NCBI RefSeq assembly: GCF_014678725.1
Contig: NZ_CP061497.1
Span: forward strand, 2,124,001 to 2,188,000
Origin: Thermomonas sp. XSG
GTDB taxonomy: Bacteria; Pseudomonadota; Gammaproteobacteria; Xanthomonadales; Xanthomonadaceae
Length of the DNA: 64,000 bases
Direction of reading: 5' to 3'
Part shown: piece after piece, positions 1 to 64,000 of the stretch
Position numbering within the stretch: the first letter of the stretch is position 1
Layout of the letters: every line of letters starts with the position of its first letter
Notes under the pieces: generated by a model
Database searches by the model: none
The model's input: only the letters and a program-made list of their open reading frames with translations
Told to the model about the DNA's origin: nothing
Position numbers and translations under genes: made by a program

Positions 1-2
1 GA

Positions 3-812
3 CTGCGCTGGTCGCAGCACAACGTGGCCGAGGCCGCGCAGGGCGACCCCATCGAAGCCGACCTGGTGGCGGTGTCCGACCTCAGCGCCTCGATGCAGCG
101 CGCGCTGCAGCGCACGCCCAAGGCGCAGCCCGCGCCGCCGCCGACGGAGAAAACCGAACCGCTGCCCGAGCCGGTGCCGGACGCCGTGCCACCCCCGCCG
201 CAATCGAAAGCCCTGCCGCCACCGGTACCGGATCCGGCGCCGGTGGAACAGGAAAAGGTGCAGCGCGACGCGCCTTCGCCGGAGGTGGCCAAGCTGCCGC
301 GCGAGCAGGAGCAAAAGCGCAGGCAGCCCGACCAGGCCGAACTGGATGCGAAGAAGCAGGCCGAGCAGGAACGCGAGAAGCAGCGCCAGCTGGCGGAAAT
401 CCGCAGGCTGCGCGAGCAGGCCGCGCGCGAGCGCAGCATGGCCGAGCAGCGCGCCCAGCAGCTGGCCGATGCGCGCAATCCGGGCACCTCGGCCGCGCCG
501 CCGCCGCCCGGCAACCGCGGCACCGATCCGAGCCTGCAGGCCAAGTACGCCGCCGCGCTGCAGCAGGCGATCCTGCGCCAGTGGATCCGTCCGGAAACCG
601 TGGCGCTTGGCCAGAAGTGCCGCATCTCCATCCGCCAGCTGCAGGGGGGCGAGGTGGTCGATGTCAGCGTGTCGTCGTCGTGTCCGTACGATGCGGCCGG
701 CCGGCAGTCCGTGGAGCGCGCCATCTACAAGGCCTCGCCGCTGCCCTATGCCGGCTTCGAGACGGTGTTCAACCGCAACCTCGACCTGAACTTCGTGGCG
801 GAAGACCGTTGA
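3..812 (+). CDS. tolA: TolA, C-terminal part (5' end outside window)
   Basis: Inner-membrane-anchored bridge of the Tol-Pal system, which spans the periplasm and contacts TolB and Pal during outer-membrane constriction. The frame is open from the window edge and a GTG at 24 is only an internal codon, so the transmembrane N-terminus is cut off. What remains is a proline-rich stretch, then a long charged helix rich in Glu, Lys, Gln, Arg and Ala (roughly nt 240-470), then a compact C-terminal domain. That domain carries two cysteines (QKCRIS and SSSCPY contexts), as expected for the TolA domain III disulfide. tolB follows after 113 bp, which fits the usual tolA-tolB-pal order. Sequence identity of the central part is low-complexity, so the call rests on the C-terminal domain and the neighbours. 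Confidence 0.9.
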   Translation: MRWSQHNVAEAAQGDPIEADLVAVSDLSASMQRALQRTPKAQPAPPPTEKTEPLPEPVPDAVPPPPQSKALPPPVPDPAPVEQEKVQRDAPSPEVAKLPREQEQKRRQPDQAELDAKKQAEQEREKQRQLAEIRRLREQAARERSMAEQRAQQLADARNPGTSAAPPPPGNRGTDPSLQAKYAAALQQAILRQWIRPETVALGQKCRISIRQLQGGEVVDVSVSSSCPYDAAGRQSVERAIYKASPLPYAGFETVFNRNLDLNFVAEDR

Positions 813-925
813 CCGTCACCGCGGCTTGCACCTGCACATGGCAAGCTCCCGCAGTCCGCTGGCGTTCATCCAGCCGTCGCCCCGATCGTCCAACCTATTC
901 ATCTTGTTCCTGCCAGTGAGGCCGC

Positions 926-2227
926 ATGAAGCGCATCGCCCGCCGCCTGCTTGTCCCGCTGCTGTTGCTGCCCGCCTGCGCGGTGCTGGCGCAGTCGCGC
1001 AGCCTTGAAATCGACATCGTCGGCGGCAATGCCGCGGCCCTGCCGATCACGGTGGTACCGTTCGGCGGCAATTGCGGCGAGACCGACGTGGGTGGGGTGG
1101 TCCGCGCCGATCTCGGCCGTTCCGGCCAGTTCCGCAGTCCCGACCCCGCCAGCCTGCCGGAGCGCCCCACCCAGGGCAGCGAGGTGGCCTATCCCACCTG
1201 GCGCATGCTCAAACAGGACTATCTGCTGATCGGGCGTTGCGTCCCCGGCGGCGACGGCTACCGCACCGAGTACGAACTGTTCGACGTGGCCAAACAGGAG
1301 CGCCTGCTCGGTTTCGCGCTGAGCGCACCGGCCGGGGCCATGCGCGATGTGGCCCACCAGATCAGCGACGCGGTCTACGAGAAAATCCTCGGCGTGCCGG
1401 GTGCGTTCTGGACCAGGATTGCCTACGTCACCGCCAGCGGGCTGGGCCGCAATACCCGCTATGCGCTGGTGGTGGCCGACTCCGATGGCTACAACCCCCG
1501 CACCGTGGTCAATTCCACCGAGCCGCTGTTGTCGCCGTCGTGGAGTCCGGACGGACGCAGGCTGGCCTACGTCAGCTTCGAGGGCGGCAACTCAGGGATC
1601 TGGATCCAGGACATCGCCACCGGCAGCCGCGACAAGGTGACCAGCTTCCGCGGCATCAACGGCGCCCCGGCGTTCTCGCCGGATGGCGGCCGACTGGCCA
1701 TGACCCTGTCCAAGGGCGGCAACCCCGACATCTACGTGATGGATCTGGGCAGCAAGCACCTGACCCAGCTCACCAACCATTTCGGCATCGACACCGAGCC
1801 GACCTGGAGCCATGACGGCGCCACCCTCTACTTCACGTCCGACCGTGGTGGCCGACCGCAGATCTACCAGATGCCGGCCAGTGGCGGCAGCGCCACCCGG
1901 GTCAGCTTCGACGGCAGCTACAACGCCAGCCCGTCGCTGTCGTCCGACGACAAGAAGCTGGCTACCGCGCAGGGCGCCGGCAATACCTACCGCATCGCGC
2001 TGATGGACCGCAGCACTGGCGGTGCGCGTTGGAGCATGCTCTCGCCCGGCTCGCTGGACGAGTCGCCGAGCTTCGCGCCGAACGGGGCAATGCTGCTCTA
2101 CGCAGCCCGCGAAGGCCGCCGCGGCGTGCTCTACGCGGTGTCCGCAGACGGTCGCGTGCGCCAGCGCCTGACCCTCGGCGATGGCGACGTGCGCGAGCCG
2201 GCCTGGTCGCCGTACCGCAAGCGCTGA
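926..2227 (+). CDS. tolB: TolB, periplasmic beta-propeller of Tol-Pal
   Basis: Periplasmic protein that docks on Pal and TolA. The 433-residue length is normal for the family. A signal peptide is clear (KRIARR, then a Leu-rich core ending VLAQ). An N-terminal mixed domain is followed by repeated propeller blades with the [18 protein letters not shown] and SHDGATLYF motifs between about residues 190 and 400. The ATG at 926 is preceded by a GTGAGG ribosome-binding site. It sits between tolA and pal on the same strand with short gaps, so it is probably part of a tol-pal operon. Confidence 0.95.
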
Positions 2228-2307
2228 CTCACGGCACGGTCACGCCGGAAACGGCTAGACTGCCTGTTCATCTTCAGCTTCACCGTACCCAAGACGAGGA
2301 TATTCCG

Positions 2308-2841
2308 ATGACTGTTTCGCTTTCGCACGTGGGCCGCTTCCTCACCCTCGCCGTGCTGGCTTCCGCCGTGGCGGTGGGCTGCTCCAAGAAGGTCAAGGAA
2401 ACCCCGCCGGCCGAAACCCCGGTCGATTCCGCGGCCACCACCGCCCCGGTCACCAGCACCACGCCCGGTGCCTACACGCCGGCCGATCTCGACAGCGACG
2501 CCTGCCTGCGCCAGCGGGTGGTGTACTTCGATCTGGACCAGGATGCGCTGAAGCCGGAGTTCCAGGCCGCCATGTCCTGCCATGCCAAGTACCTGCGCGA
2601 CCGTCCGAGCGCGCGCCTGCGCCTGGAAGGCAGTGCCGACGAACGCGGCAGCCGCGAGTACAACATGGGCCTGGGCGAGCGCCGCGGCAATGCCGTGTCC
2701 TCCGCGCTGCAGGCCAATGGCGGCAGCGCCAGCCAGCTCACCGTCGTCAGCTACGGCGAAGAGCGCCCGGTCTGCAACGAGTCCGGCGAGGACTGCTGGT
2801 CGAAGAACCGCCGCGTCGAACTGGTCTACAGCGAGAAGTGA
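2308..2841 (+). CDS. pal: Pal, peptidoglycan-associated lipoprotein
   Basis: Outer-membrane lipoprotein that binds peptidoglycan through an OmpA-like domain and is the outer-membrane anchor of Tol-Pal. The 177-residue product has a short hydrophobic signal with a lipobox-like AVGC at about residue 24, a Pro/Thr-rich linker, and an OmpA-like domain. The domain shows VYFDLDQDAL, the peptidoglycan-binding SADERGSREYNMGLGERR core and a C-terminal NRRVELVY. The start at 2308 is chosen because a GAGGA ribosome-binding site lies about 8 nt upstream; the longer open frame has no such signal. The stop codon overlaps the cpoB start by one base (TGATG), implying coupling. Confidence 0.95.
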   Translation: MTVSLSHVGRFLTLAVLASAVAVGCSKKVKETPPAETPVDSAATTAPVTSTTPGAYTPADLDSDACLRQRVVYFDLDQDALKPEFQAAMSCHAKYLRDRPSARLRLEGSADERGSREYNMGLGERRGNAVSSALQANGGSASQLTVVSYGEERPVCNESGEDCWSKNRRVELVYSEK

Positions 2842-3623
2842 TGCGCCTGCGCATGACCGTGGTGGCGGCGGCGGTGCTTCTGGCATCGCCGCTGGCCATG
2901 GCCCAGCGCGCCAGCCTGGCCGACCGCGTCGCGGCGCTTGAAGCCCGCGGCGCCAGCGACCAGAACGGTGTGGCGCTGGTCAACCAGGTATCCGCCCTGC
3001 AGGCGGAAGTGCAGGCGCTGCGCGGCCAGCTCGAAGAGCTGCAGCAACAACTGGAGCAGGCGAAGCAGAGCCAGCGCGTGCAGTATCTGGACCTGAGCGG
3101 TCGGCTGGACCGGCTGGAGGGCGGTGCTCCTGCGCCGACCTCCGCGGCCCCGCCCGCCGAGCCCGCTGCCACCATGCCACCGGTGCCCATGCCCGCCGCC
3201 TCCACAGCGCCATCGGTGCCGGCTGCGGGAACCCAGAACGAGCAGGGTGCGTACGCCCATGCCTTCGAAGCACTCAAGAGCGGTGACTACGTCGAGTCGG
3301 CCCGCCGCCTGCGTGACTTCCTGGCCGCCTTCCCAGCCGGGCAGTTGGCTCCGAATGCGCTGTACTGGCTGGGCGAGAGCTATTACGTCACCCAGAACTA
3401 TGCGCTGGCCGCCGACCAGTTCCGCAGCCTGCTGGACCGTTATCCGGGCAACGACAAGGCGCCCGGCGCACTGCTCAAGCTGGGCCTGGCCCAATACGGG
3501 CTGAGGCAGAACGAAGCCGCCATGGACACCCTGCGCCAGGTGGCCCAACGCTACTCGGGCAGCGATGCCGCCCGCATCGCCGACGACCGCCTGCGCTCGA
3601 TGCAGCTGGCCGGCAGCCGCTAG
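2841..3623 (+). CDS. cpoB: CpoB/YbgF, Tol-Pal associated coiled-coil TPR protein
   Basis: Periplasmic protein that coordinates Tol function with peptidoglycan synthesis during division in Enterobacteria. The 260-residue product has a signal peptide (LASPLAMAQ cleavage region), an N-terminal trimerising coiled coil (about residues 25-85, LEEL/QQQL heptads), a Pro/Ala-rich linker, and C-terminal TPR repeats (YAHAFEALKSGDYVESARR, YWLGESYYVTQNYALAADQF, LKLGLAQYGLRQNEAAMDT). It starts on the last base of the pal stop codon. A GTG one codon upstream (2838) is an alternative start. Confidence 0.93.
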   Translation: MRLRMTVVAAAVLLASPLAMAQRASLADRVAALEARGASDQNGVALVNQVSALQAEVQALRGQLEELQQQLEQAKQSQRVQYLDLSGRLDRLEGGAPAPTSAAPPAEPAATMPPVPMPAASTAPSVPAAGTQNEQGAYAHAFEALKSGDYVESARRLRDFLAAFPAGQLAPNALYWLGESYYVTQNYALAADQFRSLLDRYPGNDKAPGALLKLGLAQYGLRQNEAAMDTLRQVAQRYSGSDAARIADDRLRSMQLAGSR

Positions 3624-3632
3624 AATGCCCGC

Positions 3633-4319
3633 ATGAACGTCGTCGCCGATGCGGCCGCCGCATCGGCGGCGGGCCAGACCGAGCGCCTCAAGCTCACCGA
3701 GATCTTCCTGTCCCTGCAGGGCGAAGCCCGCGATGCCGGCTGGCCCACCGTGTTCGTGCGCCTGACCGGCTGCCCGCTCCGCTGCCAGTACTGCGACACC
3801 GCCTACGCCTTCCACGGCGGGCAGTGGTGGGAGATCGACGCGATCCTCGCCGAGGTCGCCCGGCACGGGGCGCGCCACGTCTGCGTCACCGGCGGCGAGC
3901 CGCTGGCCCAGAAGCGCTGCCTGCAGCTGCTGGAAAAGCTCTGCGACGCCGGTTACGTGGTCTCGTTGGAAACTTCCGGCGCGCTCGATATCGCCGGCGT
4001 CGATCCGCGTGTCTCGCGCGTGCTGGACATCAAGACGCCGGGATCGGGCGAGGTGGCGCGCAACCTGTGGAGCAACCTGCCGCTGCTGACCGCACACGAC
4101 CAGGTCAAATTCGTGATCTGCTCGCGCGAGGATTACGACTGGGCCAAGACCGTGGTCGCCGAGCACCGCCTGTGCGCGATCTGCGACGTGCTGTTTTCAC
4201 CCAGCGCCTCGCAGGTCGGCGCGCGCGAGCTTGCTGACTGGATCGTGGCCGACCGGCTGCCGGTGCGCTTCCAGGTGCAGCTGCACAAGCTGCTGTGGAA
4301 CGACGAGCCGGGTCGCTAG
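3633..4319 (+). CDS. queE: QueE, 7-carboxy-7-deazaguanine synthase
   Basis: Radical-SAM enzyme that converts 6-carboxytetrahydropterin to 7-carboxy-7-deazaguanine in preQ0/queuosine synthesis. The 228-residue protein has the cluster-binding motif CPLRCQYC (CX3CX2C, about residues 47-54), the [20 protein letters not shown] leader typical of QueE, and the VTGGEP substrate loop. It lies just downstream of cpoB and 49 bp before queC, the next pathway enzyme, so the pair is probably co-transcribed with the tail of the tol-pal genes. Confidence 0.95.
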
Positions 4320-4368
4320 GCCGGCGCCGCGCCGGACCGGCGCAAGGACGACAAGGCAATACCCTGAC

Positions 4369-5076
4369 ATGAACGCATCATCCAAGCCCGCGGTCGTCCT
4401 GGTGTCGGGCGGCATGGACTCCGCCGTCGTACTGGCCATTGCCCGCGAGGCCGGTTTCGCCCCGCACGCCCTGAGCGTGCGCTACGGCCAGCGCCACACC
4501 TCCGAGCTGGACGCCGCCGAGCGGGTGGCGCGGGCGCTTGGCGCGGTGGCCCACAAGACCGTCAACGTGGACCTGCGCAGCATCGGTGGGTCGGCGCTGA
4601 CCGATGACATCGACGTGCCCACCGATGCCGACGGCCACGTGATCGGGGAGGGCATCCCGTCCACCTACGTGCCGGCGCGCAACACCATCATGCTGTCGGT
4701 GGCGCTGGGCTGGGCCGAGGTGCTGGGCAGCACCGACCTGTTCTGCGGCGTCAACGCGGTGGACTATTCCGGCTATCCGGACTGCCGCCCCGAGTTCATC
4801 GCCGGCTTCGAGGCGCTGGCGAACCTGGCCACCAAGGCCGGCGTCGAAGGCAGCCGCTTCCGCGTGCATGCGCCGCTGATGCGGATGTCCAAGGCCGATA
4901 TCGCCCGCGAGGGCCTGCGCCTGGGCGTGGACTTCTCGCAGACGGTGAGCTGCTACCAGGCCGAAGCAGACGGCCGCGCCTGCGGCCACTGCGACGCCTG
5001 CCGCCTGCGCGCGCAGGGCTTTGCCGAGGCTGGCATCGCCGATCCGACCCGCTACGCCGGCGCCGGCATCGGTTAG
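4369..5076 (+). CDS. queC: QueC, 7-cyano-7-deazaguanine (preQ0) synthase
   Basis: ATP-dependent enzyme that turns the QueE product into preQ0. The 235-residue product begins with a PP-loop motif ([11 protein letters not shown], residues 10-20) and ends with a zinc-site cysteine cluster ([18 protein letters not shown]). The ATG at 4369 is preceded by an AAGGACGACAAGG purine stretch, whereas the longer open frame from 4231 runs inside queE and lacks a site. It ends 38 bp upstream of tRNA-Lys, a tRNA that is itself not queuosine-modified, so the adjacency is positional only. Confidence 0.95.
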
Positions 5077-5111
5077 AATGCGCCCCCCGGTGCAACGCCG
5101 GGCGTTCTTTT
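5076..5111 (+). terminator. Possible imperfect terminator between queC and tRNA-Lys
   Basis: GAATGC (5076-5081) pairs with GCGTTC (5102-5107), with further CC/GG and GG/CC pairs inside an internal loop, followed by TTTT. It would end queC transcription just before the tRNA. The stem is broken, so this is weak. Confidence 0.35.
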
Positions 5112-5114
5112 CGT

Positions 5115-5190
5115 GGGCCGTTAGCTCAGTCGGTAGAGCATCGGACTTTTAATCCGCTGGTCGATGGTTCGAATCCATCACGGCCCACCA
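5115..5190 (+). tRNA. tRNA-Lys (anticodon UUU)
   Basis: A 76-nt cloverleaf. Acceptor GGGCCGT (5115-5121) pairs with ACGGCCC (5180-5186). The D stem is GCTC/GAGC. The anticodon loop CTTTTAA (5146-5152) has anticodon TTT at 5148-5150. The T stem is GATGG/CCATC around TTCGAAT. The encoded end is A-CCA (5187-5190). The outer anticodon-stem position 27-43 reads U-C, a mismatch, while the other four pairs are sound. The 3' half is repeated several times directly downstream. Confidence 0.97.
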
Positions 5191-5513
5191 TTCCTCGGAG
5201 CAGTCGGTCTCCGAATCGGACTCAACCCGCTGGTCGATGGTTCGAATCCATCACGGCCCACCATTCCTCGGAGCAGTCGGTCTCCGAATCGGACTCAACC
5301 CGCTGGTCGATGGTTCGAATCCATCACGGCCACCATTCCTCGGAGCAGTCGGTCTCCGAATTGGACTCAACCCGCTGGTCGATGGTTCGAATCCATCACG
5401 GCCACCATTCCTCGGAACAGTCGGTCTCCGAATCGAACTCAACCCGAGGTCGATGGTTCGAATCCATCATGACCCACCATTTCTCGGAGCAGTCGGTTTC
5501 CGATTCCGACCCC
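5191..5513 (+). repeat. Tandem array of degenerate tRNA-Lys copies
   Basis: Four consecutive units follow the tRNA: 5191-5263 (73 bp), 5264-5335 (72), 5336-5407 (72) and 5408-5479 (72), then a partial fifth from 5480 to about 5513. Each full unit ends with the tRNA T-arm, acceptor 3' strand and CCA. Upstream of that, each also matches the tRNA: CAGTCGGT of the D loop, TCGGACT of the anticodon stem, and CCGCTGGTCGATGG of the 3' anticodon stem and variable loop. The 5' acceptor strand is missing and the D-arm 3' half is replaced by CTCCGAA. Units 2 and 3 lack one C of the acceptor; unit 4 is the most diverged (ATGACCCACCA, and AACCCGAGG in place of AACCCGCTGG). No unit can form the normal acceptor stem. 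No gene covers the array on either strand that I can support. Confidence 0.9.
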
Positions 5514-5557
5514 TGACAATTCTGGGATCGGGCGCTGGCGCCAGCGGCGCGCCGGGG

Positions 5558-6529
5558 TCAGGCGTCGCCCTGTCCGGCCATCTCCTGCGTGGACAAGTAC
5601 GGCATGGCCAGTGCGGCGCCGGCCTGCTCGGTGGAACGGGCGGCGTAGCGCGATGCGAAGCGCACGTGCTCGACGAAGGCGCGGTCGGGGTGTTGCACCA
5701 GCGAAGCGGCCAATGCGCCGTTGAAGGCATCGCCGGCGCCGGTGGTGTCGATGGCCTGCGCGGGCTCCGCGGACACCCGGTAGCAGGGTGCGCTGTCGCC
5801 GCGCGGCATCGACTCGGCGTGCGAGACGAAGCAGCCGCTGGCGCCGAGGGTGACGATGACGCTGCCGTGCGGCAGCAGCTCGCGGCAAAGCGCATGCAGG
5901 CGCGGCTGGTCGAGGCTGGCCACCGCATCGGCATCGATGCGCTCGCCCACGTGGCGGCCGACCAGGGCCGCGAACTCGGTTTCGTTCGGGGTCAGGATGT
6001 CGGCCCGCACCAGCATGGTTTCGTCGATGGCGACGTTGGCGGGTGCCGGGTTGAGCATCGCGGTGGCGCCGGCGGCACGGGCCGCATCCAGCGCCCGGGC
6101 GACCGCGTCCAGCGGCGACTCCAGCTGCGCCAGCACGAGGTCGGCGGCCGCTGCGTCGCCCAGCGCGCCGGCAACATGCTCGGGCGCCAGGGCGGCGTTC
6201 GCGCCGGCACCGATCACGATGCAGTTGCGGCCCTGCGCATCGACGTAGATGCCGGCGGTGCCTGTGGGATCGGCGACCACCGCGGCGTGCAGATCGATCC
6301 CGTCGGCGGCGCAAAGGGTACGCGCGAGTTGCGCGCCCACGTCCTCGCCTAGCGCGCACGCAAAGCGCGTATCCGCGCCGGCACGGCGGGCGGCAACGGC
6401 CTGGTTGAAGCCCTTGCCACCGGGGCCGCTGGCGTAGTTGCCGCTCAGGGTGGCGCCAGGGGCGGGCAGCGAGGCAACCCGCCAGACGTGGTCGACGTTG
6501 AAAGAGCCGATGACGAGGACGCGCGCCAT
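5558..6529 (-). CDS. PfkB-family sugar kinase, ribokinase-like
   Basis: Cytoplasmic ATP-dependent kinase of a sugar or nucleoside. The 323-residue protein carries the ribokinase N-terminal signature (VIGSFNVDHV; GPGGKGFNQAVAARRAG at about residues 37-53) and the C-terminal PfkB signature DTTGAGDAFNGAL with the catalytic Asp of GAGD. The GG-KG-NQA loop favours ribose or a ribonucleoside as substrate rather than fructose-6-phosphate. The start codon lies 2 nt after the stop of the upstream nucleoside-permease-like gene, so the pair probably imports and phosphorylates a nucleoside or its ribose. The exact substrate cannot be read from the sequence. Confidence 0.88.
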   Translation of the reverse strand: MARVLVIGSFNVDHVWRVASLPAPGATLSGNYASGPGGKGFNQAVAARRAGADTRFACALGEDVGAQLARTLCAADGIDLHAAVVADPTGTAGIYVDAQGRNCIVIGAGANAALAPEHVAGALGDAAAADLVLAQLESPLDAVARALDAARAAGATAMLNPAPANVAIDETMLVRADILTPNETEFAALVGRHVGERIDADAVASLDQPRLHALCRELLPHGSVIVTLGASGCFVSHAESMPRGDSAPCYRVSAEPAQAIDTTGAGDAFNGALAASLVQHPDRAFVEHVRFASRYAARSTEQAGAALAMPYLSTQEMAGQGDA

Positions 6530-6531
6530 GC

Positions 6532-7866
6532 TCAGGGATTGCCCACGTCGGCCGGACCGTGCGCCGGTACCACCCGGTGCGGCTCGTGGCGGTGCTTGAA
6601 CAACGGGACGAAGGCCGCCGCCATCGCCAGCGAGTACAGCGCGAAGGCGGTCCAGATGCCCCGCCAGTCCTTGACCCCGTCCGGCGCGGTGAACCAATGG
6701 TCGATCACGAAGCCAGCCACCAGGCTGCCGAGCACCGCGCCGATACCGTTGGTCATCAGCATGTACAGGCCCTGCGCGCTGGCGCGGATCTTCGGGTCGG
6801 CCTGCTGTTCCACGAACAGCGAGCCGGAGATATTGAAGAAGTCGAACGCCATGCCGTAGACGATGCACGACAGCACGATCATCCACAGGCCGGCGCCCGG
6901 ATCGCCGTAGGCGAACAGGCCGAAGCGCAGGAACCACGCCAGCATGCTGATCGTCATCACCGTCTTGATGCCGAAGCGGCGCAGGAAGAACGGGATGGTG
7001 AGGATGAACAGGGTTTCGCTGATCTGCGAGATGGACATGATGATGGCGGGATAGCGCACCGCCAGCGTGTCCTTGTAGGCATCGACGTTCGCGAAGTCGT
7101 GCAGGAAGGTGTCGCCGTAGGCGTTGGTGAGCTGCAGCGCCGCGCCCAGCAGCATCGCGAACACGAAGAACACCGCCATGTTGCGGTCGCGGAACAGGCG
7201 GAAGGAGGACAGCCCCAGCACGTCCACCAGCGAGCGCTTGCCGGCGTCCTTGCCCAGCGTCGGCGGGCAGGGCGGCAGGGAGAAGGCGTACAGGCCCAGC
7301 ACCAGCGCGGCGGCGGCAGCGATGTAGAACTGGCCGGGCGAGGTCTCCAGCTTCAGCAGGCTGGTGGTCCACAGGGCGGCGATGAAGCCCACCGTGCCCC
7401 ACACGCGGATTGGCGGATAGTCGCGCACGACGTCCAGCCCCTCGCGCTTGAGCGCGTTGTAGGCCACCGCGATCGCCAGCGAGATCGTCGGCATGTAGCA
7501 GATCATCGTCGCCAGCATCACCCAGAACATGGTGTGCGGGTCGTCCACCGTGGGCACCAGGAACAGCATCACCGCACCAGCCAGGTGCAGTGCGCCGTAG
7601 AGCTTCTGCGCGCTGATCCAGCGGTCGGCCACCACGCCCATCAGTGCCGGCATGAACAGCGCCGAGATGCCCATGGTGGAGAAGATCGCGCCGAAGCTGG
7701 TCCCGGACCACTGCTTGTGCTGGAACCAGTACGCGCCGATGGTGATCAGCCACGCCCCCCAGATGAAGAACTGGAGGAAGTTCATGATGGTCAGGCGCAG
7801 CTTCAGGCTCACGTAGGCTCCCAGGCCAGGCGGCTGGGATGCGCCTGCAGCGCGCAGGTTAGTCAT
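6532..7866 (-). CDS. MFS nucleoside:H+ symporter family permease (NupG-like)
   Basis: Inner-membrane transporter of about 444 residues with twelve predicted membrane spans. The N-terminal segment (KLRLTIMNFLQFFIWGAW, then GVVADRW) is typical of the NupG/XapB nucleoside:proton symporters. A second set of helices with SGSLFVEQQADPKIRASAQG in the loop before TM10 also matches that family. Several start codons are possible (ATG at 7866 or 7875, TTG at 7884); 7866 is chosen as the first residue of the conserved part, without a strong ribosome-binding site. It precedes the ribokinase-like gene in one operon. Confidence 0.85.
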   Translation of the reverse strand: MTNLRAAGASQPPGLGAYVSLKLRLTIMNFLQFFIWGAWLITIGAYWFQHKQWSGTSFGAIFSTMGISALFMPALMGVVADRWISAQKLYGALHLAGAVMLFLVPTVDDPHTMFWVMLATMICYMPTISLAIAVAYNALKREGLDVVRDYPPIRVWGTVGFIAALWTTSLLKLETSPGQFYIAAAAALVLGLYAFSLPPCPPTLGKDAGKRSLVDVLGLSSFRLFRDRNMAVFFVFAMLLGAALQLTNAYGDTFLHDFANVDAYKDTLAVRYPAIIMSISQISETLFILTIPFFLRRFGIKTVMTISMLAWFLRFGLFAYGDPGAGLWMIVLSCIVYGMAFDFFNISGSLFVEQQADPKIRASAQGLYMLMTNGIGAVLGSLVAGFVIDHWFTAPDGVKDWRGIWTAFALYSLAMAAAFVPLFKHRHEPHRVVPAHGPADVGNP

Positions 7867-7897
7867 GGCGGGCATTGCCGGCAAGCGGCGTGGCGGG

Positions 7898-9031
7898 TCA
7901 GCGCACCACCACCCGGTTGCGGCCTTCCAGTTTGGCCCGCGACAGCCGCAGGTCAGCGCGCCGCATCATCTGCGACAGGTCGGCGCCATCCTGCGGCCAG
8001 CAGGCAAGGCCGGCGCTGAAGGTGATCCGCAGCGGATCGGCATCGGCATCGGCCACGAACGGCCGGGTGGCCAGGTCGCGGCGCAATGCTTCCAGCCGCT
8101 CCCACGCACGTCCGGCCGGCAGCGGCATCAACAGCACGAACTCCTCGCCGCCCAGCCGGACCAGCAGGTCGCCTTCCTCCAGTCCTTCGCGCAGCACGCC
8201 GACGGCATGCCGCAGCGCGCGATCGCCGATGGCGTGGCCGGCCTCGTCGTTGATGCGGCGGAAATAGTCCAGGTTGATCAGGCCCAGCGCAAGGGAGCCG
8301 CCGTGCTCGCGCGCGCCTTCCAGCAGGGCGGGGAAGTGGTGCACCAGCAACGTGCGGTTGGGCAGTCCGGTCAGGCCGTCGCTGCCGGAAAGTTCCACCA
8401 GCCGCTGCATGCGGTAGACCACCGCGGCGGTGATCGCGGTGACGATGGCGATCAACATCACGCGCTGCAGCACGTTGGACACGCGGGCGGTGCCGTAATC
8501 GGCCGATGCCAGCTGCTCCGGCGTCTGCGCCAGCGCGAACACCGCCGCCGCCAGCGCTGCGTACTGCAGCATCGCCAGGGCGCCGGTGTAGAGCGTCAGC
8601 CGGCCGTCATTGCGCAGGGCGGTCATGCACACGGCGACCAGATAGAACGCCCACACCACCATGCTGTTGAGGCTGGCCGCCAGCGAGGACGGCGCCAGTA
8701 GCGCCAGTACGAAGGTTGTCAGCGAGACGTCGTAGCTGGTGGTCACCCACGGCAGCCAGCGGAAACGGCGCTGCTGGCGCGCCAGCAACAGCAGCACCTG
8801 CGAAGCGGCCACCGCCAGGATCACCCCGAACATCCCGGCGATGCCTTCGGTGGGCATGTATTCGCCGGTGACGATGTTGACCAGCGGCAGCAGCAGCAGC
8901 GCCAGCGACAGCGCAGCGCGCAGCTTCGCCACCAGCAGCTCGCCGCCGGCCCCGAGCTCCAGCATCAGCGCGTCGGGCGGTGCGCGCAGCTGCTGCCAGA
9001 ACTCCCGCAGTCCCAGTCCGATGTTGTTCAC
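7898..9031 (-). CDS. Membrane-bound GGDEF diguanylate cyclase
   Basis: Predicted to make c-di-GMP from GTP. The 377-residue product has about six hydrophobic segments in the first 190 residues, with no named sensor domain, then a GGDEF domain. That domain shows DGLTGLPNR, NLDYFRRINDEAGH and the active-site loop GGEEF. The position normally holding the RxxD inhibitory site reads EEGD, so product inhibition through that Arg is probably absent. The GTG at 9031 has a strong GGGGGAG site just upstream; the longer frame to 9154 does not. It stands alone, 31 bp downstream of the permease start on the same strand. Confidence 0.9.
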   Translation of the reverse strand: MNNIGLGLREFWQQLRAPPDALMLELGAGGELLVAKLRAALSLALLLLPLVNIVTGEYMPTEGIAGMFGVILAVAASQVLLLLARQQRRFRWLPWVTTSYDVSLTTFVLALLAPSSLAASLNSMVVWAFYLVAVCMTALRNDGRLTLYTGALAMLQYAALAAAVFALAQTPEQLASADYGTARVSNVLQRVMLIAIVTAITAAVVYRMQRLVELSGSDGLTGLPNRTLLVHHFPALLEGAREHGGSLALGLINLDYFRRINDEAGHAIGDRALRHAVGVLREGLEEGDLLVRLGGEEFVLLMPLPAGRAWERLEALRRDLATRPFVADADADPLRITFSAGLACWPQDGADLSQMMRRADLRLSRAKLEGRNRVVVR

Positions 9032-9194
9032 GCATCTCCCCCGTAGGCCGGCAGGATAGGGCGCAGGCCGCGGCGGCTCAAATGCCGGCCATTGGCGATG
9101 GCCGGAACCTGCCACGGGTCCGGCCGTTGCGCGGCTGCGCCCACCTGCGGGCACGGGTACCTATACTGGACGCATCATCCAGGGAGGACATCCG

Positions 9195-10133
9195 ATGGCA
9201 CCCGCACTTGCTCTGATCCTGCTGCTCGCCGGCATCATCCTGCTGTCCAAGACCGTGCGCATGGTGCCGCAGGGCTACCAGTGGACGGTGGAGCGGTTCG
9301 GGCGCTACACCCACACGATGGAACCGGGGCTGCACTTCCTGATGCCGGTGGTGTACGGCGTGGGTCGCAAGATCAACATGATGGAACAGGTGATGGACGT
9401 GCCCAGCCAGGACGTCATCACCAAGGACAACGCCGTGGTGAAGGTGGACGGCGTGGTCTATTTCCAGGTGCTGGACGCGGCCAAGGCGGCGTACGAAGTG
9501 GCGCAGCTGGAGGTGGCCATCCTCAATCTGGTGATGACCAACATCCGTACCGCGATCGGTTCGATGGACCTGGACGAGTCGCTGTCCAAGCGCGACGAGA
9601 TCAACACCAAGGTGCTGCATGCGGTGGACCAGGCCACCCATCCCTGGGGCCTGAAGGTCAACCGCATCGAGCTGAAGGACATCCAGCCGCCGCGCGATCT
9701 GGTCGATTCGATGGCCCGGCAGATGAAGGCCGAGCGCGAGAAGCGCGCCAACATCCTGGAGGCCGAGGGCTTCCGCCAGGCCGAGATCCTCAAGGCCGAA
9801 GGCGAGAAGCAGTCGGCGATCCTGTCCGCGGAAGGCCAGAAGGAGGCGGCGTTCCGCCAAGCCGAGGCGCGCGAGCGCCTGGCCGAAGCCGAGGCCAAGG
9901 CGACCCAGATGGTGTCCGACGCGATCGCCTCCGGCAACGTGCAGGCGATCAACTACTTCGTGGCGCAGAAGTACATCGAGGCGTTCAAGGAGCTGGCGCA
10001 GGCGCCGAACCAGAAGTTCGTGATGATGCCGATGGAGTCGTCCGGGATCATCGGCTCGCTGGGCGGCATCGCCGAGCTGGCACGCGAGGCGATGGCCAAG
10101 CAGCCGTCGGTCCCGGCGAAGCAGGGGAACTGA
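9195..10133 (+). CDS. SPFH/Band 7 (stomatin-like, QmcA) membrane protein
   Basis: Membrane-scaffold protein of 312 residues. It has one N-terminal membrane anchor (ALALILLLAGIILL), an SPFH domain (VPQGYQWTVERFGRY, EPGLHFLMP, MDVPSQDVITKDNAVVKVDG) and a long Glu/Ala-rich coiled coil (about residues 175-245, EAEGFRQAEILKAEGEKQ) that drives oligomers. A GGAGG site precedes the ATG. The NfeD-like partner gene starts 2 nt after its stop codon, the classic SPFH/NfeD pair thought to act in membrane microdomains and quality control. Confidence 0.92.
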   Translation: MAPALALILLLAGIILLSKTVRMVPQGYQWTVERFGRYTHTMEPGLHFLMPVVYGVGRKINMMEQVMDVPSQDVITKDNAVVKVDGVVYFQVLDAAKAAYEVAQLEVAILNLVMTNIRTAIGSMDLDESLSKRDEINTKVLHAVDQATHPWGLKVNRIELKDIQPPRDLVDSMARQMKAEREKRANILEAEGFRQAEILKAEGEKQSAILSAEGQKEAAFRQAEARERLAEAEAKATQMVSDAIASGNVQAINYFVAQKYIEAFKELAQAPNQKFVMMPMESSGIIGSLGGIAELAREAMAKQPSVPAKQGN

Positions 10134-10135
10134 CG

Positions 10136-10582
10136 ATGCGCTGGGACGTGTTCGCCTGGGCGGCGTTCGCGCTGCTGCTGTTCGCGGCCGAGGCGATGGC
10201 GCCCGGCGCCTTCATGCTCTGGCTGGGATTTGCCGCGGCGGCGGTGCTGCTGGGCGTGCTGCTGGTCCCGGGGATCCCGCTGCTGGTGCAGGTGGCGGCG
10301 TTCGTCGCGCTCAGCTTCGTGTCCATCCAGGTGTATCGGCGCTGGTTCCGCAGCAGCGAACGACCCAGCGACCAGCCGGCGCTGAACCGCCGCACGGCCG
10401 CGCTGGTCGGGCAGGTGGTGATGCTGGAGCGCGCCATCGTCGATGGCCGCGGCCGCGTCCAGATCGCCGATGCCTTCTGGAACGTCACCGGGCCGGACCT
10501 GCCGGCCGGGACCCGTGTGCGCATCACCGGGGGCGATGCCATGACCCTGCAGGTCGAGCCGGCGCCACATACGGGCGCGTAG
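10136..10582 (+). CDS. NfeD-like membrane protein (YbbJ type)
   Basis: Short NfeD protein of 148 residues with two to three membrane helices in the first half ([41 protein letters not shown]) and a C-terminal OB-fold ([34 protein letters not shown]). It is a cytoplasm-facing partner of the upstream SPFH protein by gene order; the 2-nt spacing indicates one transcript. The protease domain found in long NfeD proteins is absent. Confidence 0.9.
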
Positions 10583-10631
10583 GGCGCACCCGTCTGGGAT
10601 AATGGCATCCCCCACGCAGCAGGCTGCCCCC

Positions 10632-11732
10632 ATGACCAACAAGACCATCCTCAACGACACCCATCGCGCGCTCGGCGCCAAGATGGTCGATTTCGGCGGC
10701 TGGGACATGCCGATCCACTACGGCTCCCAGCTCGACGAGCACCACCAGGTGCGGCGCGAGGTCGGCATGTTCGACGTCAGCCACATGACCGTGGTCGATC
10801 TGGAGGGCGCGCGCACCCGCGAGTTCCTGCGCCATCTGGTCGCCAACTCGATCGACAAGCTGCAGAAGCCGGGCAAGGCGCTGTACACCGCGATGCTCAA
10901 CGAGCGCGGCGGCGTGATCGATGACCTGATCGTCTATTTCATGTCCGAGGAATGGTTCCGCCTGGTGGTCAACGCCTCCACCCGCGACAAGGACCTGGCG
11001 TGGATCGGCGAGCAGGCCAGGGCGTTCGGGGTCGAGGTGAAGGAGCGCCCCGAGTTCGGCATGGTCGCCGTGCAGGGTCCCAGCGCCCGCGAGAAGGTGA
11101 TCGGCCTGCTGCGCGAGGACGACCGCGCGCCGGTCTCCAAGCTCGCGCGCTTCTCCGCGCGCGCCGCGCAGACCGTGGACGGTGTGGAGGTGTTCATCGC
11201 CCGCACCGGCTACACCGGCGAGGACGGCTTCGAGGTGATCGTGCCGGAAGCGCGGACCGTGGCGTTCTGGAACGCGCTGCTGGCGGCAGGCGTGAAGCCG
11301 GCCGGCCTCGGCGCGCGCGACACCCTGCGTCTGGAGGCCGGCATGAACCTGTACGGTCAGGACATGGACGAGGACGTCACTCCGTTCGAGGCCGCGCTGG
11401 CCTGGACCGTTTCGCTGGACGAAGGTCGGGACTTCATCGGTCGCGCCGCGCTGGAGGCCCAGCAGGCGGCCGGCACCGCGCGCCAGATGATCGGCCTGGT
11501 GATGGATGAGAAGGGCGTGCTCCGCCACGGCCAGAAGGTGCTGACCGCCAATGGCGAGGGCGAGATCCTGTCCGGCACCTTCTCGCCGACCATCGGCAAG
11601 GCGATCGCGTTCGCCCGCGTCCCGGCCGGCGAGCCGGGCGAAGTGCGCGTGGACATCCGCGGCAAGGAAGTTCCGGTGCGGGTGGTGAAGTTCCCGTTCG
11701 TCCGCGACAACACCGTGCAGCCCGGCATCTGA
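10632..11732 (+). CDS. gcvT: GcvT, aminomethyltransferase of glycine cleavage (T protein)
   Basis: Cytoplasmic enzyme that moves the methylene group from the lipoyl arm of GcvH to tetrahydrofolate and releases ammonia. The 366-residue length matches the family. Conserved parts are the N-terminal [38 protein letters not shown] and [21 protein letters not shown] folate-site region. gcvH follows after 64 bp. The gcvP component is not in the window. No glycine riboswitch can be seen in the 49 bp upstream gap. Confidence 0.96.
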
Positions 11733-11796
11733 CCTTTCCGCCTCCGCTTCGCTAGACTTCCCCAACCCCCACGCACTGCGCAACAGGAGCCACCCG

Positions 11797-12192
11797 ATGA
11801 GCGACATCCCCGGCGATCTCAAGTTCCTCAAATCCCACGAATGGGTCCGCGCCGAAGGCAATGGCCGGGCCGTCATCGGCATCTCCGATCACGCCCAGGG
11901 CCTGCTCGGCGACTTGGTCTACGTGGAGCTGCCCAACATCGGCGACACGGTCGAGGCCGGCAACGCCTGCGCGGTGGTGGAGTCGGTGAAGGCGGCTTCC
12001 GATGTCTACGCCCCGGTCAGCGGCAAGGTCCTCGAGGTCAACGAGGCGCTGGCCGACAAGCCGGAGACCATCAACGAGGATGCCTACGGCGATGGCTGGC
12101 TGTTCGTGGTCGAAGTTTCCGATGCCGAGCAGCTCAACGAGCTGCTGGGTCCGGACGAGTACGCGGAGCTGCTGGAAAGCGAAGAGCACTGA
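11797..12192 (+). CDS. gcvH: GcvH, lipoyl carrier protein of glycine cleavage
   Basis: The 131-residue lipoyl protein shuttles the aminomethyl intermediate between P, T and L proteins. The lipoylation lysine is the K of [17 protein letters not shown] (about residue 65). The N-terminal [11 protein letters not shown] and C-terminal [16 protein letters not shown] blocks are typical. A CAGGAG ribosome-binding site precedes the ATG. It is followed by a strong intrinsic terminator, so the gcvT-gcvH transcript ends here. Confidence 0.96.
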
Positions 12193-12218
12193 TCGCCCTT
12201 CCAGCGCGCACCCGGAAA

Positions 12219-12247
12219 CCCGCGGCGGAAACGCCGCGGGTTTTTTC
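12219..12247 (+). terminator. Intrinsic terminator after gcvH
   Basis: CCCGCGGCG (12219-12227) pairs perfectly with CGCCGCGGG (12232-12240) around a short GAAA loop, then TTTTTT. Strong and correctly placed 27 bp after gcvH. Confidence 0.93.
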
Positions 12248-12669
12248 TTGCCCGCCGACAGGTTGCCGGCGCATCTTCCGCGACGCCGTCGTGGTCATGC
12301 GGCACAGTGCGAACACCTGTGCGATGCGCGCTGCCAACGCCGCGCGCGCGGCGGATGGCCGCGGAAAGTTCGCGCAGTTTTCGCGCAAACGCACTTGTGC
12401 GACGCGAAATCCGGCGTCGAATCGCAACGGCACGCGTCCTGTCGACGAACGTCGCACGCGCGCACCCGGCGAGTAGCGCGATGACGTCCGTGACTCCGCG
12501 TGCGGATCACGGGGAATCGCTGCAAGCCGCGCCGTTGCTTGCGTGCGTGGCATCCACCTGGCGTGTGTCATTGCATCGCGCACGCGGGTGGCATGCGCGC
12601 ACGCGGTGTGAACATGGTGACGTGCGCAGCGTTCTCGCACGCCACGGAAAAAAACTTCGCGAAAGATTG
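12248..12669. other. Intergenic stretch with no recognised gene
   Basis: About 420 bp between the gcvH terminator and the promoter at 12670. It is rich in alternating GCGC/CGCACGCG words and holds a close direct repeat of TTCGCGCA near 12370-12390. Open frames exist on both strands, but they cross the terminator or have no ribosome-binding site and no recognisable protein character. I see no gene here. Confidence 0.5.
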
Positions 12670-12698
12670 TTGACACTAGAAAAAAGCGTGATTAGGTT
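12670..12698 (+). promoter_or_regulatory. Sigma-70-type promoter upstream of the H1-like gene
   Basis: A perfect TTGACA (12670-12675), a 17-nt spacer, then TAGGTT (12693-12698) as the -10 element. Predicted start near 12705. The element sits in an unusually A/T-rich patch for this chromosome. It would drive a 5' leader of roughly 345 nt for the H1-like gene, or a short RNA ending at the hairpin at 12859. Confidence 0.75.
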
Positions 12699-12704
12699 TC
12701 GCCC

Positions 12705-12887
12705 AGCAGACATTTCCTGCAGAAGCAAGTGAGCAAGCAGAACGCAAGAGCCGACGGCGCCACAACCAACTCCACCCGCTGCTGCGGAAAGTGGATGCAG
12801 GTGCCCCGTCTCTCACGCGGATGCCGGCTCGCCGGTTCCGGAGGTGTCCACTTCGAAGCCTGCCGCGTATCGCGCCGCAGGTTTTTT
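12705..12887 (+). ncRNA. Candidate ~180-nt small RNA or attenuated leader
   Basis: The interval is bounded by a good promoter (12670-12698) and a terminator-like hairpin (12859-12887). It contains several small GC hairpins (for example CCGC-TGCT-GCGG near 12777) and no convincing ORF; a GTG frame from 12729 runs through it without a ribosome-binding site. I did not recognise 6S, tmRNA, RNase P or a known riboswitch in it. It could be a stand-alone sRNA or the terminated form of the leader of the downstream H1-like gene. Confidence 0.45.
12859..12887 (+). terminator. Terminator-like hairpin inside the long leader
   Basis: A 23-nt hairpin (12859-12881) with CCTGC/GCAGG, one C-C mismatch, then GCGT/GCGC pairs including a G-T pair, followed directly by TTTTTT (12882-12887). 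It lies about 160 nt upstream of the H1-like start codon, with no other clear promoter in between. That position suits attenuation or the 3' end of a small RNA. Confidence 0.7.
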
Positions 12888-12977
12888 AGTGGCAAGGAAA
12901 AGTCGTTTTTCGATGCGGCGCCTGCCGTCGGCATTGAAGCAGCATCCGGTCCGGTGCGCCTGGCGCGCCGGCGGTCG

Positions 12978-13000
12978 ATCGCAGGTCCGATACCTGCGAT
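12978..13000 (+). promoter_or_regulatory. Perfect 9-bp leader hairpin before the H1-like gene
   Basis: ATCGCAGGT (12978-12986) pairs perfectly with ACCTGCGAT (12992-13000) around a 5-nt loop. It is followed by GTCTTTCG, a weak T-run. It sits 51 nt upstream of the start codon and may be a second attenuator, a protein-binding operator or an mRNA-stability element. Confidence 0.5.
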
Positions 13001-13051
13001 GTCTTTCGTAACTGGGCTTTACCGATTTACCCAATGACGAGGAGCCATCCC

Positions 13052-13552
13052 ATGGCTGTTAAGAAAGCTGCGAAGAAAGCCGTTGCCAAGAAACCGGCGG
13101 CGAAGAAGGTTGCCAAGAAGGCTGTCGCCAAGAAGCCGGCGGCCAAGAAGGTTGCAAAGAAGGCTGTCGCCAAGAAGCCGGCCGCCAAGAAGGCGGTGAA
13201 GAAGGCCGTTGCCAAGAAGCCGGCGGCCAAGAAGGTCGCGAAGAAGGCTGTTGCCAAGAAGCCGGTCGCCAAGAAGGCCGCAAAGAAGGCCGTCGCCAAG
13301 AAGCCGGCGGCGAAGAAGGCTGTTGCGAAGAAGGCCGTCGCCAAGAAGGCCGTCGCCAAGAAGCCGGCGGCGAAGAAGGCCGTTGCCAAGAAGGCCGTCG
13401 CCAAGAAGCCGGCAGCGAAGAAGGCTGTCGCCAAGAAGCCGGCGGCGAAGAAGGCCGTTGCCAAGAAGCCGGCTGCGAAGAAGCCTGCTGCCAAGAAGGC
13501 CAAGCCTGCCGCTGCTCCGCAGATGCCGGCTGCTCCGGTGCCGACGCTGTAA
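13052..13552 (+). CDS. Lys/Ala/Pro-repeat histone H1-like DNA-binding protein
   Basis: A 166-residue protein made almost wholly of tandem [12 protein letters not shown]-type repeats (about residues 5-150), with a short neutral tail ([12 protein letters not shown]). This composition matches the bacterial H1-like/AlgP-type C-terminal domain, which binds DNA non-specifically and is thought to compact or regulate chromatin. The start at 13052 is preceded by CGAGGAG with 7-nt spacing; a start at 13034 would add six residues without a site. The near-identical DNA repeats are prone to length change by recombination or slippage, so repeat number may vary between strains. It has its own terminator and a long structured leader. 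Confidence 0.85.
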
Positions 13553-13608
13553 GAAAGTCGCGACCGGCGCGGGCGCTGCCTACGTCGGCGTCAGCAAGAT
13601 CCTGAAGA

Positions 13609-13646
13609 CCCCTTCCCGTTGCCCAGGCGGGAGGGGTTTCTTTTTG
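13609..13646 (+). terminator. Intrinsic terminator after the H1-like gene
   Basis: CCCCT-T-CCCG pairs with CGGGAGGGG (one bulged T) across a 9-nt loop and is followed by TTTCTTTTT. It also lies 18 bp beyond the stop of the convergent hydrolase gene. Confidence 0.88.
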
Positions 13647-13663
13647 GCGCGGCTATGCGCGGA

Positions 13664-15010
13664 TCAGGGGGGCGAGGCCTTGGACGCGGACGCGCTTGCG
13701 CCGGACGGCGTGGCGTTGCGGTCGGCATAGAGCATGTCTTCGGAACCATCGAGGGTTTCGTCGTCCAGCCACTGGCCGGCGCTCATCCCCAAGGCATTGT
13801 CCAGAATGGTCGGCAGCAGGCCGCCGGGCAGGGCGCTTTCGCTGTTCCAGAGGATCACCACGCCTAGGTCCTGCTCCGGCACCAGCGCCATCGCACCGCG
13901 ATAGCCCTGCACAGCGCCGCCGTGGAAGACCACTTGGTGCCCGGAATAGTTGTAGGCGCGCCAGCCGAGCGCGTAGCCGGCAGTGCTCAGCCGGCTGCGC
14001 CGCCAGGAAGCGCCCCGGATCTCGCTGGGCGTCGCCACGACTGGCGTGTGCAGGGTTGCCAGCAGAGGCGCCGGGAGCACTTCCGGGCGGTGGCCGGTGT
14101 GTGCAAGCAGCCATTGCGCCATGTCGCTGATGCTGGCGTTGACGCCGGCGGCCGGCGCCACCCGGTAGTAGGTGGGCTTGGGCGTCAGCGACACCCAGCC
14201 GCCGCGTCCGCGCACGTGCGGTCGCGCCCACCGCGCACTGGCCTCGATGCCTTCCAGGCCGTAGCTGGCGTCGTTCATGCCCAGTGGCTTGAAGATGCGG
14301 CGCGCCACCGCCTCGCTGTAGAACTGGCCGGTGGTGGCGAACACGATGTCGCCGATCAGGCTGAACGCCACGTTCTGATAGGCGTAGCAGTCGCCCGGCG
14401 CGCAGGTCATCGGCGCGTTGGCCATGCGCAGGGTCAGGTCGTGGTAGTTCGCATTGCCTTCCAGGTCGCGGTCGAACGCGTTGTGGGTCAGGCCCATGCG
14501 GTGGCTCAGGATGTCCGCAACGGTGATCCGCTGTGCCGCGTCGGGCATCGACATCCGGAACGAGGGCACGTAGTCGGTGAGCCGGCTGTCCCAGCGCAGC
14601 ATGCCGTCGTTGACCAGGATCCCGGTCATGGTGCCGGCGAAGGACTTCGACAGCGAGGCCAGGCGGAACACCGTGTGGGCGTCCACCGGCTCCGGTGCGC
14701 GGGTGTCGGTGATGCCGTAACCACGCGCGCTGAGGATGCGGCCATCCTTGACGATCGCCATCGCCAGGCCGGGAATGCGGCCATTGGCGACGAGCGCTTC
14801 GGCAATCGCCTCGAAGCGTGCGATGTCGAGACTGGTGGCCGCGGCCGGCAGCGGCAGGGCAGGCGGCAGGTCCGTCGCCATGGCGGCGGCTGTGCGGGCG
14901 ATGGTACCGCTGGACGGTACACCGCCCTGGGTGGCGGAACCGGCCGCCAGCGGCAGCAGGGCCGCGACCAGACCGGCTTTCCAGATATGTGCCCGGGTGC
15001 GCTCTTTCAT
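13664..15010 (-). CDS. Serine hydrolase of the class C beta-lactamase/PBP4 (AmpC-like) fold
   Basis: Exported hydrolase of 448 residues, probably a peptidase or esterase rather than a true beta-lactamase. It has an N-terminal hydrophobic signal (LVAALLPLAAGSA). The catalytic SxxK is S119-L-S-K122 (RLASLSKSF), the YxN motif is in CYAYQNVAFS, and HGG in the VVFHGGAVQGY context replaces KTG. These are the three motifs of Pfam Beta-lactamase (PF00144) proteins. The start at 15010 is chosen over a longer frame because AGGGGG lies about 10 nt upstream. It is divergent from lemA with an 82-bp gap. Confidence 0.9.
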   Translation of the reverse strand: MKERTRAHIWKAGLVAALLPLAAGSATQGGVPSSGTIARTAAAMATDLPPALPLPAAATSLDIARFEAIAEALVANGRIPGLAMAIVKDGRILSARGYGITDTRAPEPVDAHTVFRLASLSKSFAGTMTGILVNDGMLRWDSRLTDYVPSFRMSMPDAAQRITVADILSHRMGLTHNAFDRDLEGNANYHDLTLRMANAPMTCAPGDCYAYQNVAFSLIGDIVFATTGQFYSEAVARRIFKPLGMNDASYGLEGIEASARWARPHVRGRGGWVSLTPKPTYYRVAPAAGVNASISDMAQWLLAHTGHRPEVLPAPLLATLHTPVVATPSEIRGASWRRSRLSTAGYALGWRAYNYSGHQVVFHGGAVQGYRGAMALVPEQDLGVVILWNSESALPGGLLPTILDNALGMSAGQWLDDETLDGSEDMLYADRNATPSGASASASKASPP

Positions 15011-15092
15011 CGGCTGTGCCCCCTGCGTATGCTGCGACGACGGGTCGATTCTAGCGCCTGTTTCCGCGATTGCATGAACAAGGGGAGCTTCA

Positions 15093-15689
15093 ATGGTTAG
15101 CCTTCTGATTTTCCTGGCGATTGTGGCCGTGCTCGTGTTCTGGGCCGTCGGCATCTACAACGGCCTGGTGACGGCGCGAAACGCCTACAAGAACGCCTTT
15201 GCGCAGATCGACGTGCAGCTGCAGCGCCGCTTCGACCTGATCCCGAACCTGGTCGAGGTGGCGAAGAAATACATGGCGCACGAGCGCGAGACGCTGGAGG
15301 CGGTGATCGCCGCCCGCTCGGCCGCGCAGTCGGGCCTGGCCGCGGCCAAGGCCAACCCCGGCGATCCGGAGGCGATGGCGCAGCTGGCGGCCGCGCAGGG
15401 CCAGCTCAATGCCGGGTTGGGCCGCCTGCTGGCGGTGGCCGAGGCCTATCCTGACCTCAAGGCCAACCAGAACATGATGCAGCTCACCGAGGAGCTGACC
15501 AGTACCGAGAACAAGGTCGCGTTCGCGCGGCAGGCCTTCAACGACATGGTGATGGCCTACAACAACAAGCGCGAAGTGTTCCCCAACAGCGTGTTCGCGG
15601 GCATGTTCGGCTTCCAGCCGGCCACCCTGCTGGAGATCCCGGCCGACAAGCAGGCGCAGGTGCGCGAAGCGCCGAAGGTGCAGTTCTGA
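15093..15689 (+). CDS. lemA: LemA family protein
   Basis: A 198-residue membrane protein with one N-terminal helix (SLLIFLAIVAVLVFWAVGIYNGLV) and a helical-bundle domain. It shows the family core NAYKNAFAQIDVQLQRRFDLIPNLVE and ENKVAFARQAFNDMVMAYN. Molecular function is unknown; LemA genes are often paired with an M48 peptidase, as here (73 bp downstream). A strong AAGGGGAG ribosome-binding site precedes the ATG. Confidence 0.93.
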   Translation: MVSLLIFLAIVAVLVFWAVGIYNGLVTARNAYKNAFAQIDVQLQRRFDLIPNLVEVAKKYMAHERETLEAVIAARSAAQSGLAAAKANPGDPEAMAQLAAAQGQLNAGLGRLLAVAEAYPDLKANQNMMQLTEELTSTENKVAFARQAFNDMVMAYNNKREVFPNSVFAGMFGFQPATLLEIPADKQAQVREAPKVQF

Positions 15690-15696
15690 TCGCACC

Positions 15697-15752
15697 CGCT
15701 CCTTCTCCCTGCCGCGCGGGGAGAAAGTCGCCAACGGCCGGATGAGGGACGC
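15697..15752 (+). repeat. REP-like intergenic element of Xanthomonadaceae type
   Basis: TTCTCCC (15703-15709) pairs with GGGAGAA (15719-15725), followed by GGCCGGATGAGGG. The antisense translation contains ATFSPRGREKE, close to the 'FSPREKE' peptides widely mis-annotated in Xanthomonas genomes. That points to a dispersed intergenic repeat. Only this copy was noticed in the window. Confidence 0.5.
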
Positions 15753-15761
15753 CTTCCAGCC

Positions 15762-17648
15762 ATGAATTTCTTCGAGCACCAAGCCAATGCGCGCCGCGCT
15801 TCGGCGCGGCTGGTTTTCCTGTTCGGGCTGGCGGTGGCCGGCATCGTGGCCGCGGTCGATCTGGCCGCCTGGCTGGTCGCGCCATCGTGGAAGATGCTGG
15901 CCTTCACCACCGGGATCACCCTGCTGACGATCCTGTTCGGCTCGCTCTATCGCATCGCCAGCCTGGGCGGTGGAGGCGAGGTGGTCGCCCAGCAGATGGG
16001 CGGCACGCTGGTGCCGGCGGACACCACCGACCTGTCGCTGCGGCGGCTGCGCAACGTGGTGGAGGAAATCGCCATCGCCTCCGGCGTGCCGGTGCCCAAG
16101 CTCTACGTGCTGGAGGAGGAGGCCGGCATCAACGCCTTCGCCGCCGGCTTCAGCCCGTCCGATGCGGTGGTGGCGGTGACCCGCGGCACCCTGGAGCGGC
16201 TCAACCGCGACGAGCTGCAGGGCGTGATCGCGCACGAGTTCAGCCACATCCTCAATGGCGACATGCGGCTCAACGTGCGCTTGATCGGGGTGCTGTTCGG
16301 GATCCTGATGATCGGCCTGATCGGCCGCAAGGTGCTGGAATACGGCCGCTTCGGTGGCAGCCGCAACAAGAACGCCGGCGCCCTGCTGGTGGCCGCGCTG
16401 GTGGCGATGGTGATCGGCTACGTGGGACTGTTCTTCGGCCGACTGATCAAGGCAGGGGTCAGCCGCTCGCGCGAGCGGTTGGCCGACGCCAGCGCGGTCC
16501 AGTTCACCCGCCAGACCGCGGGGCTGGCCGGGGCGCTGAAGAAGATCGCAGGGGTGGGCGAGGGTTCGCGGCTCAGCCACCGCGGCGACGCCGAAGAGGT
16601 CAGCCACATGCTGTTCGGCGACGGGGTGGGTTTTTCCAGCCTGTTCGCCACCCATCCGCCGCTGCTGGAACGCATCCGCGCGCTCGAGCCGGGTTTCCGC
16701 GACGAACAACTCGAGCGCCTTCGCGCCGAATGGCGCGCTGTCCCGCCGGATGGACTGCAGGAAGACATCGCACTGGGTCTGGTCGATGCCGGGGCCGCGG
16801 CGTTGCCGGGTTTGCGCGAACGGGTACGGGTGTCGCCCCCGCGCGTGGCCGCGCAGGTGGCCACGCCGGCGTCCGATGACTACCGCCGCGCCGATGCGAT
16901 CGTCGATGCGGTCCCCGAGGCGCTGCGCGACCTGGCTCGCGATCGCGAGACGGTGATGGCGCTGCTGCTGGCGCTGCTGCTGGCGGAAGCCGACGACGTG
17001 ATGGACGCGCAGCGCAAGGTGATCGCCGAGCGACTCGGCGACGGAGCTGCCGATCACGCCCTGCGCATCCACCAGCAGCTGACCGCCGACCTGCACCCGG
17101 CCCTGCGGTTGCCGCTGGCGGCGCTGGCCTTCCCGGTGTTGCGGCTGCGTCCGCGCCCGCAGCTGGAGCGATTCCTCGATACCGTGCGGGCCGTTATCGA
17201 TGCCGACGGCCAGGTCTCGCTGTTCGAATACTGCCTGGCGCAGCTGCTGCAGGTGCAGGTGCGCGAATCACTGGATCCCGCACGCTATGCCCGCTTCGGC
17301 CGACGCAAGCCCGGCAACGTGCGCAATGAATTCGCCACCCTGCTGGCGGTGGTGGCGCGCAGCGGCCACGACGATGAGGCAGCCGCGCGCCGCGCCTATC
17401 TCGCCGGGCTGCAGCGCGTGCTGCCGCGCGACCACCTGGCCTATGCGCCGCCCGCGGCAGGCGTGCAGGCGCTGGACGCGGTTTGGGAGCCGCTGGACGC
17501 GCTGGACCCGCTGGCCAAGCAGGCGCTGGTGGAGGCGGTCACCGATGCGATCAGCAGCGACGGCCGCGTCAGCGTGGCCGAAGCCGAGCTGCTGCGCACG
17601 ATCTGCGGCGTGCTCCACTGCCCGCTGCCGCCGATGCTGGGTGAGTGA
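15762..17648 (+). CDS. M48 family zinc metallopeptidase with long C-terminal extension
   Basis: Membrane protease of 628 residues. Two helices come first (about 20-65). The M48 domain has zinc motif HEFSH (context GVIAHEFSHILNGD, about residue 160) and the third ligand region SRERLADASAVQF. Two further helices lie around residues 175-225. The last ~330 residues (from about 300) form an acidic helical region that I do not recognise and that ordinary HtpX (about 290 residues) lacks. Partnered with lemA upstream, an association common in Proteobacteria. Substrates are unknown. Confidence 0.9.
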   Translation: MNFFEHQANARRASARLVFLFGLAVAGIVAAVDLAAWLVAPSWKMLAFTTGITLLTILFGSLYRIASLGGGGEVVAQQMGGTLVPADTTDLSLRRLRNVVEEIAIASGVPVPKLYVLEEEAGINAFAAGFSPSDAVVAVTRGTLERLNRDELQGVIAHEFSHILNGDMRLNVRLIGVLFGILMIGLIGRKVLEYGRFGGSRNKNAGALLVAALVAMVIGYVGLFFGRLIKAGVSRSRERLADASAVQFTRQTAGLAGALKKIAGVGEGSRLSHRGDAEEVSHMLFGDGVGFSSLFATHPPLLERIRALEPGFRDEQLERLRAEWRAVPPDGLQEDIALGLVDAGAAALPGLRERVRVSPPRVAAQVATPASDDYRRADAIVDAVPEALRDLARDRETVMALLLALLLAEADDVMDAQRKVIAERLGDGAADHALRIHQQLTADLHPALRLPLAALAFPVLRLRPRPQLERFLDTVRAVIDADGQVSLFEYCLAQLLQVQVRESLDPARYARFGRRKPGNVRNEFATLLAVVARSGHDDEAAARRAYLAGLQRVLPRDHLAYAPPAAGVQALDAVWEPLDALDPLAKQALVEAVTDAISSDGRVSVAEAELLRTICGVLHCPLPPMLGE

Positions 17649-17693
17649 GGGTTGCCACTGCGCACTGTCGCAGGGGGTGCAGCGCGGGGTTGA

Positions 17694-19274
17694 TCAGGTT
17701 GCCTTGATCAGGTCCGCCGCCCGCTCCGCAATCATGATCGTCGGCGCGTTGGTGTTGCCACCCGGCAGGTCCGGCATCACCGAGGCGTCAACCACGCGCA
17801 GGCCGTCCACGCCGCGCACGCGCAGCTGCGGGTCGACCACCGCGGTGTCGTCGCTGCCCATCCGGCAGGTTCCGATGGGGTGGTAGACGGTTTCGGCGCG
17901 GTTGCGCACGAACTCGAGGAACTCGGCGTCGGTACGCGGGGGCGTGGCGGGGAAGATCGGCGCGCCGCGATAGGGATCGAATGCCTTCTGCGCCAGGATT
18001 TCCAGCGACAGTTTTGCGCATTCCACCAGCATGCGGCGGTCGAAACCTTCCGCATCGCCAAGGTAGTTGGGGTCGATGATCGGCTTGTCGGCGGCGCGGT
18101 TGCTGGCCAGCCGCACGCTGCCGCGGCTGCGCGGGCGCAGGAAGCAGGCGTGCAGGGTGTATCCGTCGCCGCGCAGGCGGTTGCGGCCGTGGTCGTCGAT
18201 CATTGCCGGGATGAAGTGCAGCTGGATGTCGGCGCGCGCATCCTGCGCCAGGCGGGAGCGCACGAAGCCCGCGCCCTCCGCCACGTTGCTGGTGCCCGGA
18301 CCCTGATGTCCGCCGAGGTAATACTGCAGCGCGGTCTTGACCTCGCTGATGCGGTCGTAGCTGATCGGCTGGGTGCAGTGCTGCAGGGTGGTGACGTCGA
18401 GGTGGTCCTGCAGGTTGGCGCCGACGCCGGGCGCATCGTGCAGGACCTCGATGCCCATCCGGCGCAGTTCGTCGGCGGGGCCGATGCCGGACAGCATCAG
18501 CAGCTGCGGTGAATTGATCGCGCCGCCGCTGAGGATCACTTCGCGCGCGGCCTCGAAATGGAAACCCTGGCCCTTGATCGAGCAGACCACGCCGTTGGCG
18601 CGGCCGCGTTCGAAGGTGATCCGGCTGACCTCGGCGTGTGTGCGGATGGTCAGGTTGGGGCGCGCTTTCGCCGGGTCGAGGTAGGCCACCGCCGCCGAGC
18701 AGCGCGCGCCGTCGCGCTGGGTGACCTGGTACAGGCCCACGCCTTCCTGCCGGGCGCCGTTGAAGTCGTCGTTGAGGCCCAGCCCGGCCTGCCGGCCGGC
18801 TTCGACGAAGACGCGGGTGAGCGGGTTGACGTGGCGCAGATCGGACACGCACAGCGGGCCATCGGCGCCATGCCATGCGTCTTCGCCGCGGGCATTGCCT
18901 TCGGATCTGCGGAAGTAGGGCAGCACGTTGTCCCAGTGCCAGCCGCTGGCGCCGCCGGCCGCCCAGGCGTCGTAGTCGGCGGCGACGCCGCGGATGTAGC
19001 ACATCGCGTTGATCGAGCTGGAGCCGCCCAGCAGCTTGCCGCGCGGGCACCACAGCACCCGCCCGCCCAGCTGTGGCTGCGGCACGGTGGCGTAGTCCCA
19101 GTTGATCGATTTCAGCCCGGCGATGCGGGCAAGGCCGGCGGGCATGTGCACGAACGGGTGCCAGTCGCGGCCGCCCGCTTCCAGCAGCAGCACCTTGGCC
19201 GCCGGGTCCTCGCTCAGGCGGTTGGCCAGGACGCAGCCGGCAGAACCGGCGCCGATGATGATGTAGTCGTACAC
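17694..19274 (-). CDS. GMC-family FAD-dependent oxidoreductase (choline/alcohol dehydrogenase type)
   Basis: A 526-residue flavoprotein that oxidises an alcohol. It has the N-terminal FAD Rossmann motif YIIIGAGSAGCVLANRLSE (residues 4-22), then LLLEAGGRDW, GGSSSINAMCYIRG (GMC signature 1 region), SGGAINSPQLLMLSGIGP (signature 2) and the C-terminal HPIGTCRMG with DLPGGNTNAP. The motifs suit BetA/AlkJ-like enzymes; no choline-specific neighbour (betB, betI) is present, so the alcohol is unknown. The GTG start has AGGGGG just upstream; upstream extension of the frame has no protein-like character. It is divergent from the transporter gene, with 123 bp between. Confidence 0.9.
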   Translation of the reverse strand: MYDYIIIGAGSAGCVLANRLSEDPAAKVLLLEAGGRDWHPFVHMPAGLARIAGLKSINWDYATVPQPQLGGRVLWCPRGKLLGGSSSINAMCYIRGVAADYDAWAAGGASGWHWDNVLPYFRRSEGNARGEDAWHGADGPLCVSDLRHVNPLTRVFVEAGRQAGLGLNDDFNGARQEGVGLYQVTQRDGARCSAAVAYLDPAKARPNLTIRTHAEVSRITFERGRANGVVCSIKGQGFHFEAAREVILSGGAINSPQLLMLSGIGPADELRRMGIEVLHDAPGVGANLQDHLDVTTLQHCTQPISYDRISEVKTALQYYLGGHQGPGTSNVAEGAGFVRSRLAQDARADIQLHFIPAMIDDHGRNRLRGDGYTLHACFLRPRSRGSVRLASNRAADKPIIDPNYLGDAEGFDRRMLVECAKLSLEILAQKAFDPYRGAPIFPATPPRTDAEFLEFVRNRAETVYHPIGTCRMGSDDTAVVDPQLRVRGVDGLRVVDASVMPDLPGGNTNAPTIMIAERAADLIKAT

Positions 19275-19397
19275 GTGCGCCCCCTGCGATGACCGACCGA
19301 ACGTATGCGCCGCTGCTAGAGCAAATGCTCTTTGGCGGGGTGGCGCGGACGGGCCTCCAGCGGTTACCGTTGCGCACCGTTCCGCCTTCCGGCAGCC

Positions 19398-20744
19398 ATG
19401 TCCCAACGCCCCGCCGTCGCAGGCAGTTTCGGTCGCTTCAAAGCAGCACTCGGCGATTCGCCGCCGCTGCTGTGGTCGTTCCTGTACTTCTTCTGCCTGC
19501 TCACCGGCTATTACGTGCTGCGCCCGGTGCGCGAGGCGATGGGCGCGTCCAGCGACGTGGCCGCGCTGTTCCCGCCGTCGATGATCGCGTTCTTTGCCGA
19601 GCGCGGCGTGGTACTGAAAGACCTGCAGCTGCAGGTGCTGTTCACCTGCACCTTCCTGATCATGCTGGCGCTGCAGCCGGTGTACGGCTGGCTGGTCAGC
19701 CGCTGGCCGCGGCGGGTGTTTCTGCCGACGGTGTACGGCTTCTTCATCGCCACCCTGCTGCTGTTCTACGTCGCCTTCGACAGCGGCATGCCCGGGCGCG
19801 GGATGGCGTTCTTCCTGTGGATCACGGTATTCAACCTGTTCGCGGTGGCGGTGTTCTGGAGCTTCATGGCCGATGTCTTCAGCGATGCCGAAGCGCGCCG
19901 CAGCTACGGCTACATCGGCGCCGCCGGCACCGTGGGCGCGATCCTCGGCCCGACGTTGACCCGTATGCTGGTCGAGCGCGTGGGCATCGCCAACCTGATG
20001 CTGGTGTCGGCCGCGTTCCTGGTGCTGTGCGTGGTCTGCCTGCTGCGGTTGCGCCATTACGCGGTGCAGCGCGAGGCCAGCCGCCGGCTGGCCAGCGGCG
20101 AGGTGCCGATGGGCGGGGCGGTATGGGCCGGCCTGAAACTGGTGGCCAGCGAGCCGCTGCTGCGCTGGCTGGCGCTGCTGTGCGTGCTGGGGGTGGGAGT
20201 GGGGACGCTGCTGTACAACGAGCAGGCCGCGATCGTGCGCCAGTTCTATCCCGACCCGAAGGCGGCGACCGCCTACTACGCCAGCATCGACTTGGCGGTG
20301 AACGGGGTGACCCTGCTGGTGCAGCTGTTCGTCACCCGCGCGCTGCTGTCGCGCTTCGGCATCACCCCGGCGCTGCTGATCCCGGGTTTCGCCATTGTGC
20401 TCGGCTACGCCGCACTGGCGGCATCGCCGCTGCCGCTGCTGGTGGCGGTGGTGCAGGTGATGACCCGCAGTGGCGAGTTCGCGCTGGGCAAGCCGGCGCG
20501 CGAAACCATCTACACCCGGGTGGCGCGCGAGTGGCGCTACAAGGCCGGCGCGGCGATCGACACGGTGATCTACCGGGGCGGCGACCTGACCTTCGTGTGG
20601 ACGCACAAGCTGCTGGCGGGATTCGGTTCCACCGCGGTATTCGGCGTCGGCCTGCTGGTGGCGTGCGGGTTCACGTTCAGCGCGTGGCGGGTCTCGGCCG
20701 AGGCGAAGAAGCTGCCCGACGCACGCGCACCGGACGGCGGCTGA
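19398..20744 (+). CDS. MFS-type transporter, NTP/NDP exchanger-like family
   Basis: Inner-membrane protein of 448 residues with about twelve helices. The N-terminal FLYFFCLLTGYYVLRPVREAMG is characteristic of proteins annotated as Tlc-like 'NTP/NDP exchange transporter' or distant MFS in free-living bacteria. RSYGYIGAAGTVGAILGP and GKPARETIYTRVAREWRYKAG are further conserved loops of this group. In free-living hosts its substrate is not established and nucleotide exchange should not be assumed. The ATG at 19398 is preferred to an upstream in-frame start at 19332, which would add a hydrophilic, arginine-rich lead. Confidence 0.75.
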   Translation: MSQRPAVAGSFGRFKAALGDSPPLLWSFLYFFCLLTGYYVLRPVREAMGASSDVAALFPPSMIAFFAERGVVLKDLQLQVLFTCTFLIMLALQPVYGWLVSRWPRRVFLPTVYGFFIATLLLFYVAFDSGMPGRGMAFFLWITVFNLFAVAVFWSFMADVFSDAEARRSYGYIGAAGTVGAILGPTLTRMLVERVGIANLMLVSAAFLVLCVVCLLRLRHYAVQREASRRLASGEVPMGGAVWAGLKLVASEPLLRWLALLCVLGVGVGTLLYNEQAAIVRQFYPDPKAATAYYASIDLAVNGVTLLVQLFVTRALLSRFGITPALLIPGFAIVLGYAALAASPLPLLVAVVQVMTRSGEFALGKPARETIYTRVAREWRYKAGAAIDTVIYRGGDLTFVWTHKLLAGFGSTAVFGVGLLVACGFTFSAWRVSAEAKKLPDARAPDGG

Positions 20745-20757
20745 GCGCGCTGCCGGC

Positions 20758-21219
20758 TCAACCCTTCGGCGAGATCCACATCGCGATGGTGGCCTTGAAC
20801 ACCGCCTCGCCCGCCGGATTCTCCACCACGACCTCGAACGGAAGTTCGTAGCCCCCGGCGGCTTCGCGCGGCGGGAACGCCGGGGTGGCGGTGGCGCGCA
20901 TCGTACCCACCGCCTTCTTCAGGTAGGCCACGGTCATGCCCTTGGGTATCCAGCGCATCGACGTCGGGATGCTGGCGTCGCAGGCCAGTCCGCCGGTGAA
21001 TTCGGCGAGGTTGCACAGGGCGATCGCGTGCACCGTGCCGATGTGGTTGGTCACCGCGCGCCGGTGCCTGAGGGTGGCGATGCAGCGGCCCGGTTCCAGC
21101 ACTTCGATCCGCGGCGCGATGCTGGAAAAGTACGGCGCCTTCCAGCACACCAGGCGCGAAAACAGCCAGCGGCCCGCGGGCCAGTGGGCAAGGGATCGAT
21201 AGCTCGAGAGGACGGACAC
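20758..21219 (-). CDS. Hotdog-fold protein, DUF4442 type (thioesterase-like)
   Basis: A 153-residue protein with features of the DUF4442 hotdog family. It shows an RIEVLEPGRCIATLRHRRAVTNHIGTVHA strand-helix segment with the conserved NHIGT-HA, and a C-terminal YELPFEVVVENPAGEAVFKATIAMWI strand pair. Probably binds or hydrolyses an acyl-thioester. It lies 49 bp downstream of fadE on the same strand, which supports a role with acyl-CoAs, possibly as part of the fadE transcript. Confidence 0.8.
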   Translation of the reverse strand: MSVLSSYRSLAHWPAGRWLFSRLVCWKAPYFSSIAPRIEVLEPGRCIATLRHRRAVTNHIGTVHAIALCNLAEFTGGLACDASIPTSMRWIPKGMTVAYLKKAVGTMRATATPAFPPREAAGGYELPFEVVVENPAGEAVFKATIAMWISPKG

Positions 21220-21268
21220 GGCAGCGTGCGCAGCGCCGCCCCGGCCTTTGGCCGGGACGGCTGCGAGG

Positions 21269-23740
21269 TCAGGCGACTGCCCGCCGGCTGTCGGCGTGAT
21301 GGTCGTAATAGCTCGCCGCGCGCAGTTCGTGGGCGTCGAAGTCGTCCACCGTGATGGTGTCCAGGGTGATCGCGTGCAGCTCTTCCAGCTGCTTGCGCTC
21401 CTCGGCGGAGATCCAGCCTTCGCGCACGCCCTCGTCCAGCTGCGAGGCGAACTCCAGTGCCTCGATGCCCTTGGCCTTCAGCGCCTTCTGGAACTTGCGC
21501 TCCACCGGTTCGGCCAGGATCGCCTTGGCCAGGTAGCTGTTGATGCGCCCGCCCGGGTTGTGCTCGCCCGGGGTCAGGAACACGCCGTTGGCCAGCCGCT
21601 CGCGCGCCTCGTTCGGCGCCATCAGCAGCATCGCCACGCGATGGCACAGGCGGTCGCCCGGGGCCACCGCACGACGGCCCAGCGGGAACACCAGCGGCCA
21701 CAGCAGCCAGCCCAGCGGTTTGATCGGGAAGTTGCGCAGCGCCTGCGACAGTGCAAGCTCGATCTCGTAGGCGCTGTTGTGGAAGGCCCAGGCCAGCAGC
21801 GGCTTGTCGGCCTCCGGGCAGCCTTCGTCATGGTGCCGCTTGAGCACCGCGCCCATCATGTAGAGGTGGCTGAGCACGTCGCCGAGGCGGCCGGACAGCG
21901 ATTCCTTGAACTTCAGCCGGCCACCCAGCGCGCCCAGCGACACGTCCGTGAGCAGTGCCAGGTTGGCGGCGTAGCGGTTGAGCTTGCGGAAGAACTTCCT
22001 GGTGTAGGCATCGCCCGCGGTCGCCTGCAGGCGCGAGCCGGTCAGGCCCAGCCAGAACGAGCGCACCGCGTTCGAGATCGCGCCGCCGACGTGCGCATAC
22101 AGCGCGCCGTCCAGCGCCTCCAGCCCGGCCTTCGCGTCCGGGTCCTGCGCTGCGCGCATTTCCTTGAGGATGTACGGATGGCAGAGGATCGAGCCCTGGC
22201 CGAAGATCAGCAGGCTGCGGGTCATGATGTTGGCGCCTTCCACCGTGATGGCGATGGGCGCGGCCTGCCACGAACGGCCGGCGAAGTTGCGCGGGCCGAG
22301 GATGATGCCCTTGCCGCCGATCACATCCATGATGTCCTTGGCGATGTCGCGGCCGGCATTGGTGCAGTGGTACTTGGCGATCGCCGACGGCACCGACGGC
22401 ACGTCGCCGCGATCCACCGCCGCCGCGGTGGCCTGCGACAGCGCACTGATCGCATAGGCCTTGCCGCCGATCCGCGCCAGTGCTTCCTCCACGCCCTCGA
22501 AGCGGCCCACCGGCAGGCCGAACTGCTTGCGGATGCGCGCGTAGGCGCCGGTCACCACCGCGCCGGCCTTGGCGCCGCCGCTGGCGGTGGAGGGCAGGGT
22601 GATCGAGCGGCCCACGGCCAGGCACTCGTTGAGCATGTTCCAGCCCTTGCCGGCCATGTCCACGCCGCCGATCAGCTGGCTGAGCGGGATGAACACTTCC
22701 TTGCCGCGCACCGGGCCGTTCTGGAACGGCGAATTCAGCGGGAAGTGGCGGCGGCCGACGTCGACACCCTCGGTGTCGCGCGGCAGCAGCGCCAGGGTGA
22801 TGCCGATGTCGCGGGTATCGCCGATCAGGCCGTCCGGGTCGTACATGCGGAAGGCCAGGCCGATCAGGGTGGAGACCGGTGCCAGGGTGATGTAGCGCTT
22901 GTCGAAGGTCAGGCGCAGGCCCAGCACGTTGGCGCCGTTCCATTCGCCCTTGCAGACGATGCCGAAGTCGGGGATCGAGGTCGCATCCGAGCCGGCGAAC
23001 GGTCCGGTCAGGCCGAAGCAGGGCACTTCCTGACCGATCGCCAGCCGCGGCAGGTAGTAGTCCTTCTGCTCCTGGGTGCCGTAGTGGTTGATCAGTTCAC
23101 CGGGGCCCAGCGAGTTGGGCACGCCGACGGTGGCGCTGACCACGCTGGAAATCGAGGCGAGTTTCTGGATCACCTTGTGGTGGGCCAGGGCGGAGAAACC
23201 CAGGCCACCGTACTGCTTGGGAATGATCATCCCGAAGAACTTGTTGCGCTTGATGAAGTCCCACAGCTCCGGCGGCAGGTCGGCGTGGACGTGGGTGATC
23301 TCCCAGTCGTTGATCTGCTTGCACAGCTCCTCCACCGGGCCGTCCAGGAAGGCCTGTTCCTCGGCGGTCAGCTGGGGCTTGGGATAGGCCAGCAGCTTGG
23401 TCCAGTCGGGCTTGCCGGAGAACAGGTCGCCTTCGAAGCCGACCGAGCCGGTTTCCAGCGCGATCTTCTCGGTCTGCGACAACGGCGGCAGCGCCTTGCG
23501 CAGGAAGCCCAGCGCCGGTGCCGTCAGCAGCGGTTTGCGGATCGCCGGCACCAGCAGCGGCACGGCGACCAGCGCCACCAGCACTGCGGCGACGGCGGTG
23601 GCGGTCGCATTGGCGCCCAGCAGCCAGCAGGCCACCAGCAGAGTGACGGTCAGCGCGGCCCAGACCGCAAGCCGCAGCCGATGGTAGGCGGCGAACGCGC
23701 CCGCGGCGAAGATGACGATGAAAGGCAGGACGAAGCTCAT
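21269..23740 (-). CDS. fadE: FadE, membrane-associated acyl-CoA dehydrogenase
   Basis: First enzyme of fatty-acid beta-oxidation, oxidising acyl-CoA to 2-enoyl-CoA with FAD. The 823-residue length matches E. coli-type FadE (about 815). Two N-terminal membrane helices (about residues 1-60) precede the ACAD fold. Visible blocks are FGMIIPKQYGGLGFSALAHH, SATVGVPNSLGPGELINHYGTQEQKDYYLP, FGLTGPFAGSDATSIPD and the C-terminal DUF1974 region (ALLTDVSLGALGGRLKFKESLSGRLGD, PPGGRINSYL-like GGRINSYLAKAIL). GGGAG precedes the ATG. The promoter carries a palindrome overlapping its -10, next to a divergent TetR gene. Confidence 0.95.
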   Translation of the reverse strand: MSFVLPFIVIFAAGAFAAYHRLRLAVWAALTVTLLVACWLLGANATATAVAAVLVALVAVPLLVPAIRKPLLTAPALGFLRKALPPLSQTEKIALETGSVGFEGDLFSGKPDWTKLLAYPKPQLTAEEQAFLDGPVEELCKQINDWEITHVHADLPPELWDFIKRNKFFGMIIPKQYGGLGFSALAHHKVIQKLASISSVVSATVGVPNSLGPGELINHYGTQEQKDYYLPRLAIGQEVPCFGLTGPFAGSDATSIPDFGIVCKGEWNGANVLGLRLTFDKRYITLAPVSTLIGLAFRMYDPDGLIGDTRDIGITLALLPRDTEGVDVGRRHFPLNSPFQNGPVRGKEVFIPLSQLIGGVDMAGKGWNMLNECLAVGRSITLPSTASGGAKAGAVVTGAYARIRKQFGLPVGRFEGVEEALARIGGKAYAISALSQATAAAVDRGDVPSVPSAIAKYHCTNAGRDIAKDIMDVIGGKGIILGPRNFAGRSWQAAPIAITVEGANIMTRSLLIFGQGSILCHPYILKEMRAAQDPDAKAGLEALDGALYAHVGGAISNAVRSFWLGLTGSRLQATAGDAYTRKFFRKLNRYAANLALLTDVSLGALGGRLKFKESLSGRLGDVLSHLYMMGAVLKRHHDEGCPEADKPLLAWAFHNSAYEIELALSQALRNFPIKPLGWLLWPLVFPLGRRAVAPGDRLCHRVAMLLMAPNEARERLANGVFLTPGEHNPGGRINSYLAKAILAEPVERKFQKALKAKGIEALEFASQLDEGVREGWISAEERKQLEELHAITLDTITVDDFDAHELRAASYYDHHADSRRAVA

Positions 23741-23807
23741 GGCGGGGCTCCCGGTAGCACGGCGGTCATGGGGCGGCAGGCATTGCGCGCGGGGCGCATC
23801 CTGCCTA

Positions 23808-23846
23808 CCATACGGGCTAGTATGGCGCTTGCGGCGAGACTGTCAA
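23808..23846 (-). promoter_or_regulatory. fadE promoter with overlapping 18-bp palindromic operator
   Basis: On the minus strand TTGACA (forward TGTCAA, 23841-23846) is followed by a 16-nt spacer and CATACT (forward 23819-23824). The palindrome CCATAC-N6-GTATGG (23808-23825) covers the -10 element. A TetR dimer bound here would block fadE. A looser pair of the same half-sites (CATAC 23872-23876, GTATG 23893-23897, 16 nt apart) lies just before the tetR start and could serve autoregulation. Confidence 0.65.
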
Positions 23847-23911
23847 CGCGCAAAACCGAGTGAAAACTCAGCATACTGCCCCCGTCGACAGCGTATGGAA
23901 CGAGCGTCACG

Positions 23912-24490
23912 ATGACCGGAACCGCACCACGCAGCGGGCGCCTGAGCGCCGACGACTGGGCCCGCGAGGCACTGGACCAGATCGCCGAACAGGGCGTGGC
24001 GTCGGTGGCGGTGGAGCCGCTGGCGCGCCGGCTGGGGGTCACCAAGGGCAGTTTCTACTGGCATTTCCCCTCCCGCGACGCGCTGCTGCAGGCGGCACTG
24101 GAACGATGGGAACGCGACGAACAGAATGCCTACGGCGCGCTGGAATCGATCGGCGATGCCACCGAGCGCCTGCGCACGCTGTTCCGCCTGATCGCACAGC
24201 ACAACAAGACCCACATCATCTATTCCGAGCTGCTCAAGGCCGGCGGTCATCCCGCGGTGGATGCGGTACTGGGGCACGTGCTGGAGCGCCGCATCGGGTT
24301 CCTGTTCACCTCGTTCCGCCAGGCCGGCCTGAGCCAGAAGGACGCGCTCAACCGCGCGCGCATGACCTACGCGATGTACGTGGGGGTGCTGCAGCTGGAG
24401 CTGCCCAGGTTCCAGGCCCGCCAGCCCATCGAAGGCTTCGACGGCTACGTCGAACACATGATGGCGACACTGGTGCCACAGAAGAAGTGA
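23912..24490 (+). CDS. TetR/AcrR family regulator, likely of fadE
   Basis: A 192-residue one-component repressor. The N-terminal helix-turn-helix is clear (ALDQIAEQGVASVAVEPLARRLGVTKGSFYWHFPSRDALL, about residues 20-58). The C-terminal ligand domain has no diagnostic motif, but the divergent fadE gene and the palindrome between them suggest an acyl-CoA or fatty-acid effector, as for FadR/PsrA-type TetR proteins. The ligand is inference only. It ends 89 bp before pckG on the same strand. Confidence 0.88.
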   Translation: MTGTAPRSGRLSADDWAREALDQIAEQGVASVAVEPLARRLGVTKGSFYWHFPSRDALLQAALERWERDEQNAYGALESIGDATERLRTLFRLIAQHNKTHIIYSELLKAGGHPAVDAVLGHVLERRIGFLFTSFRQAGLSQKDALNRARMTYAMYVGVLQLELPRFQARQPIEGFDGYVEHMMATLVPQKK

Positions 24491-24579
24491 TCGCCGCCGC
24501 GCGGCGCGACGGGCGCTGCACGGCGTTTTCTGCAAACGATTTCAATGACTGCCCGTGACCGGCGAAGGATTCCGACTTC

Positions 24580-26331
24580 ATGACCAGCAAACTTGACCGC
24601 TTGAACCAATGGGTTGCCGAGGTGGCGCGCCTCACCCGCCCGGACGCCATCCACTGGTGCGACGGCAGCGACGCCGAGAACGCGGCGCTGATCGACAAGA
24701 TGCTGGCCGATGGCACGCTGCACCGGCTCAACGAAGAGACCCATCCCGGCAGCTACCTGCACCGCTCGCACCCCGACGACGTCGCCCGCGTCGAGCACCT
24801 GACCTACGTGTGCACCACCCATCACGAAGACGCCGGCCCGAACAACCACTGGATGGCCCCGGACGAGGCCCACGCCGAGATCGACGCGCTGTTCGACGGC
24901 TGCATGCAGGGCCGCACGATGTACGTGATCCCCTATTGCATGGGGCCGATCGATTCGCCGCTGTCGCGCTGCGGCGTGGAAATCACCGACTCGCCCTACG
25001 TGGTCGCCAACATGCGGATCATGACCCGCATGGGCGCGGCGGCGCTGGCCCGCATCGAGCGCGACGGGACCTTCGTGAAGGGCCTGCACTCGATCGGCGA
25101 GCTCGACCCCAACCGCCGCTACATCATGCATTTCCCCGAGGAACTGACGATCAAGTCCTACGGCTCCGGCTACGGCGGCAACGCCCTGCTGGGCAAGAAG
25201 TGCCACGCGCTGCGCATCGCCAGCCATCAGGCGCGCAGCGAGGGCTGGCTGGCCGAGCACATGCTGATCCTCGGCGTGGAGAACCCGCAGGGGCAGACCC
25301 ATTACGTCGCCGCCGCGTTCCCGTCCGCCTGCGGCAAGACCAACCTCGCCATGCTGATCCCGCCGGAAGGCTATCGCCGCGACGGCTGGAAGATCTGGAC
25401 CATCGGCGACGATATCTGCTGGATGCGTCCGGGCCCGGATGGCCGCCTGTACGCGATCAACCCGGAAGCCGGCTTCTTCGGCGTGGCGCCCGGGACCTCG
25501 AACAAGTCCAACCCGAACGCACTGGCCTCGGTCCAGACCAACACCATCTTCACCAACGTCGGCGTCACCGCCGACAACCAGCCGTGGTGGGAAGGCATCG
25601 ACAACGGCCAGGTCCCGGCCACCGACTGGCAGGGCCAGCCGTACGACCCCAGCGTGCGTCCGGCCGCGCATCCCAATTCCCGCTTCACCGTCAGCGCGAA
25701 GCAGTGCCCGTCGTATTCGGAGATGGCCGAAGACCCGCAGGGGGTGCCGATCAGCGCCATCGTCTTCGGTGGCCGCCGCGCCTCGCTGGTGCCGCTGGTG
25801 TTCGAGGCCCGCGACTGGACCCACGGCGTGCTGGTCGGCGCCGCGATGGGGTCCGAAACCACCGCGGCGGCCACGGGCGCCGTCGGCGTGATGCGCCGCG
25901 ACCCGATGGCGATGAAGCCGTTCTGCGGCTACAACTTCGCCGACTACTTCGCCCACTGGCTGAGCTTCGACCAGGACGGCGCGAAGCTGCCCAAGGTCTT
26001 CCACGTCAACTGGTTCCGCAAGGGCGACGACGGCAGGTTCCTGTGGCCCGGCTTCGGCGACAACCTGCGCGTGCTGGAGTGGATGATCCGCCGCGTCGAA
26101 GGCAGCGTGGCCGCCACCGAGACGCCGATCGGCCACCTGCCGGCGGCGGGCGACCTCAACCTTGATGGCGTCGCCCTGTCCGACGAGGCCCGCGCCAAGC
26201 TGTTCGGCCTGGACCGCGCCGGTTGGCAGGCCGAGTTCGCAAACCTCGGCGAATATCTGGCGGAGTACGGCCCGCGCCTGCCGCAGGCGCTGCTTCAGGA
26301 ACAGCGGCGGATTGCCGAGGCGCTGGCCTGA
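24580..26331 (+). CDS. pckG: PckG, phosphoenolpyruvate carboxykinase (GTP)
   Basis: Gluconeogenic enzyme converting oxaloacetate and GTP to PEP, GDP and CO2. The 583-residue product has the GTP-type family features: HTYSG-equivalent [21 protein letters not shown], the P-loop [12 protein letters not shown] (about residue 247), [32 protein letters not shown] and the metal/nucleotide region [16 protein letters not shown]. It follows the fadE regulator gene, consistent with carbon flow from fatty acids to sugar, although separate regulation is likely. A strong terminator follows. Confidence 0.96.
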
Positions 26332-26360
26332 AACAGCCTGCGCGGCGGTTCCGCCACGCG

Positions 26361-26389
26361 AAGCCCCGCTTGTGCGGGGCTTCTTTTTT
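26361..26389 (+). terminator. Intrinsic terminator after pckG
   Basis: AAGCCCCGC (26361-26369) pairs with GCGGGGCTT (26374-26382) across TTGT, then a TTTTTT run. Strong. Confidence 0.92.
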
Positions 26390-26481
26390 GTCAATTGGGC
26401 GAACAGAACCATTACTGAACGCCGGATCGTTGCCCGCGAAACTGAATGCGTGTTTCGCAAGCTGAATGCGGACTAAGGGGG

Positions 26482-26511
26482 TTGTTAAATAAATGTTGAC
26501 TGCTCTATAGT
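26482..26511 (+). promoter_or_regulatory. Promoter of the Oar-like receptor
   Basis: TTGTTA (26482-26487), an 18-nt spacer and TATAGT (26506-26511), in a local A/T-rich patch 75 bp before the receptor start. The same TTGTTA word in a similar context survives at 33030-33035, ahead of the truncated second receptor. Confidence 0.6.
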
Positions 26512-26586
26512 CGGGAAGTCAGGCCGTCTGAGGTCGGGCGTACTTGATCTCCTTTGTCACTTCGTCCCTATGGGGGTTACAACAAA

Positions 26587-29500
26587 ATGGCTTCTAACTA
26601 CCTTGCGAAAGGCCTGAAGCGGAGCGCGCTCACCGTCGCTCTGGGGCTGTGCTTCGTCGGCGGCGTGCAGGCGCAGACCAACACCGCTGGTGCGGTCGTT
26701 GGCCGTGCGGTTGCTGGCGACACCATTACCGTCACCAACCCGTCGACCGGCTTCAGCCGCACCATCACTGTGGATGCGACCGGCTCCTACCGCTTCTCGC
26801 AGCTGCCGACCGGCCAGTACCAGGTCAGCCGCAATGGCGGTTCGCCGCGCACCGCGAACGTCAACGTGGGCGGTGCCGTCAACGTCGATTTCGTCTCCGC
26901 TGATGCGACCACTCTGGATGCCGTGACCGTGATCGGTTCCGGTGCGATCAACCCGATCGACGTGTCTTCTGTCGAATCGACCACCATCCTGACCGCCGAG
27001 CAGATCGCCAAGATCCCGGTGTCGCGCGACACCACCTCCGTGGCCCTGCTGGCCCCGGGCACCGTCCGCGGCGACAGCGCGTTCGGCAACCTGGCGTCGT
27101 TCGGTGGTTCGTCGGTCGCGGAGAACCAGTACTTCTTCAACGGCTTCAACATCACCAACAGCTTCAACAACCTGAACTTCGCGCAGATCCCGTTCGAGGC
27201 GATCGCCGAGCAGCAGACCAAGACCGGCGGCTACGGCGCCGAGTTCGGTCGCTCCACCGGTGGCGTGGTCAACCAGATCTCCAAGCGCGGCTCCAATGAT
27301 TTCAAGGCCGGCGCCAATGTGTTCTGGTCGCCCAGCAGCCTGAACGAAACCCCGGACAGCTACTACCTGAACGACGGCACGCTTTCGGCTGACCGCAGCA
27401 ACAACACCGTCGGTACCGAAATGACGGCGTCGGTCTGGGCCAGCGGTGCGCTGGTGCAGGACCGCCTGTTCGCCTACGGCCTGGTGCAGTACACCGACAT
27501 CGGCGAGGGCAAGTCGATGTCCTCGTCGGGCGGCTTCAGCACCGTCGGCACCAACACGCAGCCGAAGTGGCTGTTGAAGATGGACTGGAACATCAACGAT
27601 AACAATATCCTTGAGTTCACCGGCATCTCCGACAAGCGCAAGTACGAGACCGACTACTACGCGACCACCTACTCCGATCCGGTCAAGCCGCTGAATCCGC
27701 AGCTTGGTCAGTTCAAGGGCACTGCGTTCGACGAGCGCGGCGGCGACACCTACATCGCCAAGTACACCGGCTACCTGAGCGACAGCTTCACCCTGACCGT
27801 GCTGGCCGGTACCAGCGAGTCCTCGCGCAGCAACTATTCCGTTACTGCCAACGGCACAGTCAACAGCTACGGTGGCAACGTGGGCGTGCCGGCCAACGGC
27901 TGCCCTGTGATCACCGACGCTCGCCCGTCCGCGGTCAACAAGCTGGTCCCGTCGATCACCGGTTGCGCCCTGGACAGCTTCCTGGGCCGCCCGGACGCCA
28001 AGGACACCCGCGACCAGTTCCGCATCGACGCCGAATGGCAGCTGGGCAACCACCTGCTGCGTGGCGGCGTGGACATCGACAACTTCGAGTCGGTGGCGGG
28101 TGAGTCCTATTCCGGCGGCGTCGTGTGGCGCTATGGTCGCTATACCCGCACTGGTTTTACCGGTGAGAACCAAGTCGTGCGCAAGCGCGTGTTCCAGTCC
28201 GGCTCCACCGTGGCCGTGGACCAGACCGCGTTCTATCTGGAAGACAGCTGGAGCATCACCCCCAACTTCATCGCCTACCTCGGTGCGCGTTGGGATACCT
28301 TCGACAACCAGAACGGCGACGGCGAGACCTTCGCCAAGATCAAGAACCAGTTCGCTCCGCGCCTGGGCTTCTCCTGGGACGTGAACGGCGATTCCAGCTT
28401 CAAGGTCTACGGCAACGCCGGCCGCTATGCGCTGCCGCTGACCGCCACCGTGGCGGTGCGCGGTGCGTCCAAGTCGCTGTACAGCGAAGAGTTCTTCACC
28501 TACACCGGCGTTGATCCGACTACGGGTGCGCCGACCGGTCTGGTCAAGATCCCGAACTACAACAATGGCCGTCCGATCAAGTACCTGAACAACGAGTTCG
28601 GCGTCGGCAAGAACCCCGAGACCATTGCCGATCAGGGTCTGAAGCCGATGTACCAGGACGAGTACATTCTGGGCTTCCAGAAAGAGCTGACCGACAACCT
28701 GTCGCTGGGCGCCCGCCTGATCCGCCGCGACCTTAAGGCCGCGATCGACGACCAGTGCGACTACCGCCCGATCATCGAGTGGGCTCTGGCCAACGGCTTC
28801 ACCGACAACGGCAGCGGCGGCTTCCAGGAAGTGGCAGACAAGACCCAGAACAGCGACATCGCGGTGTACAACCCCGGTTTCGCCTTCTGCCACCTGTACA
28901 ACCCGGGTCGCGATGCCACCTTCAAGATGGACATCAACGGCGACGGCACGCTGGAAGAGGTCAAGCTGACCGCCGATCAGCTGGGCCCGAAGGCCAAGCG
29001 CAAGTACACGGCGTTTGAAGTCTTCTTCGAAGGCAGCTGGGACCGCGCGTTCCTGCAGGGTTCGTACACCTTCGCCAAGAGCATCGGCAACACCGAGGGC
29101 GGCGTGAAGTCGGATATCGGCCAGGACGATACCGGCACCACCCAGGACTTCGACTATCCGGAGCTGACCGAAGGTTCCTACGGCTACCTGCCGAACGATC
29201 GCCGCCACAGCTTCAAGCTGTTCGGCAGCTACGACATCACGGATACCGTGACCGTTGGCGGCAACCTGATCGTCCAGTCCGGGCGTCCGATCAACTGCTT
29301 CGGCTTCCACCCGATCAACCCGGCCTATGCCAACGGCTACTTCTACTGCCAGGGTCAGCTGACCCCGCGTGGTACCTCGGGTCGCCTGCCGTGGTCGAAG
29401 AAGCTGGATCTGAACGTGGCCTGGACCCCGGCGTTTGCCGACAAGCACCTGACCTTCAAGGTCGACGTGTTCAACGTCCTCAACAGCCAGGAAGCGATCA

Positions 29501-29616
29501 ACGTGGTCGAGCAGGGCGAAGATGGCAGCGGCAACTGGCAGCCGAACGTCTGGAAGTCGGTCAACGGCTACCAGGCGCCGCGCTCGGTCCGCTTCATGGT
29601 CCAGTACGACTTCTGA
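26587..29616 (+). CDS. Oar-like TonB-dependent outer-membrane receptor
   Basis: Outer-membrane protein of 1009 residues. It has a signal peptide (residues 1-30, ending GGVQAQ). A carboxypeptidase-regulatory-like domain follows (about 31-112: GRAVAGDTITVTNP, GSYRFSQLPTGQYQV). Then come a plug (about 115-230: STTILTAEQIAKIPVSRDTTSVALLAPG, GGYGAEFGRSTGGVVNQISKRG) and a long beta-barrel ending in the aromatic YDF. The fold matches Myxococcus Oar-type receptors; the ligand is unknown. No typical TonB box was recognised. GGGGG lies about 12 nt before the ATG. Two sulfotransferase genes and a C-terminal fragment of a related receptor follow, a neighbourhood that suggests a common substrate or a modified surface. 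Confidence 0.93.
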   Translation: MASNYLAKGLKRSALTVALGLCFVGGVQAQTNTAGAVVGRAVAGDTITVTNPSTGFSRTITVDATGSYRFSQLPTGQYQVSRNGGSPRTANVNVGGAVNVDFVSADATTLDAVTVIGSGAINPIDVSSVESTTILTAEQIAKIPVSRDTTSVALLAPGTVRGDSAFGNLASFGGSSVAENQYFFNGFNITNSFNNLNFAQIPFEAIAEQQTKTGGYGAEFGRSTGGVVNQISKRGSNDFKAGANVFWSPSSLNETPDSYYLNDGTLSADRSNNTVGTEMTASVWASGALVQDRLFAYGLVQYTDIGEGKSMSSSGGFSTVGTNTQPKWLLKMDWNINDNNILEFTGISDKRKYETDYYATTYSDPVKPLNPQLGQFKGTAFDERGGDTYIAKYTGYLSDSFTLTVLAGTSESSRSNYSVTANGTVNSYGGNVGVPANGCPVITDARPSAVNKLVPSITGCALDSFLGRPDAKDTRDQFRIDAEWQLGNHLLRGGVDIDNFESVAGESYSGGVVWRYGRYTRTGFTGENQVVRKRVFQSGSTVAVDQTAFYLEDSWSITPNFIAYLGARWDTFDNQNGDGETFAKIKNQFAPRLGFSWDVNGDSSFKVYGNAGRYALPLTATVAVRGASKSLYSEEFFTYTGVDPTTGAPTGLVKIPNYNNGRPIKYLNNEFGVGKNPETIADQGLKPMYQDEYILGFQKELTDNLSLGARLIRRDLKAAIDDQCDYRPIIEWALANGFTDNGSGGFQEVADKTQNSDIAVYNPGFAFCHLYNPGRDATFKMDINGDGTLEEVKLTADQLGPKAKRKYTAFEVFFEGSWDRAFLQGSYTFAKSIGNTEGGVKSDIGQDDTGTTQDFDYPELTEGSYGYLPNDRRHSFKLFGSYDITDTVTVGGNLIVQSGRPINCFGFHPINPAYANGYFYCQGQLTPRGTSGRLPWSKKLDLNVAWTPAFADKHLTFKVDVFNVLNSQEAINVVEQGEDGSGNWQPNVWKSVNGYQAPRSVRFMVQYDF

Positions 29617-29638
29617 TATTGATCCACTGTGGTAATTC

Positions 29639-29669
29639 GGACGGCCGCCTAGTGCGGCCGTCCTTTTTT
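29639..29669 (+). terminator. Intrinsic terminator after the receptor
   Basis: GGACGGCCGC (29639-29648) pairs perfectly with GCGGCCGTCC (29654-29663) across CTAGT, then TTTTTT. It separates the receptor from the sulfotransferase operon. Confidence 0.93.
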
Positions 29670-29728
29670 GTTGATCGTCGCGTGAGCGACTAAAGTTCGG
29701 CAGCAAGATGCGGCAAGGAGTTGCAGTA

Positions 29729-31300
29729 ATGGAGATGGATGCATCCCGGCGGTGGCAACAGGCCGAACAGTTGAGTGCGGCGGGCGAGGAGGCGGAGGCG
29801 CGGACGCTCTATGCGGGGTTGACCAGCGATCCTGCGATCGCGCCCTATGCCCACCTCCGCCTGAGCGTGGCCGACCAGCGCGCGGGTGACGTACGCGGTG
29901 CGGTTGCGCATGCGCTGGAAGCCTTCCGGAAGGCGCAGGCGGATGCCACGCTGCTGGAAATGCTCTGCAAGTTGCTGTTGCGGTTGGGAGAAACGCACGC
30001 CGCGCTGGCTTGCGCAAATGCCTTGACCGAGACCCAGCCCATGCCGGGGGCGCTGGCGGAGGTCGGCAAGATGTTGTCCGACCATATGCTGCCCGAAGCC
30101 GCTTTGCCCCTGCTGCAGCGAGCGATGGCGACGGGCATGGCAGGCGCTCCGGCGATGCAGTACCTGCTGGGACTGAACCTGATGTATGCAGGCGATCTGC
30201 GAGCGGCCGAACATGCGCTGGAGGCGAGCGTACGTGGCAACCCGGAACTGGTTCCGGCGCACTGGGCGTTGGCCAAGCTGGGTGTAGATGACAGTCGTGG
30301 CGCGCGGATTGATCGTCTCAAGCGGCTGCTAGCGGCCGCCCCTGGGCGGGGGCCGGAGGCTGCGTTGCTGTGGTACAGCCTGTTTCATGAGTTGGACCGG
30401 GATGGCCAGCCGAGATCCGCGTGGGATGCCCTGGATACGGCAATGCGCTTGCGGCGGGCACAGGTGCACTACGACGAAGCGGCGCAGGACACATTGTTCG
30501 AAGCGGCCACCCACGCCCTGCGGCATCCGCGTCGCGAAACCCGAGAACCGCTGGGACCTACGCCAGTGTTCGTTGTGGGACTGCCGCGCAGCGGTACCAC
30601 CGTGATCGAACAGGCACTTTGTATGCAAGCGGACGTAGCCAGTGCCGGCGAGCTGCGCGACCTCGTTACCCAGATGCGATGGGTGACCCAGCGGGCAGGT
30701 TCGTTCAACGTCGATGCGGGGTTGATGCAGGCCATGTCATCGGCGCCAGCGGACCTTCTGGGCGATCGCTATCTGGAACACACCCGGTGGCGGGCACGCC
30801 GACAGGCGTTCTATGCCGACAAATGGCCGGAGAACTATCTGGCCATCGGCCACATCCTGGCTTCGTTGCCGGAAGCCAGGATTGTCTGCGTACGCCGCGC
30901 GCCAGCCGACGCATGTTTTTCCAACCTCAAGGAGTGGTTTGCCGCCTCCTACCCTTACAGCTATAGCCAGGAGGAGGTGGCGCGACAGTACGCCCGCTAT
31001 GATCGATTGCTGCAGGACGTGAGGGCGGTGGCCAGTCCGCGCGTGGCATTCGTGGAATACGAGGCATTTGCGCGCCAGCCGGATGCCGCCATTGCTGGAC
31101 TCAAGCTGCTGCTTGACCTGCCGGATCGGACGATCCCCGGCGCGCGGGAGAGCGTTCCCACGGCCAGCGCCGTCCAGGTGCGTAGCGCCGTCAGCACGCG
31201 CCACGTCGGTGCGTGGCGGCGGTATGCCGAATGGCTTGGTCCGATGCTGGATGAGCTGGCCCGCTGTGGTTATCCGCAGGACGCGGAGGCCGGCGCGTGA
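29729..31300 (+). CDS. TPR-containing sulfotransferase (first paralogue)
   Basis: Predicted PAPS-dependent sulfotransferase of 523 residues. The first ~270 residues are TPR-like helical pairs (AEQLSAAGEEAEARTLYAG, YLLGLNLMYAGDLRAAEHALEAS). The sulfotransferase domain (Sulfotransfer_3 type) follows, with the 5'-phosphosulfate loop GLPRSGTTVIEQ at about residue 283 and a 3'-phosphate region RRAPADACFSNLKEWF. The family-typical TASAVQVRSAVSTRHVGAWRRY closes the domain. AAGGAG (29715-29720) at 8-nt spacing picks the ATG at 29729 over 29708. No signal peptide, so it acts in the cytoplasm. Acceptor unknown: protein tyrosine, glycan or metabolite are all possible. The next gene overlaps by 4 nt. Confidence 0.88.
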   Translation: MEMDASRRWQQAEQLSAAGEEAEARTLYAGLTSDPAIAPYAHLRLSVADQRAGDVRGAVAHALEAFRKAQADATLLEMLCKLLLRLGETHAALACANALTETQPMPGALAEVGKMLSDHMLPEAALPLLQRAMATGMAGAPAMQYLLGLNLMYAGDLRAAEHALEASVRGNPELVPAHWALAKLGVDDSRGARIDRLKRLLAAAPGRGPEAALLWYSLFHELDRDGQPRSAWDALDTAMRLRRAQVHYDEAAQDTLFEAATHALRHPRRETREPLGPTPVFVVGLPRSGTTVIEQALCMQADVASAGELRDLVTQMRWVTQRAGSFNVDAGLMQAMSSAPADLLGDRYLEHTRWRARRQAFYADKWPENYLAIGHILASLPEARIVCVRRAPADACFSNLKEWFAASYPYSYSQEEVARQYARYDRLLQDVRAVASPRVAFVEYEAFARQPDAAIAGLKLLLDLPDRTIPGARESVPTASAVQVRSAVSTRHVGAWRRYAEWLGPMLDELARCGYPQDAEAGA

Positions 31301-32886
31301 GCAATATCGATGCACCCATGCGGGCGATGCTGGAATACGCCGCGCAACTTGCGGAAGAAAATGATTTCACGGCCCTGCGTGGACTGCTGGATGGCATCCG
31401 GGTGGATACGGAAGTCAAGGCCAAGCACCTCGTGGAGGCGTCCTACTCGGAGTCACTGGCGGGCCGTTACCGGAATGCGCGCACCGCCGCGCTGATGGCA
31501 TACACGTTGCGGCCCACCAAACCGGAAACCCGACAGCAACTGGCTGCCCGATTGCGAACAATCAACGAGGCCGGTCCGCTGCTGGAGTTGATCCGGAGTT
31601 CCGGTCCGCTGCACAGCATTCCGATCCCGCTGCTATTGGGTTATGCCGCGCAGCTGTCCTACCTCAACATGCAGGAAGCTGCATTGATCCATCTGGACGA
31701 GGCGCGCAGGGCGGATCCGCGTTACCCGCCCACGTTGCTTTCGCGCGGCCAGGTGTTGACCTATCTCGGCCGCATCGACGAGGCCGCCGCCGAGTTCGAA
31801 CGCTGCATCACTATCGCGCCGCAGATCGGCCAGGCGCACTGGTTCCTTGCGCACGTGCGCAAGGCGACTGCGGACAGCAACCACGTGCCACGCCTGCGCG
31901 CCCAGCTTGCGCGTCCAGGCCTGCCGCCGCAGGAGGAGGTTTCCTTGGCTTTTGCGCTGCACAAGGAGCTGGACGACCTGGGGGAACACGAATCCGCATG
32001 GCAGGCGCTGCAGCGTGCGTGTGTGGCGAAACGCGCCACCCTGCGTTACGACCCCGACGACAGTGTCCGTCTGGTCGATGCGCTGGTGGCGATGCCCCCG
32101 GCCGTTCCGGTCGCCGCACAGGCCAGCCTGGGGCCGACCCCGGTATTCATCGTGGGCATGCATCGTTCCGGAACCACGCTGCTCGAACAGCTGTTGGACG
32201 CCAGTCCGGCAGTGCGCGGCGTGGGCGAGCTTTACGATTTCACCAGCGCCATGCGCTATGCAACGGATCGCCATTGCCGCGGCGTGATCGATGCCGGCCT
32301 CGTGGCGCGGGCAACCGGGATCGACTTCGGCGCGGTTGGTCGCCGCTACCTCGCTGGCATGTCCTGGCGCCTGGGCGAGGAACGCTTCTTCACCGACAAG
32401 CTGCCGTCCAACTTCCTCAATATCGGGTTCATCTGCCAGGCGCTGCCGCAGGCCCGGATCCTGCACATGGTGCGGGACCCCATGGAGACCTGCTTTTCCA
32501 ATCTCCGGGAGTTGTTCTCGGACGCCAACCCCTATTCGTACGACCAGCTGGAGTTGGCCGGCTACTTCGTGCAGTACCGGCGCTTGATGGCGCACTGGCA
32601 TGCGCGATTCCCGGGCCGGATCCTGGACGTGGAGTACGCGCAACTCACCCGTGACCCTGAGGCGACGATGCGTGGCGTCGCTGCTTTCTGCGGCATGGAG
32701 TACCTGCCGGCCATGAGTGATCCACGGAACAGCGGGCGCGCAGTGGCTACCGCCAGCGCAGTCCAGGTGCGGCAGGGCGTAGTCCGGCGGGACGTCCCCA
32801 AGTGGATGGTCTACGCCGATCACTTGCGCCCCTTGTCTGCGGCGTTGCAAGCAGCTGATGCCGGACTCCCCGCGGGCAATCGATAG
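31297..32886 (+). CDS. TPR-containing sulfotransferase (second paralogue)
   Basis: A 529-residue relative of the preceding gene, starting at GTG within the overlapping GTGA, so translation is probably coupled. TPR-like repeats fill about residues 1-270 (YAAQLSYLNMQEAALIHLDEARRADPRYPPTLLSRG). The sulfotransferase domain has FIVGMHRSGTTLLEQLLDAS at about 285-304, DKLPSNFLNIGFICQALPQARILHMVRDPMETCFSN for the PAPS pocket, and TASAVQVRQGVVRRDVPKWMVY. Two diverged paralogues side by side suggest either two acceptors or a heteromeric enzyme. An A/T-rich remnant and a truncated receptor follow. Confidence 0.88.
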   Translation: MSNIDAPMRAMLEYAAQLAEENDFTALRGLLDGIRVDTEVKAKHLVEASYSESLAGRYRNARTAALMAYTLRPTKPETRQQLAARLRTINEAGPLLELIRSSGPLHSIPIPLLLGYAAQLSYLNMQEAALIHLDEARRADPRYPPTLLSRGQVLTYLGRIDEAAAEFERCITIAPQIGQAHWFLAHVRKATADSNHVPRLRAQLARPGLPPQEEVSLAFALHKELDDLGEHESAWQALQRACVAKRATLRYDPDDSVRLVDALVAMPPAVPVAAQASLGPTPVFIVGMHRSGTTLLEQLLDASPAVRGVGELYDFTSAMRYATDRHCRGVIDAGLVARATGIDFGAVGRRYLAGMSWRLGEERFFTDKLPSNFLNIGFICQALPQARILHMVRDPMETCFSNLRELFSDANPYSYDQLELAGYFVQYRRLMAHWHARFPGRILDVEYAQLTRDPEATMRGVAAFCGMEYLPAMSDPRNSGRAVATASAVQVRQGVVRRDVPKWMVYADHLRPLSAALQAADAGLPAGNR

Positions 32887-33050
32887 GCCGGCCCGCAGAA
32901 CCTGCCGCCGCGACTCAACCAGAATGGCCGTTGCGTGCGCCGTGCCAGCGCGGCCGCGAGGCTAGGCAAGCGCTCGGACGGGAAATTTCCGGGCCCTTAC
33001 ACCAGTCACAAGTCAGAATTATTTTTCTGTTGTTAAGAATTGGTTCACTC

Positions 33051-33899
33051 TTGAAGAACGCCATCGACGACATCTGCCCCACCGAGTGCTTCATCTTCAA
33101 CGCAGGCACGAACAAGGCGACCTTCTGGGAGGACGACGGTACCGGCAACCTGGTCCAGGTGACGCACGACTTCGCCCAGGACTTCGGCACCGCGTTCCCC
33201 AAGCTGAAGCGCAAGTACGCGGCCCTGGACATGTACGCCCAGTACCGCGAAGGCAACTTCTTCGGTCGCGTCGACTACACCCTGTCGCACAACTGGGGCA
33301 ACGCCGAAGGCCAGCTGAACTCTTCGGTGGATACCGGCAACGGCGGCCAGGGTGACGTGTCGGTGACCCAGGACTGGGATCTGCCCGAACTGATGTACGG
33401 CGTGAGCGGCAGCCTGCCGAACAACCGTACCCATCAGATCAAGGCCATCGGCTCCTATCGCTTCACCGACGAGTGGCGCGTGGGCGGTTCGGCCATCGTC
33501 CAGAGTGGTCGTCCGCGTAGCTGCTACAGCTACTGGCCGTATGCCAAGCCCGGTATCTATAACGGCGCGTACTACTCCTACTGCGGTGTCCCGGGCGCGC
33601 AGACTGCGGTGAACAATCCCAATGTCACCCCGGATCCGAGCTACGTGTTCTCGCCGCGCGGTAGCGCCGGCGAAACCCCGTGGACGGCGACGTTCAACGT
33701 CAACCTGACCTACACCCCGAACTGGATGAAGGGTCTCAGCCTGGCGATGGACGTGCTGAACCTGTTCGACAGCCAGACCCCGACCGGCTACTACGAGCGT
33801 TCGGCCAGCAGCCGCACGACGGTGAACCCGCGTTACGGCCAGGTGCTGTACTACAGCAGCCCGCGTAGCTTCCGCTTCACTGCGCGTTACGACTTCTGA
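33051..33899 (+). pseudogene. C-terminal fragment of a second Oar-like TonB receptor
   Basis: About 282 codons that align by eye with the last ~290 residues of the complete receptor at 26587-29616. LKNAIDDIC matches LKAAIDDQC; KLKRKYAALDMYAQYREG matches KAKRKYTAFEVFFEG; both share DYPEL/DLPEL-type, IVQSGRP, DVLNLF/DVFNVL and a terminal YDF. Signal peptide, regulatory domain, plug and about 70% of the barrel are missing. The frame is open further upstream (to 32931), but that part is not receptor-like and has no start signal. Just before the fragment lies an A/T-rich patch with TTGTTA (33030-33035), like the promoter of the intact receptor. An internal deletion that joined the promoter region to the 3' end explains this best. 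Not expected to make a functional receptor. Confidence 0.85.
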
Positions 33900-33928
33900 T
33901 TCCGGTCAGTAGTTCGCCGTAACCTGAG

Positions 33929-33958
33929 GCCGGCCCCGCAAGGGGCCGGCTTTTTTTT
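33929..33958 (+). terminator. Intrinsic terminator after the receptor fragment
   Basis: GCCGGCCCC (33929-33937) pairs perfectly with GGGGCCGGC (33942-33950) across GCAA, then eight T. Strong. Confidence 0.94.
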
Positions 33959-34027
33959 GACGATTGCAAGTGCACAAGGCTCCCGGCCAAGAGGGTGCCC
34001 CTTTGGTCGGTCATCCAGCGTCTCGCG

Positions 34028-34039
34028 TGGTTTAAACCA
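34028..34039. promoter_or_regulatory. 12-bp perfect A/T-centred palindrome before the sigma factor gene
   Basis: TGGTTTAAACCA lies 28 bp upstream of the ECF sigma start. It is unusual for this GC-rich sequence and placed where an operator would sit. No promoter could be assigned with confidence. Confidence 0.35.
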
Positions 34040-34067
34040 TCGGTCGTTTTCCTGCATCACAATCCCC

Positions 34068-34640
34068 ATGCTGATGCAGACCATGCCGCTACCGCAGGCC
34101 ACTGAATCCGACGACGACGCCGGATTGGCGCGGCGTGCGGCCTGCGCCGACGTGTCTGCATTCGAGCAGCTCTACCGCCGCCACCACCGCCGCGTGCATG
34201 GGGTGATCGTGCGGCTGGTGGGGCAGGCGGGGACGCGTGCGGAGGACCTCACCCAGGAGGCCTTCGTGCGCGCCTGGCAGGCGCTGCCGGCCTTCCGCTT
34301 CGAGAGCGCGGTATCGACCTGGCTGCATCGCCTGGCGGTCAATACCGCGCTGATGGAGATGCGGGCGCGTCGCAGCCGGCCGTGGCCAGAGGATGACGAT
34401 TACGCGCTGGAATCGGTGGCTACCCCGGATACCGCCGGCCGTGCCGTGCTCGGCCGCGACCTGGAGCGCGCGGTCGCGAGCCTGCCGCCGCGCGCGCGCG
34501 CGGTGCTGGTGTTGCACGACGTAGAAGGCTGGAAGCACGAGGAAATCGCGGGCGAGCTTGGCATGGCGGTGGGAAGTTCGAAGGCGCAGTTGCATCGCGC
34601 GCGCGGACTGCTGCGCGCGAGGATCGGAGAAATGGCATGA
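34068..34640 (+). CDS. ECF-type RNA polymerase sigma factor
   Basis: A 190-residue ECF sigma factor. Region 2 is AFEQLYRRHHRRVHGVIVRLVGQAGTRAEDLTQEAFVRAWQALPAFR (about residues 30-75). Region 4 is VASLPPRARAVLVLHDVEGWKHEEIAGELGMAVGSSKAQLHRARGLLRARI (about 135-185). Three closely spaced ATGs (34068, 34074, 34083) are possible and none has a clear ribosome-binding site; the first is used. The stop overlaps the next gene by 4 nt (ATGA), as is usual for sigma/anti-sigma pairs. The inducing signal is unknown. Confidence 0.92.
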   Translation: MLMQTMPLPQATESDDDAGLARRAACADVSAFEQLYRRHHRRVHGVIVRLVGQAGTRAEDLTQEAFVRAWQALPAFRFESAVSTWLHRLAVNTALMEMRARRSRPWPEDDDYALESVATPDTAGRAVLGRDLERAVASLPPRARAVLVLHDVEGWKHEEIAGELGMAVGSSKAQLHRARGLLRARIGEMA

Positions 34641-35134
34641 GTGGACAACACGACATCGGCGAGGCCTCGCTGCGAATGGCGCTGCAGGCGCTGCGCCGGG
34701 ATATCGAGCCAGAGCGGGATCTGTGGCCGGGCATCGCGGCAAGGCTGTCCCCGCAGGTGGCGCCGGCGCGGCCGCCCCGGCGCATCTGGCCGTTCGCGAT
34801 GGCGGCTTCGATGCTGCTGGCGCTGGGCCTGGCCCGGCAGGAGGCACCGGAGCTGGCGCGGCCGGTGGCGGTGGAGGCGCCGGCGCCCGTCGGGATCATG
34901 CCGGGCGCCAGCGAGGCGGAGGCGCTGACCCTGCATTACCAGGCGGCGCTGCGCGAGCTCGACGCCCGCGCGACGCCGGCCAGCTGGCAGCCGGGGCTGG
35001 AGGCGCTGGACCAGGGCGCCCAACAGGTGCTGGCGGCCCTGCGCCACAGTCCGCAATCCCCGCAGCTGCTGGAGCGGCTGCGCCAGATCTATGCCCGCCG
35101 GCTCGCCCTGTCGCGCCGCGCTCTTTTTGCCTGA
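34637..35134 (+). CDS. Membrane anti-sigma-like protein (partner of the ECF factor)
   Basis: A 165-residue protein with a short N-terminal cytoplasmic part (SLRMALQALRRDIEPERDLWPGIAARL), one membrane helix (WPFAMAASMLLALGLA, about residues 52-68) and a helical periplasmic part (ALTLHYQAALRELDA, LLERLRQIYARRLALSRRALF). The WPGIAARL motif recurs in unannotated partners of ECF factors. It lacks the H-x3-C-x2-C zinc motif of ZAS anti-sigma factors, so that class is excluded. Function as anti-sigma is inferred from gene order and topology. Confidence 0.7.
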   Translation: MSGQHDIGEASLRMALQALRRDIEPERDLWPGIAARLSPQVAPARPPRRIWPFAMAASMLLALGLARQEAPELARPVAVEAPAPVGIMPGASEAEALTLHYQAALRELDARATPASWQPGLEALDQGAQQVLAALRHSPQSPQLLERLRQIYARRLALSRRALFA

Positions 35135-35144
35135 GGACCCGACG

Positions 35145-36035
35145 ATGCAAATCCTTTCCAGAATGCTGTGGGCCGCGCTGGCCGCCACGATCGCGCTGCC
35201 GGGCATGGCGGCGACGCCGATCAACCAGACCCGCCCGCTGGACACGCGTGGCCGGGTGGAAATCGAGAATCTCAAGGGGAAAGTGGAGGTGGTGGCGTGG
35301 GACCGCCCCGAGGTCAAGCTGTCCGGCACCCTGGGTGACGGGGTGGAGCGGCTTGCAGTCGAAGGCGATGGCCGCGTGCTTCGCATCAAGGTCCAGTACC
35401 CGTCACGCAACCGCGACGCCGAGCCGAGCCAGCTGGTCGTGCAGATGCCGCTGCTGGCCGACCTGGAGGTTGAAACCGTCTCGGCCGACATCGACGTCAC
35501 CGGCATGGCTTCACGGGAGCTGGAGCTGGAATCCGTCAGTGGCGACATCGTCGCCAACGGCGCACCGCGACGCGGCGGGATCAGTTCGGTGAGCGGTGAC
35601 ATCCGGCTGGCGATGAACAGCCCCAGCCTGCGGGCGGAGACGGTCAGCGGCCAGCTGACGGTGCAGGGGCGGCTGGACGGGACCATCGCGCTGGAAAGCG
35701 TGTCCGGCGACATCCGCCTGGACACACTGGGCGAACGAGCGCGCAAACTCTCCGCCAGCTCCGTGTCCGGCGACATGGACCTGAAGCTGGGGCTGGCCGA
35801 GGACGGCGAGATCCGCATGGAGAGCGTGAGCGGCGACCTGCGCCTGCGCCTGCCGGCGAACCTGTCGGCGCAGGTCTCGGGCGAAACCTTCAGCGGAGAC
35901 CTGGCCGCGCCGGGCGCGAAGATCCGAAAAGAGGAATTCGGCCCCGGCTCGAGTTTCCGGATGCGTTACGGTGCAGGCAAAGGTGATGTGCGCCTGCAGA
36001 CTTTCTCCGGCGACGCACGCCTGATCATGCCGTAA
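35145..36035 (+). CDS. DUF4097-type exported beta-repeat protein
   Basis: A 296-residue protein with a signal peptide (ending LPGMAATP) and a right-handed beta-repeat domain of the DUF4097 family. The SVSGDI-type motif recurs about every 20 residues (VSADIDV, VSGDIVA, VSGDIRL, VSGDIRL, VSGDMDL, VSGDLRL, FSGDLAA, FSGDARL). The ATG at 35145 follows a GAGG site and sits 10 nt after the anti-sigma stop, so the three genes form one operon. The role is unknown; co-location suggests an envelope-stress target or sensor. Confidence 0.85.
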   Translation: MQILSRMLWAALAATIALPGMAATPINQTRPLDTRGRVEIENLKGKVEVVAWDRPEVKLSGTLGDGVERLAVEGDGRVLRIKVQYPSRNRDAEPSQLVVQMPLLADLEVETVSADIDVTGMASRELELESVSGDIVANGAPRRGGISSVSGDIRLAMNSPSLRAETVSGQLTVQGRLDGTIALESVSGDIRLDTLGERARKLSASSVSGDMDLKLGLAEDGEIRMESVSGDLRLRLPANLSAQVSGETFSGDLAAPGAKIRKEEFGPGSSFRMRYGAGKGDVRLQTFSGDARLIMP

Positions 36036-36060
36036 CGGTCGCGGCGGGTGCCGCCGATGA

Positions 36061-36092
36061 AAAAAGGCCGCATCTTCCGATGCGGCCTTTTT
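36061..36092. terminator. Bidirectional intrinsic terminator
   Basis: A perfect 14-bp stem, AAAAAGGCCGCATC (36061-36074) with GATGCGGCCTTTTT (36079-36092), loop TTCC. It serves the DUF4097 gene on the plus strand and the convergent exported-protein gene on the minus strand. Confidence 0.95.
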
Positions 36093-36155
36093 GCGATGCG
36101 TGACGCGCGTGCCCGAGGCTGGCTGGGGTGGTCGCGCGGCCGCGACCGGGGCGTT

Positions 36156-37022
36156 TCAGAGGTCCTGCTGGTAGCGCACGTAGGGCACGGTGCCTTCGTC
36201 GCCCGGATTGCCCTTGATCGGGAACGGATTCTTGCCGCGGGTGACGACATTGTCGGCGCCAACGCTGAGCTGGCCGTTCCAGGGCGTGCGCCAGGTCAGG
36301 CCCAGGCCCAGGCCTTTCCAGACCTCGCTTTCGCCCGGGACGTTGACCACCCGGCCGATAATGTTGGCGCCGAACGCACCATAGCCGCCGCCCACGCTCA
36401 GGCTGCGGGTATTCCACTGATCGGCTAGCTGCGGCACGTCCGCCGCCGGGACCAGGCGGGCACGGGCAACGGTGCCGCCGACGCTGACGAAGCCTTCGCG
36501 GCTGATCGCCTTTTCCGCGAACAGCGAGAAGTCGTTCTGGCTGTAACGCGCACCGCCGATCTGGCCGGGTGACAGCCAGGCGGGCAGGGTGTCGCGGCCA
36601 TTGCCGAAGCTCACGCCAACCTTGCCGCCATTGCGGGCCAGACTGACTCCGGCACTGGCGTGGCGGCTGTTCGAGCCTGGCTTGTCATCCAGCGACGCTA
36701 GCACGCAGTTGCTCGCCAGCTGGCCGATGGCGGGCGCCATGCCGCTGCGGCGATCGCACAGCAACGCCAGCGAATCGCCGGTCTGCAGGCCATAGGTTGC
36801 TTCCAGCGTGGTCTTGCCGAAGCGCCAGCGGGAGCCGGCGCCGGTCCCTCCGGTGGCGGGTTCCAGCAGCAGCACCGCTTCCAGCTTGCCGCTGTCGCGG
36901 TTGAGCACCGGCACGACCCGGGAATCGCTGCGCTTGGCCTTTTTCGCCTGCGCATCGACGTTGCCGCTGGCAAACACCAGGGCAAGCGCGGCGGCGGCAA
37001 GTGGCAGGAATCGCAGGGTCAT
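36156..37022 (-). CDS. Exported protein of unknown function, likely beta-rich
   Basis: A 288-residue protein with a clear signal peptide (ALALVFASGNVDA). The mature part is rich in Gly and alternating hydrophobic residues (LEATYGLQTGDSLALL, KVGVSFGNGRD, SVGGGYGAFGANIIGRVVN, GLGLGLTWRTPWNGQLSVGADNV), suggesting an outer-membrane beta-barrel or beta-sandwich. It ends in a non-aromatic QQDL, atypical for a barrel. I do not recognise a named family. It stands alone between two convergent or divergent units. Confidence 0.7.
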   Translation of the reverse strand: MTLRFLPLAAAALALVFASGNVDAQAKKAKRSDSRVVPVLNRDSGKLEAVLLLEPATGGTGAGSRWRFGKTTLEATYGLQTGDSLALLCDRRSGMAPAIGQLASNCVLASLDDKPGSNSRHASAGVSLARNGGKVGVSFGNGRDTLPAWLSPGQIGGARYSQNDFSLFAEKAISREGFVSVGGTVARARLVPAADVPQLADQWNTRSLSVGGGYGAFGANIIGRVVNVPGESEVWKGLGLGLTWRTPWNGQLSVGADNVVTRGKNPFPIKGNPGDEGTVPYVRYQQDL

Positions 37023-37168
37023 GCTGGTGTGACCGGCTTGTTAAGCCGAAGTTCCCCGGTGAAACGACAGGACTGCAGGAAAATCCTAGCCCGTTTATGT
37101 TTATTTAACAATAGCGAAGGCCGTGGGTGCCGGGGCACTGAAGGATCCCCTGTGGCGGGGCTGCAGCG

Positions 37169-38068
37169 CTACTGCAACCCCGGCGCAGCCGGCTGGGTGC
37201 TGGCCTCGCGACTGAACAGGGCCGCGATCTCCCCGGCGTCGAAGCCGTAGCCCTGGCCGCAGAACTCGCACAGGATCGAGGCGGTGCCGTCGCCGGCGGC
37301 CACCGCGGCATCGGCTTCCTCGCGCCCCAGCGACACCAGCATGCCCTCCACCCGCTCGCGCGAGCACGAGCAGGCGAAGCGCAGCGGCCTCTCCCCGACC
37401 AGCTCCGGGGCCTCTTCGTGGAACAGGCGGTGGATCACTTCGGACGGCGGCAGCGCCAGCAGTTCGTCGCTGCCGAGGGTGTCGAACAACGCGCTGGCGC
37501 GGCGGAAGCCGTCCTCGTCGCCTTCCTCGCCCGGCAGTTTCTGCAGCAGCAGGCCGGCGGCGCGCTGGCCGTCGCAGGCCAGCAGCAGGCGGGTGGGCAG
37601 CTGCTCCGACTGGCGGAAGTAGTCTTCGAAGGCCGCATCCAGCCGATCCGCTTCCAGCGCCACCAGGCCCTGGTAGCGCATCGGCTCGCCGTTGCCCAGC
37701 GGCGGATTCTCGATGGTGATGGCCAGTAGCGCGTCGGCCCCGAGTGCGCGCAGGTCGCGCGAAGGCGCGCCGGCGGACTCGTTCAGGCGGACGATACCGC
37801 GCAGGGTGCCGGCGGCGGTGCATTCGGCGAACAGGGTGCCGATGGCACCGGCGCTGCGCAGCTGGACCGACAGCCGGCCGTCGACCTTGGCATGGCCGGT
37901 GAACAGGGCGGCAGCGGCCGACGCCTCCCCCAGCAGTTCGGCGGCGGCCTGCGGGTAGTCGGCGCGCGCGGCGATGCTACGCCAGGTTTCGCCAAGGTGG
38001 ACGGCGACGCCGCGCACGCCGGCAGCGGGAAGCAGGAAGCGCAGCTGCGCGTCGGGGATCATGTTCAT
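37169..38068 (-). CDS. hslO: HslO (Hsp33), redox-regulated chaperone
   Basis: Cytoplasmic holdase activated when oxidation releases zinc from its C-terminal cysteines. The 299-residue product has the N-terminal core ([29 protein letters not shown]) and the zinc site CSCS (about residue 236) plus CEFC (about residue 269), that is CxC...CxxC. Start at the ATG 38068; a second ATG two codons later is possible. It is divergent from mtgA. Confidence 0.95.
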
Positions 38069-38172
38069 GTGGATACCGTGGAAGAGCCCGGATGCGGATA
38101 ATGCGCGGGCAGCAGGGGGATGATGATGAATCGAAATGGGGCGTCTGGGCGCCGTTCGCAAGGCGGCTCCGC

Positions 38173-38928
38173 ATGAGTGGCGGAACCCGCAAGCGCCGGC
38201 TGCGTGGATGGTGGTGGAAGCTGCCGTTGCTGTTCGTCGCCTTCAGTGTGCTGCAGGTGCTGGCGCTGCGCTTCGTGGACCCGCCGCTGTCCGCGTTCAT
38301 GGCGGCGCGCTGGGTGGACGCGGCGCTGGCCGGCAACCCCGGTTTCCGCATTTCCCATGACTGGCGCGACCTGCGGGCCATCTCGCCGAACCTGCCGCTG
38401 GCTCTGGTGGCGGCGGAAGACCAGAACTTCGCCCGCCACCACGGCTTCGATTTCGCCGCCATCGAGAAGGCGCAGGCGCACAACGAAAAGATGCGCGCGC
38501 GCGCGGAGAAGCGTGGCAGGCCGGTCAAGCGCATCCGCGGCGCCAGCACCATCAGCCAGCAGACCGCCAAGAACCTGTTCCTGTGGCAGGGCACCGGGCC
38601 GACCCGGTGGCTGCGCAAGGGACTGGAAGTCTGGTACACGGCGCTGATCGAAGCGCTGTGGCCGAAGCGGCGGATCCTCGAGGTCTACGCCAACATCGCC
38701 GAATTCGGCGACGGCGTGTACGGCGCCCAGGCTGCCTCGCGCAGCTTCTTCCGCAAGGACGCGTCCAGGCTGTCCGCTTCCGAGGCGGCGCGGCTGGCGG
38801 CGGTGTTGCCGAGTCCGAAGCGCTACAGCGCAGCCAGGCCGGGACCCTACGTGCAGCGCCGCGCGGCGACGATCCAGCGGCAGATGGGCGCGATCGGCGG
38901 TACCGGATACCTGCGCGCGCTGGACTGA
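38173..38928 (+). CDS. mtgA: MtgA, monofunctional peptidoglycan glycosyltransferase
   Basis: Membrane-anchored GT51 enzyme that polymerises lipid II. The 251-residue protein has one N-terminal helix ([16 protein letters not shown]), the catalytic-Glu motif [15 protein letters not shown] (about 83-97), the [16 protein letters not shown] block and a C-terminal [22 protein letters not shown]. There is no transpeptidase domain, as expected for MtgA. Confidence 0.95.
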
Positions 38929-38977
38929 GCGGGCCATGGGGCGCGGTGCTGCAGGGTGCGGCTGGCATACTTCCCCG

Positions 38978-40030
38978 ATGGATGGGATCGTGCCGGAACA
39001 CCGCTGCCTGACGCTCGTGGTCGCCGCCTTCAACGAGGAGGATGCCCTGCCGCGCCTGCACCCGCGCATCCGCGTGGCCTTGGACATGGCCGAGGCCGAA
39101 GGCCTGCAGGCGCGCGTGCTGTATGTCGACGACGGCAGCCGCGACGGCACCTGGGCGCTGCTGCAGCGGTTCGCGCGCGAGGACGCACGGGTGGCGTTGC
39201 TGCGGCTGTCGCGCAACTTCGGCAAGGAAGCGGCCCTGACCGCGGGGCTGGACCGGGTCGAGCGCGGCGCCGTGCTGATCCTCGATGCAGACGGGCAGGA
39301 TCCGCCGGAACTGCTGCCGCAGTTCGTGGCGAAGTGGCGCGAGGGCTATGACGACGTGTTCGGCACCCGCGTCGCCCGCGACGGCGAAGGCGTGTTCAAG
39401 CGCGCCAGCGCGCATGCCTTCTACCGCGTCATCGGCGCTCTGTCGAAGACGCCGGTGCCGCGCGACACCGGGGATTTCCGGCTGCTGTCGCCGCGGGCGC
39501 TGGCGGCGCTGCGGCAGCTGCGTGAACGCCACCGCTTCATGAAGGGGCTGTTCGGCTGGATCGGCTTCAACGCGGTGTCGATCCCCTACCAGCGCGATGC
39601 GCGCTCTGCCGGGCGCAGCAAGTTCAATGCGTGGAAGCTGTGGAACTTCGCGCTGGAAGGCATCACCGGTTTTTCCACAGTGCCGCTGCGGCTGGCCACC
39701 TACGCCGGCCTGGCCACCGCGCTGTTCGCGTTCGGCTACGGCAGCTGGGTGATCCTGAAAGCGCTGTTGTGGGGCGACCGGGTAGCGGGCTGGCCGTCGA
39801 TGATGGCGGTGATCCTGTTCCTCGGCGGCGTCCAGCTGATGGCGCTGGGGATGATCGGCGAGTACCTCGGCCGGCTCTACGAGGAATCCAAGCAGCGCCC
39901 GCTGTACCTGGTCGACGCCTGGCGGCCTGCGGAGGGAGTATCCTCGGGCTGGCATCCAGATCTTCTTCCCGAAACGAAAGGAGTCCGCCATGCGCACGGT
40001 GCGGCAGCTGCTGGAGGCGAAGTCGCCTGA
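38978..40030 (+). CDS. GT2 glycosyltransferase, DPM/ArnC/GtrB-like, polyprenyl-phosphate sugar synthase
   Basis: Transfers a sugar from a nucleotide donor to polyprenyl phosphate on the inner membrane. The 350-residue product has a cytoplasmic GT-A domain (LTLVVAAFNEEDALPRL, VDDGSRDGT, LSRNFGKEAALTAGL, DADGQDPPEL, TGDFRLLSPRA) and two C-terminal helices (TYAGLATALFAFGYGSWVILKAL; MMAVILFLGGVQLMALGMIGEYLGRLYEESKQRPLYLV). Sugar and final acceptor (glycan, lipid A or surface glycosylation) cannot be told. Its last 41 nt overlap the start of the CBS-domain gene. Confidence 0.88.
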   Translation: MDGIVPEHRCLTLVVAAFNEEDALPRLHPRIRVALDMAEAEGLQARVLYVDDGSRDGTWALLQRFAREDARVALLRLSRNFGKEAALTAGLDRVERGAVLILDADGQDPPELLPQFVAKWREGYDDVFGTRVARDGEGVFKRASAHAFYRVIGALSKTPVPRDTGDFRLLSPRALAALRQLRERHRFMKGLFGWIGFNAVSIPYQRDARSAGRSKFNAWKLWNFALEGITGFSTVPLRLATYAGLATALFAFGYGSWVILKALLWGDRVAGWPSMMAVILFLGGVQLMALGMIGEYLGRLYEESKQRPLYLVDAWRPAEGVSSGWHPDLLPETKGVRHAHGAAAAGGEVA

Positions 40031-40418
40031 GATCATCGCGATCGGGCCGGAGGCGCCGGTCATCGATGCCATCCGCCTGATGGCGGAGCGCGGCATCGGC
40101 GCGTTGCTGGTGATGCAGGGTGCGCGTCTTGCCGGCATCCTTTCCGAACGCGACTACGCCCGCAAGATCGTGCTGCAGGGGCGCTCGTCACGGGACACGC
40201 CGGTGCGCGACATCATGACCGCCGAGGTGGTGTCGGTGGCCCCGGGCGACAGCATCGACCACTGCATGCAGCTGGTGACCAACCGCCGCATCCGCCACCT
40301 GCCGGTGGTCGACGCCGGCGAGGTGGTTGGCGTGCTGTCGATCGGCGACCTGGTCAAGACGGTCATCGAGCTGCAGCGGCGCGACATCGACCAGTTGCAG
40401 CGCTATATCGCTTCCTGA
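39990..40418 (+). CDS. Two-CBS-domain protein
   Basis: A 142-residue protein consisting of two CBS motifs (about 8-60 and 74-130). Conserved segments are AIRLMAERGIGALLVMQGARLAGILSERDYARKIVLQG, VRDIMTAEVVSVAPGDSIDHCMQLVTNRRIRHLPVVDAGEVVGVLSIGDLVK. Such stand-alone pairs bind adenine nucleotides; the target protein is unknown. An AAAGGAG site lies within the end of the glycosyltransferase gene, 7 nt before the ATG, so the 41-nt overlap is real. Confidence 0.9.
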   Translation: MRTVRQLLEAKSPEIIAIGPEAPVIDAIRLMAERGIGALLVMQGARLAGILSERDYARKIVLQGRSSRDTPVRDIMTAEVVSVAPGDSIDHCMQLVTNRRIRHLPVVDAGEVVGVLSIGDLVKTVIELQRRDIDQLQRYIAS

Positions 40419-40445
40419 GCGTCGCCGGCCCCACCAGCCGGTGGA

Positions 40446-40679
40446 TCAGCTCTTGTCGATCACGTCCGACAGCAGCTTGAGCAGCTTGTCGTAGTTGTCG
40501 GCATGCGTCTTCATCGCGCCCAGATACGGGGCCAGGGCAGGCTGCAGTGACACGGGCATCGGCGGCATCCCCGCCATCACCATCGGCGGCGGCATGCTCA
40601 GCATCGCCTTGAAACCGGTGTTGGCTGCGGAAAGCACGCTGAGCTGTGCTTTCAGGGTGGTCTTGGTATTGGTGTCCAC
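40446..40679 (-). CDS. Small protein of unknown function
   Basis: A 77-residue open frame starting at a GTG with a GAGGG site just upstream. The sequence has a hydrophobic, Met/Pro-rich middle (MLSMPPPMVMAGMPPMPVSL) and an amphipathic helical C-terminus (HADNYDKLLKLLSDVIDKS). I recognise no family. It lies 75 bp downstream of the AsmA stop on the same strand. Coding status rests on the ribosome-binding site and the helix-like C-terminus, so it is moderate. Confidence 0.55.
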   Translation of the reverse strand: MDTNTKTTLKAQLSVLSAANTGFKAMLSMPPPMVMAGMPPMPVSLQPALAPYLGAMKTHADNYDKLLKLLSDVIDKS

Positions 40680-40754
40680 GAGGGCCCTCGGAGTGGGCGG
40701 CAGGATGCCGCGACTCCCGGTACAACGGCGGCGCCGGTCGCCGCCGGCCATGGC

Positions 40755-42719
40755 TCAGCGCGCGTAGCGCCCGCCGCAGTCCGAATCCTTGCCCGGGCCG
40801 GGTTCGAACGTTGCCAGCAGCGCGGCCGGAGGGGCGATGTTGGCCAGCGCCAGTGCCAGCGCCGCGCGCAGTCCGACGCGGGCGAGATCGGGCCGGAACG
40901 AGGGGTCCCTGAAACTGCCGCCCACCAGCAATGGCGCCCGGAACACGAACAGGCTGCGGTCCTTCGGGCGCGGCCGCAGCTTCAGATCCAGGGTTTCGTC
41001 GCGCAGGCTGATGCGCCCCTCTCCGACCAGGATGGTGTCGGTGGTATCGAAGGCCAGGCTGCGGGCGGTCATCATCCCGCCGGCCACCGCGAAGTCGCCC
41101 CAGGCGCAGCGGATCGGCACGCGTCGATCCTTTGTCAGCAGGAACTTGAGCGCTTCCTGCACGTCCAGTCCCGCCAGTTCCATCACCAGGTTGCTGATCC
41201 GGCCGCTGCCCATGCCGATCGCGACTTCGCCGTCCGCGCTGGCCAGCATGCGGGCCACGGAGTTGCCGTTGCCGGTCAGTGCCAGGCTGCCGCCGATGCG
41301 TCCGATGGCGTCCTGGGCCGCCGCCGGTGTCGGCAGCAGTTGCGCCAGCGCCAACCCGCGCACGCTCGCGTCCGCGCGCGTGTGGATCGGCGTGCGCCGT
41401 GCGTCCATGCGGATGGTCGCGCGGATGTCGCCGCCAGCCACGCCGAAATTGAGCGGTGCCAAGCGCAGCAGGCCATCATCCAGCAGCAGGTGGGCCTCCA
41501 TGTCGTCCAGGGGTAGCGACGGCGCGTTGATGCGATGCGCCTTCAACCGCACATCCGCATCCATCGCGCGCAGGCGCTCGAGTTCGTAGGGCTTGTCCGG
41601 CAGCACCCGTGCACGGGCCGCCTGTTCCGCAGCGCGCGCGGCCAACTCCGGATTGGTGGACTCGTTCGCCTGCGGCGCACCGCCGAGGAAACCGGCGAGA
41701 TCGTCCAGATCCAGCCGCCGCGACTGCAGGTCGGCCTTCAGCAGCGGGCGCGGGCCGCCGGTGGTGACGGCTGCATCGCCGCGCAGGTCGCTGTCACCGA
41801 CCTTGCCGCTGAACCCGTCGTAGTGCCAGGTGGTGCGTCCGGCGGTGATGTCGCGGGTCAGCCGTCCATCGAGTGAGAACGGTGGCGTGTCGGGCGTGAC
41901 CACGCCGATCAGCGGGTACAGGTCGGCCAGATTCTTCCCGCGCAGCGCCAGTTCGAGGTCGAAGTCGCGCAGCCGCAGCGGGTCCAGCAATGTTCCGCGC
42001 GCATGGGCGCGGGTGGCCCCCGCGGCTGCGCGCAGGTCGATCCGATAGGGGCGCCGCGCGTTGCGCAGCTCCAGCGGGGACTCCGCGGTGCCGGACAGCG
42101 TGAAGGTGTTCCCGCTCCACTGGCCGCCGCCTTCCACCGAGATCGGTGGCTCCCCGTTGCCCTTGCCGCGAGGCTGGCTGTCCAGCGCCAGCCGGATGTC
42201 GGTCTTGCGGGCGGGGTCGTAAAAACCGAACTGTCCCTGCGCGATGTGGATATTGCGGAATGCCGGCAGTTCGCCCCCGCCCGGCTTGCCGAAATCCCAG
42301 TTGCGCAGGCCTTTCGGGTTGCGCTGCAGATGCAGGACCGGCCGCACCAGCGCGACCCGGGGGATCTGCAGCTCGCCGCGCAGCAACGGCCACAGCCGCA
42401 GGTCGAACCGGAGCCTGTCCACGCGCGCCATCTGCGGCTCGCGTGCCCATGCGGCATTGGCCAGCCGCAGGCCGCCGGCGGTGATGGTTGAGGTGCTGCC
42501 GAGGTCGACGTCGAGGTCGCCGTCGATCCGGAACTCGCGCCCGGTCTGGGCGCTGACGCGGCGTTCGATCGGTCCCTTGAACCAGTTCCAGTCCCACAGC
42601 AGGACCAGCACCACCACGCCCAGCACCAGGGTGCCGAGCGCTATCAGCCACGGGTGGCGCACGCGTGCAGAGCTGCGTGCAGCCCCGGGGCCGGTCTGCC
42701 GGGGTGCGGAAGCGTTCAC
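40755..42719 (-). CDS. AsmA family protein
   Basis: A 654-residue inner-membrane-anchored periplasmic protein of the AsmA/TamB-like group, thought to act in phospholipid or outer-membrane transport. One N-terminal helix (WLIALGTLVLGVVVLVLLWDW), then the AsmA N-domain (RRVSAQTGREFRIDGDLDVDLGSTSTITAGGLRLANAAWAREPQM). The C-terminal AsmA_2 domain follows (RIGGSLALTGNGNSVARMLASADGEVAIGMGSGRISNLVMELAGLDV, LKLRPRPKDRSLFVFRAPLLVGGSFRDPSFRPD). It uses a GTG start with only a weak ribosome-binding site. Confidence 0.9.
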   Translation of the reverse strand: MNASAPRQTGPGAARSSARVRHPWLIALGTLVLGVVVLVLLWDWNWFKGPIERRVSAQTGREFRIDGDLDVDLGSTSTITAGGLRLANAAWAREPQMARVDRLRFDLRLWPLLRGELQIPRVALVRPVLHLQRNPKGLRNWDFGKPGGGELPAFRNIHIAQGQFGFYDPARKTDIRLALDSQPRGKGNGEPPISVEGGGQWSGNTFTLSGTAESPLELRNARRPYRIDLRAAAGATRAHARGTLLDPLRLRDFDLELALRGKNLADLYPLIGVVTPDTPPFSLDGRLTRDITAGRTTWHYDGFSGKVGDSDLRGDAAVTTGGPRPLLKADLQSRRLDLDDLAGFLGGAPQANESTNPELAARAAEQAARARVLPDKPYELERLRAMDADVRLKAHRINAPSLPLDDMEAHLLLDDGLLRLAPLNFGVAGGDIRATIRMDARRTPIHTRADASVRGLALAQLLPTPAAAQDAIGRIGGSLALTGNGNSVARMLASADGEVAIGMGSGRISNLVMELAGLDVQEALKFLLTKDRRVPIRCAWGDFAVAGGMMTARSLAFDTTDTILVGEGRISLRDETLDLKLRPRPKDRSLFVFRAPLLVGGSFRDPSFRPDLARVGLRAALALALANIAPPAALLATFEPGPGKDSDCGGRYAR

Positions 42720-42826
42720 GCCCCGAGCTTGGCCGTCGCGCCATCAACCCATGGTGAAATCGGGCGCGTTTTCACGCGACATCTGCCGATACCCGTAAGG
42801 GCATTCGGCCGGAATTCATTCGCGTC

Positions 42827-44431
42827 TCAGTCTGTTTTGATCGCCTGCGCATGCTCGCGGGTGGCGAGGAACTCCACCCCGGGCGCGCGCTCCTGCGCCA
42901 GCTGCAGGTTGACCCGGCTGGGCGCGAGGTAAACCAGTGCGCCGGATGCATCGATGGCGAGGTTCAGCGCGTTCTTCTCGCGGAACTCCTCGAGCTTCTT
43001 CGCATCACTGCAGCGGATCCAGCGTGCGGTGGCCACCTGCACCTGTTCGAAGATCGCCTCGACGCCGTATTCGTCCTTGAGACGGTACGCCGCCACGTCG
43101 AACTGCAGCACGCCGACCGCACCCAGCACCAGGTCGTTGCTCATCAGCGGCTTGAAGAACTGGGTGGCGCCTTCCTCGCTCAGCTGGGCCAGGCCCTTCT
43201 GCAGCTGCTTGAGCTTGAGCGGGTCGCGCAGGCGTGCGCGCCGGAACAGCTCCGGGGCGAAGCTGGGGATGCCGGTGAACGAAAGTTTCTCGCCTTCGGT
43301 GAAGGTGTCGCCGATGGAGATGGTGCCGTGGTTGTGGATGCCGATCACATCGCCCGGAAAGGCGCTTTCGGCGATCTCGCGGTCGCTGGCCATGAAGGTC
43401 AGCGCGTTGGCCAGCTTCACTTCCTTGCCGCTGCGCACGTGGAACGCCTTCATGCCGGCGCTGAACTTGCCGGAACAAACGCGCATGAACGCCACACGGT
43501 CGCGATGCATCGGGTCCATGTTGGCCTGGATCTTGAACACGAAGCCGGTGAGCTTGCCTTCCGAGGCCGCCACCTCGCGGCTGGTGGTGGCGCGGGTGCC
43601 GGGCGCGGGCGCGTGCTGCACGAAGAAGTCCAGCAGCGGCTGCACGCCGAAGTTGTTGACGCCGGAGCCGAAGAACACCGGCGACTGCCTGCCGGCCAGG
43701 TATTCGGCGTGGTCGAATGCCGCCGACGCACCCTGCACCAGTTCCAGCTGCTCGCGCACTTCGGCCAGCATGGCGGCGCCGATGGCGGCCTCCACGCCCG
43801 GATCGTCCAGCGACGGGAAGATGGTGGAGTCCTGGCGGGTGAAGTTGCGCCCGGATTCGTACAGGTGCACTTCGCCGCTGATCAGGTGCACCACGCCCTT
43901 CAGGCGCTTGCCCATGCCAATCGGCCAGGTCACAGGCGCGCACTGGATGCCCAGCACCGATTCGATCTCGTCCAGCAGGTCGATCGGGTCCTTGCCTTCG
44001 CGGTCGAGCTTGTTGACGAAGGTCATGATCGGCGTGTCGCGCAGGCGGCACACCTCCATCAGCTTGATCGTGCGTTCCTCCACGCCCTTGGCGACGTCGA
44101 TCACCATCAGCGCGGAGTCCACCGCGGTGAGCACGCGATAGGTGTCCTCGCCGAAGTCGGCGTGGCCGGGCGTGTCCAGCAGGTTGACGATGCGGCCCTC
44201 GTAAGGGAACTGCATCACCGAGCTGGTCACGGAAATGCCGCGCTCCTTCTCGAGCGCCATCCAGTCGGATGTCGCGTGGCGGGCGGCCTTGCGGCCCTTC
44301 ACCGAACCGGCCATCTGGATCGCGCCCCCGAACAGCAGCAGCTTTTCGGTGAGCGTGGTCTTGCCGGCGTCGGGGTGGGAGATGATGGCGAAAGTGCGAC
44401 GGCGCGCAGCTTCGATAGCGACTTCTGACAT
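42827..44431 (-). CDS. prfC: PrfC, peptide chain release factor 3
   Basis: GTPase that recycles RF1/RF2 from the ribosome after termination. The 534-residue product shows G1 [23 protein letters not shown] (residues 18-40), G2/switch [14 protein letters not shown]3 DTPGHADF and G4 NKLDREG, and the RF3-specific C-domain ([38 protein letters not shown]). A TATAAT ends 6 nt before the ATG, which would place transcription start on or next to the start codon; there is no ribosome-binding site. The frame remains open far upstream, but that part is antisense to other genes. Confidence 0.95.
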
Positions 44432-44443
44432 TGCCAAATTATA
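44432..44443 (-). promoter_or_regulatory. -10 element directly abutting the prfC start codon
   Basis: On the minus strand TATAAT is followed by TTGGCA and then ATG, so the predicted +1 is the A of the start codon. No good -35 hexamer is seen 16-18 nt upstream (TGCGGC region). This suggests a leaderless prfC mRNA. Confidence 0.5.
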
Positions 44444-44590
44444 CCGGCGGGGGCAGCATGGCCGCAGCGGTGCCGGCCCTGACCGGTTTCCGCGTTTCAT
44501 GGTGGGCGCGTCCCTGCAAGGCAGGGCGACGCGATGCCAGTCCGCCGCCGCCGCGGCGCGCCCGGGGAAACCTGCTGAAAAGGTGTCGTA

Positions 44591-45709
44591 GTGCACATAG
44601 TCATTGTCGGTGAGGACGCGGCGCGGGCCGCCGAATTCGAAGGCCTGCTGGCTGATTTCGGGCTGGACTGGGACATCGCCTGGCTGCCGGAAGGGGTGCA
44701 GGTGGAGGCGGGCATGCCCGCGTTCGACGTGTTCGTCTGCGGGCTGAGTCCGGGTGCGATGAGCGGGCCGGAGATGCTGGCGCGGGTTGCAGCGCTGTAC
44801 CCGCAGGCGGTCCGCATCCTGCTGCTGGACCAGTCGCCGGACCAGGACAGCGTGGACATCGCGCAGGGCCTGGAATGCGCGCATCGCGTACTCGCCCGTC
44901 CGCTGGATCCGGGCGAGCTGGTGGCCGCAGTGGAGAGCGTCATCGAACTGCGTGAGCTGCTCGACAACGAGGCGCTCAAGCAGACGTTGGGCCGGATCAG
45001 CTCGCTGCCGCCGCCACCGCGGCTGTATTTGCAGCTGACCCGCCTTCTGCGCGATCCGGATGCGAGCAACCAGGCGATCTCGCAGGCGCTGTCGCAAGAC
45101 CCGGCGATCGCGGCCAAGGTGCTGCGACTGTGCAATTCCGCCTACTTCTCCGGGGGGCGCGAGATCAGCGACATGCGCGCGGCGGTGCTGCGGCTGGGCC
45201 ATCAGGCGCTGCTGCGGATGGTGCTGACCATCGAGGCGTTTGGTGGCAGCGGCTTCGGCAGCGGCAAGCAGCGCGAGGAAGTGCAGGACCGCGCGCTGCG
45301 CGCGTCCAACCTGGCACGGCGTCTGCTGCCTGGCCCCAGCGCAGAGCTGGCGGCCACCGCCAGCCTGCTGGCCGAGGTGGGCCGGCTGCTGCCGGGCGTG
45401 GCCGCCGGCGAGGAGGAGGAAACCAACGACCTGGGCGAGCCGAAGCCGCACTATGCCGAAGCGGGTGCCTATCTGCTCGGCCTGTGGGGCCTGCCGATGC
45501 CGATCGTCGAAGCAGTGGCCTACCAGCGCCGGCCGGGGCAGATGCGTTCCGGCGGCTTCTGGGTGACCGGCGCCGTGCACGTGGCCAGCGCACTGGTGGC
45601 CGGCAATGAGCCGGACGAGGCCTACCTGCGGTCGGTCGGCATGCTGGACAAGCTGCCGCAGTGGCGCGAACTGGTCGAACCGTCGACGCTCGACGAAGAA
45701 GTGGCCTGA
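44591..45709 (+). CDS. HDOD-domain protein with an N-terminal receiver-like domain
   Basis: A 372-residue signalling protein. The first ~120 residues resemble a response-regulator fold ([49 protein letters not shown]), but the phospho-Asp position in FDVFVCG is not Asp, so it is probably not phosphorylated. The HDOD domain (about 135-335) shows [49 protein letters not shown] and [25 protein letters not shown] start. It converges on and overlaps the M23 peptidase gene by 88 nt. Confidence 0.85.
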
Positions 45710-46515
45710 GCCGCTCCGGGTGCATCCGCGCCCGGATCTGCGGAGGGCATGCGGAACGCGATTGTTTCCAGTTGCATGCCCCGGTTGACCTGCACCGCGA
45801 AATGCAGGTGCGGCGCAGTGCTGTAGCCGGTGTTGCCGGACAGCCCGATGCGCTGCCCGGCTTCCACCCGCTGGCCGATGCTCACCAGTACGCCCCCTTC
45901 GGCAAGATGCGCGTACAGCGCCATGCTGCCGTCGTCGTGCAGGATGCGGATGTAGTTGGCGCGGCCGGCATCGCGCGCCCGGTCCAGGCCGTGGTCGCGG
46001 AACCCGCCCTGCGTCTGCATCACCACCCCGCCGCGCGCGGCCAGGACGGGCGTGCCCACCGGCACCGCGAAATCCAGCGCATGGCGGTTTTCCGCGTCGT
46101 GGTGGCTGAATCCGCCATCGAAGCCCTGGTCGATGCAGGCCTGTGCCTGCGCCACGGGCAGGGCGTAGATCACGTCGCGGGGCCGCGCGTTGGAGCTGCC
46201 GGGGATCCCCTGCAGGCGCAGCCGCAGCCAGCCGTTGCGTCCAGGAGGCGCCTGCAGCCGCGCCACCAGAGCGCTGCCTGCCGCGGGCACGCCGGCGCGT
46301 GCGGGCAACAGCGGCTGGCTGGGCGGCGGGGTGCCCCCGGCCACATCCAGCCGTACCTCGATCGGTCCGGCCAGCAGATTGTCGGCCCACGCCAGATAGC
46401 CATCGTCGCTGGGCTCGATGCGCAGCCTCGCCACGGCTGGCGTATCGGCCGCCGGCGCGGCGGCGTTGGAGGCGCTGCACAGGCAGGCCAGCAGGAGGAG
46501 GAGAAGCGGACGCAT
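45622..46515 (-). CDS. M23 family peptidoglycan endopeptidase
   Basis: A 297-residue exported peptidase with a signal peptide ([20 protein letters not shown]), a beta-sandwich N-domain and a LytM/M23 domain. The zinc motif lies in [28 protein letters not shown] (H and D ligands) and in HLHFAVQ (HxH) near residue 245. Conserved [18 protein letters not shown] is also present. The start at 46515 is used because the longer frame adds an Arg/Pro lead before the signal peptide. Its 3' end overlaps the HDOD gene on the other strand, and its start faces the riboswitch-controlled met operon. Confidence 0.9.
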
Positions 46516-46637
46516 CGCCGGAGTATGCCGGCCGGGCGGCAACCTGTCCCTGCAGGGTGCGGGCGCGGCAGCGCGGGAGGCTGCCACGCCGGCTCATGAT
46601 GTTTGGTTATTAACATCGCTTCATCCGAATGAAGAGA

Positions 46638-46666
46638 TTGACACGGTGGCGAGGCACCTCCAGACT
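46638..46666 (+). promoter_or_regulatory. Promoter of the metX operon
   Basis: A perfect TTGACA (46638-46643), a 17-nt spacer, then CAGACT (46661-46666), a poor -10. The predicted start, about 46673, coincides with the 5' edge of the SAM riboswitch. Confidence 0.6.
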
Positions 46667-46670
46667 GGAC

Positions 46671-46794
46671 GCATCCATCGAGACCGGCGGAGGGACAGGC
46701 CCTTTGATGCCGGGGCAACCAGACGGCGCGCGCAGGCGCGTTGGCGAGGTGCCAAATCCTGCGGGGACCTGAGCGTCTGCCGGAAGATGGTTGC
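46671..46794 (+). promoter_or_regulatory. SAM-I (S-box) riboswitch
   Basis: The S-box core is plain: GGAGGGAC at 46689-46696 followed by GGCCC, GGCAACC at 46714-46720, and GGTGCCAAATCC at 46748-46759. P1 closes GCA-T-CCATC (46671-46679) with GATGG-T-TGC (46786-46794). It lies 93 nt upstream of metX, the first enzyme of the methionine branch. SAM binding should lower expression of the metX-metB-hom operon. Confidence 0.95.
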
Positions 46795-46852
46795 GAAGCC
46801 GCCCACTGCGGTTCGCGACGCCGACGCGTTCGGCCTTCCCGCATCCCCGCGC

Positions 46853-46882
46853 GACTCCGATGGGCTGTCCATCGCCGGAGTC
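46853..46882 (+). promoter_or_regulatory. Shine-Dalgarno sequestering hairpin (riboswitch expression platform)
   Basis: GACTCCG (46853-46859) pairs with CGGAGTC (46876-46882), with GATGG/CCATC inside. The 3' arm contains the CGGAG ribosome-binding site of metX, 6 nt before its GTG. No T-run follows, so control by SD occlusion is favoured over termination. Confidence 0.65.
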
Positions 46883-46886
46883 CGCC

Positions 46887-47960
46887 GTGAACCTTGCCAA
46901 CCGCCTCGCCCCGTCCTGCCATCCCCTTCCCCGGGCGGCGGAGCCGATGCCTGCGGTTCCGGCGGACGCCGCCGATGCTCGCCTTGGAAGCGTGGACGCG
47001 GTGCTGGCCAGCCGTCATGCCGGCACCCGCAGGCTGCGCCTGGACTACGAACTGGTGGGTCCCGCCGGTGCGCCGGTGGTGTTCGTGGCCGGCGGGATTT
47101 CCGCGCATCGCCACGTCGCCGCCAATGCGCTGGACGCCGCCCCCGGCTGGGCCGAGGGCCTGCTGGGGGCCGGCCGCGCACTGGATCCGTCGCGGCTGCG
47201 CATCCTCGCCTTCGACTACGTCGGCGCCGACGGCAGCCTGGACGCGCCCATCGACACCGCCGATCAGGCCGATGCGGTGGCGCTGCTGCTGGACGCATTG
47301 GGCATCGACGCGCTGACCGGTTACGTGGGCTATTCCTACGGTGCGCTGGTGGGCCTGCAGCTGGCGGTGCGGCATGCGGCGCGGCTGCGCAAGCTGGTGG
47401 CGGTGAGCGGCGTGCATCGCCCGCATCCGTATGCCGCGGCATGGCGCGCGCTGCAGCGCAAGGCGGTGGCGCTGGGGCGGCTGCAGTGCGCCGACGAGCA
47501 GGGGCTGTCGCTGGCGCGCCAGTTCGCGATGCTGAGCTACCGCACCCCGGAGGAATTCGCCGAGCGCTTCGACGCGCTGCCGCGGATCTGCAACGGCCAG
47601 GTGCGGGTTGCGGCCGAGGATTACCTGGACGCGGCCGGGGCGAAGTTCGTCGCCCGCGTCTCGCCCACCGCCTGGCTGCGGCTGTCCGAGTCCATCGACC
47701 TGCACCGCATTGATCCCGCGCAGGTGGGCGTGCCGGTGTCGGTGATCGCGGTCGAAGGCGACCGGCTGGTGCCGATGGCCGACGCGGTGGAGCTGATCGA
47801 AGGCCTCGGCGGCCGCGGCCGCCTGCGCGTGCTGCGCTCGCCCTACGGCCACGACGCCTTCCTCAAGGAAACCGACCGCATCGACGCGCTGCTGGCCAGC
47901 GAACTGTTCGGCCCTGCCTCCCGCATTCCCCTTCCCGAATCCACCGGAGTTCCTGCATGA
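46887..47960 (+). CDS. metX: MetX-type homoserine O-acyltransferase
   Basis: Alpha/beta hydrolase-fold enzyme that acylates homoserine, the committed step to methionine. The 357-residue product has the nucleophile elbow GYSYG (Ser at about residue 148), the acid Asp in AVEGDRLVP (about 291) and the His in YGHDAF (about 321). Whether acetyl-CoA or succinyl-CoA is used cannot be told by eye; Xanthomonas homologues have been assigned succinyl activity (MetXs). The GTG at 46887 is chosen because CGGAG is 6 nt upstream and lies in the riboswitch platform. metB overlaps by 4 nt (ATGA). Confidence 0.9.
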   Translation: MNLANRLAPSCHPLPRAAEPMPAVPADAADARLGSVDAVLASRHAGTRRLRLDYELVGPAGAPVVFVAGGISAHRHVAANALDAAPGWAEGLLGAGRALDPSRLRILAFDYVGADGSLDAPIDTADQADAVALLLDALGIDALTGYVGYSYGALVGLQLAVRHAARLRKLVAVSGVHRPHPYAAAWRALQRKAVALGRLQCADEQGLSLARQFAMLSYRTPEEFAERFDALPRICNGQVRVAAEDYLDAAGAKFVARVSPTAWLRLSESIDLHRIDPAQVGVPVSVIAVEGDRLVPMADAVELIEGLGGRGRLRVLRSPYGHDAFLKETDRIDALLASELFGPASRIPLPESTGVPA

Positions 47961-49168
47961 GTACTGGCATCCCCGCCGCGGACAGCCGCGCCGCCACCCG
48001 CGCGGTGCGCGCCGGCATCGACCGCGACACCGCCTTCGGCGCGGTCACCCCGCCGCTGGTGCTGTCGTCGAACTTCAGCTTCGCTGGCTTCAACGACAAG
48101 CGTACCTACGACTACACCCGTAGCGGCAACCCCACCCGCGACCTGCTGGGCGAAGCGCTGGCCGAACTGGAAGGCGGCGCCGGGGGCGTCATCACCGCCA
48201 CCGGGATGGGCGCGATCACACTGGTCCTGAACGCGCTGCTGCAGCCGGGCGATGTGCTGGTGGTGCCGCACGATTGCTATGGCGGCAGCTGGCGGCTGTT
48301 CAACGCACTGGCGAAGAAGGGCGCGTTCGAACTGGTCACCTGCAACCTCACCGATCCGCAGGCGCTGGCCGCGGCGCTGGCGCGCAACCCCCGGCTGGTC
48401 TGGATCGAAACCCCGTCCAACCCGCTGCTGCGTATCACCGACCTGCGCCTGGTGATCGAGGCCGCGCACGCCGCCGGTGCGCTGGCGGTGGCGGACAACA
48501 CCTTCCTGTCGCCGGCGCTGCAGCGGCCGATCGCCGATTTCGGCGCCGACGTGGTGGTGCACTCCACCACCAAGTACATCAACGGCCACAGCGACGTGGT
48601 CGGCGGCGCAGCCGTGGCGAAGGACGCCGACGTGCACGCGCAGCTGGCGTGGTGGGCGAACGCGCTGGGCCTGACCGGCTCGCCGTTCGACAGTTTCCTG
48701 ACCCTGCGCGGCCTGCGCACCCTGGATGCGCGCCTGCGCGTGCACCAGGAAAACACGCAGGCGCTGGTGGCGTTGCTGGATGGCCACCCGGCGGTGCGCG
48801 TCGTGCATTACCCGGGACTGGAAAGCCACCCCGGTCACGCCTTGGCGGCGCGGCAGCAGCATGGCTTCGGGGCGATGCTCAGCGTGGAGCTGGACGGCGG
48901 CGAGGCGGCGGTGCGCGCATTCGTCGATGGCCTGCGCTACTTCACCCTGGCCGAGTCTCTGGGCGGGGTGGAGAGTCTGGTCGCGCACCCGGCCACCATG
49001 ACCCACGCGGCGATGAGCGCCGAGGCGCGCGCCGCCGCCGGTATCGGTGATGGGCTGCTGCGGCTGTCGGTGGGCATCGAGCACGTCGACGATCTGCTGG
49101 CCGACCTGGCCGATGCATTGGCGCGCGCGCAGGCTGCGGGCGCCGACAAACGCCAGGCCGCGCGGTGA
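47957..49168 (+). CDS. metB: Cystathionine gamma-synthase / O-acylhomoserine sulfhydrylase family
   Basis: PLP enzyme of 403 residues that replaces the acyl group of acyl-homoserine with cysteine (or sulfide). The PLP lysine is in VVHSTTKYINGHSDVVGG; YDYTRSGNPTRDLLGEALAELEGG and IETPSNPLLRITDL are family signatures. It is translationally coupled to metX upstream (ATGA) and to hom downstream (GTGA). Cystathionine gamma-synthase versus sulfhydrylase activity is not separable from motifs alone; operon context fits either. Confidence 0.92.
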   Translation: MSTGIPAADSRAATRAVRAGIDRDTAFGAVTPPLVLSSNFSFAGFNDKRTYDYTRSGNPTRDLLGEALAELEGGAGGVITATGMGAITLVLNALLQPGDVLVVPHDCYGGSWRLFNALAKKGAFELVTCNLTDPQALAAALARNPRLVWIETPSNPLLRITDLRLVIEAAHAAGALAVADNTFLSPALQRPIADFGADVVVHSTTKYINGHSDVVGGAAVAKDADVHAQLAWWANALGLTGSPFDSFLTLRGLRTLDARLRVHQENTQALVALLDGHPAVRVVHYPGLESHPGHALAARQQHGFGAMLSVELDGGEAAVRAFVDGLRYFTLAESLGGVESLVAHPATMTHAAMSAEARAAAGIGDGLLRLSVGIEHVDDLLADLADALARAQAAGADKRQAAR

Positions 49169-50310
49169 GCGCGCGGATCGCTGCGCTGCGCACGGCGCAG
49201 GTCGCACCGGCGCGGCTGGCACTGCTGGGCACCGGTACTGTCGGCAGCGCGGTGTGGGCGCGGTTGGCCGGCTGGCACGGCACCCCGCTGGGGCAGCGGT
49301 TGTCGCTGGTGCACGCGGCCAATTCGCGCTACGCGCTCGGCAATCCCGCCGGCATTCCCAGCGACGCCGGCGAATTGCTGCTGCAGCATGCGCCGCAGGC
49401 CAGTTCGCTGGCCGCGGTGGAAGACGCGCTGACGGGCACCGGCACCCGAATCGTCATCGACGCGACCGCCTCGGAAGCGGTGGCGGCGCAGCATGCCCAC
49501 TGGCTGGCGCGCGGCATCCACGTGGTCACCGCCTGCAAGCTGGGGCAAGGCACTGCGCTGTCGCGCTGGCAGGCGATCCAGGCCGCGCAGCGGGCGGGCG
49601 GCACCCGCTACGGCGACAGCGCCACGGTCGGCGCCGGGCTGCCGCTACTGCGTTCGCTGCGTGCGCTGCAGGCCGGTGGCGACCGCATCCACGCGATCGC
49701 CGGGGTGCTGTCCGGTTCGCTGGCGTGGCTGTTCAACCACTACGACGGCAAGCAGCCGTTTTCCGGCTTCGTCCGGCAGGCGCGTGATGCCGGCTATACC
49801 GAGCCGGACCCGCGCGAAGACCTGTCCGGCGAGGACGTGCGGCGCAAGCTGCTGATCCTGGCGCGCGCGTCGGGCTTCCCGCTGGAAGCCGAGGCGGTGC
49901 GGGTGCAGTCGCTGGTGCCGCCGGCGCTGGCGGCGCTGCCGCGCGAGGCGCTGGACGCCGCGCTGCCGGCGCTGGACGCACCGCTGCGCGAGCGCTACGC
50001 CAGTGCCTACAAGGACGGCGCGAAGCTGCGCTTCGTCGCCCGTCTGGATGTCGACGGGCGCGCCACGGTGGGTCTGGAAGCCCTGCCTGTCGAGCACCCG
50101 CTGGTGGGCGGCGGCGGCACCGACAACAGGGTGGCGATCTGGTCCGACCGCTATCGCGAACAGCCATTGCTGATCCAGGGGCCCGGCGCCGGCGCGGCGG
50201 TGACCGCGGCTGCGCTGCTGGACGATGCGCTGGCGATCCAGGCCAGCACGGCTCAGCCGTTGGGCAGGCCGAAGAAATCGGCGATCGGCACCGGCCGCTG
50301 GAACACGTAA
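49165..50310 (+). CDS. hom: Homoserine dehydrogenase (monofunctional, no ACT domain)
   Basis: NAD(P)-dependent enzyme making homoserine from aspartate semialdehyde. The 381-residue product has the Rossmann motif LALLGTGTVGSAVWARL (residues 18-34), VIDATASEAVAA, HVVTACKLGQGTALSRW and GTRYGDSATVGAGLPLLRSL catalytic-domain signatures, with DLSGEDVRRKLLILARASG. It stops before the C-terminal ACT domain of ~430-residue homologues, so threonine feedback may be absent. Being downstream of the SAM riboswitch, homoserine supply is tied to methionine demand. Its 3' end overlaps the convergent c-di-GMP gene by 58 nt. Confidence 0.93.
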   Translation: MSARIAALRTAQVAPARLALLGTGTVGSAVWARLAGWHGTPLGQRLSLVHAANSRYALGNPAGIPSDAGELLLQHAPQASSLAAVEDALTGTGTRIVIDATASEAVAAQHAHWLARGIHVVTACKLGQGTALSRWQAIQAAQRAGGTRYGDSATVGAGLPLLRSLRALQAGGDRIHAIAGVLSGSLAWLFNHYDGKQPFSGFVRQARDAGYTEPDPREDLSGEDVRRKLLILARASGFPLEAEAVRVQSLVPPALAALPREALDAALPALDAPLRERYASAYKDGAKLRFVARLDVDGRATVGLEALPVEHPLVGGGGTDNRVAIWSDRYREQPLLIQGPGAGAAVTAAALLDDALAIQASTAQPLGRPKKSAIGTGRWNT

Positions 50311-52436
50311 CCCTGCGCGTAGTCCACCTGCAGCACCTGCAGCCGGTTTAGCTGCTCCTCGGTTTCCACCTGCTCGCCCACCGCACGCATGTCCAGCAGG
50401 TGGGCGATCTCGGTGATCGAACGCACCACCGCCTCCGACAGCCGCGATTCCGCGAGGTCGCGGACGAAGCCGCCGTCGATCTTGAGGTAGTCCACCTGCA
50501 GGTCGCGCAGGTAGCCGAACGAACAGAAGCCGGTGCCGAAGTCGTCCAGCGCGAACTGGCAGCCCAGCTCGCGCATGCGGGCAATGAACCGGCGGGTGCG
50601 GGTGAGGTCGCGGACCACGCTGGTTTCGGTGATTTCAAGACACAGCTGGCCCGGCCCCAGCGGGCTGTGGCGCAGGCGGCCGGCGGCGTAATCCGCGAAC
50701 TCGTCGTCGGCCAGGGTGGCGGCGCCGAGGTTGATGTTGCATTGGCCGATCTGCGCCGCCGCGGCGCGGTGTGCATCCAGCCAGTCCAGCACCTCATCCA
50801 GCACGTGGCGGTCCAGGCGCGGGCCCAGCCGGTAACGCTCGGCCGCGGCGATCATGTCGGCCGGCGCGCGCAACCGGCCCTCGCCGTCGCGCCAGCGCAG
50901 CAGCACTTCGAAATGCGTCTGCACCGCACCGGGTGCGTGCAGGTTCACGATCGGCTGGCACCACAGCTCGAAGCGGCGCTGGTCCAGCGCTTCGCGCGCG
51001 TCCAGCGCATTGCGCATCATCCGGCTGCGCGAGCGCAGGCTTTCGACGTTCTGGCCGGCGACCAGCAGGCGGTTTCCGCCCAGCTCCTTGGCCTCGTGGC
51101 AGGCGGTGTCCACTTGCGACAGCAGGTCGTCGAAGCTGGCGTGCGGCGGCAGGCTGGCGGCGATGCCGATGCTGGCGGTGGCGCGCAGGGTGCCGCCTTG
51201 CCAGACCACCCGCAGCTCTTCAATCGCGGCCAACAGGCGACGCCCGGCGACGGTGGCGGTGGCCACGTCCTGCGGTGCCAGGATGGTGAATTCGTCGCCG
51301 CTGCTGTGCGCCACCAGCGCATCGTTGTCGAAAGCGTCCCGCACCAGCGTTGCCACGTGCCGCAACGCCTCGTCGCCGGCGGCATGGCTGGCGGCATCGT
51401 TGACCAGCTTGAAGTTGTCCAGGTCGACGTACAGCAGGGTCTGTGCTTCGTTCGACCGTGCCAGTCGCGCGCGCGCCAGCTCCTCGAACGCGTCGCGGTT
51501 GAGCAAGCCGGTCAGCGGGTCGGTGGTGGCCCGCAGGCGCAGCGCCTCCATGGTGTCCGCGCGCTCGTTGTACGAGGCCACCAGCAGGATCGGCACCACC
51601 GAGTTCACCACCAGCGTGCCCATCATCAGGGCGGTGTCGTGCAGCAGCTCCGGGCGCGCGATGCCGCCCAGGCCCAGGCCCATCACCATTGCCAAGGCCA
51701 CCGTCACCAGCATGGTCGCGCCGGCGGTGAACAGGGGCGGGTAGCGCGCCGCCGACCACAGCAGCAGCGCCAGCGGCAGGGTGGCCACCGACAGCGGGTA
51801 CAGGCTGCCGCCGTGGGTGACCCAAATGCCCCCCGCCAGCGCCACCAGCATCGCTGCGGCCCACGCGACGCGTTCGCGGGTGCTGGCACCGGCAGATGCC
51901 GGCTGCGGCACCGCCAGCTGGCTGGCAAACAACAGCAGCAGGAAGGGCAGGAAGGCGGTGACGCCCAGCAGGTCGCCGAGCGTCCATTGCAGGAAGACCC
52001 GCAGCAAATCGGCAGCCGGCGCCATCTGCGCGGCCAGCATGCCGGCCGCGCCGACCAGGGCACTTCCGGCCGACAGCAGCAGGCCGCCTCGCAGGAGCAG
52101 GAAACCATCCGCGACCCGCAGCTGCAGGCGCGGCTGGCGACTGCCCACATAGGCGCAGGCGGCCACGGTGCCTACGTAGTTGCTGGCCAGCGAGAACGGC
52201 AGGAATGCTGCGGGCACCGGCGCCAGCAGCAGGTGCACAAGCAGTTGCGCCGCGGGGATCGCCAGTGCGTAGCGCAGCCCGTAGCGCAGCACCATCGCGT
52301 AGCCGATGCCGGCCGCGGGCCAAAACAGGCTGACGTCCGCCGGCGTGCGCAGGTACAGCACGGCAAGCGCCGCGCCGGCGAAATACAGCGCACCCAGGAG
52401 GATGGCGCGCAGCGCTGGCGTGACGATGTTCTGCAT
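50253..52436 (-). CDS. MASE1-GGDEF-EAL c-di-GMP turnover protein
   Basis: A 727-residue membrane protein. The N-terminal ~290 residues form a MASE1-like sensor with about eight helices (VSLFWPAAGIGYAMVLRYG). The GGDEF domain (about 305-465) has active-site loop SGDEF instead of GGDEF and lacks an obvious RxxD site. The EAL domain (about 475-720) has FEVLLRW (EVL form of the signature), ETSVVRDL, DDFGTGFCSFGYL and KIDGGFV, so phosphodiesterase activity is likely. It starts 3 nt after the stop of the propeller-GGDEF gene, so a synthase and a putative hydrolase are co-expressed. Confidence 0.92.
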   Translation of the reverse strand: MQNIVTPALRAILLGALYFAGAALAVLYLRTPADVSLFWPAAGIGYAMVLRYGLRYALAIPAAQLLVHLLLAPVPAAFLPFSLASNYVGTVAACAYVGSRQPRLQLRVADGFLLLRGGLLLSAGSALVGAAGMLAAQMAPAADLLRVFLQWTLGDLLGVTAFLPFLLLLFASQLAVPQPASAGASTRERVAWAAAMLVALAGGIWVTHGGSLYPLSVATLPLALLLWSAARYPPLFTAGATMLVTVALAMVMGLGLGGIARPELLHDTALMMGTLVVNSVVPILLVASYNERADTMEALRLRATTDPLTGLLNRDAFEELARARLARSNEAQTLLYVDLDNFKLVNDAASHAAGDEALRHVATLVRDAFDNDALVAHSSGDEFTILAPQDVATATVAGRRLLAAIEELRVVWQGGTLRATASIGIAASLPPHASFDDLLSQVDTACHEAKELGGNRLLVAGQNVESLRSRSRMMRNALDAREALDQRRFELWCQPIVNLHAPGAVQTHFEVLLRWRDGEGRLRAPADMIAAAERYRLGPRLDRHVLDEVLDWLDAHRAAAAQIGQCNINLGAATLADDEFADYAAGRLRHSPLGPGQLCLEITETSVVRDLTRTRRFIARMRELGCQFALDDFGTGFCSFGYLRDLQVDYLKIDGGFVRDLAESRLSEAVVRSITEIAHLLDMRAVGEQVETEEQLNRLQVLQVDYAQGYVFQRPVPIADFFGLPNG

Positions 52437-52439
52437 GGA

Positions 52440-55400
52440 TCAGCCCTGGTGCGGGGACTGGTCGGGGGCAGGAGGTGCAGGTCCGCCATCCGTCACGGTG
52501 GCGGAGGTTCCGCTGGTCGCACCGAACAGCTCCAGCAGGCCGCTGGCGAGCAGCTGGCGCGGATTGTCGCGGTAGGCCGAGGGGTCCTCGGGCAGCCGTG
52601 CCTGGGGCAACGGGCGATAGGCCATCCAGCCATTGCGGCCGGAATTCTTGACCGCGTACATGGCGCGGTCGGCCAGGGTGACCAGTTGTTCCCAGCCCAG
52701 CAGATCCGGATGGGTGGGGAACAATGGGCATTCGACCAGCCCGGCCGAGACCGTCAGCCGGTGCTCGGCGCCGTTGCCGAGGTCGAAGCGGTGTGTGGCG
52801 ATGCGCGAGCACAGGCGCTCGCCGATCTGGCCCAGGCTGCCGCGCGGCAGCGGCCGCAACACCAGCAGGAACTCCTCGCCGCCCCAGCGCGCCACGTAGT
52901 CGCCGCTGCGCTTGAGCTCCCCGAGCAACTGCCCGAGCTGCTCCAGCACCCGGTCGCCGGCGGCGTGGCCCCAGGTGTCGTTGATGACCTTGAAATGATC
53001 GACATCGAGCAGTGCGATCACCAGTGCGTCGCGGCCCTCGCGATAGGCGGCGTCGCGCTGGTAGAACGACAGGTCGATGGGGATCTGCTGGGTCAGGTAG
53101 CGGCGGTTGTGCAGGCCGGTCAGCGGGTCGGTGAAGCTGATTTCCTCGAGCCTGGCGTTGGCCGCCTGCAGGTCGCTGGTGCGCTCCTGCACCAGCTGCT
53201 CCAGCACCATCCGCTGGCGCGCATAGCGGCGGCGCAGGCCGAGGTAGCCCAGCCACAACAGTGCCACTGCCAGCACGCCCGCCAGCAGGCGGAAGGCGAG
53301 TGTTTCATGCAGGTGCGGCGGCAGCGCGATGTCCAGGTGCGCGCTACCGGCCAGCGGGTCTGCACGGCTGAAGTCGGCCACTTCGAAGCGGTAATCGCCT
53401 GGCGGCAGGTTGACGTAGCTGGCCGAGCGTAGCGACGGATTTTCCAGATCCCGCCAGCGCTGGTCCAAGCCGCTGAGCCGGTAGCGCAGTCGGGGCAACT
53501 GGGTCGGTTGGAATGCGGGCACGGTGAAGTCGAAGCGCAGGTCGCGCGCATCCATCGGCAGGCGCAGTGCGCCCTTGCCGGGGGCGTAGGCGCTGCCCTG
53601 CGCCGCCACGCTTTCGATCCTTACCGGCCTGGGCGTGCCGGTCTCCACGGCGGCCAGCCGCACCAGCAGCGCTCCGTTGCGGGTGGGAAGCCACAGTTGG
53701 CCTTCGCGCAGCAGACCACGGCCGTTGCCAGCGCCGTTGCAGCACTTGTCCTGCTGGCCACCGGGCCGGTCGAAGCCGGAATTGATCACCAGCTGTGGAT
53801 CCAGCTGCAGTACCGGGGACCGCAGCGCGCGCTCGAGCTGTTCCAGCGGCAGGCGATACACGCCCTGCATGCCGGCCACCCACAGGCTGCCGGCGTCCTC
53901 GGCGAGGTGGAAGGGGATGTTGATGGGCAGGCCCCGGCCACTGCCGAAGGCGTGCCAGCGCTTGCCGTCGAACACGTGCAGGCTGTCGCCGTTGCTGCTG
54001 CCCACCACCCAGTACCCGTTGGCGAGCTCGAGCAGGGCGGTGACGGCGATCTCGTCGTCGAGGCCAGTCTGCCGTCCCAACGGAAGGATGCGGCCATTGC
54101 GCCACTCGTACAGGCCGCGGGTGGAGCCGACCAGCAGGCGGCCGTCGCGGGTTTCGTGGACGATCCGGATGCGGGCGTCGGCAAGGCCTTCGGACGGGCC
54201 GTAGCGGACCAGACGTTGGCCGCGACCGAGCGCGAACAGCCCGCTGCTGCTGGCGAACCACACCCGCCCGCCGCGATCACGGACGATGCCGTTGATCTGC
54301 AGGTTGCGCAGTGGCTCCAGCGCGGCCGGGGTGTCCAGCCGGCCATTGCGCAACAATGCGACGCCCGCGCGGGTGCCGATCCAGACCTGGTCGGGTTCCA
54401 CCAGCAGGCTGTAGGCCTCCGGGTGCGGCAACCGCATGCCGGCCACGGCCTGCTGGACCCGGCCGCCCCGCCAGACCTCCACGCCATCGGCGGTGCCCAG
54501 CCAGACGCTGCCGTCGGGCGCGCCGGAGATCGCCCACAGCAGCGGGTTGGTGAGACCGTGGGACTGGTCGACGCGGCGGGTATAGCCGTTCCAGGCCCGC
54601 GCCACGCCTTCGGTCTGGCTGCCCAGCCACAGATTGCCGTCGTGGTCCTCGTAGATCGAACGGATGGCGACGGTCCCGGGCCTGTCCTGGATGCGCTCGA
54701 CCGGATGCCCGTCGCGCAGCCGCTCCAGGTATTGCGAGGTCGAAATCCACAGGTTGTCGTCACGGTCGCTGGCCATCGCTTCGATGGTGGGCGCGCTGCC
54801 GTTGCCCGCGCGCAGCCACGTGCCCCCCTGCTGGCGGTACAGGCCGCGGTTGGTGGCGGCCCACAGGCTGCCGTGGTGCCAGGCCAGCGCGGTGACCGGC
54901 TCCCCCTGCGCTGCGGTCAGCGGGAACGCTTCGGTTACGCCCGGACGGATCCGGTAAATCCGTCCGGCGCCGCCGGCCCACAGTCCATCGGGGCGGGGCA
55001 GCAGGCTCAGGGCCGGTTGGGGCAGGGCATGCAGGCGACGCAACCGACCACTTTCCGGGGTGTAGACGCCGTCGGCGCCGGCCACCAGCACGCGACCGCC
55101 GTCCATCGCCAAGGCTGGCACCGGGAAGGCCAGCGTCGGAGCGCCGCTGCGGTCAACCGGCAATACCCGCCGGAAACGGCCGTTCTCCAGTACCAGCAGG
55201 CCCAGCGCAGTGCCGATCCAGAGCCGGCGGCGGTCGTCGGCCAGCAGCGCCTGGATGTTGCTGTTCACGCCGAGGGTGTCGCGCGGGTTGTAGCGATGGA
55301 AGCGTACCCCGTCGAAGCGGGCCAGCCCGGCCTGGGTACCGAACCACAGGTAACCATCCGCGTCCTGGGTCATGGCCAGCACGCTGATCTGCGGCAACCC

Positions 55401-55493
55401 CTGCTTCACGTCCCAGCTGTCGACGACGTAGTCGGCGAACGGCTTGTCGGCTTCCAGGGCGACGGCGGCCATCGGCACGGCCAGCGCCAGCAA
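52440..55493 (-). CDS. Periplasmic two-component propeller sensor with GGDEF output
   Basis: A 1017-residue sensor. Repeated Reg_prop blades (GYLWFGTQAGLARFDGV, RRLWIGTALGLLVLENG, NLWLGSQTEGVARAWNG, GRVWFASSSGLFALG) fill residues 25-600, followed by a Y_Y_Y domain (RYRLSGLDQRWRDLENP), one membrane helix (about 745-770), a coiled coil and a GGDEF domain. The latter has SFTDPLTGLHNRRYL, active loop GGEEF and a full RSGD inhibitory site. The only standard start is TTG at 55493, giving a signal peptide with no basic n-region. The open frame continues about 120 nt upstream with LLRRWLLLLALAVP, a better signal peptide, but without ATG, GTG or TTG. The true start is uncertain. Confidence 0.88.
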   Translation of the reverse strand: MLALAVPMAAVALEADKPFADYVVDSWDVKQGLPQISVLAMTQDADGYLWFGTQAGLARFDGVRFHRYNPRDTLGVNSNIQALLADDRRRLWIGTALGLLVLENGRFRRVLPVDRSGAPTLAFPVPALAMDGGRVLVAGADGVYTPESGRLRRLHALPQPALSLLPRPDGLWAGGAGRIYRIRPGVTEAFPLTAAQGEPVTALAWHHGSLWAATNRGLYRQQGGTWLRAGNGSAPTIEAMASDRDDNLWISTSQYLERLRDGHPVERIQDRPGTVAIRSIYEDHDGNLWLGSQTEGVARAWNGYTRRVDQSHGLTNPLLWAISGAPDGSVWLGTADGVEVWRGGRVQQAVAGMRLPHPEAYSLLVEPDQVWIGTRAGVALLRNGRLDTPAALEPLRNLQINGIVRDRGGRVWFASSSGLFALGRGQRLVRYGPSEGLADARIRIVHETRDGRLLVGSTRGLYEWRNGRILPLGRQTGLDDEIAVTALLELANGYWVVGSSNGDSLHVFDGKRWHAFGSGRGLPINIPFHLAEDAGSLWVAGMQGVYRLPLEQLERALRSPVLQLDPQLVINSGFDRPGGQQDKCCNGAGNGRGLLREGQLWLPTRNGALLVRLAAVETGTPRPVRIESVAAQGSAYAPGKGALRLPMDARDLRFDFTVPAFQPTQLPRLRYRLSGLDQRWRDLENPSLRSASYVNLPPGDYRFEVADFSRADPLAGSAHLDIALPPHLHETLAFRLLAGVLAVALLWLGYLGLRRRYARQRMVLEQLVQERTSDLQAANARLEEISFTDPLTGLHNRRYLTQQIPIDLSFYQRDAAYREGRDALVIALLDVDHFKVINDTWGHAAGDRVLEQLGQLLGELKRSGDYVARWGGEEFLLVLRPLPRGSLGQIGERLCSRIATHRFDLGNGAEHRLTVSAGLVECPLFPTHPDLLGWEQLVTLADRAMYAVKNSGRNGWMAYRPLPQARLPEDPSAYRDNPRQLLASGLLELFGATSGTSATVTDGGPAPPAPDQSPHQG

Positions 55494-55660
55494 CAGCAGC
55501 CACCGCCGCAGCAGGCCCTCGCAGGCCCGGCGGAGCGCCGAGACATGACCATTGGCGGATGGACAGGCGATCGAGATTTCCCCCTGGAACCCGTGCGGCC
55601 GAGATTACCTCTAAACCGATAGCGGCTCGCAGGGGGAAGACTTGACCGCGGTCTCCGCGG

Positions 55661-57058
<1,398 letters not shown>

Positions 57059-57131
57059 GTGCGTGGGGATTGCCGGGCGGGGGGAGGTCGCTATTCTAGG
57101 CCGGCAATCCCCGCCATAAGGACGCGAGCGT

Positions 57132-57362
57132 ATGGCCCTGATCCTCTACCAGCGCGACCGCTGCCACCTGTGCGACCTGGCACTGGACGTGCTGGCGGTG
57201 GCGCGCACGCCGGAGTTCGACACCGTGTTCGTTGACGACGATGAGGCACTGGAGGCGCGCTATGGGTTGCGCGTGCCGGTGCTGTGCGACGACGACAGCG
57301 GCGCCGAGCTGGACTGGCCGTTCGACGCCGAGCGCGTGCGCGCGTTCTGCAGCGGCGCGTAG
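57132..57362 (+). CDS. Glutaredoxin-like (DUF836) small protein
   Basis: A 76-residue thioredoxin-fold protein with the redox motif CHLC (residues 11-14, context [16 protein letters not shown]) and the cis-Pro region LRVPVLC. This is the glutaredoxin-family DUF836 type. An AAGGA site precedes the ATG. Partner proteins are unknown. Confidence 0.88.
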
Positions 57363-57379
57363 CCGGGCAAGGGGCGCGT

Positions 57380-57925
57380 TTACGGCGCCGGCTTCAGCAA
57401 CACCCGCGTGCTCACCGCGATGGCATTGGGGATCAGCCCGGTGTCCGCCCATTGCCCGCCGCCCACCCCGAAATCCAGCCGCTGCACCGCGGCGCGGCCG
57501 AACAGCACCGGGTTCGCGCCCTGCGTCCACTCGAAGGTCAGCGTCACCGGCTTGCTGGCGCCGCGCAGGGTCAGGGTGCCGTCGGCGGCGTATCGGTTGC
57601 CGCCGAGTGCGCGGAACTTCGTGGCCACGTAGGTGGCCTGGGGAAACTTCGTCGCGTCGAAGAACGCGGTGCCGCGCATCTCGCCGTCGTAGTCGGCGTT
57701 GCGGGTGGTGGCGGTGGCCATCGGGATGGTCACCTCCAGCCGCGAAGCGTCCAGCTTGCGCGGGTCGAACGACAGCCTGGTGGAAAAGCCGGGGAAGCGG
57801 CCGACGAAGACTTCGCCCTGGTACTTGCCGGCGAACGCCAGCGTCGAGCCGGGCGCCTGCACGTAATCGGCGGCGACGGCAGGGATGGACAAGGCCAGCA
57901 GCGCCGGCAGCAGCAACTTACGCAT
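57380..57925 (-). CDS. YceI family periplasmic lipid-binding protein
   Basis: A 181-residue exported lipocalin-like protein. A signal peptide (LLLPALLALSIPAVAADY) precedes the YceI domain (GSTLAFAGKYQGEVFVGRFPGF, MRGTAFFDATKFPQATYVATKF, ADGTLTLRGASKPVTLTFEW). Such proteins bind polyisoprenoids or amphiphilic molecules. Its start overlaps the end of the upstream cytochrome b561 gene by 8 nt, a pairing seen in many Proteobacteria. Confidence 0.92.
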   Translation of the reverse strand: MRKLLLPALLALSIPAVAADYVQAPGSTLAFAGKYQGEVFVGRFPGFSTRLSFDPRKLDASRLEVTIPMATATTRNADYDGEMRGTAFFDATKFPQATYVATKFRALGGNRYAADGTLTLRGASKPVTLTFEWTQGANPVLFGRAAVQRLDFGVGGGQWADTGLIPNAIAVSTRVLLKPAP

Positions 57926-58508
57926 CGCGGTTCTCCGTTTCGGGGGCGGCGCCGGCGCGCAGCCAGCCGCGCGGCAGCATGCGGGCGAGGGTGGCATCGC
58001 CCAGGAACAGGTGATGGTGGAGCGCGGCCGCGGCATGCAGCACCACCAGCCCGGCCAGCGCCCAGAACAGCAGTTCGTGCATTTGCACGGCCAGCGCGTG
58101 CATGGCGTCGTCGCGGCCGGCCAGCGCCGGCAGGTTGAACAGGCCGAACCATTGCAGCGGGAAGCCGGCCGCGGAGTTCAGCAGCCAGCCGCTCAGCGGC
58201 AGCGCCAGCAGCAGCACGTACAGCGCCACGTGCGTCACGCCGGCGATGCGTGCCTGCCAGCGCGGCGTGCCCGCCAACGGCGCCGGTGCGCCGGCGTACA
58301 GGCGCCACAGCAGCCGCAGTGCAACCAGCGCGAGGATGCTCAGGCCGATCGACTTGTGCAGCGCATAGGTGGCGATCTTGTCCGGGCCGTTGGGCAGGTC
58401 GCCCATGGTCAGGCCCAGCCAGGCCATCACCAGGATCAGCGCGGCGATCAGCCAGTGCAGCGCCTTGCTCAGGGCGGGCCAATCGCTGCGCGCGGTGGTC
58501 TTGGGCAT
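57918..58508 (-). CDS. Cytochrome b561 family membrane protein
   Basis: A 196-residue four-helix haem-b protein that moves electrons between the quinone pool and periplasmic acceptors. Helices and haem His are visible in ALHWLIAALILVMAWLGLT (residues 16-34), YALHKSIGLSILALVALRLLWRL, THVALYVLLLALPLSGWLL and HELLFWALAGLVVLHAAAALHHH. First gene of the operon with yceI. Confidence 0.92.
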   Translation of the reverse strand: MPKTTARSDWPALSKALHWLIAALILVMAWLGLTMGDLPNGPDKIATYALHKSIGLSILALVALRLLWRLYAGAPAPLAGTPRWQARIAGVTHVALYVLLLALPLSGWLLNSAAGFPLQWFGLFNLPALAGRDDAMHALAVQMHELLFWALAGLVVLHAAAALHHHLFLGDATLARMLPRGWLRAGAAPETENRDA

Positions 58509-58620
58509 CGGGTTCTCGCCACGGTGTCGGATGGTGCGGGGATTCTAGGCGGCGGCCGGTCGTGCCGGCGTGCTTGCAAGTGCAACGTAGCGTTGCCAGC
58601 ATCAGTGCCGGGGAGGGGAC

Positions 58621-61600
58621 ATGACGCATCGATTCCGGTTCGTGCTGCTACTGCTGTGGCTGGCCTGCGCCTGCGCGCTGGCGGGGGTGCCCGAGCGCCC
58701 GCGTTTCCGCGTGGCGGGCCCGGCGCAAGGCCTGCCATCCTCGGAAATCAAGGCGCTGGCGCGCGATGCCGACGGCTATCTTTGGATCGGCACGGTGGAT
58801 GGACTGGCCCGCTTCGACGGCGTGGACATGCGGGTCTGGCGCTATGCGCCTGGAGTCGATGGCGGCTTGCCGGGCAATCACGTGCAGGCGCTGCTGGTGG
58901 ACGCGGCGGACCGCGTCTGGGTGGCGGTGGAAGGCGAGGGCGTCAGCGTGCTCGACGCCAGCCGACAGCGGTTCACCCACTATCGCAAGGTCACCCATCC
59001 GTCGCTGGCCAGCGATGACGTGTGGGCGCTGGCGCGGCAGGGCGAGGCGGTCTGGCTGGGTACTTACGACGGCGGCCTGACCCGGATCGACGCCAACGGC
59101 GCGATGCGGCATTTCTCCGCGGATCGCGATGGCCTGCCCTCGGACACCATCCTGGCGCTGGCCACCGATGCCGACGGCGTGCTGTGGGTGGGCACGACCG
59201 CCGGTCTCGCCCGTCGTGGCGGTGACGGTGTGTTCGAGCGGGTGGGGTTGCCTGGTGCCGAAGGCGAGCCGATGGTGTACGCGCTGGCCATTCAGCCCGA
59301 CGGGCTGTGGGTGGGCACTTCGGCCGGCATCTGGCGGCATGTGCGCGGTGGCTGGGTGCAACCGCCGTGGTCGCCGATGTTCCATCGTCCCAATGCGATG
59401 ATGGCGCTGGCCACCGATCCGCGCGGCGACCGCTGGATAGGCAGCCAGCGCGGCCTGTGGCACCAGCGCGGCGATGCGCCACCAGTGCCGGTGCCGCTGG
59501 GCGGCCCGGACATCCCGCGCGCGGTCAGCGCACTGTCGACCGAGCGCGACGGTGCCCTGTGGGTGCCGCTGATGGGTCTGGGCCTGGGCTACCTGCGCTC
59601 GGACTGGCGCCAATTGGCGGAATTCCGGGGCGCCGTGGACGGCTTGCAGGGTGGGATCTACCGCGCGCTGGGCAAGGCTGGCGACGGCGGCGCCTGGCTG
59701 GGCGGGCTGGGCGGGATGGTCGAACACATGGACGCGGACGGCGTGGTCACCGCGCTGGATGAGGACGCGCTGACCCGCCTGCGCAACATCAAACTGGCGG
59801 CGATCGCCGAGGATGCGGCGCGGCGGCTGTGGGTATCGCATCGTGGTGGCCTGATCCGGATCGGCGCGGACGGTGCCATCGACGAATGGACGGCGGGCGA
59901 CGCGGAGGCGCCCGCCCCATCCAGCCTGATCACCCGCCTCCTGCCCGGCGCCGACGGCAGCCTGTGGCTGGCGGCGCCCGGTGCCGGGGTGCAGCAGCGC
60001 GATACGGCTACCGGGGCGATCCTGCGGGACATACCTGCCGGCGCTGCCAGTGGGCTGGGTGATGCCGACATCGAAGACATGGCGCTGGCCCCCGGCGGCG
60101 AGCCTTGGCTCGCCACCAGCGCCGGCCTGCTGCGTTTCGATGCCGCCGGCAGGCGGTTCCAGCCGCAGCCGGGGTTGGGCAGTGAACGCGCGTTCGCGCT
60201 CGCCTTCGACGGGGCCGACACCCTGTGGGTGCAGCGCCTCGCCGGCCTGGAACGCTACCGGCGCGGCGCCGCCGGCTGGACGCAGGTGGAGCGCATCGGC
60301 GCGCGCTCCGGCATGCCGGCGGTGGCGGCGGCGGCGCTGCTGGTGGATGCCCGCGCGCGGGTCTGGGTCACCACCTCACGTGGCCTGTACCGCTGGGAAC
60401 CCGCGCGCCGCAACCTGCGGCGCATCGGCACGCACGATGCCGGTGGCAGCGAGGAATACCTGGACCGCGCGGCGCTGCTGCGCGACGACGGCGTGCTGGT
60501 CGCGGCCACCGCGGATGGCGGGTTGCGGCTGGTCGACACCGGGGCCGCGGACCCCCTCCCGATGCGTCCGGTTCTGCGCATCGACGGATTCGCGGTACGC
60601 CGCGAGGGCGAATGGCAGGCCCTGCCGCCCGGCCCGGGCCTAGCGCTGCGCAGCGATGATCGCGAGTTCCGCATCCGGACGCGCCTGCTGGCCTATGACG
60701 ACCCGGCCGCGAACCGCTACTGGTCGCGACTGGATGGTTTCGACCACGGGTGGGTGGCGCTGGACGGTAGCGGCGAGCGCGTCCTGACGGGGCTGGCACC
60801 CGGTCGCTACGTGCTGCGCATCCGCGGCCAGGACGCCACCGGCAACGCCGCCGCGGAGCAGCAGCTGGCCTTCACCGTGCCGCCGCCGTGGTGGCGCAGC
60901 GGCTGGGCGCTGGCGGCGTGGACGCTGCTGGCGCTGTCGCTGCTGGCCGGGGTGGCGCTGGCGTATCGCGAGCGCCTGAAGCGTCGCCATGCCTGGCAGC
61001 TGGCCGAGCACAAGCGCACGCTGGCCGAACAGGCGTCGCAGGCCAAGTCGCGCTTCCTTGCCACCCTTGGCCACGAAGTGCGCACGCCGATGACCGGCGT
61101 GCTGGGCATGGCCGAGCTGTTGCGGGGCACGCCGCTGGACACGCAGCAACGTGGCCACGTCGATGCCATTCGCCGCGCCGGCGAGCACCTGCTGCGGCTG
61201 GTCAACGACGCGCTGGACATGGCGCGCATCGAGGCCGGCAGGTTGGAGCTGGTGGACGCGGCGTTCGCGCTGAAGCCGCTGCTTGGCGAGGTGGCGGAGC
61301 TGATGGCGCCGCTGGCCGAGCGCAAGGGGCTGGTGTTCGCCGAGCACGTCGATGCCGACGCGCCGCGCGCGCTGCAGGGCGACCGTACCCGCGTGCAGCA
61401 GATCCTGCTCAACCTGATCGGCAATGCGGTCAAATTCACCGAGGCTGGGCACGTATCGCTGGAGGTGGCTGCGCTGCAGCCGCAGGGCGTGCGCTTCGTG
61501 GTCGCCGACAGCGGCCCGGGGCTCAATCCGGGGCAGCGCGAGCGGCTGTTCCGCCGCTTCGAGCAGGCCGACGGCGCGCGCACTGCGGCACGCTACGGCG

Positions 61601-62139
61601 GCAGCGGCCTAGGGCTGGCGATCTCGCAGGAACTGGCGGCAGCGATGGGTGGCCGCATCACGGTGGAAAGCGCGCCGGGGCAGGGCGCCCGCTTCATCGT
61701 GGAGCTGCCGTTGCCGGTGGTGGAGCCTCCGGCCGCACGCGCAGCATCGGCCCCGTCGGCATCGACCTCCGCAGGCCGCGCGCTGTTGCTGGTCGAGGAC
61801 GACGCCATCGTGGCGCAAGCCATCGCCGGCCTGCTGCGGGCGCAGGGCCACGCGGTGACGCACGTCGGTCATGGCCTCGGCGCGCTGACCGAAGCGGCCA
61901 CCGGTCGCTTCGATGTCGCGCTGCTGGACCTGGACCTGCCGGGGATGGATGGCCTGGCGCTGGCGCGCGCACTTCGCGCTAGCGGATTCTTGGCGCCGCT
62001 TCTGGCGGTCACCGCACGCTCCGATGCCGACGCGGAGGCGCAGGCGCGCCTGGCCGGGTTCGATGGCTTCCTGCGCAAGCCGGTGACCGGGGAGATGCTG
62101 GGGCAGGCGTTGGAGTCGCTGCTGGCGGCAGCGGTTTAG
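58621..62139 (+). CDS. Hybrid histidine kinase with Reg_prop sensor
   Basis: A 1172-residue sensor of the hybrid two-component type. A signal peptide (VLLLLWLACACALA) leads into periplasmic Reg_prop blades (GYLWIGTVDGLARFDGVD, GVLWVGTTAGLARRG, DRWIGSQRGLWHQRG) to about residue 660. Then come a Y_Y_Y domain, a membrane helix (ALAAWTLLALSLLAGVALAY), HisKA with LATLGHEVRTPMTGVLGMAE (His about residue 817), HATPase (NLIGNAVKFTEAGHV, GGSGLGLAISQELAAAMGG) and a C-terminal receiver (LLVEDDAIVAQAIA, ALLDLDLPGMDG with phospho-Asp about 1101, LRKPV). No DNA-binding domain is attached. Same sensor architecture as the GGDEF protein at 52440-55493. Confidence 0.93.
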   Translation: MTHRFRFVLLLLWLACACALAGVPERPRFRVAGPAQGLPSSEIKALARDADGYLWIGTVDGLARFDGVDMRVWRYAPGVDGGLPGNHVQALLVDAADRVWVAVEGEGVSVLDASRQRFTHYRKVTHPSLASDDVWALARQGEAVWLGTYDGGLTRIDANGAMRHFSADRDGLPSDTILALATDADGVLWVGTTAGLARRGGDGVFERVGLPGAEGEPMVYALAIQPDGLWVGTSAGIWRHVRGGWVQPPWSPMFHRPNAMMALATDPRGDRWIGSQRGLWHQRGDAPPVPVPLGGPDIPRAVSALSTERDGALWVPLMGLGLGYLRSDWRQLAEFRGAVDGLQGGIYRALGKAGDGGAWLGGLGGMVEHMDADGVVTALDEDALTRLRNIKLAAIAEDAARRLWVSHRGGLIRIGADGAIDEWTAGDAEAPAPSSLITRLLPGADGSLWLAAPGAGVQQRDTATGAILRDIPAGAASGLGDADIEDMALAPGGEPWLATSAGLLRFDAAGRRFQPQPGLGSERAFALAFDGADTLWVQRLAGLERYRRGAAGWTQVERIGARSGMPAVAAAALLVDARARVWVTTSRGLYRWEPARRNLRRIGTHDAGGSEEYLDRAALLRDDGVLVAATADGGLRLVDTGAADPLPMRPVLRIDGFAVRREGEWQALPPGPGLALRSDDREFRIRTRLLAYDDPAANRYWSRLDGFDHGWVALDGSGERVLTGLAPGRYVLRIRGQDATGNAAAEQQLAFTVPPPWWRSGWALAAWTLLALSLLAGVALAYRERLKRRHAWQLAEHKRTLAEQASQAKSRFLATLGHEVRTPMTGVLGMAELLRGTPLDTQQRGHVDAIRRAGEHLLRLVNDALDMARIEAGRLELVDAAFALKPLLGEVAELMAPLAERKGLVFAEHVDADAPRALQGDRTRVQQILLNLIGNAVKFTEAGHVSLEVAALQPQGVRFVVADSGPGLNPGQRERLFRRFEQADGARTAARYGGSGLGLAISQELAAAMGGRITVESAPGQGARFIVELPLPVVEPPAARAASAPSASTSAGRALLLVEDDAIVAQAIAGLLRAQGHAVTHVGHGLGALTEAATGRFDVALLDLDLPGMDGLALARALRASGFLAPLLAVTARSDADAEAQARLAGFDGFLRKPVTGEMLGQALESLLAAAV

Positions 62140-62170
62140 CGCGTTCGAGGTTCGCTTCGTTGTGACAGCG

Positions 62171-62245
62171 CACCCGGCGCGGCCGGGACAGCGCAAGTCG
62201 CTCCCCGGTACTCGCTTGGTTGCGCTGTCCCGGCCGCGCCGGGTG
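62171..62245. repeat. 26-bp perfect inverted repeat between convergent genes
   Basis: The arm 62171-62196 (begins CACCCGGCGCGG, ends CAGCGCAA) is the exact reverse complement of 62220-62245, with a 23-nt loop. Flanking GACA...TGTC-like bases extend it imperfectly. There is no T-run. It lies between the ends of the hybrid kinase and hemE. It may be a REP/BIME-like palindromic unit or a non-canonical bidirectional terminator. Confidence 0.85.
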
Positions 62246-62282
62246 CTTGTCGCTACTTGCGGCTGCCTTTGTTCCGGAGGCG

Positions 62283-63344
62283 TCAGCGCGCGCTGTAGGC
62301 GTGCACTTCGTCCACCAGCGCGGCGACGTGGTCGGGATTCATGTCCGGCGACATGCCGTGACCGAGGTTGAAGACGTGGCCTTCCCGGCTGCCGCCGTTG
62401 CCGTCGCGGTAGCTGTCCAGCACCGCGCGTGCCTGCGCGCGCACCGCGTCGGGGCTGCCGTACAGCATCGCCGGGTCCATGTTGCCCTGCAGCGCCACCC
62501 GGCCGCCGTTGCGGCGCGCGGCGTCCTCCAGCGTCACTGTCCAGTCCACGCCGATGGCGTCCGCGCCACTGGTGAATAGCGCATCGAGGTGCGGGGCGTT
62601 GCCCTTGCCGAACAGGATCACCGGCACCCCGAGCGGCTTCAGTGCAGCGGCGATACGGGTGAGGTAGGGCAGCGAGAACTCGCGGTACATCGCCGGGCCC
62701 AGCGTGCCGCCCCAGGTGTCGAACACCTGCAGCGCCTGCGCGCCCGCCGCGTGCTGCGCGGTGAGATAGGCGATCACCGCGTCGGTGATGGTGCCCAGCA
62801 GCTTGTGCATGGCGGACGGCTCGTTCAGCGCCAGCGCCTTGACCTTGCCCCAGTCCTTGCTGCCGCCGCCTTCCACCATGTAGCAGGCCAGCGTCCACGG
62901 GCTGCCGGAGAAGCCGATCAGCGGCACGCTGCCGTCCAGCTCGTGGCGGATCAGGCTGACCGCGTCCATCACGTAGCGCAGGCTGCTGCCCATGTCAGGC
63001 ACGACCAGCGCGTCGATATCGGCCACCCTGCGCAGCGGACGCTCGAACTTCGGGCCTTCGCCTTCGACGAAATACAGGCCCAGGCCCATCGCGTCGGGCA
63101 CGGTGAGGATGTCGGAAAACAGGATCGCCGCGTCCAGCGGAAACCGGCGCAGCGGCTGCAGGGTGACTTCGCAGGCGATCTCGGGATTCTTGGCCATGCC
63201 CAGGAAGCTGCCGGCGGCCTTGCGGGTGGCGCGGTACTCCGGCAGGTAGCGGCCGGCCTGGCGCATCAGCCAGACGGGGGTGCAGTCCACCGGTTCGCGG
63301 CGCAGCGCGCGCAGGAAGCGATCGTTCTTCAGGGTCGTGGACAA
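62283..63344 (-). CDS. hemE: HemE, uroporphyrinogen decarboxylase
   Basis: Cytoplasmic enzyme of haem synthesis that removes four carboxyls from uroporphyrinogen III. The 353-residue product has the N-terminal signature [19 protein letters not shown] (residues 24-42), [17 protein letters not shown] and the C-terminal [19 protein letters not shown]. The start is a TTG with GGAG about 9 nt upstream; the nearby ATG is in another frame. The WGR-domain gene lies 90 bp upstream on the same strand. Confidence 0.95.
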
Positions 63345-63434
63345 GGGCGTTGCTCCATGGGGGTGTGCTTGCCGGTGCGCGATGCGGCGGCGGAAACGGT
63401 CATGCAGGCCGGCGCTGGCTGGCCACGGCGGCGG

Positions 63435-63689
63435 TCATCTCGGCGCGTCCGCGCCCTGCGCGAACACCAGCTGGAAACCTTTCCTCAGCTGCGCGTCGCG
63501 TTCCTTTTCCAGTGCCGCAAGGGCACTGGGCTGGTCGCTGTACAGGGTCTTGCGCAGGGTGCTGCGGCCACCGGTCTGGCCGGTCTCGCGCAGCAGCTCC
63601 CAGCCGCCCAGCAGGTCGGGCTGGAGCTGGAGCTGGACGAAGCGCGGGGCTTCGCGGCCATCGGGGCGTTGTTGCAGCAGCAGGCGCAT
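63435..63689 (-). CDS. Small WGR-domain protein
   Basis: An 84-residue protein that is essentially one WGR domain: FVQLQLQPDLLGGWELLRETGQTGGR (about residues 17-42), then a conserved YSDQPSALAALEKERDAQLRKGFQLV. WGR domains occur in PARPs and bacterial MolR-like regulators; stand-alone copies have no assigned role. It shares the strand and probably a transcript with hemE. Confidence 0.8.
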   Translation of the reverse strand: MRLLLQQRPDGREAPRFVQLQLQPDLLGGWELLRETGQTGGRSTLRKTLYSDQPSALAALEKERDAQLRKGFQLVFAQGADAPR

Positions 63690-63786
63690 GGGGCGGCATT
63701 GTAAGGTGCGGGACCGGCGCCCGCGCGTCCCGGCGCCCTGCCGGCCCCGCGGAGCGGATGCGGGCTACAACCTTCGGGAGAACGAC

Positions 63787-64000
63787 ATGCAGCGCGTGAC
63801 GGGCATCGGCGGCATTTTCTTCAAGTCACCCGACCCCAAGCGCCTCGGTGCCTGGTACCGGGAGCATCTGGGCCTGGACGTCACCGACTGGGGCGGCGTG
63901 GTGTTCCAGTGGGGCGGTCCGGACAGTCCCCCGGGGATGACGCTGTGGAGCCCGTTTGCCGCGGACACCGACTACATGGCGCCCAGCATCGCGCCGTTCA
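63787..64000 (+). CDS. VOC/glyoxalase-fold protein, N-terminal part (runs off window)
   Basis: The ATG at 63787 has GGGAG about 8 nt upstream. The 71 visible residues (RVTGIGGIFFKSPDPKRLGAWYREHLGLDV, then GVVFQW) match the first beta-alpha-beta module of glyoxalase/bleomycin-resistance (VOC) proteins. No metal ligand or substrate can be assigned from the part seen. The frame is open at the window end. Confidence 0.8.
   Translation, partial: MQRVTGIGGIFFKSPDPKRLGAWYREHLGLDVTDWGGVVFQWGGPDSPPGMTLWSPFAADTDYMAPSIAPF

Follow-up and report, generated by a model that had tools for sequence, protein, structure and literature searches.

The tRNA-Tyr gene of Escherichia coli tyrT/tyrV is followed by three tandem units of 178 bp, the rtT (RttR) repeats, each ending, in the sequence read here, in an exact copy of the 19-nt tRNA-Tyr tail. 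A 122-bp VNTR at the rtT RNA of Salmonella is listed in a table of PMC2658671 (see also PMC2965389). In the literature searched (with few terms, and including few subscription journals), the E. coli repeats were the only bacterial case found; no array of such kind at a bacterial tRNA-Lys gene was found there, though one may have been published. Some tRNA 3' external transcribed spacers, such as 3'ETS-leuZ, act as sponges. These spacers are not known to be tandem tRNA copies.

The window analyzed here, a stretch of 64,000 nucleotides from Thermomonas sp. XSG, carries a functional gene for tRNA-Lys(UUU) that encodes the CCA (5115..5190, forward strand; called by ARAGORN, Rfam RF00005 at 76 bits). 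This gene is the template of an array which follows it on the same strand, without gaps and in phase with the CCA, and consists of four full pseudo-tRNA units and a partial one. The array, described in an earlier sequence-only reading as having a spacing of 72–73 bp, is real: it was recovered by reading in phase, with unit lengths of 73, 72, 72 and 72 bp, and by TRF, which reported a 72-bp unit, 4.9 copies and 94% matches. Unit 1 (5191..5263, 73 bp) shares its last 28 nt with the tRNA. Units 2 (5264..5335) and 3 (5336..5407), both of 72 bp, have acceptor strands short of one C, and unit 3 has in addition one core change. Unit 4 (5408..5479, 72 bp), by eye the most diverged of the full units, has further changes. 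These losses and changes qualify the statement in the same reading that each unit keeps T-arm and CCA. Partial unit 5 (about 5480..5510, about 31 nt) is made of spacer, D-loop-like part and only the start of the anticodon part.

Unit 1 reads, in order, TTCCTCGGAG, CAGTCGGT, CTCCGAA, TCGGACT, CAACCCGCTGG, TCGATGGTTCGAATCCATC, ACGGCCCACCA, and comprises spacer, D-loop, altered D-arm strand, 5' anticodon strand, shortened loop and whole 3' half. The closing 37 nt of each full unit, from variable loop through T-arm and acceptor strand to CCA, are almost the same as the 3' half of tRNA-Lys. In the units, CTTTTAA of the anticodon loop is reduced to CTCAA, and the 5' acceptor strand is absent from all of them. 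ARAGORN called tRNA-Lys(UUU) as the sole tRNA in the window, and none of the units; in Rfam, searched over 5040-5600 at E values up to 5, no unit matched a tRNA. Because the units do not score as tRNAs, the array is not a functional tRNA cluster.

The array is flanked upstream by queC (4369..5076 from an internal ATG, the longest frame starting at 4231; forward strand; Pfam QueC, E 4e-74), and downstream by a frame for a pfkB-family, ribokinase-like carbohydrate kinase (5558..6532, reverse strand; Pfam PfkB, E 3e-46). By Pfam, the four neighbouring frames are QueE-like, QueC, PfkB and a nucleoside symporter. Two open frames, 5164-5472 and 5237-6352 (MVRIHHGPPFLG..., GSNPSRP...), cross the array and might be taken for proteins in an annotation; what they translate is derived from tRNA, and their presence does not argue for genes there. 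Elsewhere in the window, a SAM riboswitch resides at 46672-46793 (Rfam RF00162, 71 bits), and positions 13034-13552 encode a lysine-alanine repeat protein (Pfam HC2, histone H1-like) with 15-, 30- and 42-bp tandem DNA repeats.

The units align with tRNA-Lys colinearly from the D-loop to the CCA. After removal of the last 36 nt, unit 1 of the window still matches tRNA positions 13-33 in order, with a score reached by 7 of 1000 dinucleotide shuffles. In the same test, the first units of 15 carrier genomes gave values from 0 to 216 of 1000, the worst being those of G104 (Luteimonas weifangensis, 216) and G009 (Thermomonas, 91). Taken alone, the shuffle test would be moderate evidence for homology in the D-loop and anticodon-stem regions. 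Host-specific variants beyond the 3' half are stronger evidence: the unit of Lysobacter sp. CAU 1642 (G057) has CAGTTGGT and GCGGACT, both as in its own tRNA, and the unit of Rehaibacterium terrae (G051) has GCTGGCT, again as in its own tRNA. Colinearity, shuffles and host-specific variants together make the D-loop and anticodon-stem matches better than chance. Derivation from the whole tRNA, as proposed earlier, holds for most of the molecule, from D-loop to CCA and not the 3' end only; the 5' acceptor strand is missing.

The genome of the window (G000) measures 3.05 Mb in one contig. A search over 25 Thermomonas genomes gave best matches, of varying length, at tRNA-Lys. Pseudo-tRNA units were found behind this gene in 8 of 20 Thermomonas loci, a set which leaves out G021 (stretch without Lys-UUU), G017, G018, G022 and G024. 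Five units reside in Thermomonas sp. S9 (G013), four in the window genome and in G003, two in Thermomonas hydrothermalis (G007); one unit was counted in T. haemolytica (G006), T. flagellata (G005), G009, and G015, a MAG labelled Xanthomonas sp. Units occur also in eight other genera of Xanthomonadaceae, with copy numbers from 1 up to at least 6. Vulcaniibacterium thermophilum (G044) has five units and a worn sixth; R. terrae has at least six, with a run of N inside the array that the numbering after the first unit skips; G085 has two. The unit is present in L. weifangensis, Lysobacter sp. CAU 1642, Arenimonas fontis (G099) and a Pseudoxanthomonas suwonensis MAG (G071), as in G088, where a hairpin-rich insertion divides its T-arm and a phage-like gene adjoins. 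T. hydrothermalis, V. thermophilum, R. terrae and A. fontis are hot-spring or thermophilic species, and carriers may often be of this kind. Unit length ranges from 67 to 76 bp across carriers, and the array of one relative lies in a Canu contig. Copy number at the same locus varies among Xanthomonadaceae, from 1 to at least 6. Of the interpretations put forward earlier, repeated slippage at the tRNA gene is supported, in the form of repeated duplication.

Tail repeats were found in 17 of 100 tRNA-Lys(UUU) loci from 44 genera, a share biased upward by sample choice: the loci are the 20 of Thermomonas and 80 others from a set of 169 genomes, and 7 of these 80 (G044, G051, G057, G085, G088, G099, G104) were picked for earlier signals. 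In less biased searches, which share some genomes, the core described below was found at up to 3 mismatches in 8 of 395 genomes, and tRNA-Lys units were found by a T-arm pattern in 12 of 296 (rows read by eye). An exact degenerate pattern, which misses variants such as those of G085 and G009, matched 26 stretches in 84,980 species genomes. Eleven have a unit, and all are from Xanthomonadaceae; behind the remaining 15 matches no unit is present, and the one that passed a loose T-arm test has no CCA end. Among 350 genomes of the class, the T-arm pattern matched 10, the window's own among them. None of the other nine is a tRNA-Lys unit; six were read, from rows only, as functional tRNAs in tandem, two as Y-RNA-like elements and one as a chance match.

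Back-to-back tRNA-like modules, with anticodon parts that vary widely, mark about 36 of the 296 genomes (rows read by eye). Three of them, L053 (G029), L057 (G032) and L067 (G127), score in Rfam as tRNA at 44-51 bits and, below the cut-off, as YrlA (Y RNA-like) at 29-35 bits; the modules of L067 are followed by an SPFH (Band 7) protein. These double modules are probably Y-RNA-like RNAs of Xanthomonadaceae. By eye, the stretch behind tRNA-Lys resembles an integration hot spot, with toxin-antitoxin-like frames in G014 (L033) and G019 (L034), a restriction-like frame in G015 (L021) and a phage tail-like gene in G088 (L037).

Units resemble the tRNA of their own host. Summed over 15 genomes, the tail of unit 1 differs from the own tRNA by 16 edits; when hosts were reassigned in 10,000 trials, a permutation that ignores the relatedness of hosts, the mean was 73 edits and the minimum 36. 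In 13 of the 15 genomes, no other tRNA type is as near to unit 1 as the own one. The exceptions are G015, whose unit is nearer to the tRNAs of other hosts (1 edit, versus 3 to its own), and A. fontis, with a tie. Similarity to the tRNA is polar, unit 1 being strictly the closest in six of seven multi-unit arrays, and tied in one. Some T-stems are hybrid: their left half, GCAGG, is that of other units, and their right half that of the host tRNA. Such stems were found in Thermomonas sp. S9 (units 2-4), T. flagellata (unit 1) and R. terrae (unit 2). Units 2-5 of V. thermophilum combine GTAGG with CCTGC, and are either the result of point changes or hybrids of opposite direction. Host agreement, polarity and hybrid tails together show concerted evolution of the units with the live gene.

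It seems rather probable that the array is what is left of an ancient tandem duplicate of tRNA-Lys, kept changing by recombination with the live gene. The gene would have been duplicated in tandem long ago, and the downstream copy would have lost the 5' acceptor strand, altered the D-arm and shortened the anticodon loop, and ended as the pseudo-tRNA unit, about 72 bp long. Recombination between the 3' half of the gene and the units could then add, delete and rewrite units and, because full units share nearly the same 37-nt 3' half, leave the tRNA unharmed. If tRNA and unit crossed over unequally within the tail, hybrid T-stems would result; gene conversion would look alike, and either may be the route. 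Recombination with the gene would account for copy-number variation, host agreement, the best match of the neighbouring unit and the hybrid tails. The other tail repeats at tRNA-Lys, in G002 and G181, speak for it as well. The misfit of G015, the tie in A. fontis, units 2-5 of V. thermophilum, and a core that is absent from the tRNA and yet kept count against this model. Overall the array looks mainly like a recombination by-product, and most of the unit would need no function. The 3' half of the tRNA gene changes together with its row of spare copies, and the array is a natural record of how a tRNA gene recombines, one that can be counted and in which copy number, polarity and hybrid tails are legible across species.

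The core is formed by CTC after the D-loop and CTCAAC in the anticodon loop, neither of which is found in tRNA-Lys. Eight genomes of eight genera were aligned with MAFFT, spacers being of unequal length. Identity is at chance level in the spacer (23%), and reaches 67% in the D-loop part, 92% in the CTC, which replaces AGA, 56% in the next nine bases, 87% in the CTCAAC loop, 91% in CCGCTGGTC, 78% in the T-arm and 87% in acceptor strand plus CCA. Since both are absent from the tRNA, CTC and the shortened loop cannot be kept by copying from it. Judging from few positions in related genomes, preservation of the core appears unexplained by recombination with the tRNA; selection would fit, as would exchange between genera followed by spacer replacement. 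Why a short non-tRNA stretch stays constant across genera while the adjoining sequence is lost is the question that the array poses.

It is rather unlikely that the array is a selected RNA element of the tRNA-Lys 3' trailer, in which units would multiply a candidate partner-binding core (GGTCTCgcA...CTCAACCCG) for a small RNA, a protein or Rho, as with rtT RNA or 3'ETS sponges. Core identities of 87-92% next to a spacer at chance argue for it, as do A. fontis and T. flagellata, where an intrinsic terminator follows the unit, which places the unit before the likely end of the transcript. A common structure is, however, not apparent. The window unit folds no better than its shuffles (z 0.12) and, of 12 other unit slices, one of which (G057, L122:731-800) is out of register, three are near -2 (G003, G015, G104) and the rest range from -1.12 to 0.34. 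For the whole window transcript z is -1.76, with 6 of 100 shuffles as good. Conserved unit-specific positions are few. Moreover, 12 of the 20 Thermomonas loci have no such unit (G002, among them, has a repeat of another kind), and the unit is thus dispensable. That the unit is a maintained Xanthomonadaceae element, the core being a selected candidate binding site in the trailer and its dose being tuned as recombination with the tRNA gene expands and contracts the array, is unlikely; if so, the tRNA-Lys gene would serve as copying template of its own regulator.

T-stem pairing is full in 27 of 36 units, with 4 pairs left in five and 3 of 5 pairs in four. Folds and T-stems show little sign of a required tRNA-like structure. 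A role as source of processed tRNA-like fragments, or as decoy for CCA-adding or RNase enzymes, had been suggested for the array, and is lowered, though not directly refuted, by this lack of stability beyond shuffles and of a maintained T-stem, and by units that have no 5' acceptor strand and are not recognized as tRNA. Substitution for an intrinsic terminator was also rejected. A simple scan of our own placed such terminators behind the last unit at 2 of 15 array loci and, among 83 other loci, behind the tRNA at 9, with no difference seen.

Units could alternatively be scars left where elements integrated repeatedly into the 3' end of tRNA-Lys, or serve as spare attachment sites that protect the tRNA, and about 37 nt are indeed common to units and tRNA tail. 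In G088, the tRNA-Lys 3' half is flanked by a phage-like gene on one side and by the unit on the other. A link of the array to integrative elements is very unlikely: the exact core pattern had 0 matches in 2.9 million viral contigs, a result which led us to reject a phage origin of the core, units are gapless and in phase with the tRNA, and the neighbours in the window are queC, the pfkB-type kinase and the nucleoside symporter, no integrase being found by Pfam in the four frames scanned. It is similarly improbable that each lineage made units independently from its own tRNA, host agreement reflecting recent origin rather than rewriting. The agreement itself, and repeats of other types that arose at tRNA-Lys in G002 and G181, speak in favour; yet units of eight genera share non-tRNA changes (CTC, CTCAA loop), and hybrid tails need an older unit as recombination partner. 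Assembly artefacts, to which tandem repeats are prone and which the run of N in R. terrae brings to mind, can practically be dismissed, as misassembly is contradicted by unit copies that differ, by 15 genomes that agree in kind, by relatives that carry the array and by a window genome in one contig.

Tail repeats other than the unit are found as well. Two copies of a repeat of about 120 bp ending in the tRNA-Lys tail reside in G002 (L028), a stretch similar to it, with a worn tail, in G011 (L031), and two copies of a 104-bp repeat, again ending in the tRNA-Lys tail, in G181 (L133). In the window genome, tRNA-Ser(UGA) (L227) is followed, about 120-139 nt behind, by one worn tail copy with 3 edits in 20 nt, possibly an rtT-like remnant; 43 tRNA genes besides tRNA-Lys were examined over 550 nt downstream, this one included, and the best tail copies of the others show 5-8 edits. 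A plan common to rtT, the tRNA-Ser(UGA) tail copy, G002 and G011, namely a decayed tRNA copy whose T-loop is interrupted by an insertion, was noticed by eye and dropped because local alignments gave no support, nor did they establish homology between tRNA-Tyr and the rtT unit outside its tail: of 2000 shuffles, 73, 192 and 387 reached the scores of the rtT units, and 457, 421 and 415 those of the other three. G088, where the unit core directly adjoins the insertion, is an exception.

The array can be set beside three known systems. Tandem tRNA clusters share head-to-tail copies of about tRNA length with CCA ends; in contrast, array units have no 5' acceptor strand, have a shortened anticodon loop, and are unrecognized by ARAGORN and Rfam. 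3'ETS sponges are likened here by position, as the array would also occupy the trailer of a tRNA transcript. E. coli tyrT, named earlier as the nearest analogue, indeed is so, with its 178-bp units and 19-nt tRNA-Tyr end copies. Like rtT, the array is a row of tandem units directly behind a tRNA gene, and every full unit carries a copy of the tRNA 3' end and stops in phase with the CCA. Unlike rtT, whose long units have short tails, it is made, across carriers, of units of 67-76 bp, with tRNA homology from the D-loop on. The Rfam library includes the rtT family, and the scan of 5040-5600 (E up to 5) gave no match to any rtT family. The array works like rtT in layout, and fails its sequence features. 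A second case, spread in a family and accompanied by other repeat types at the same gene, suggests a general process.
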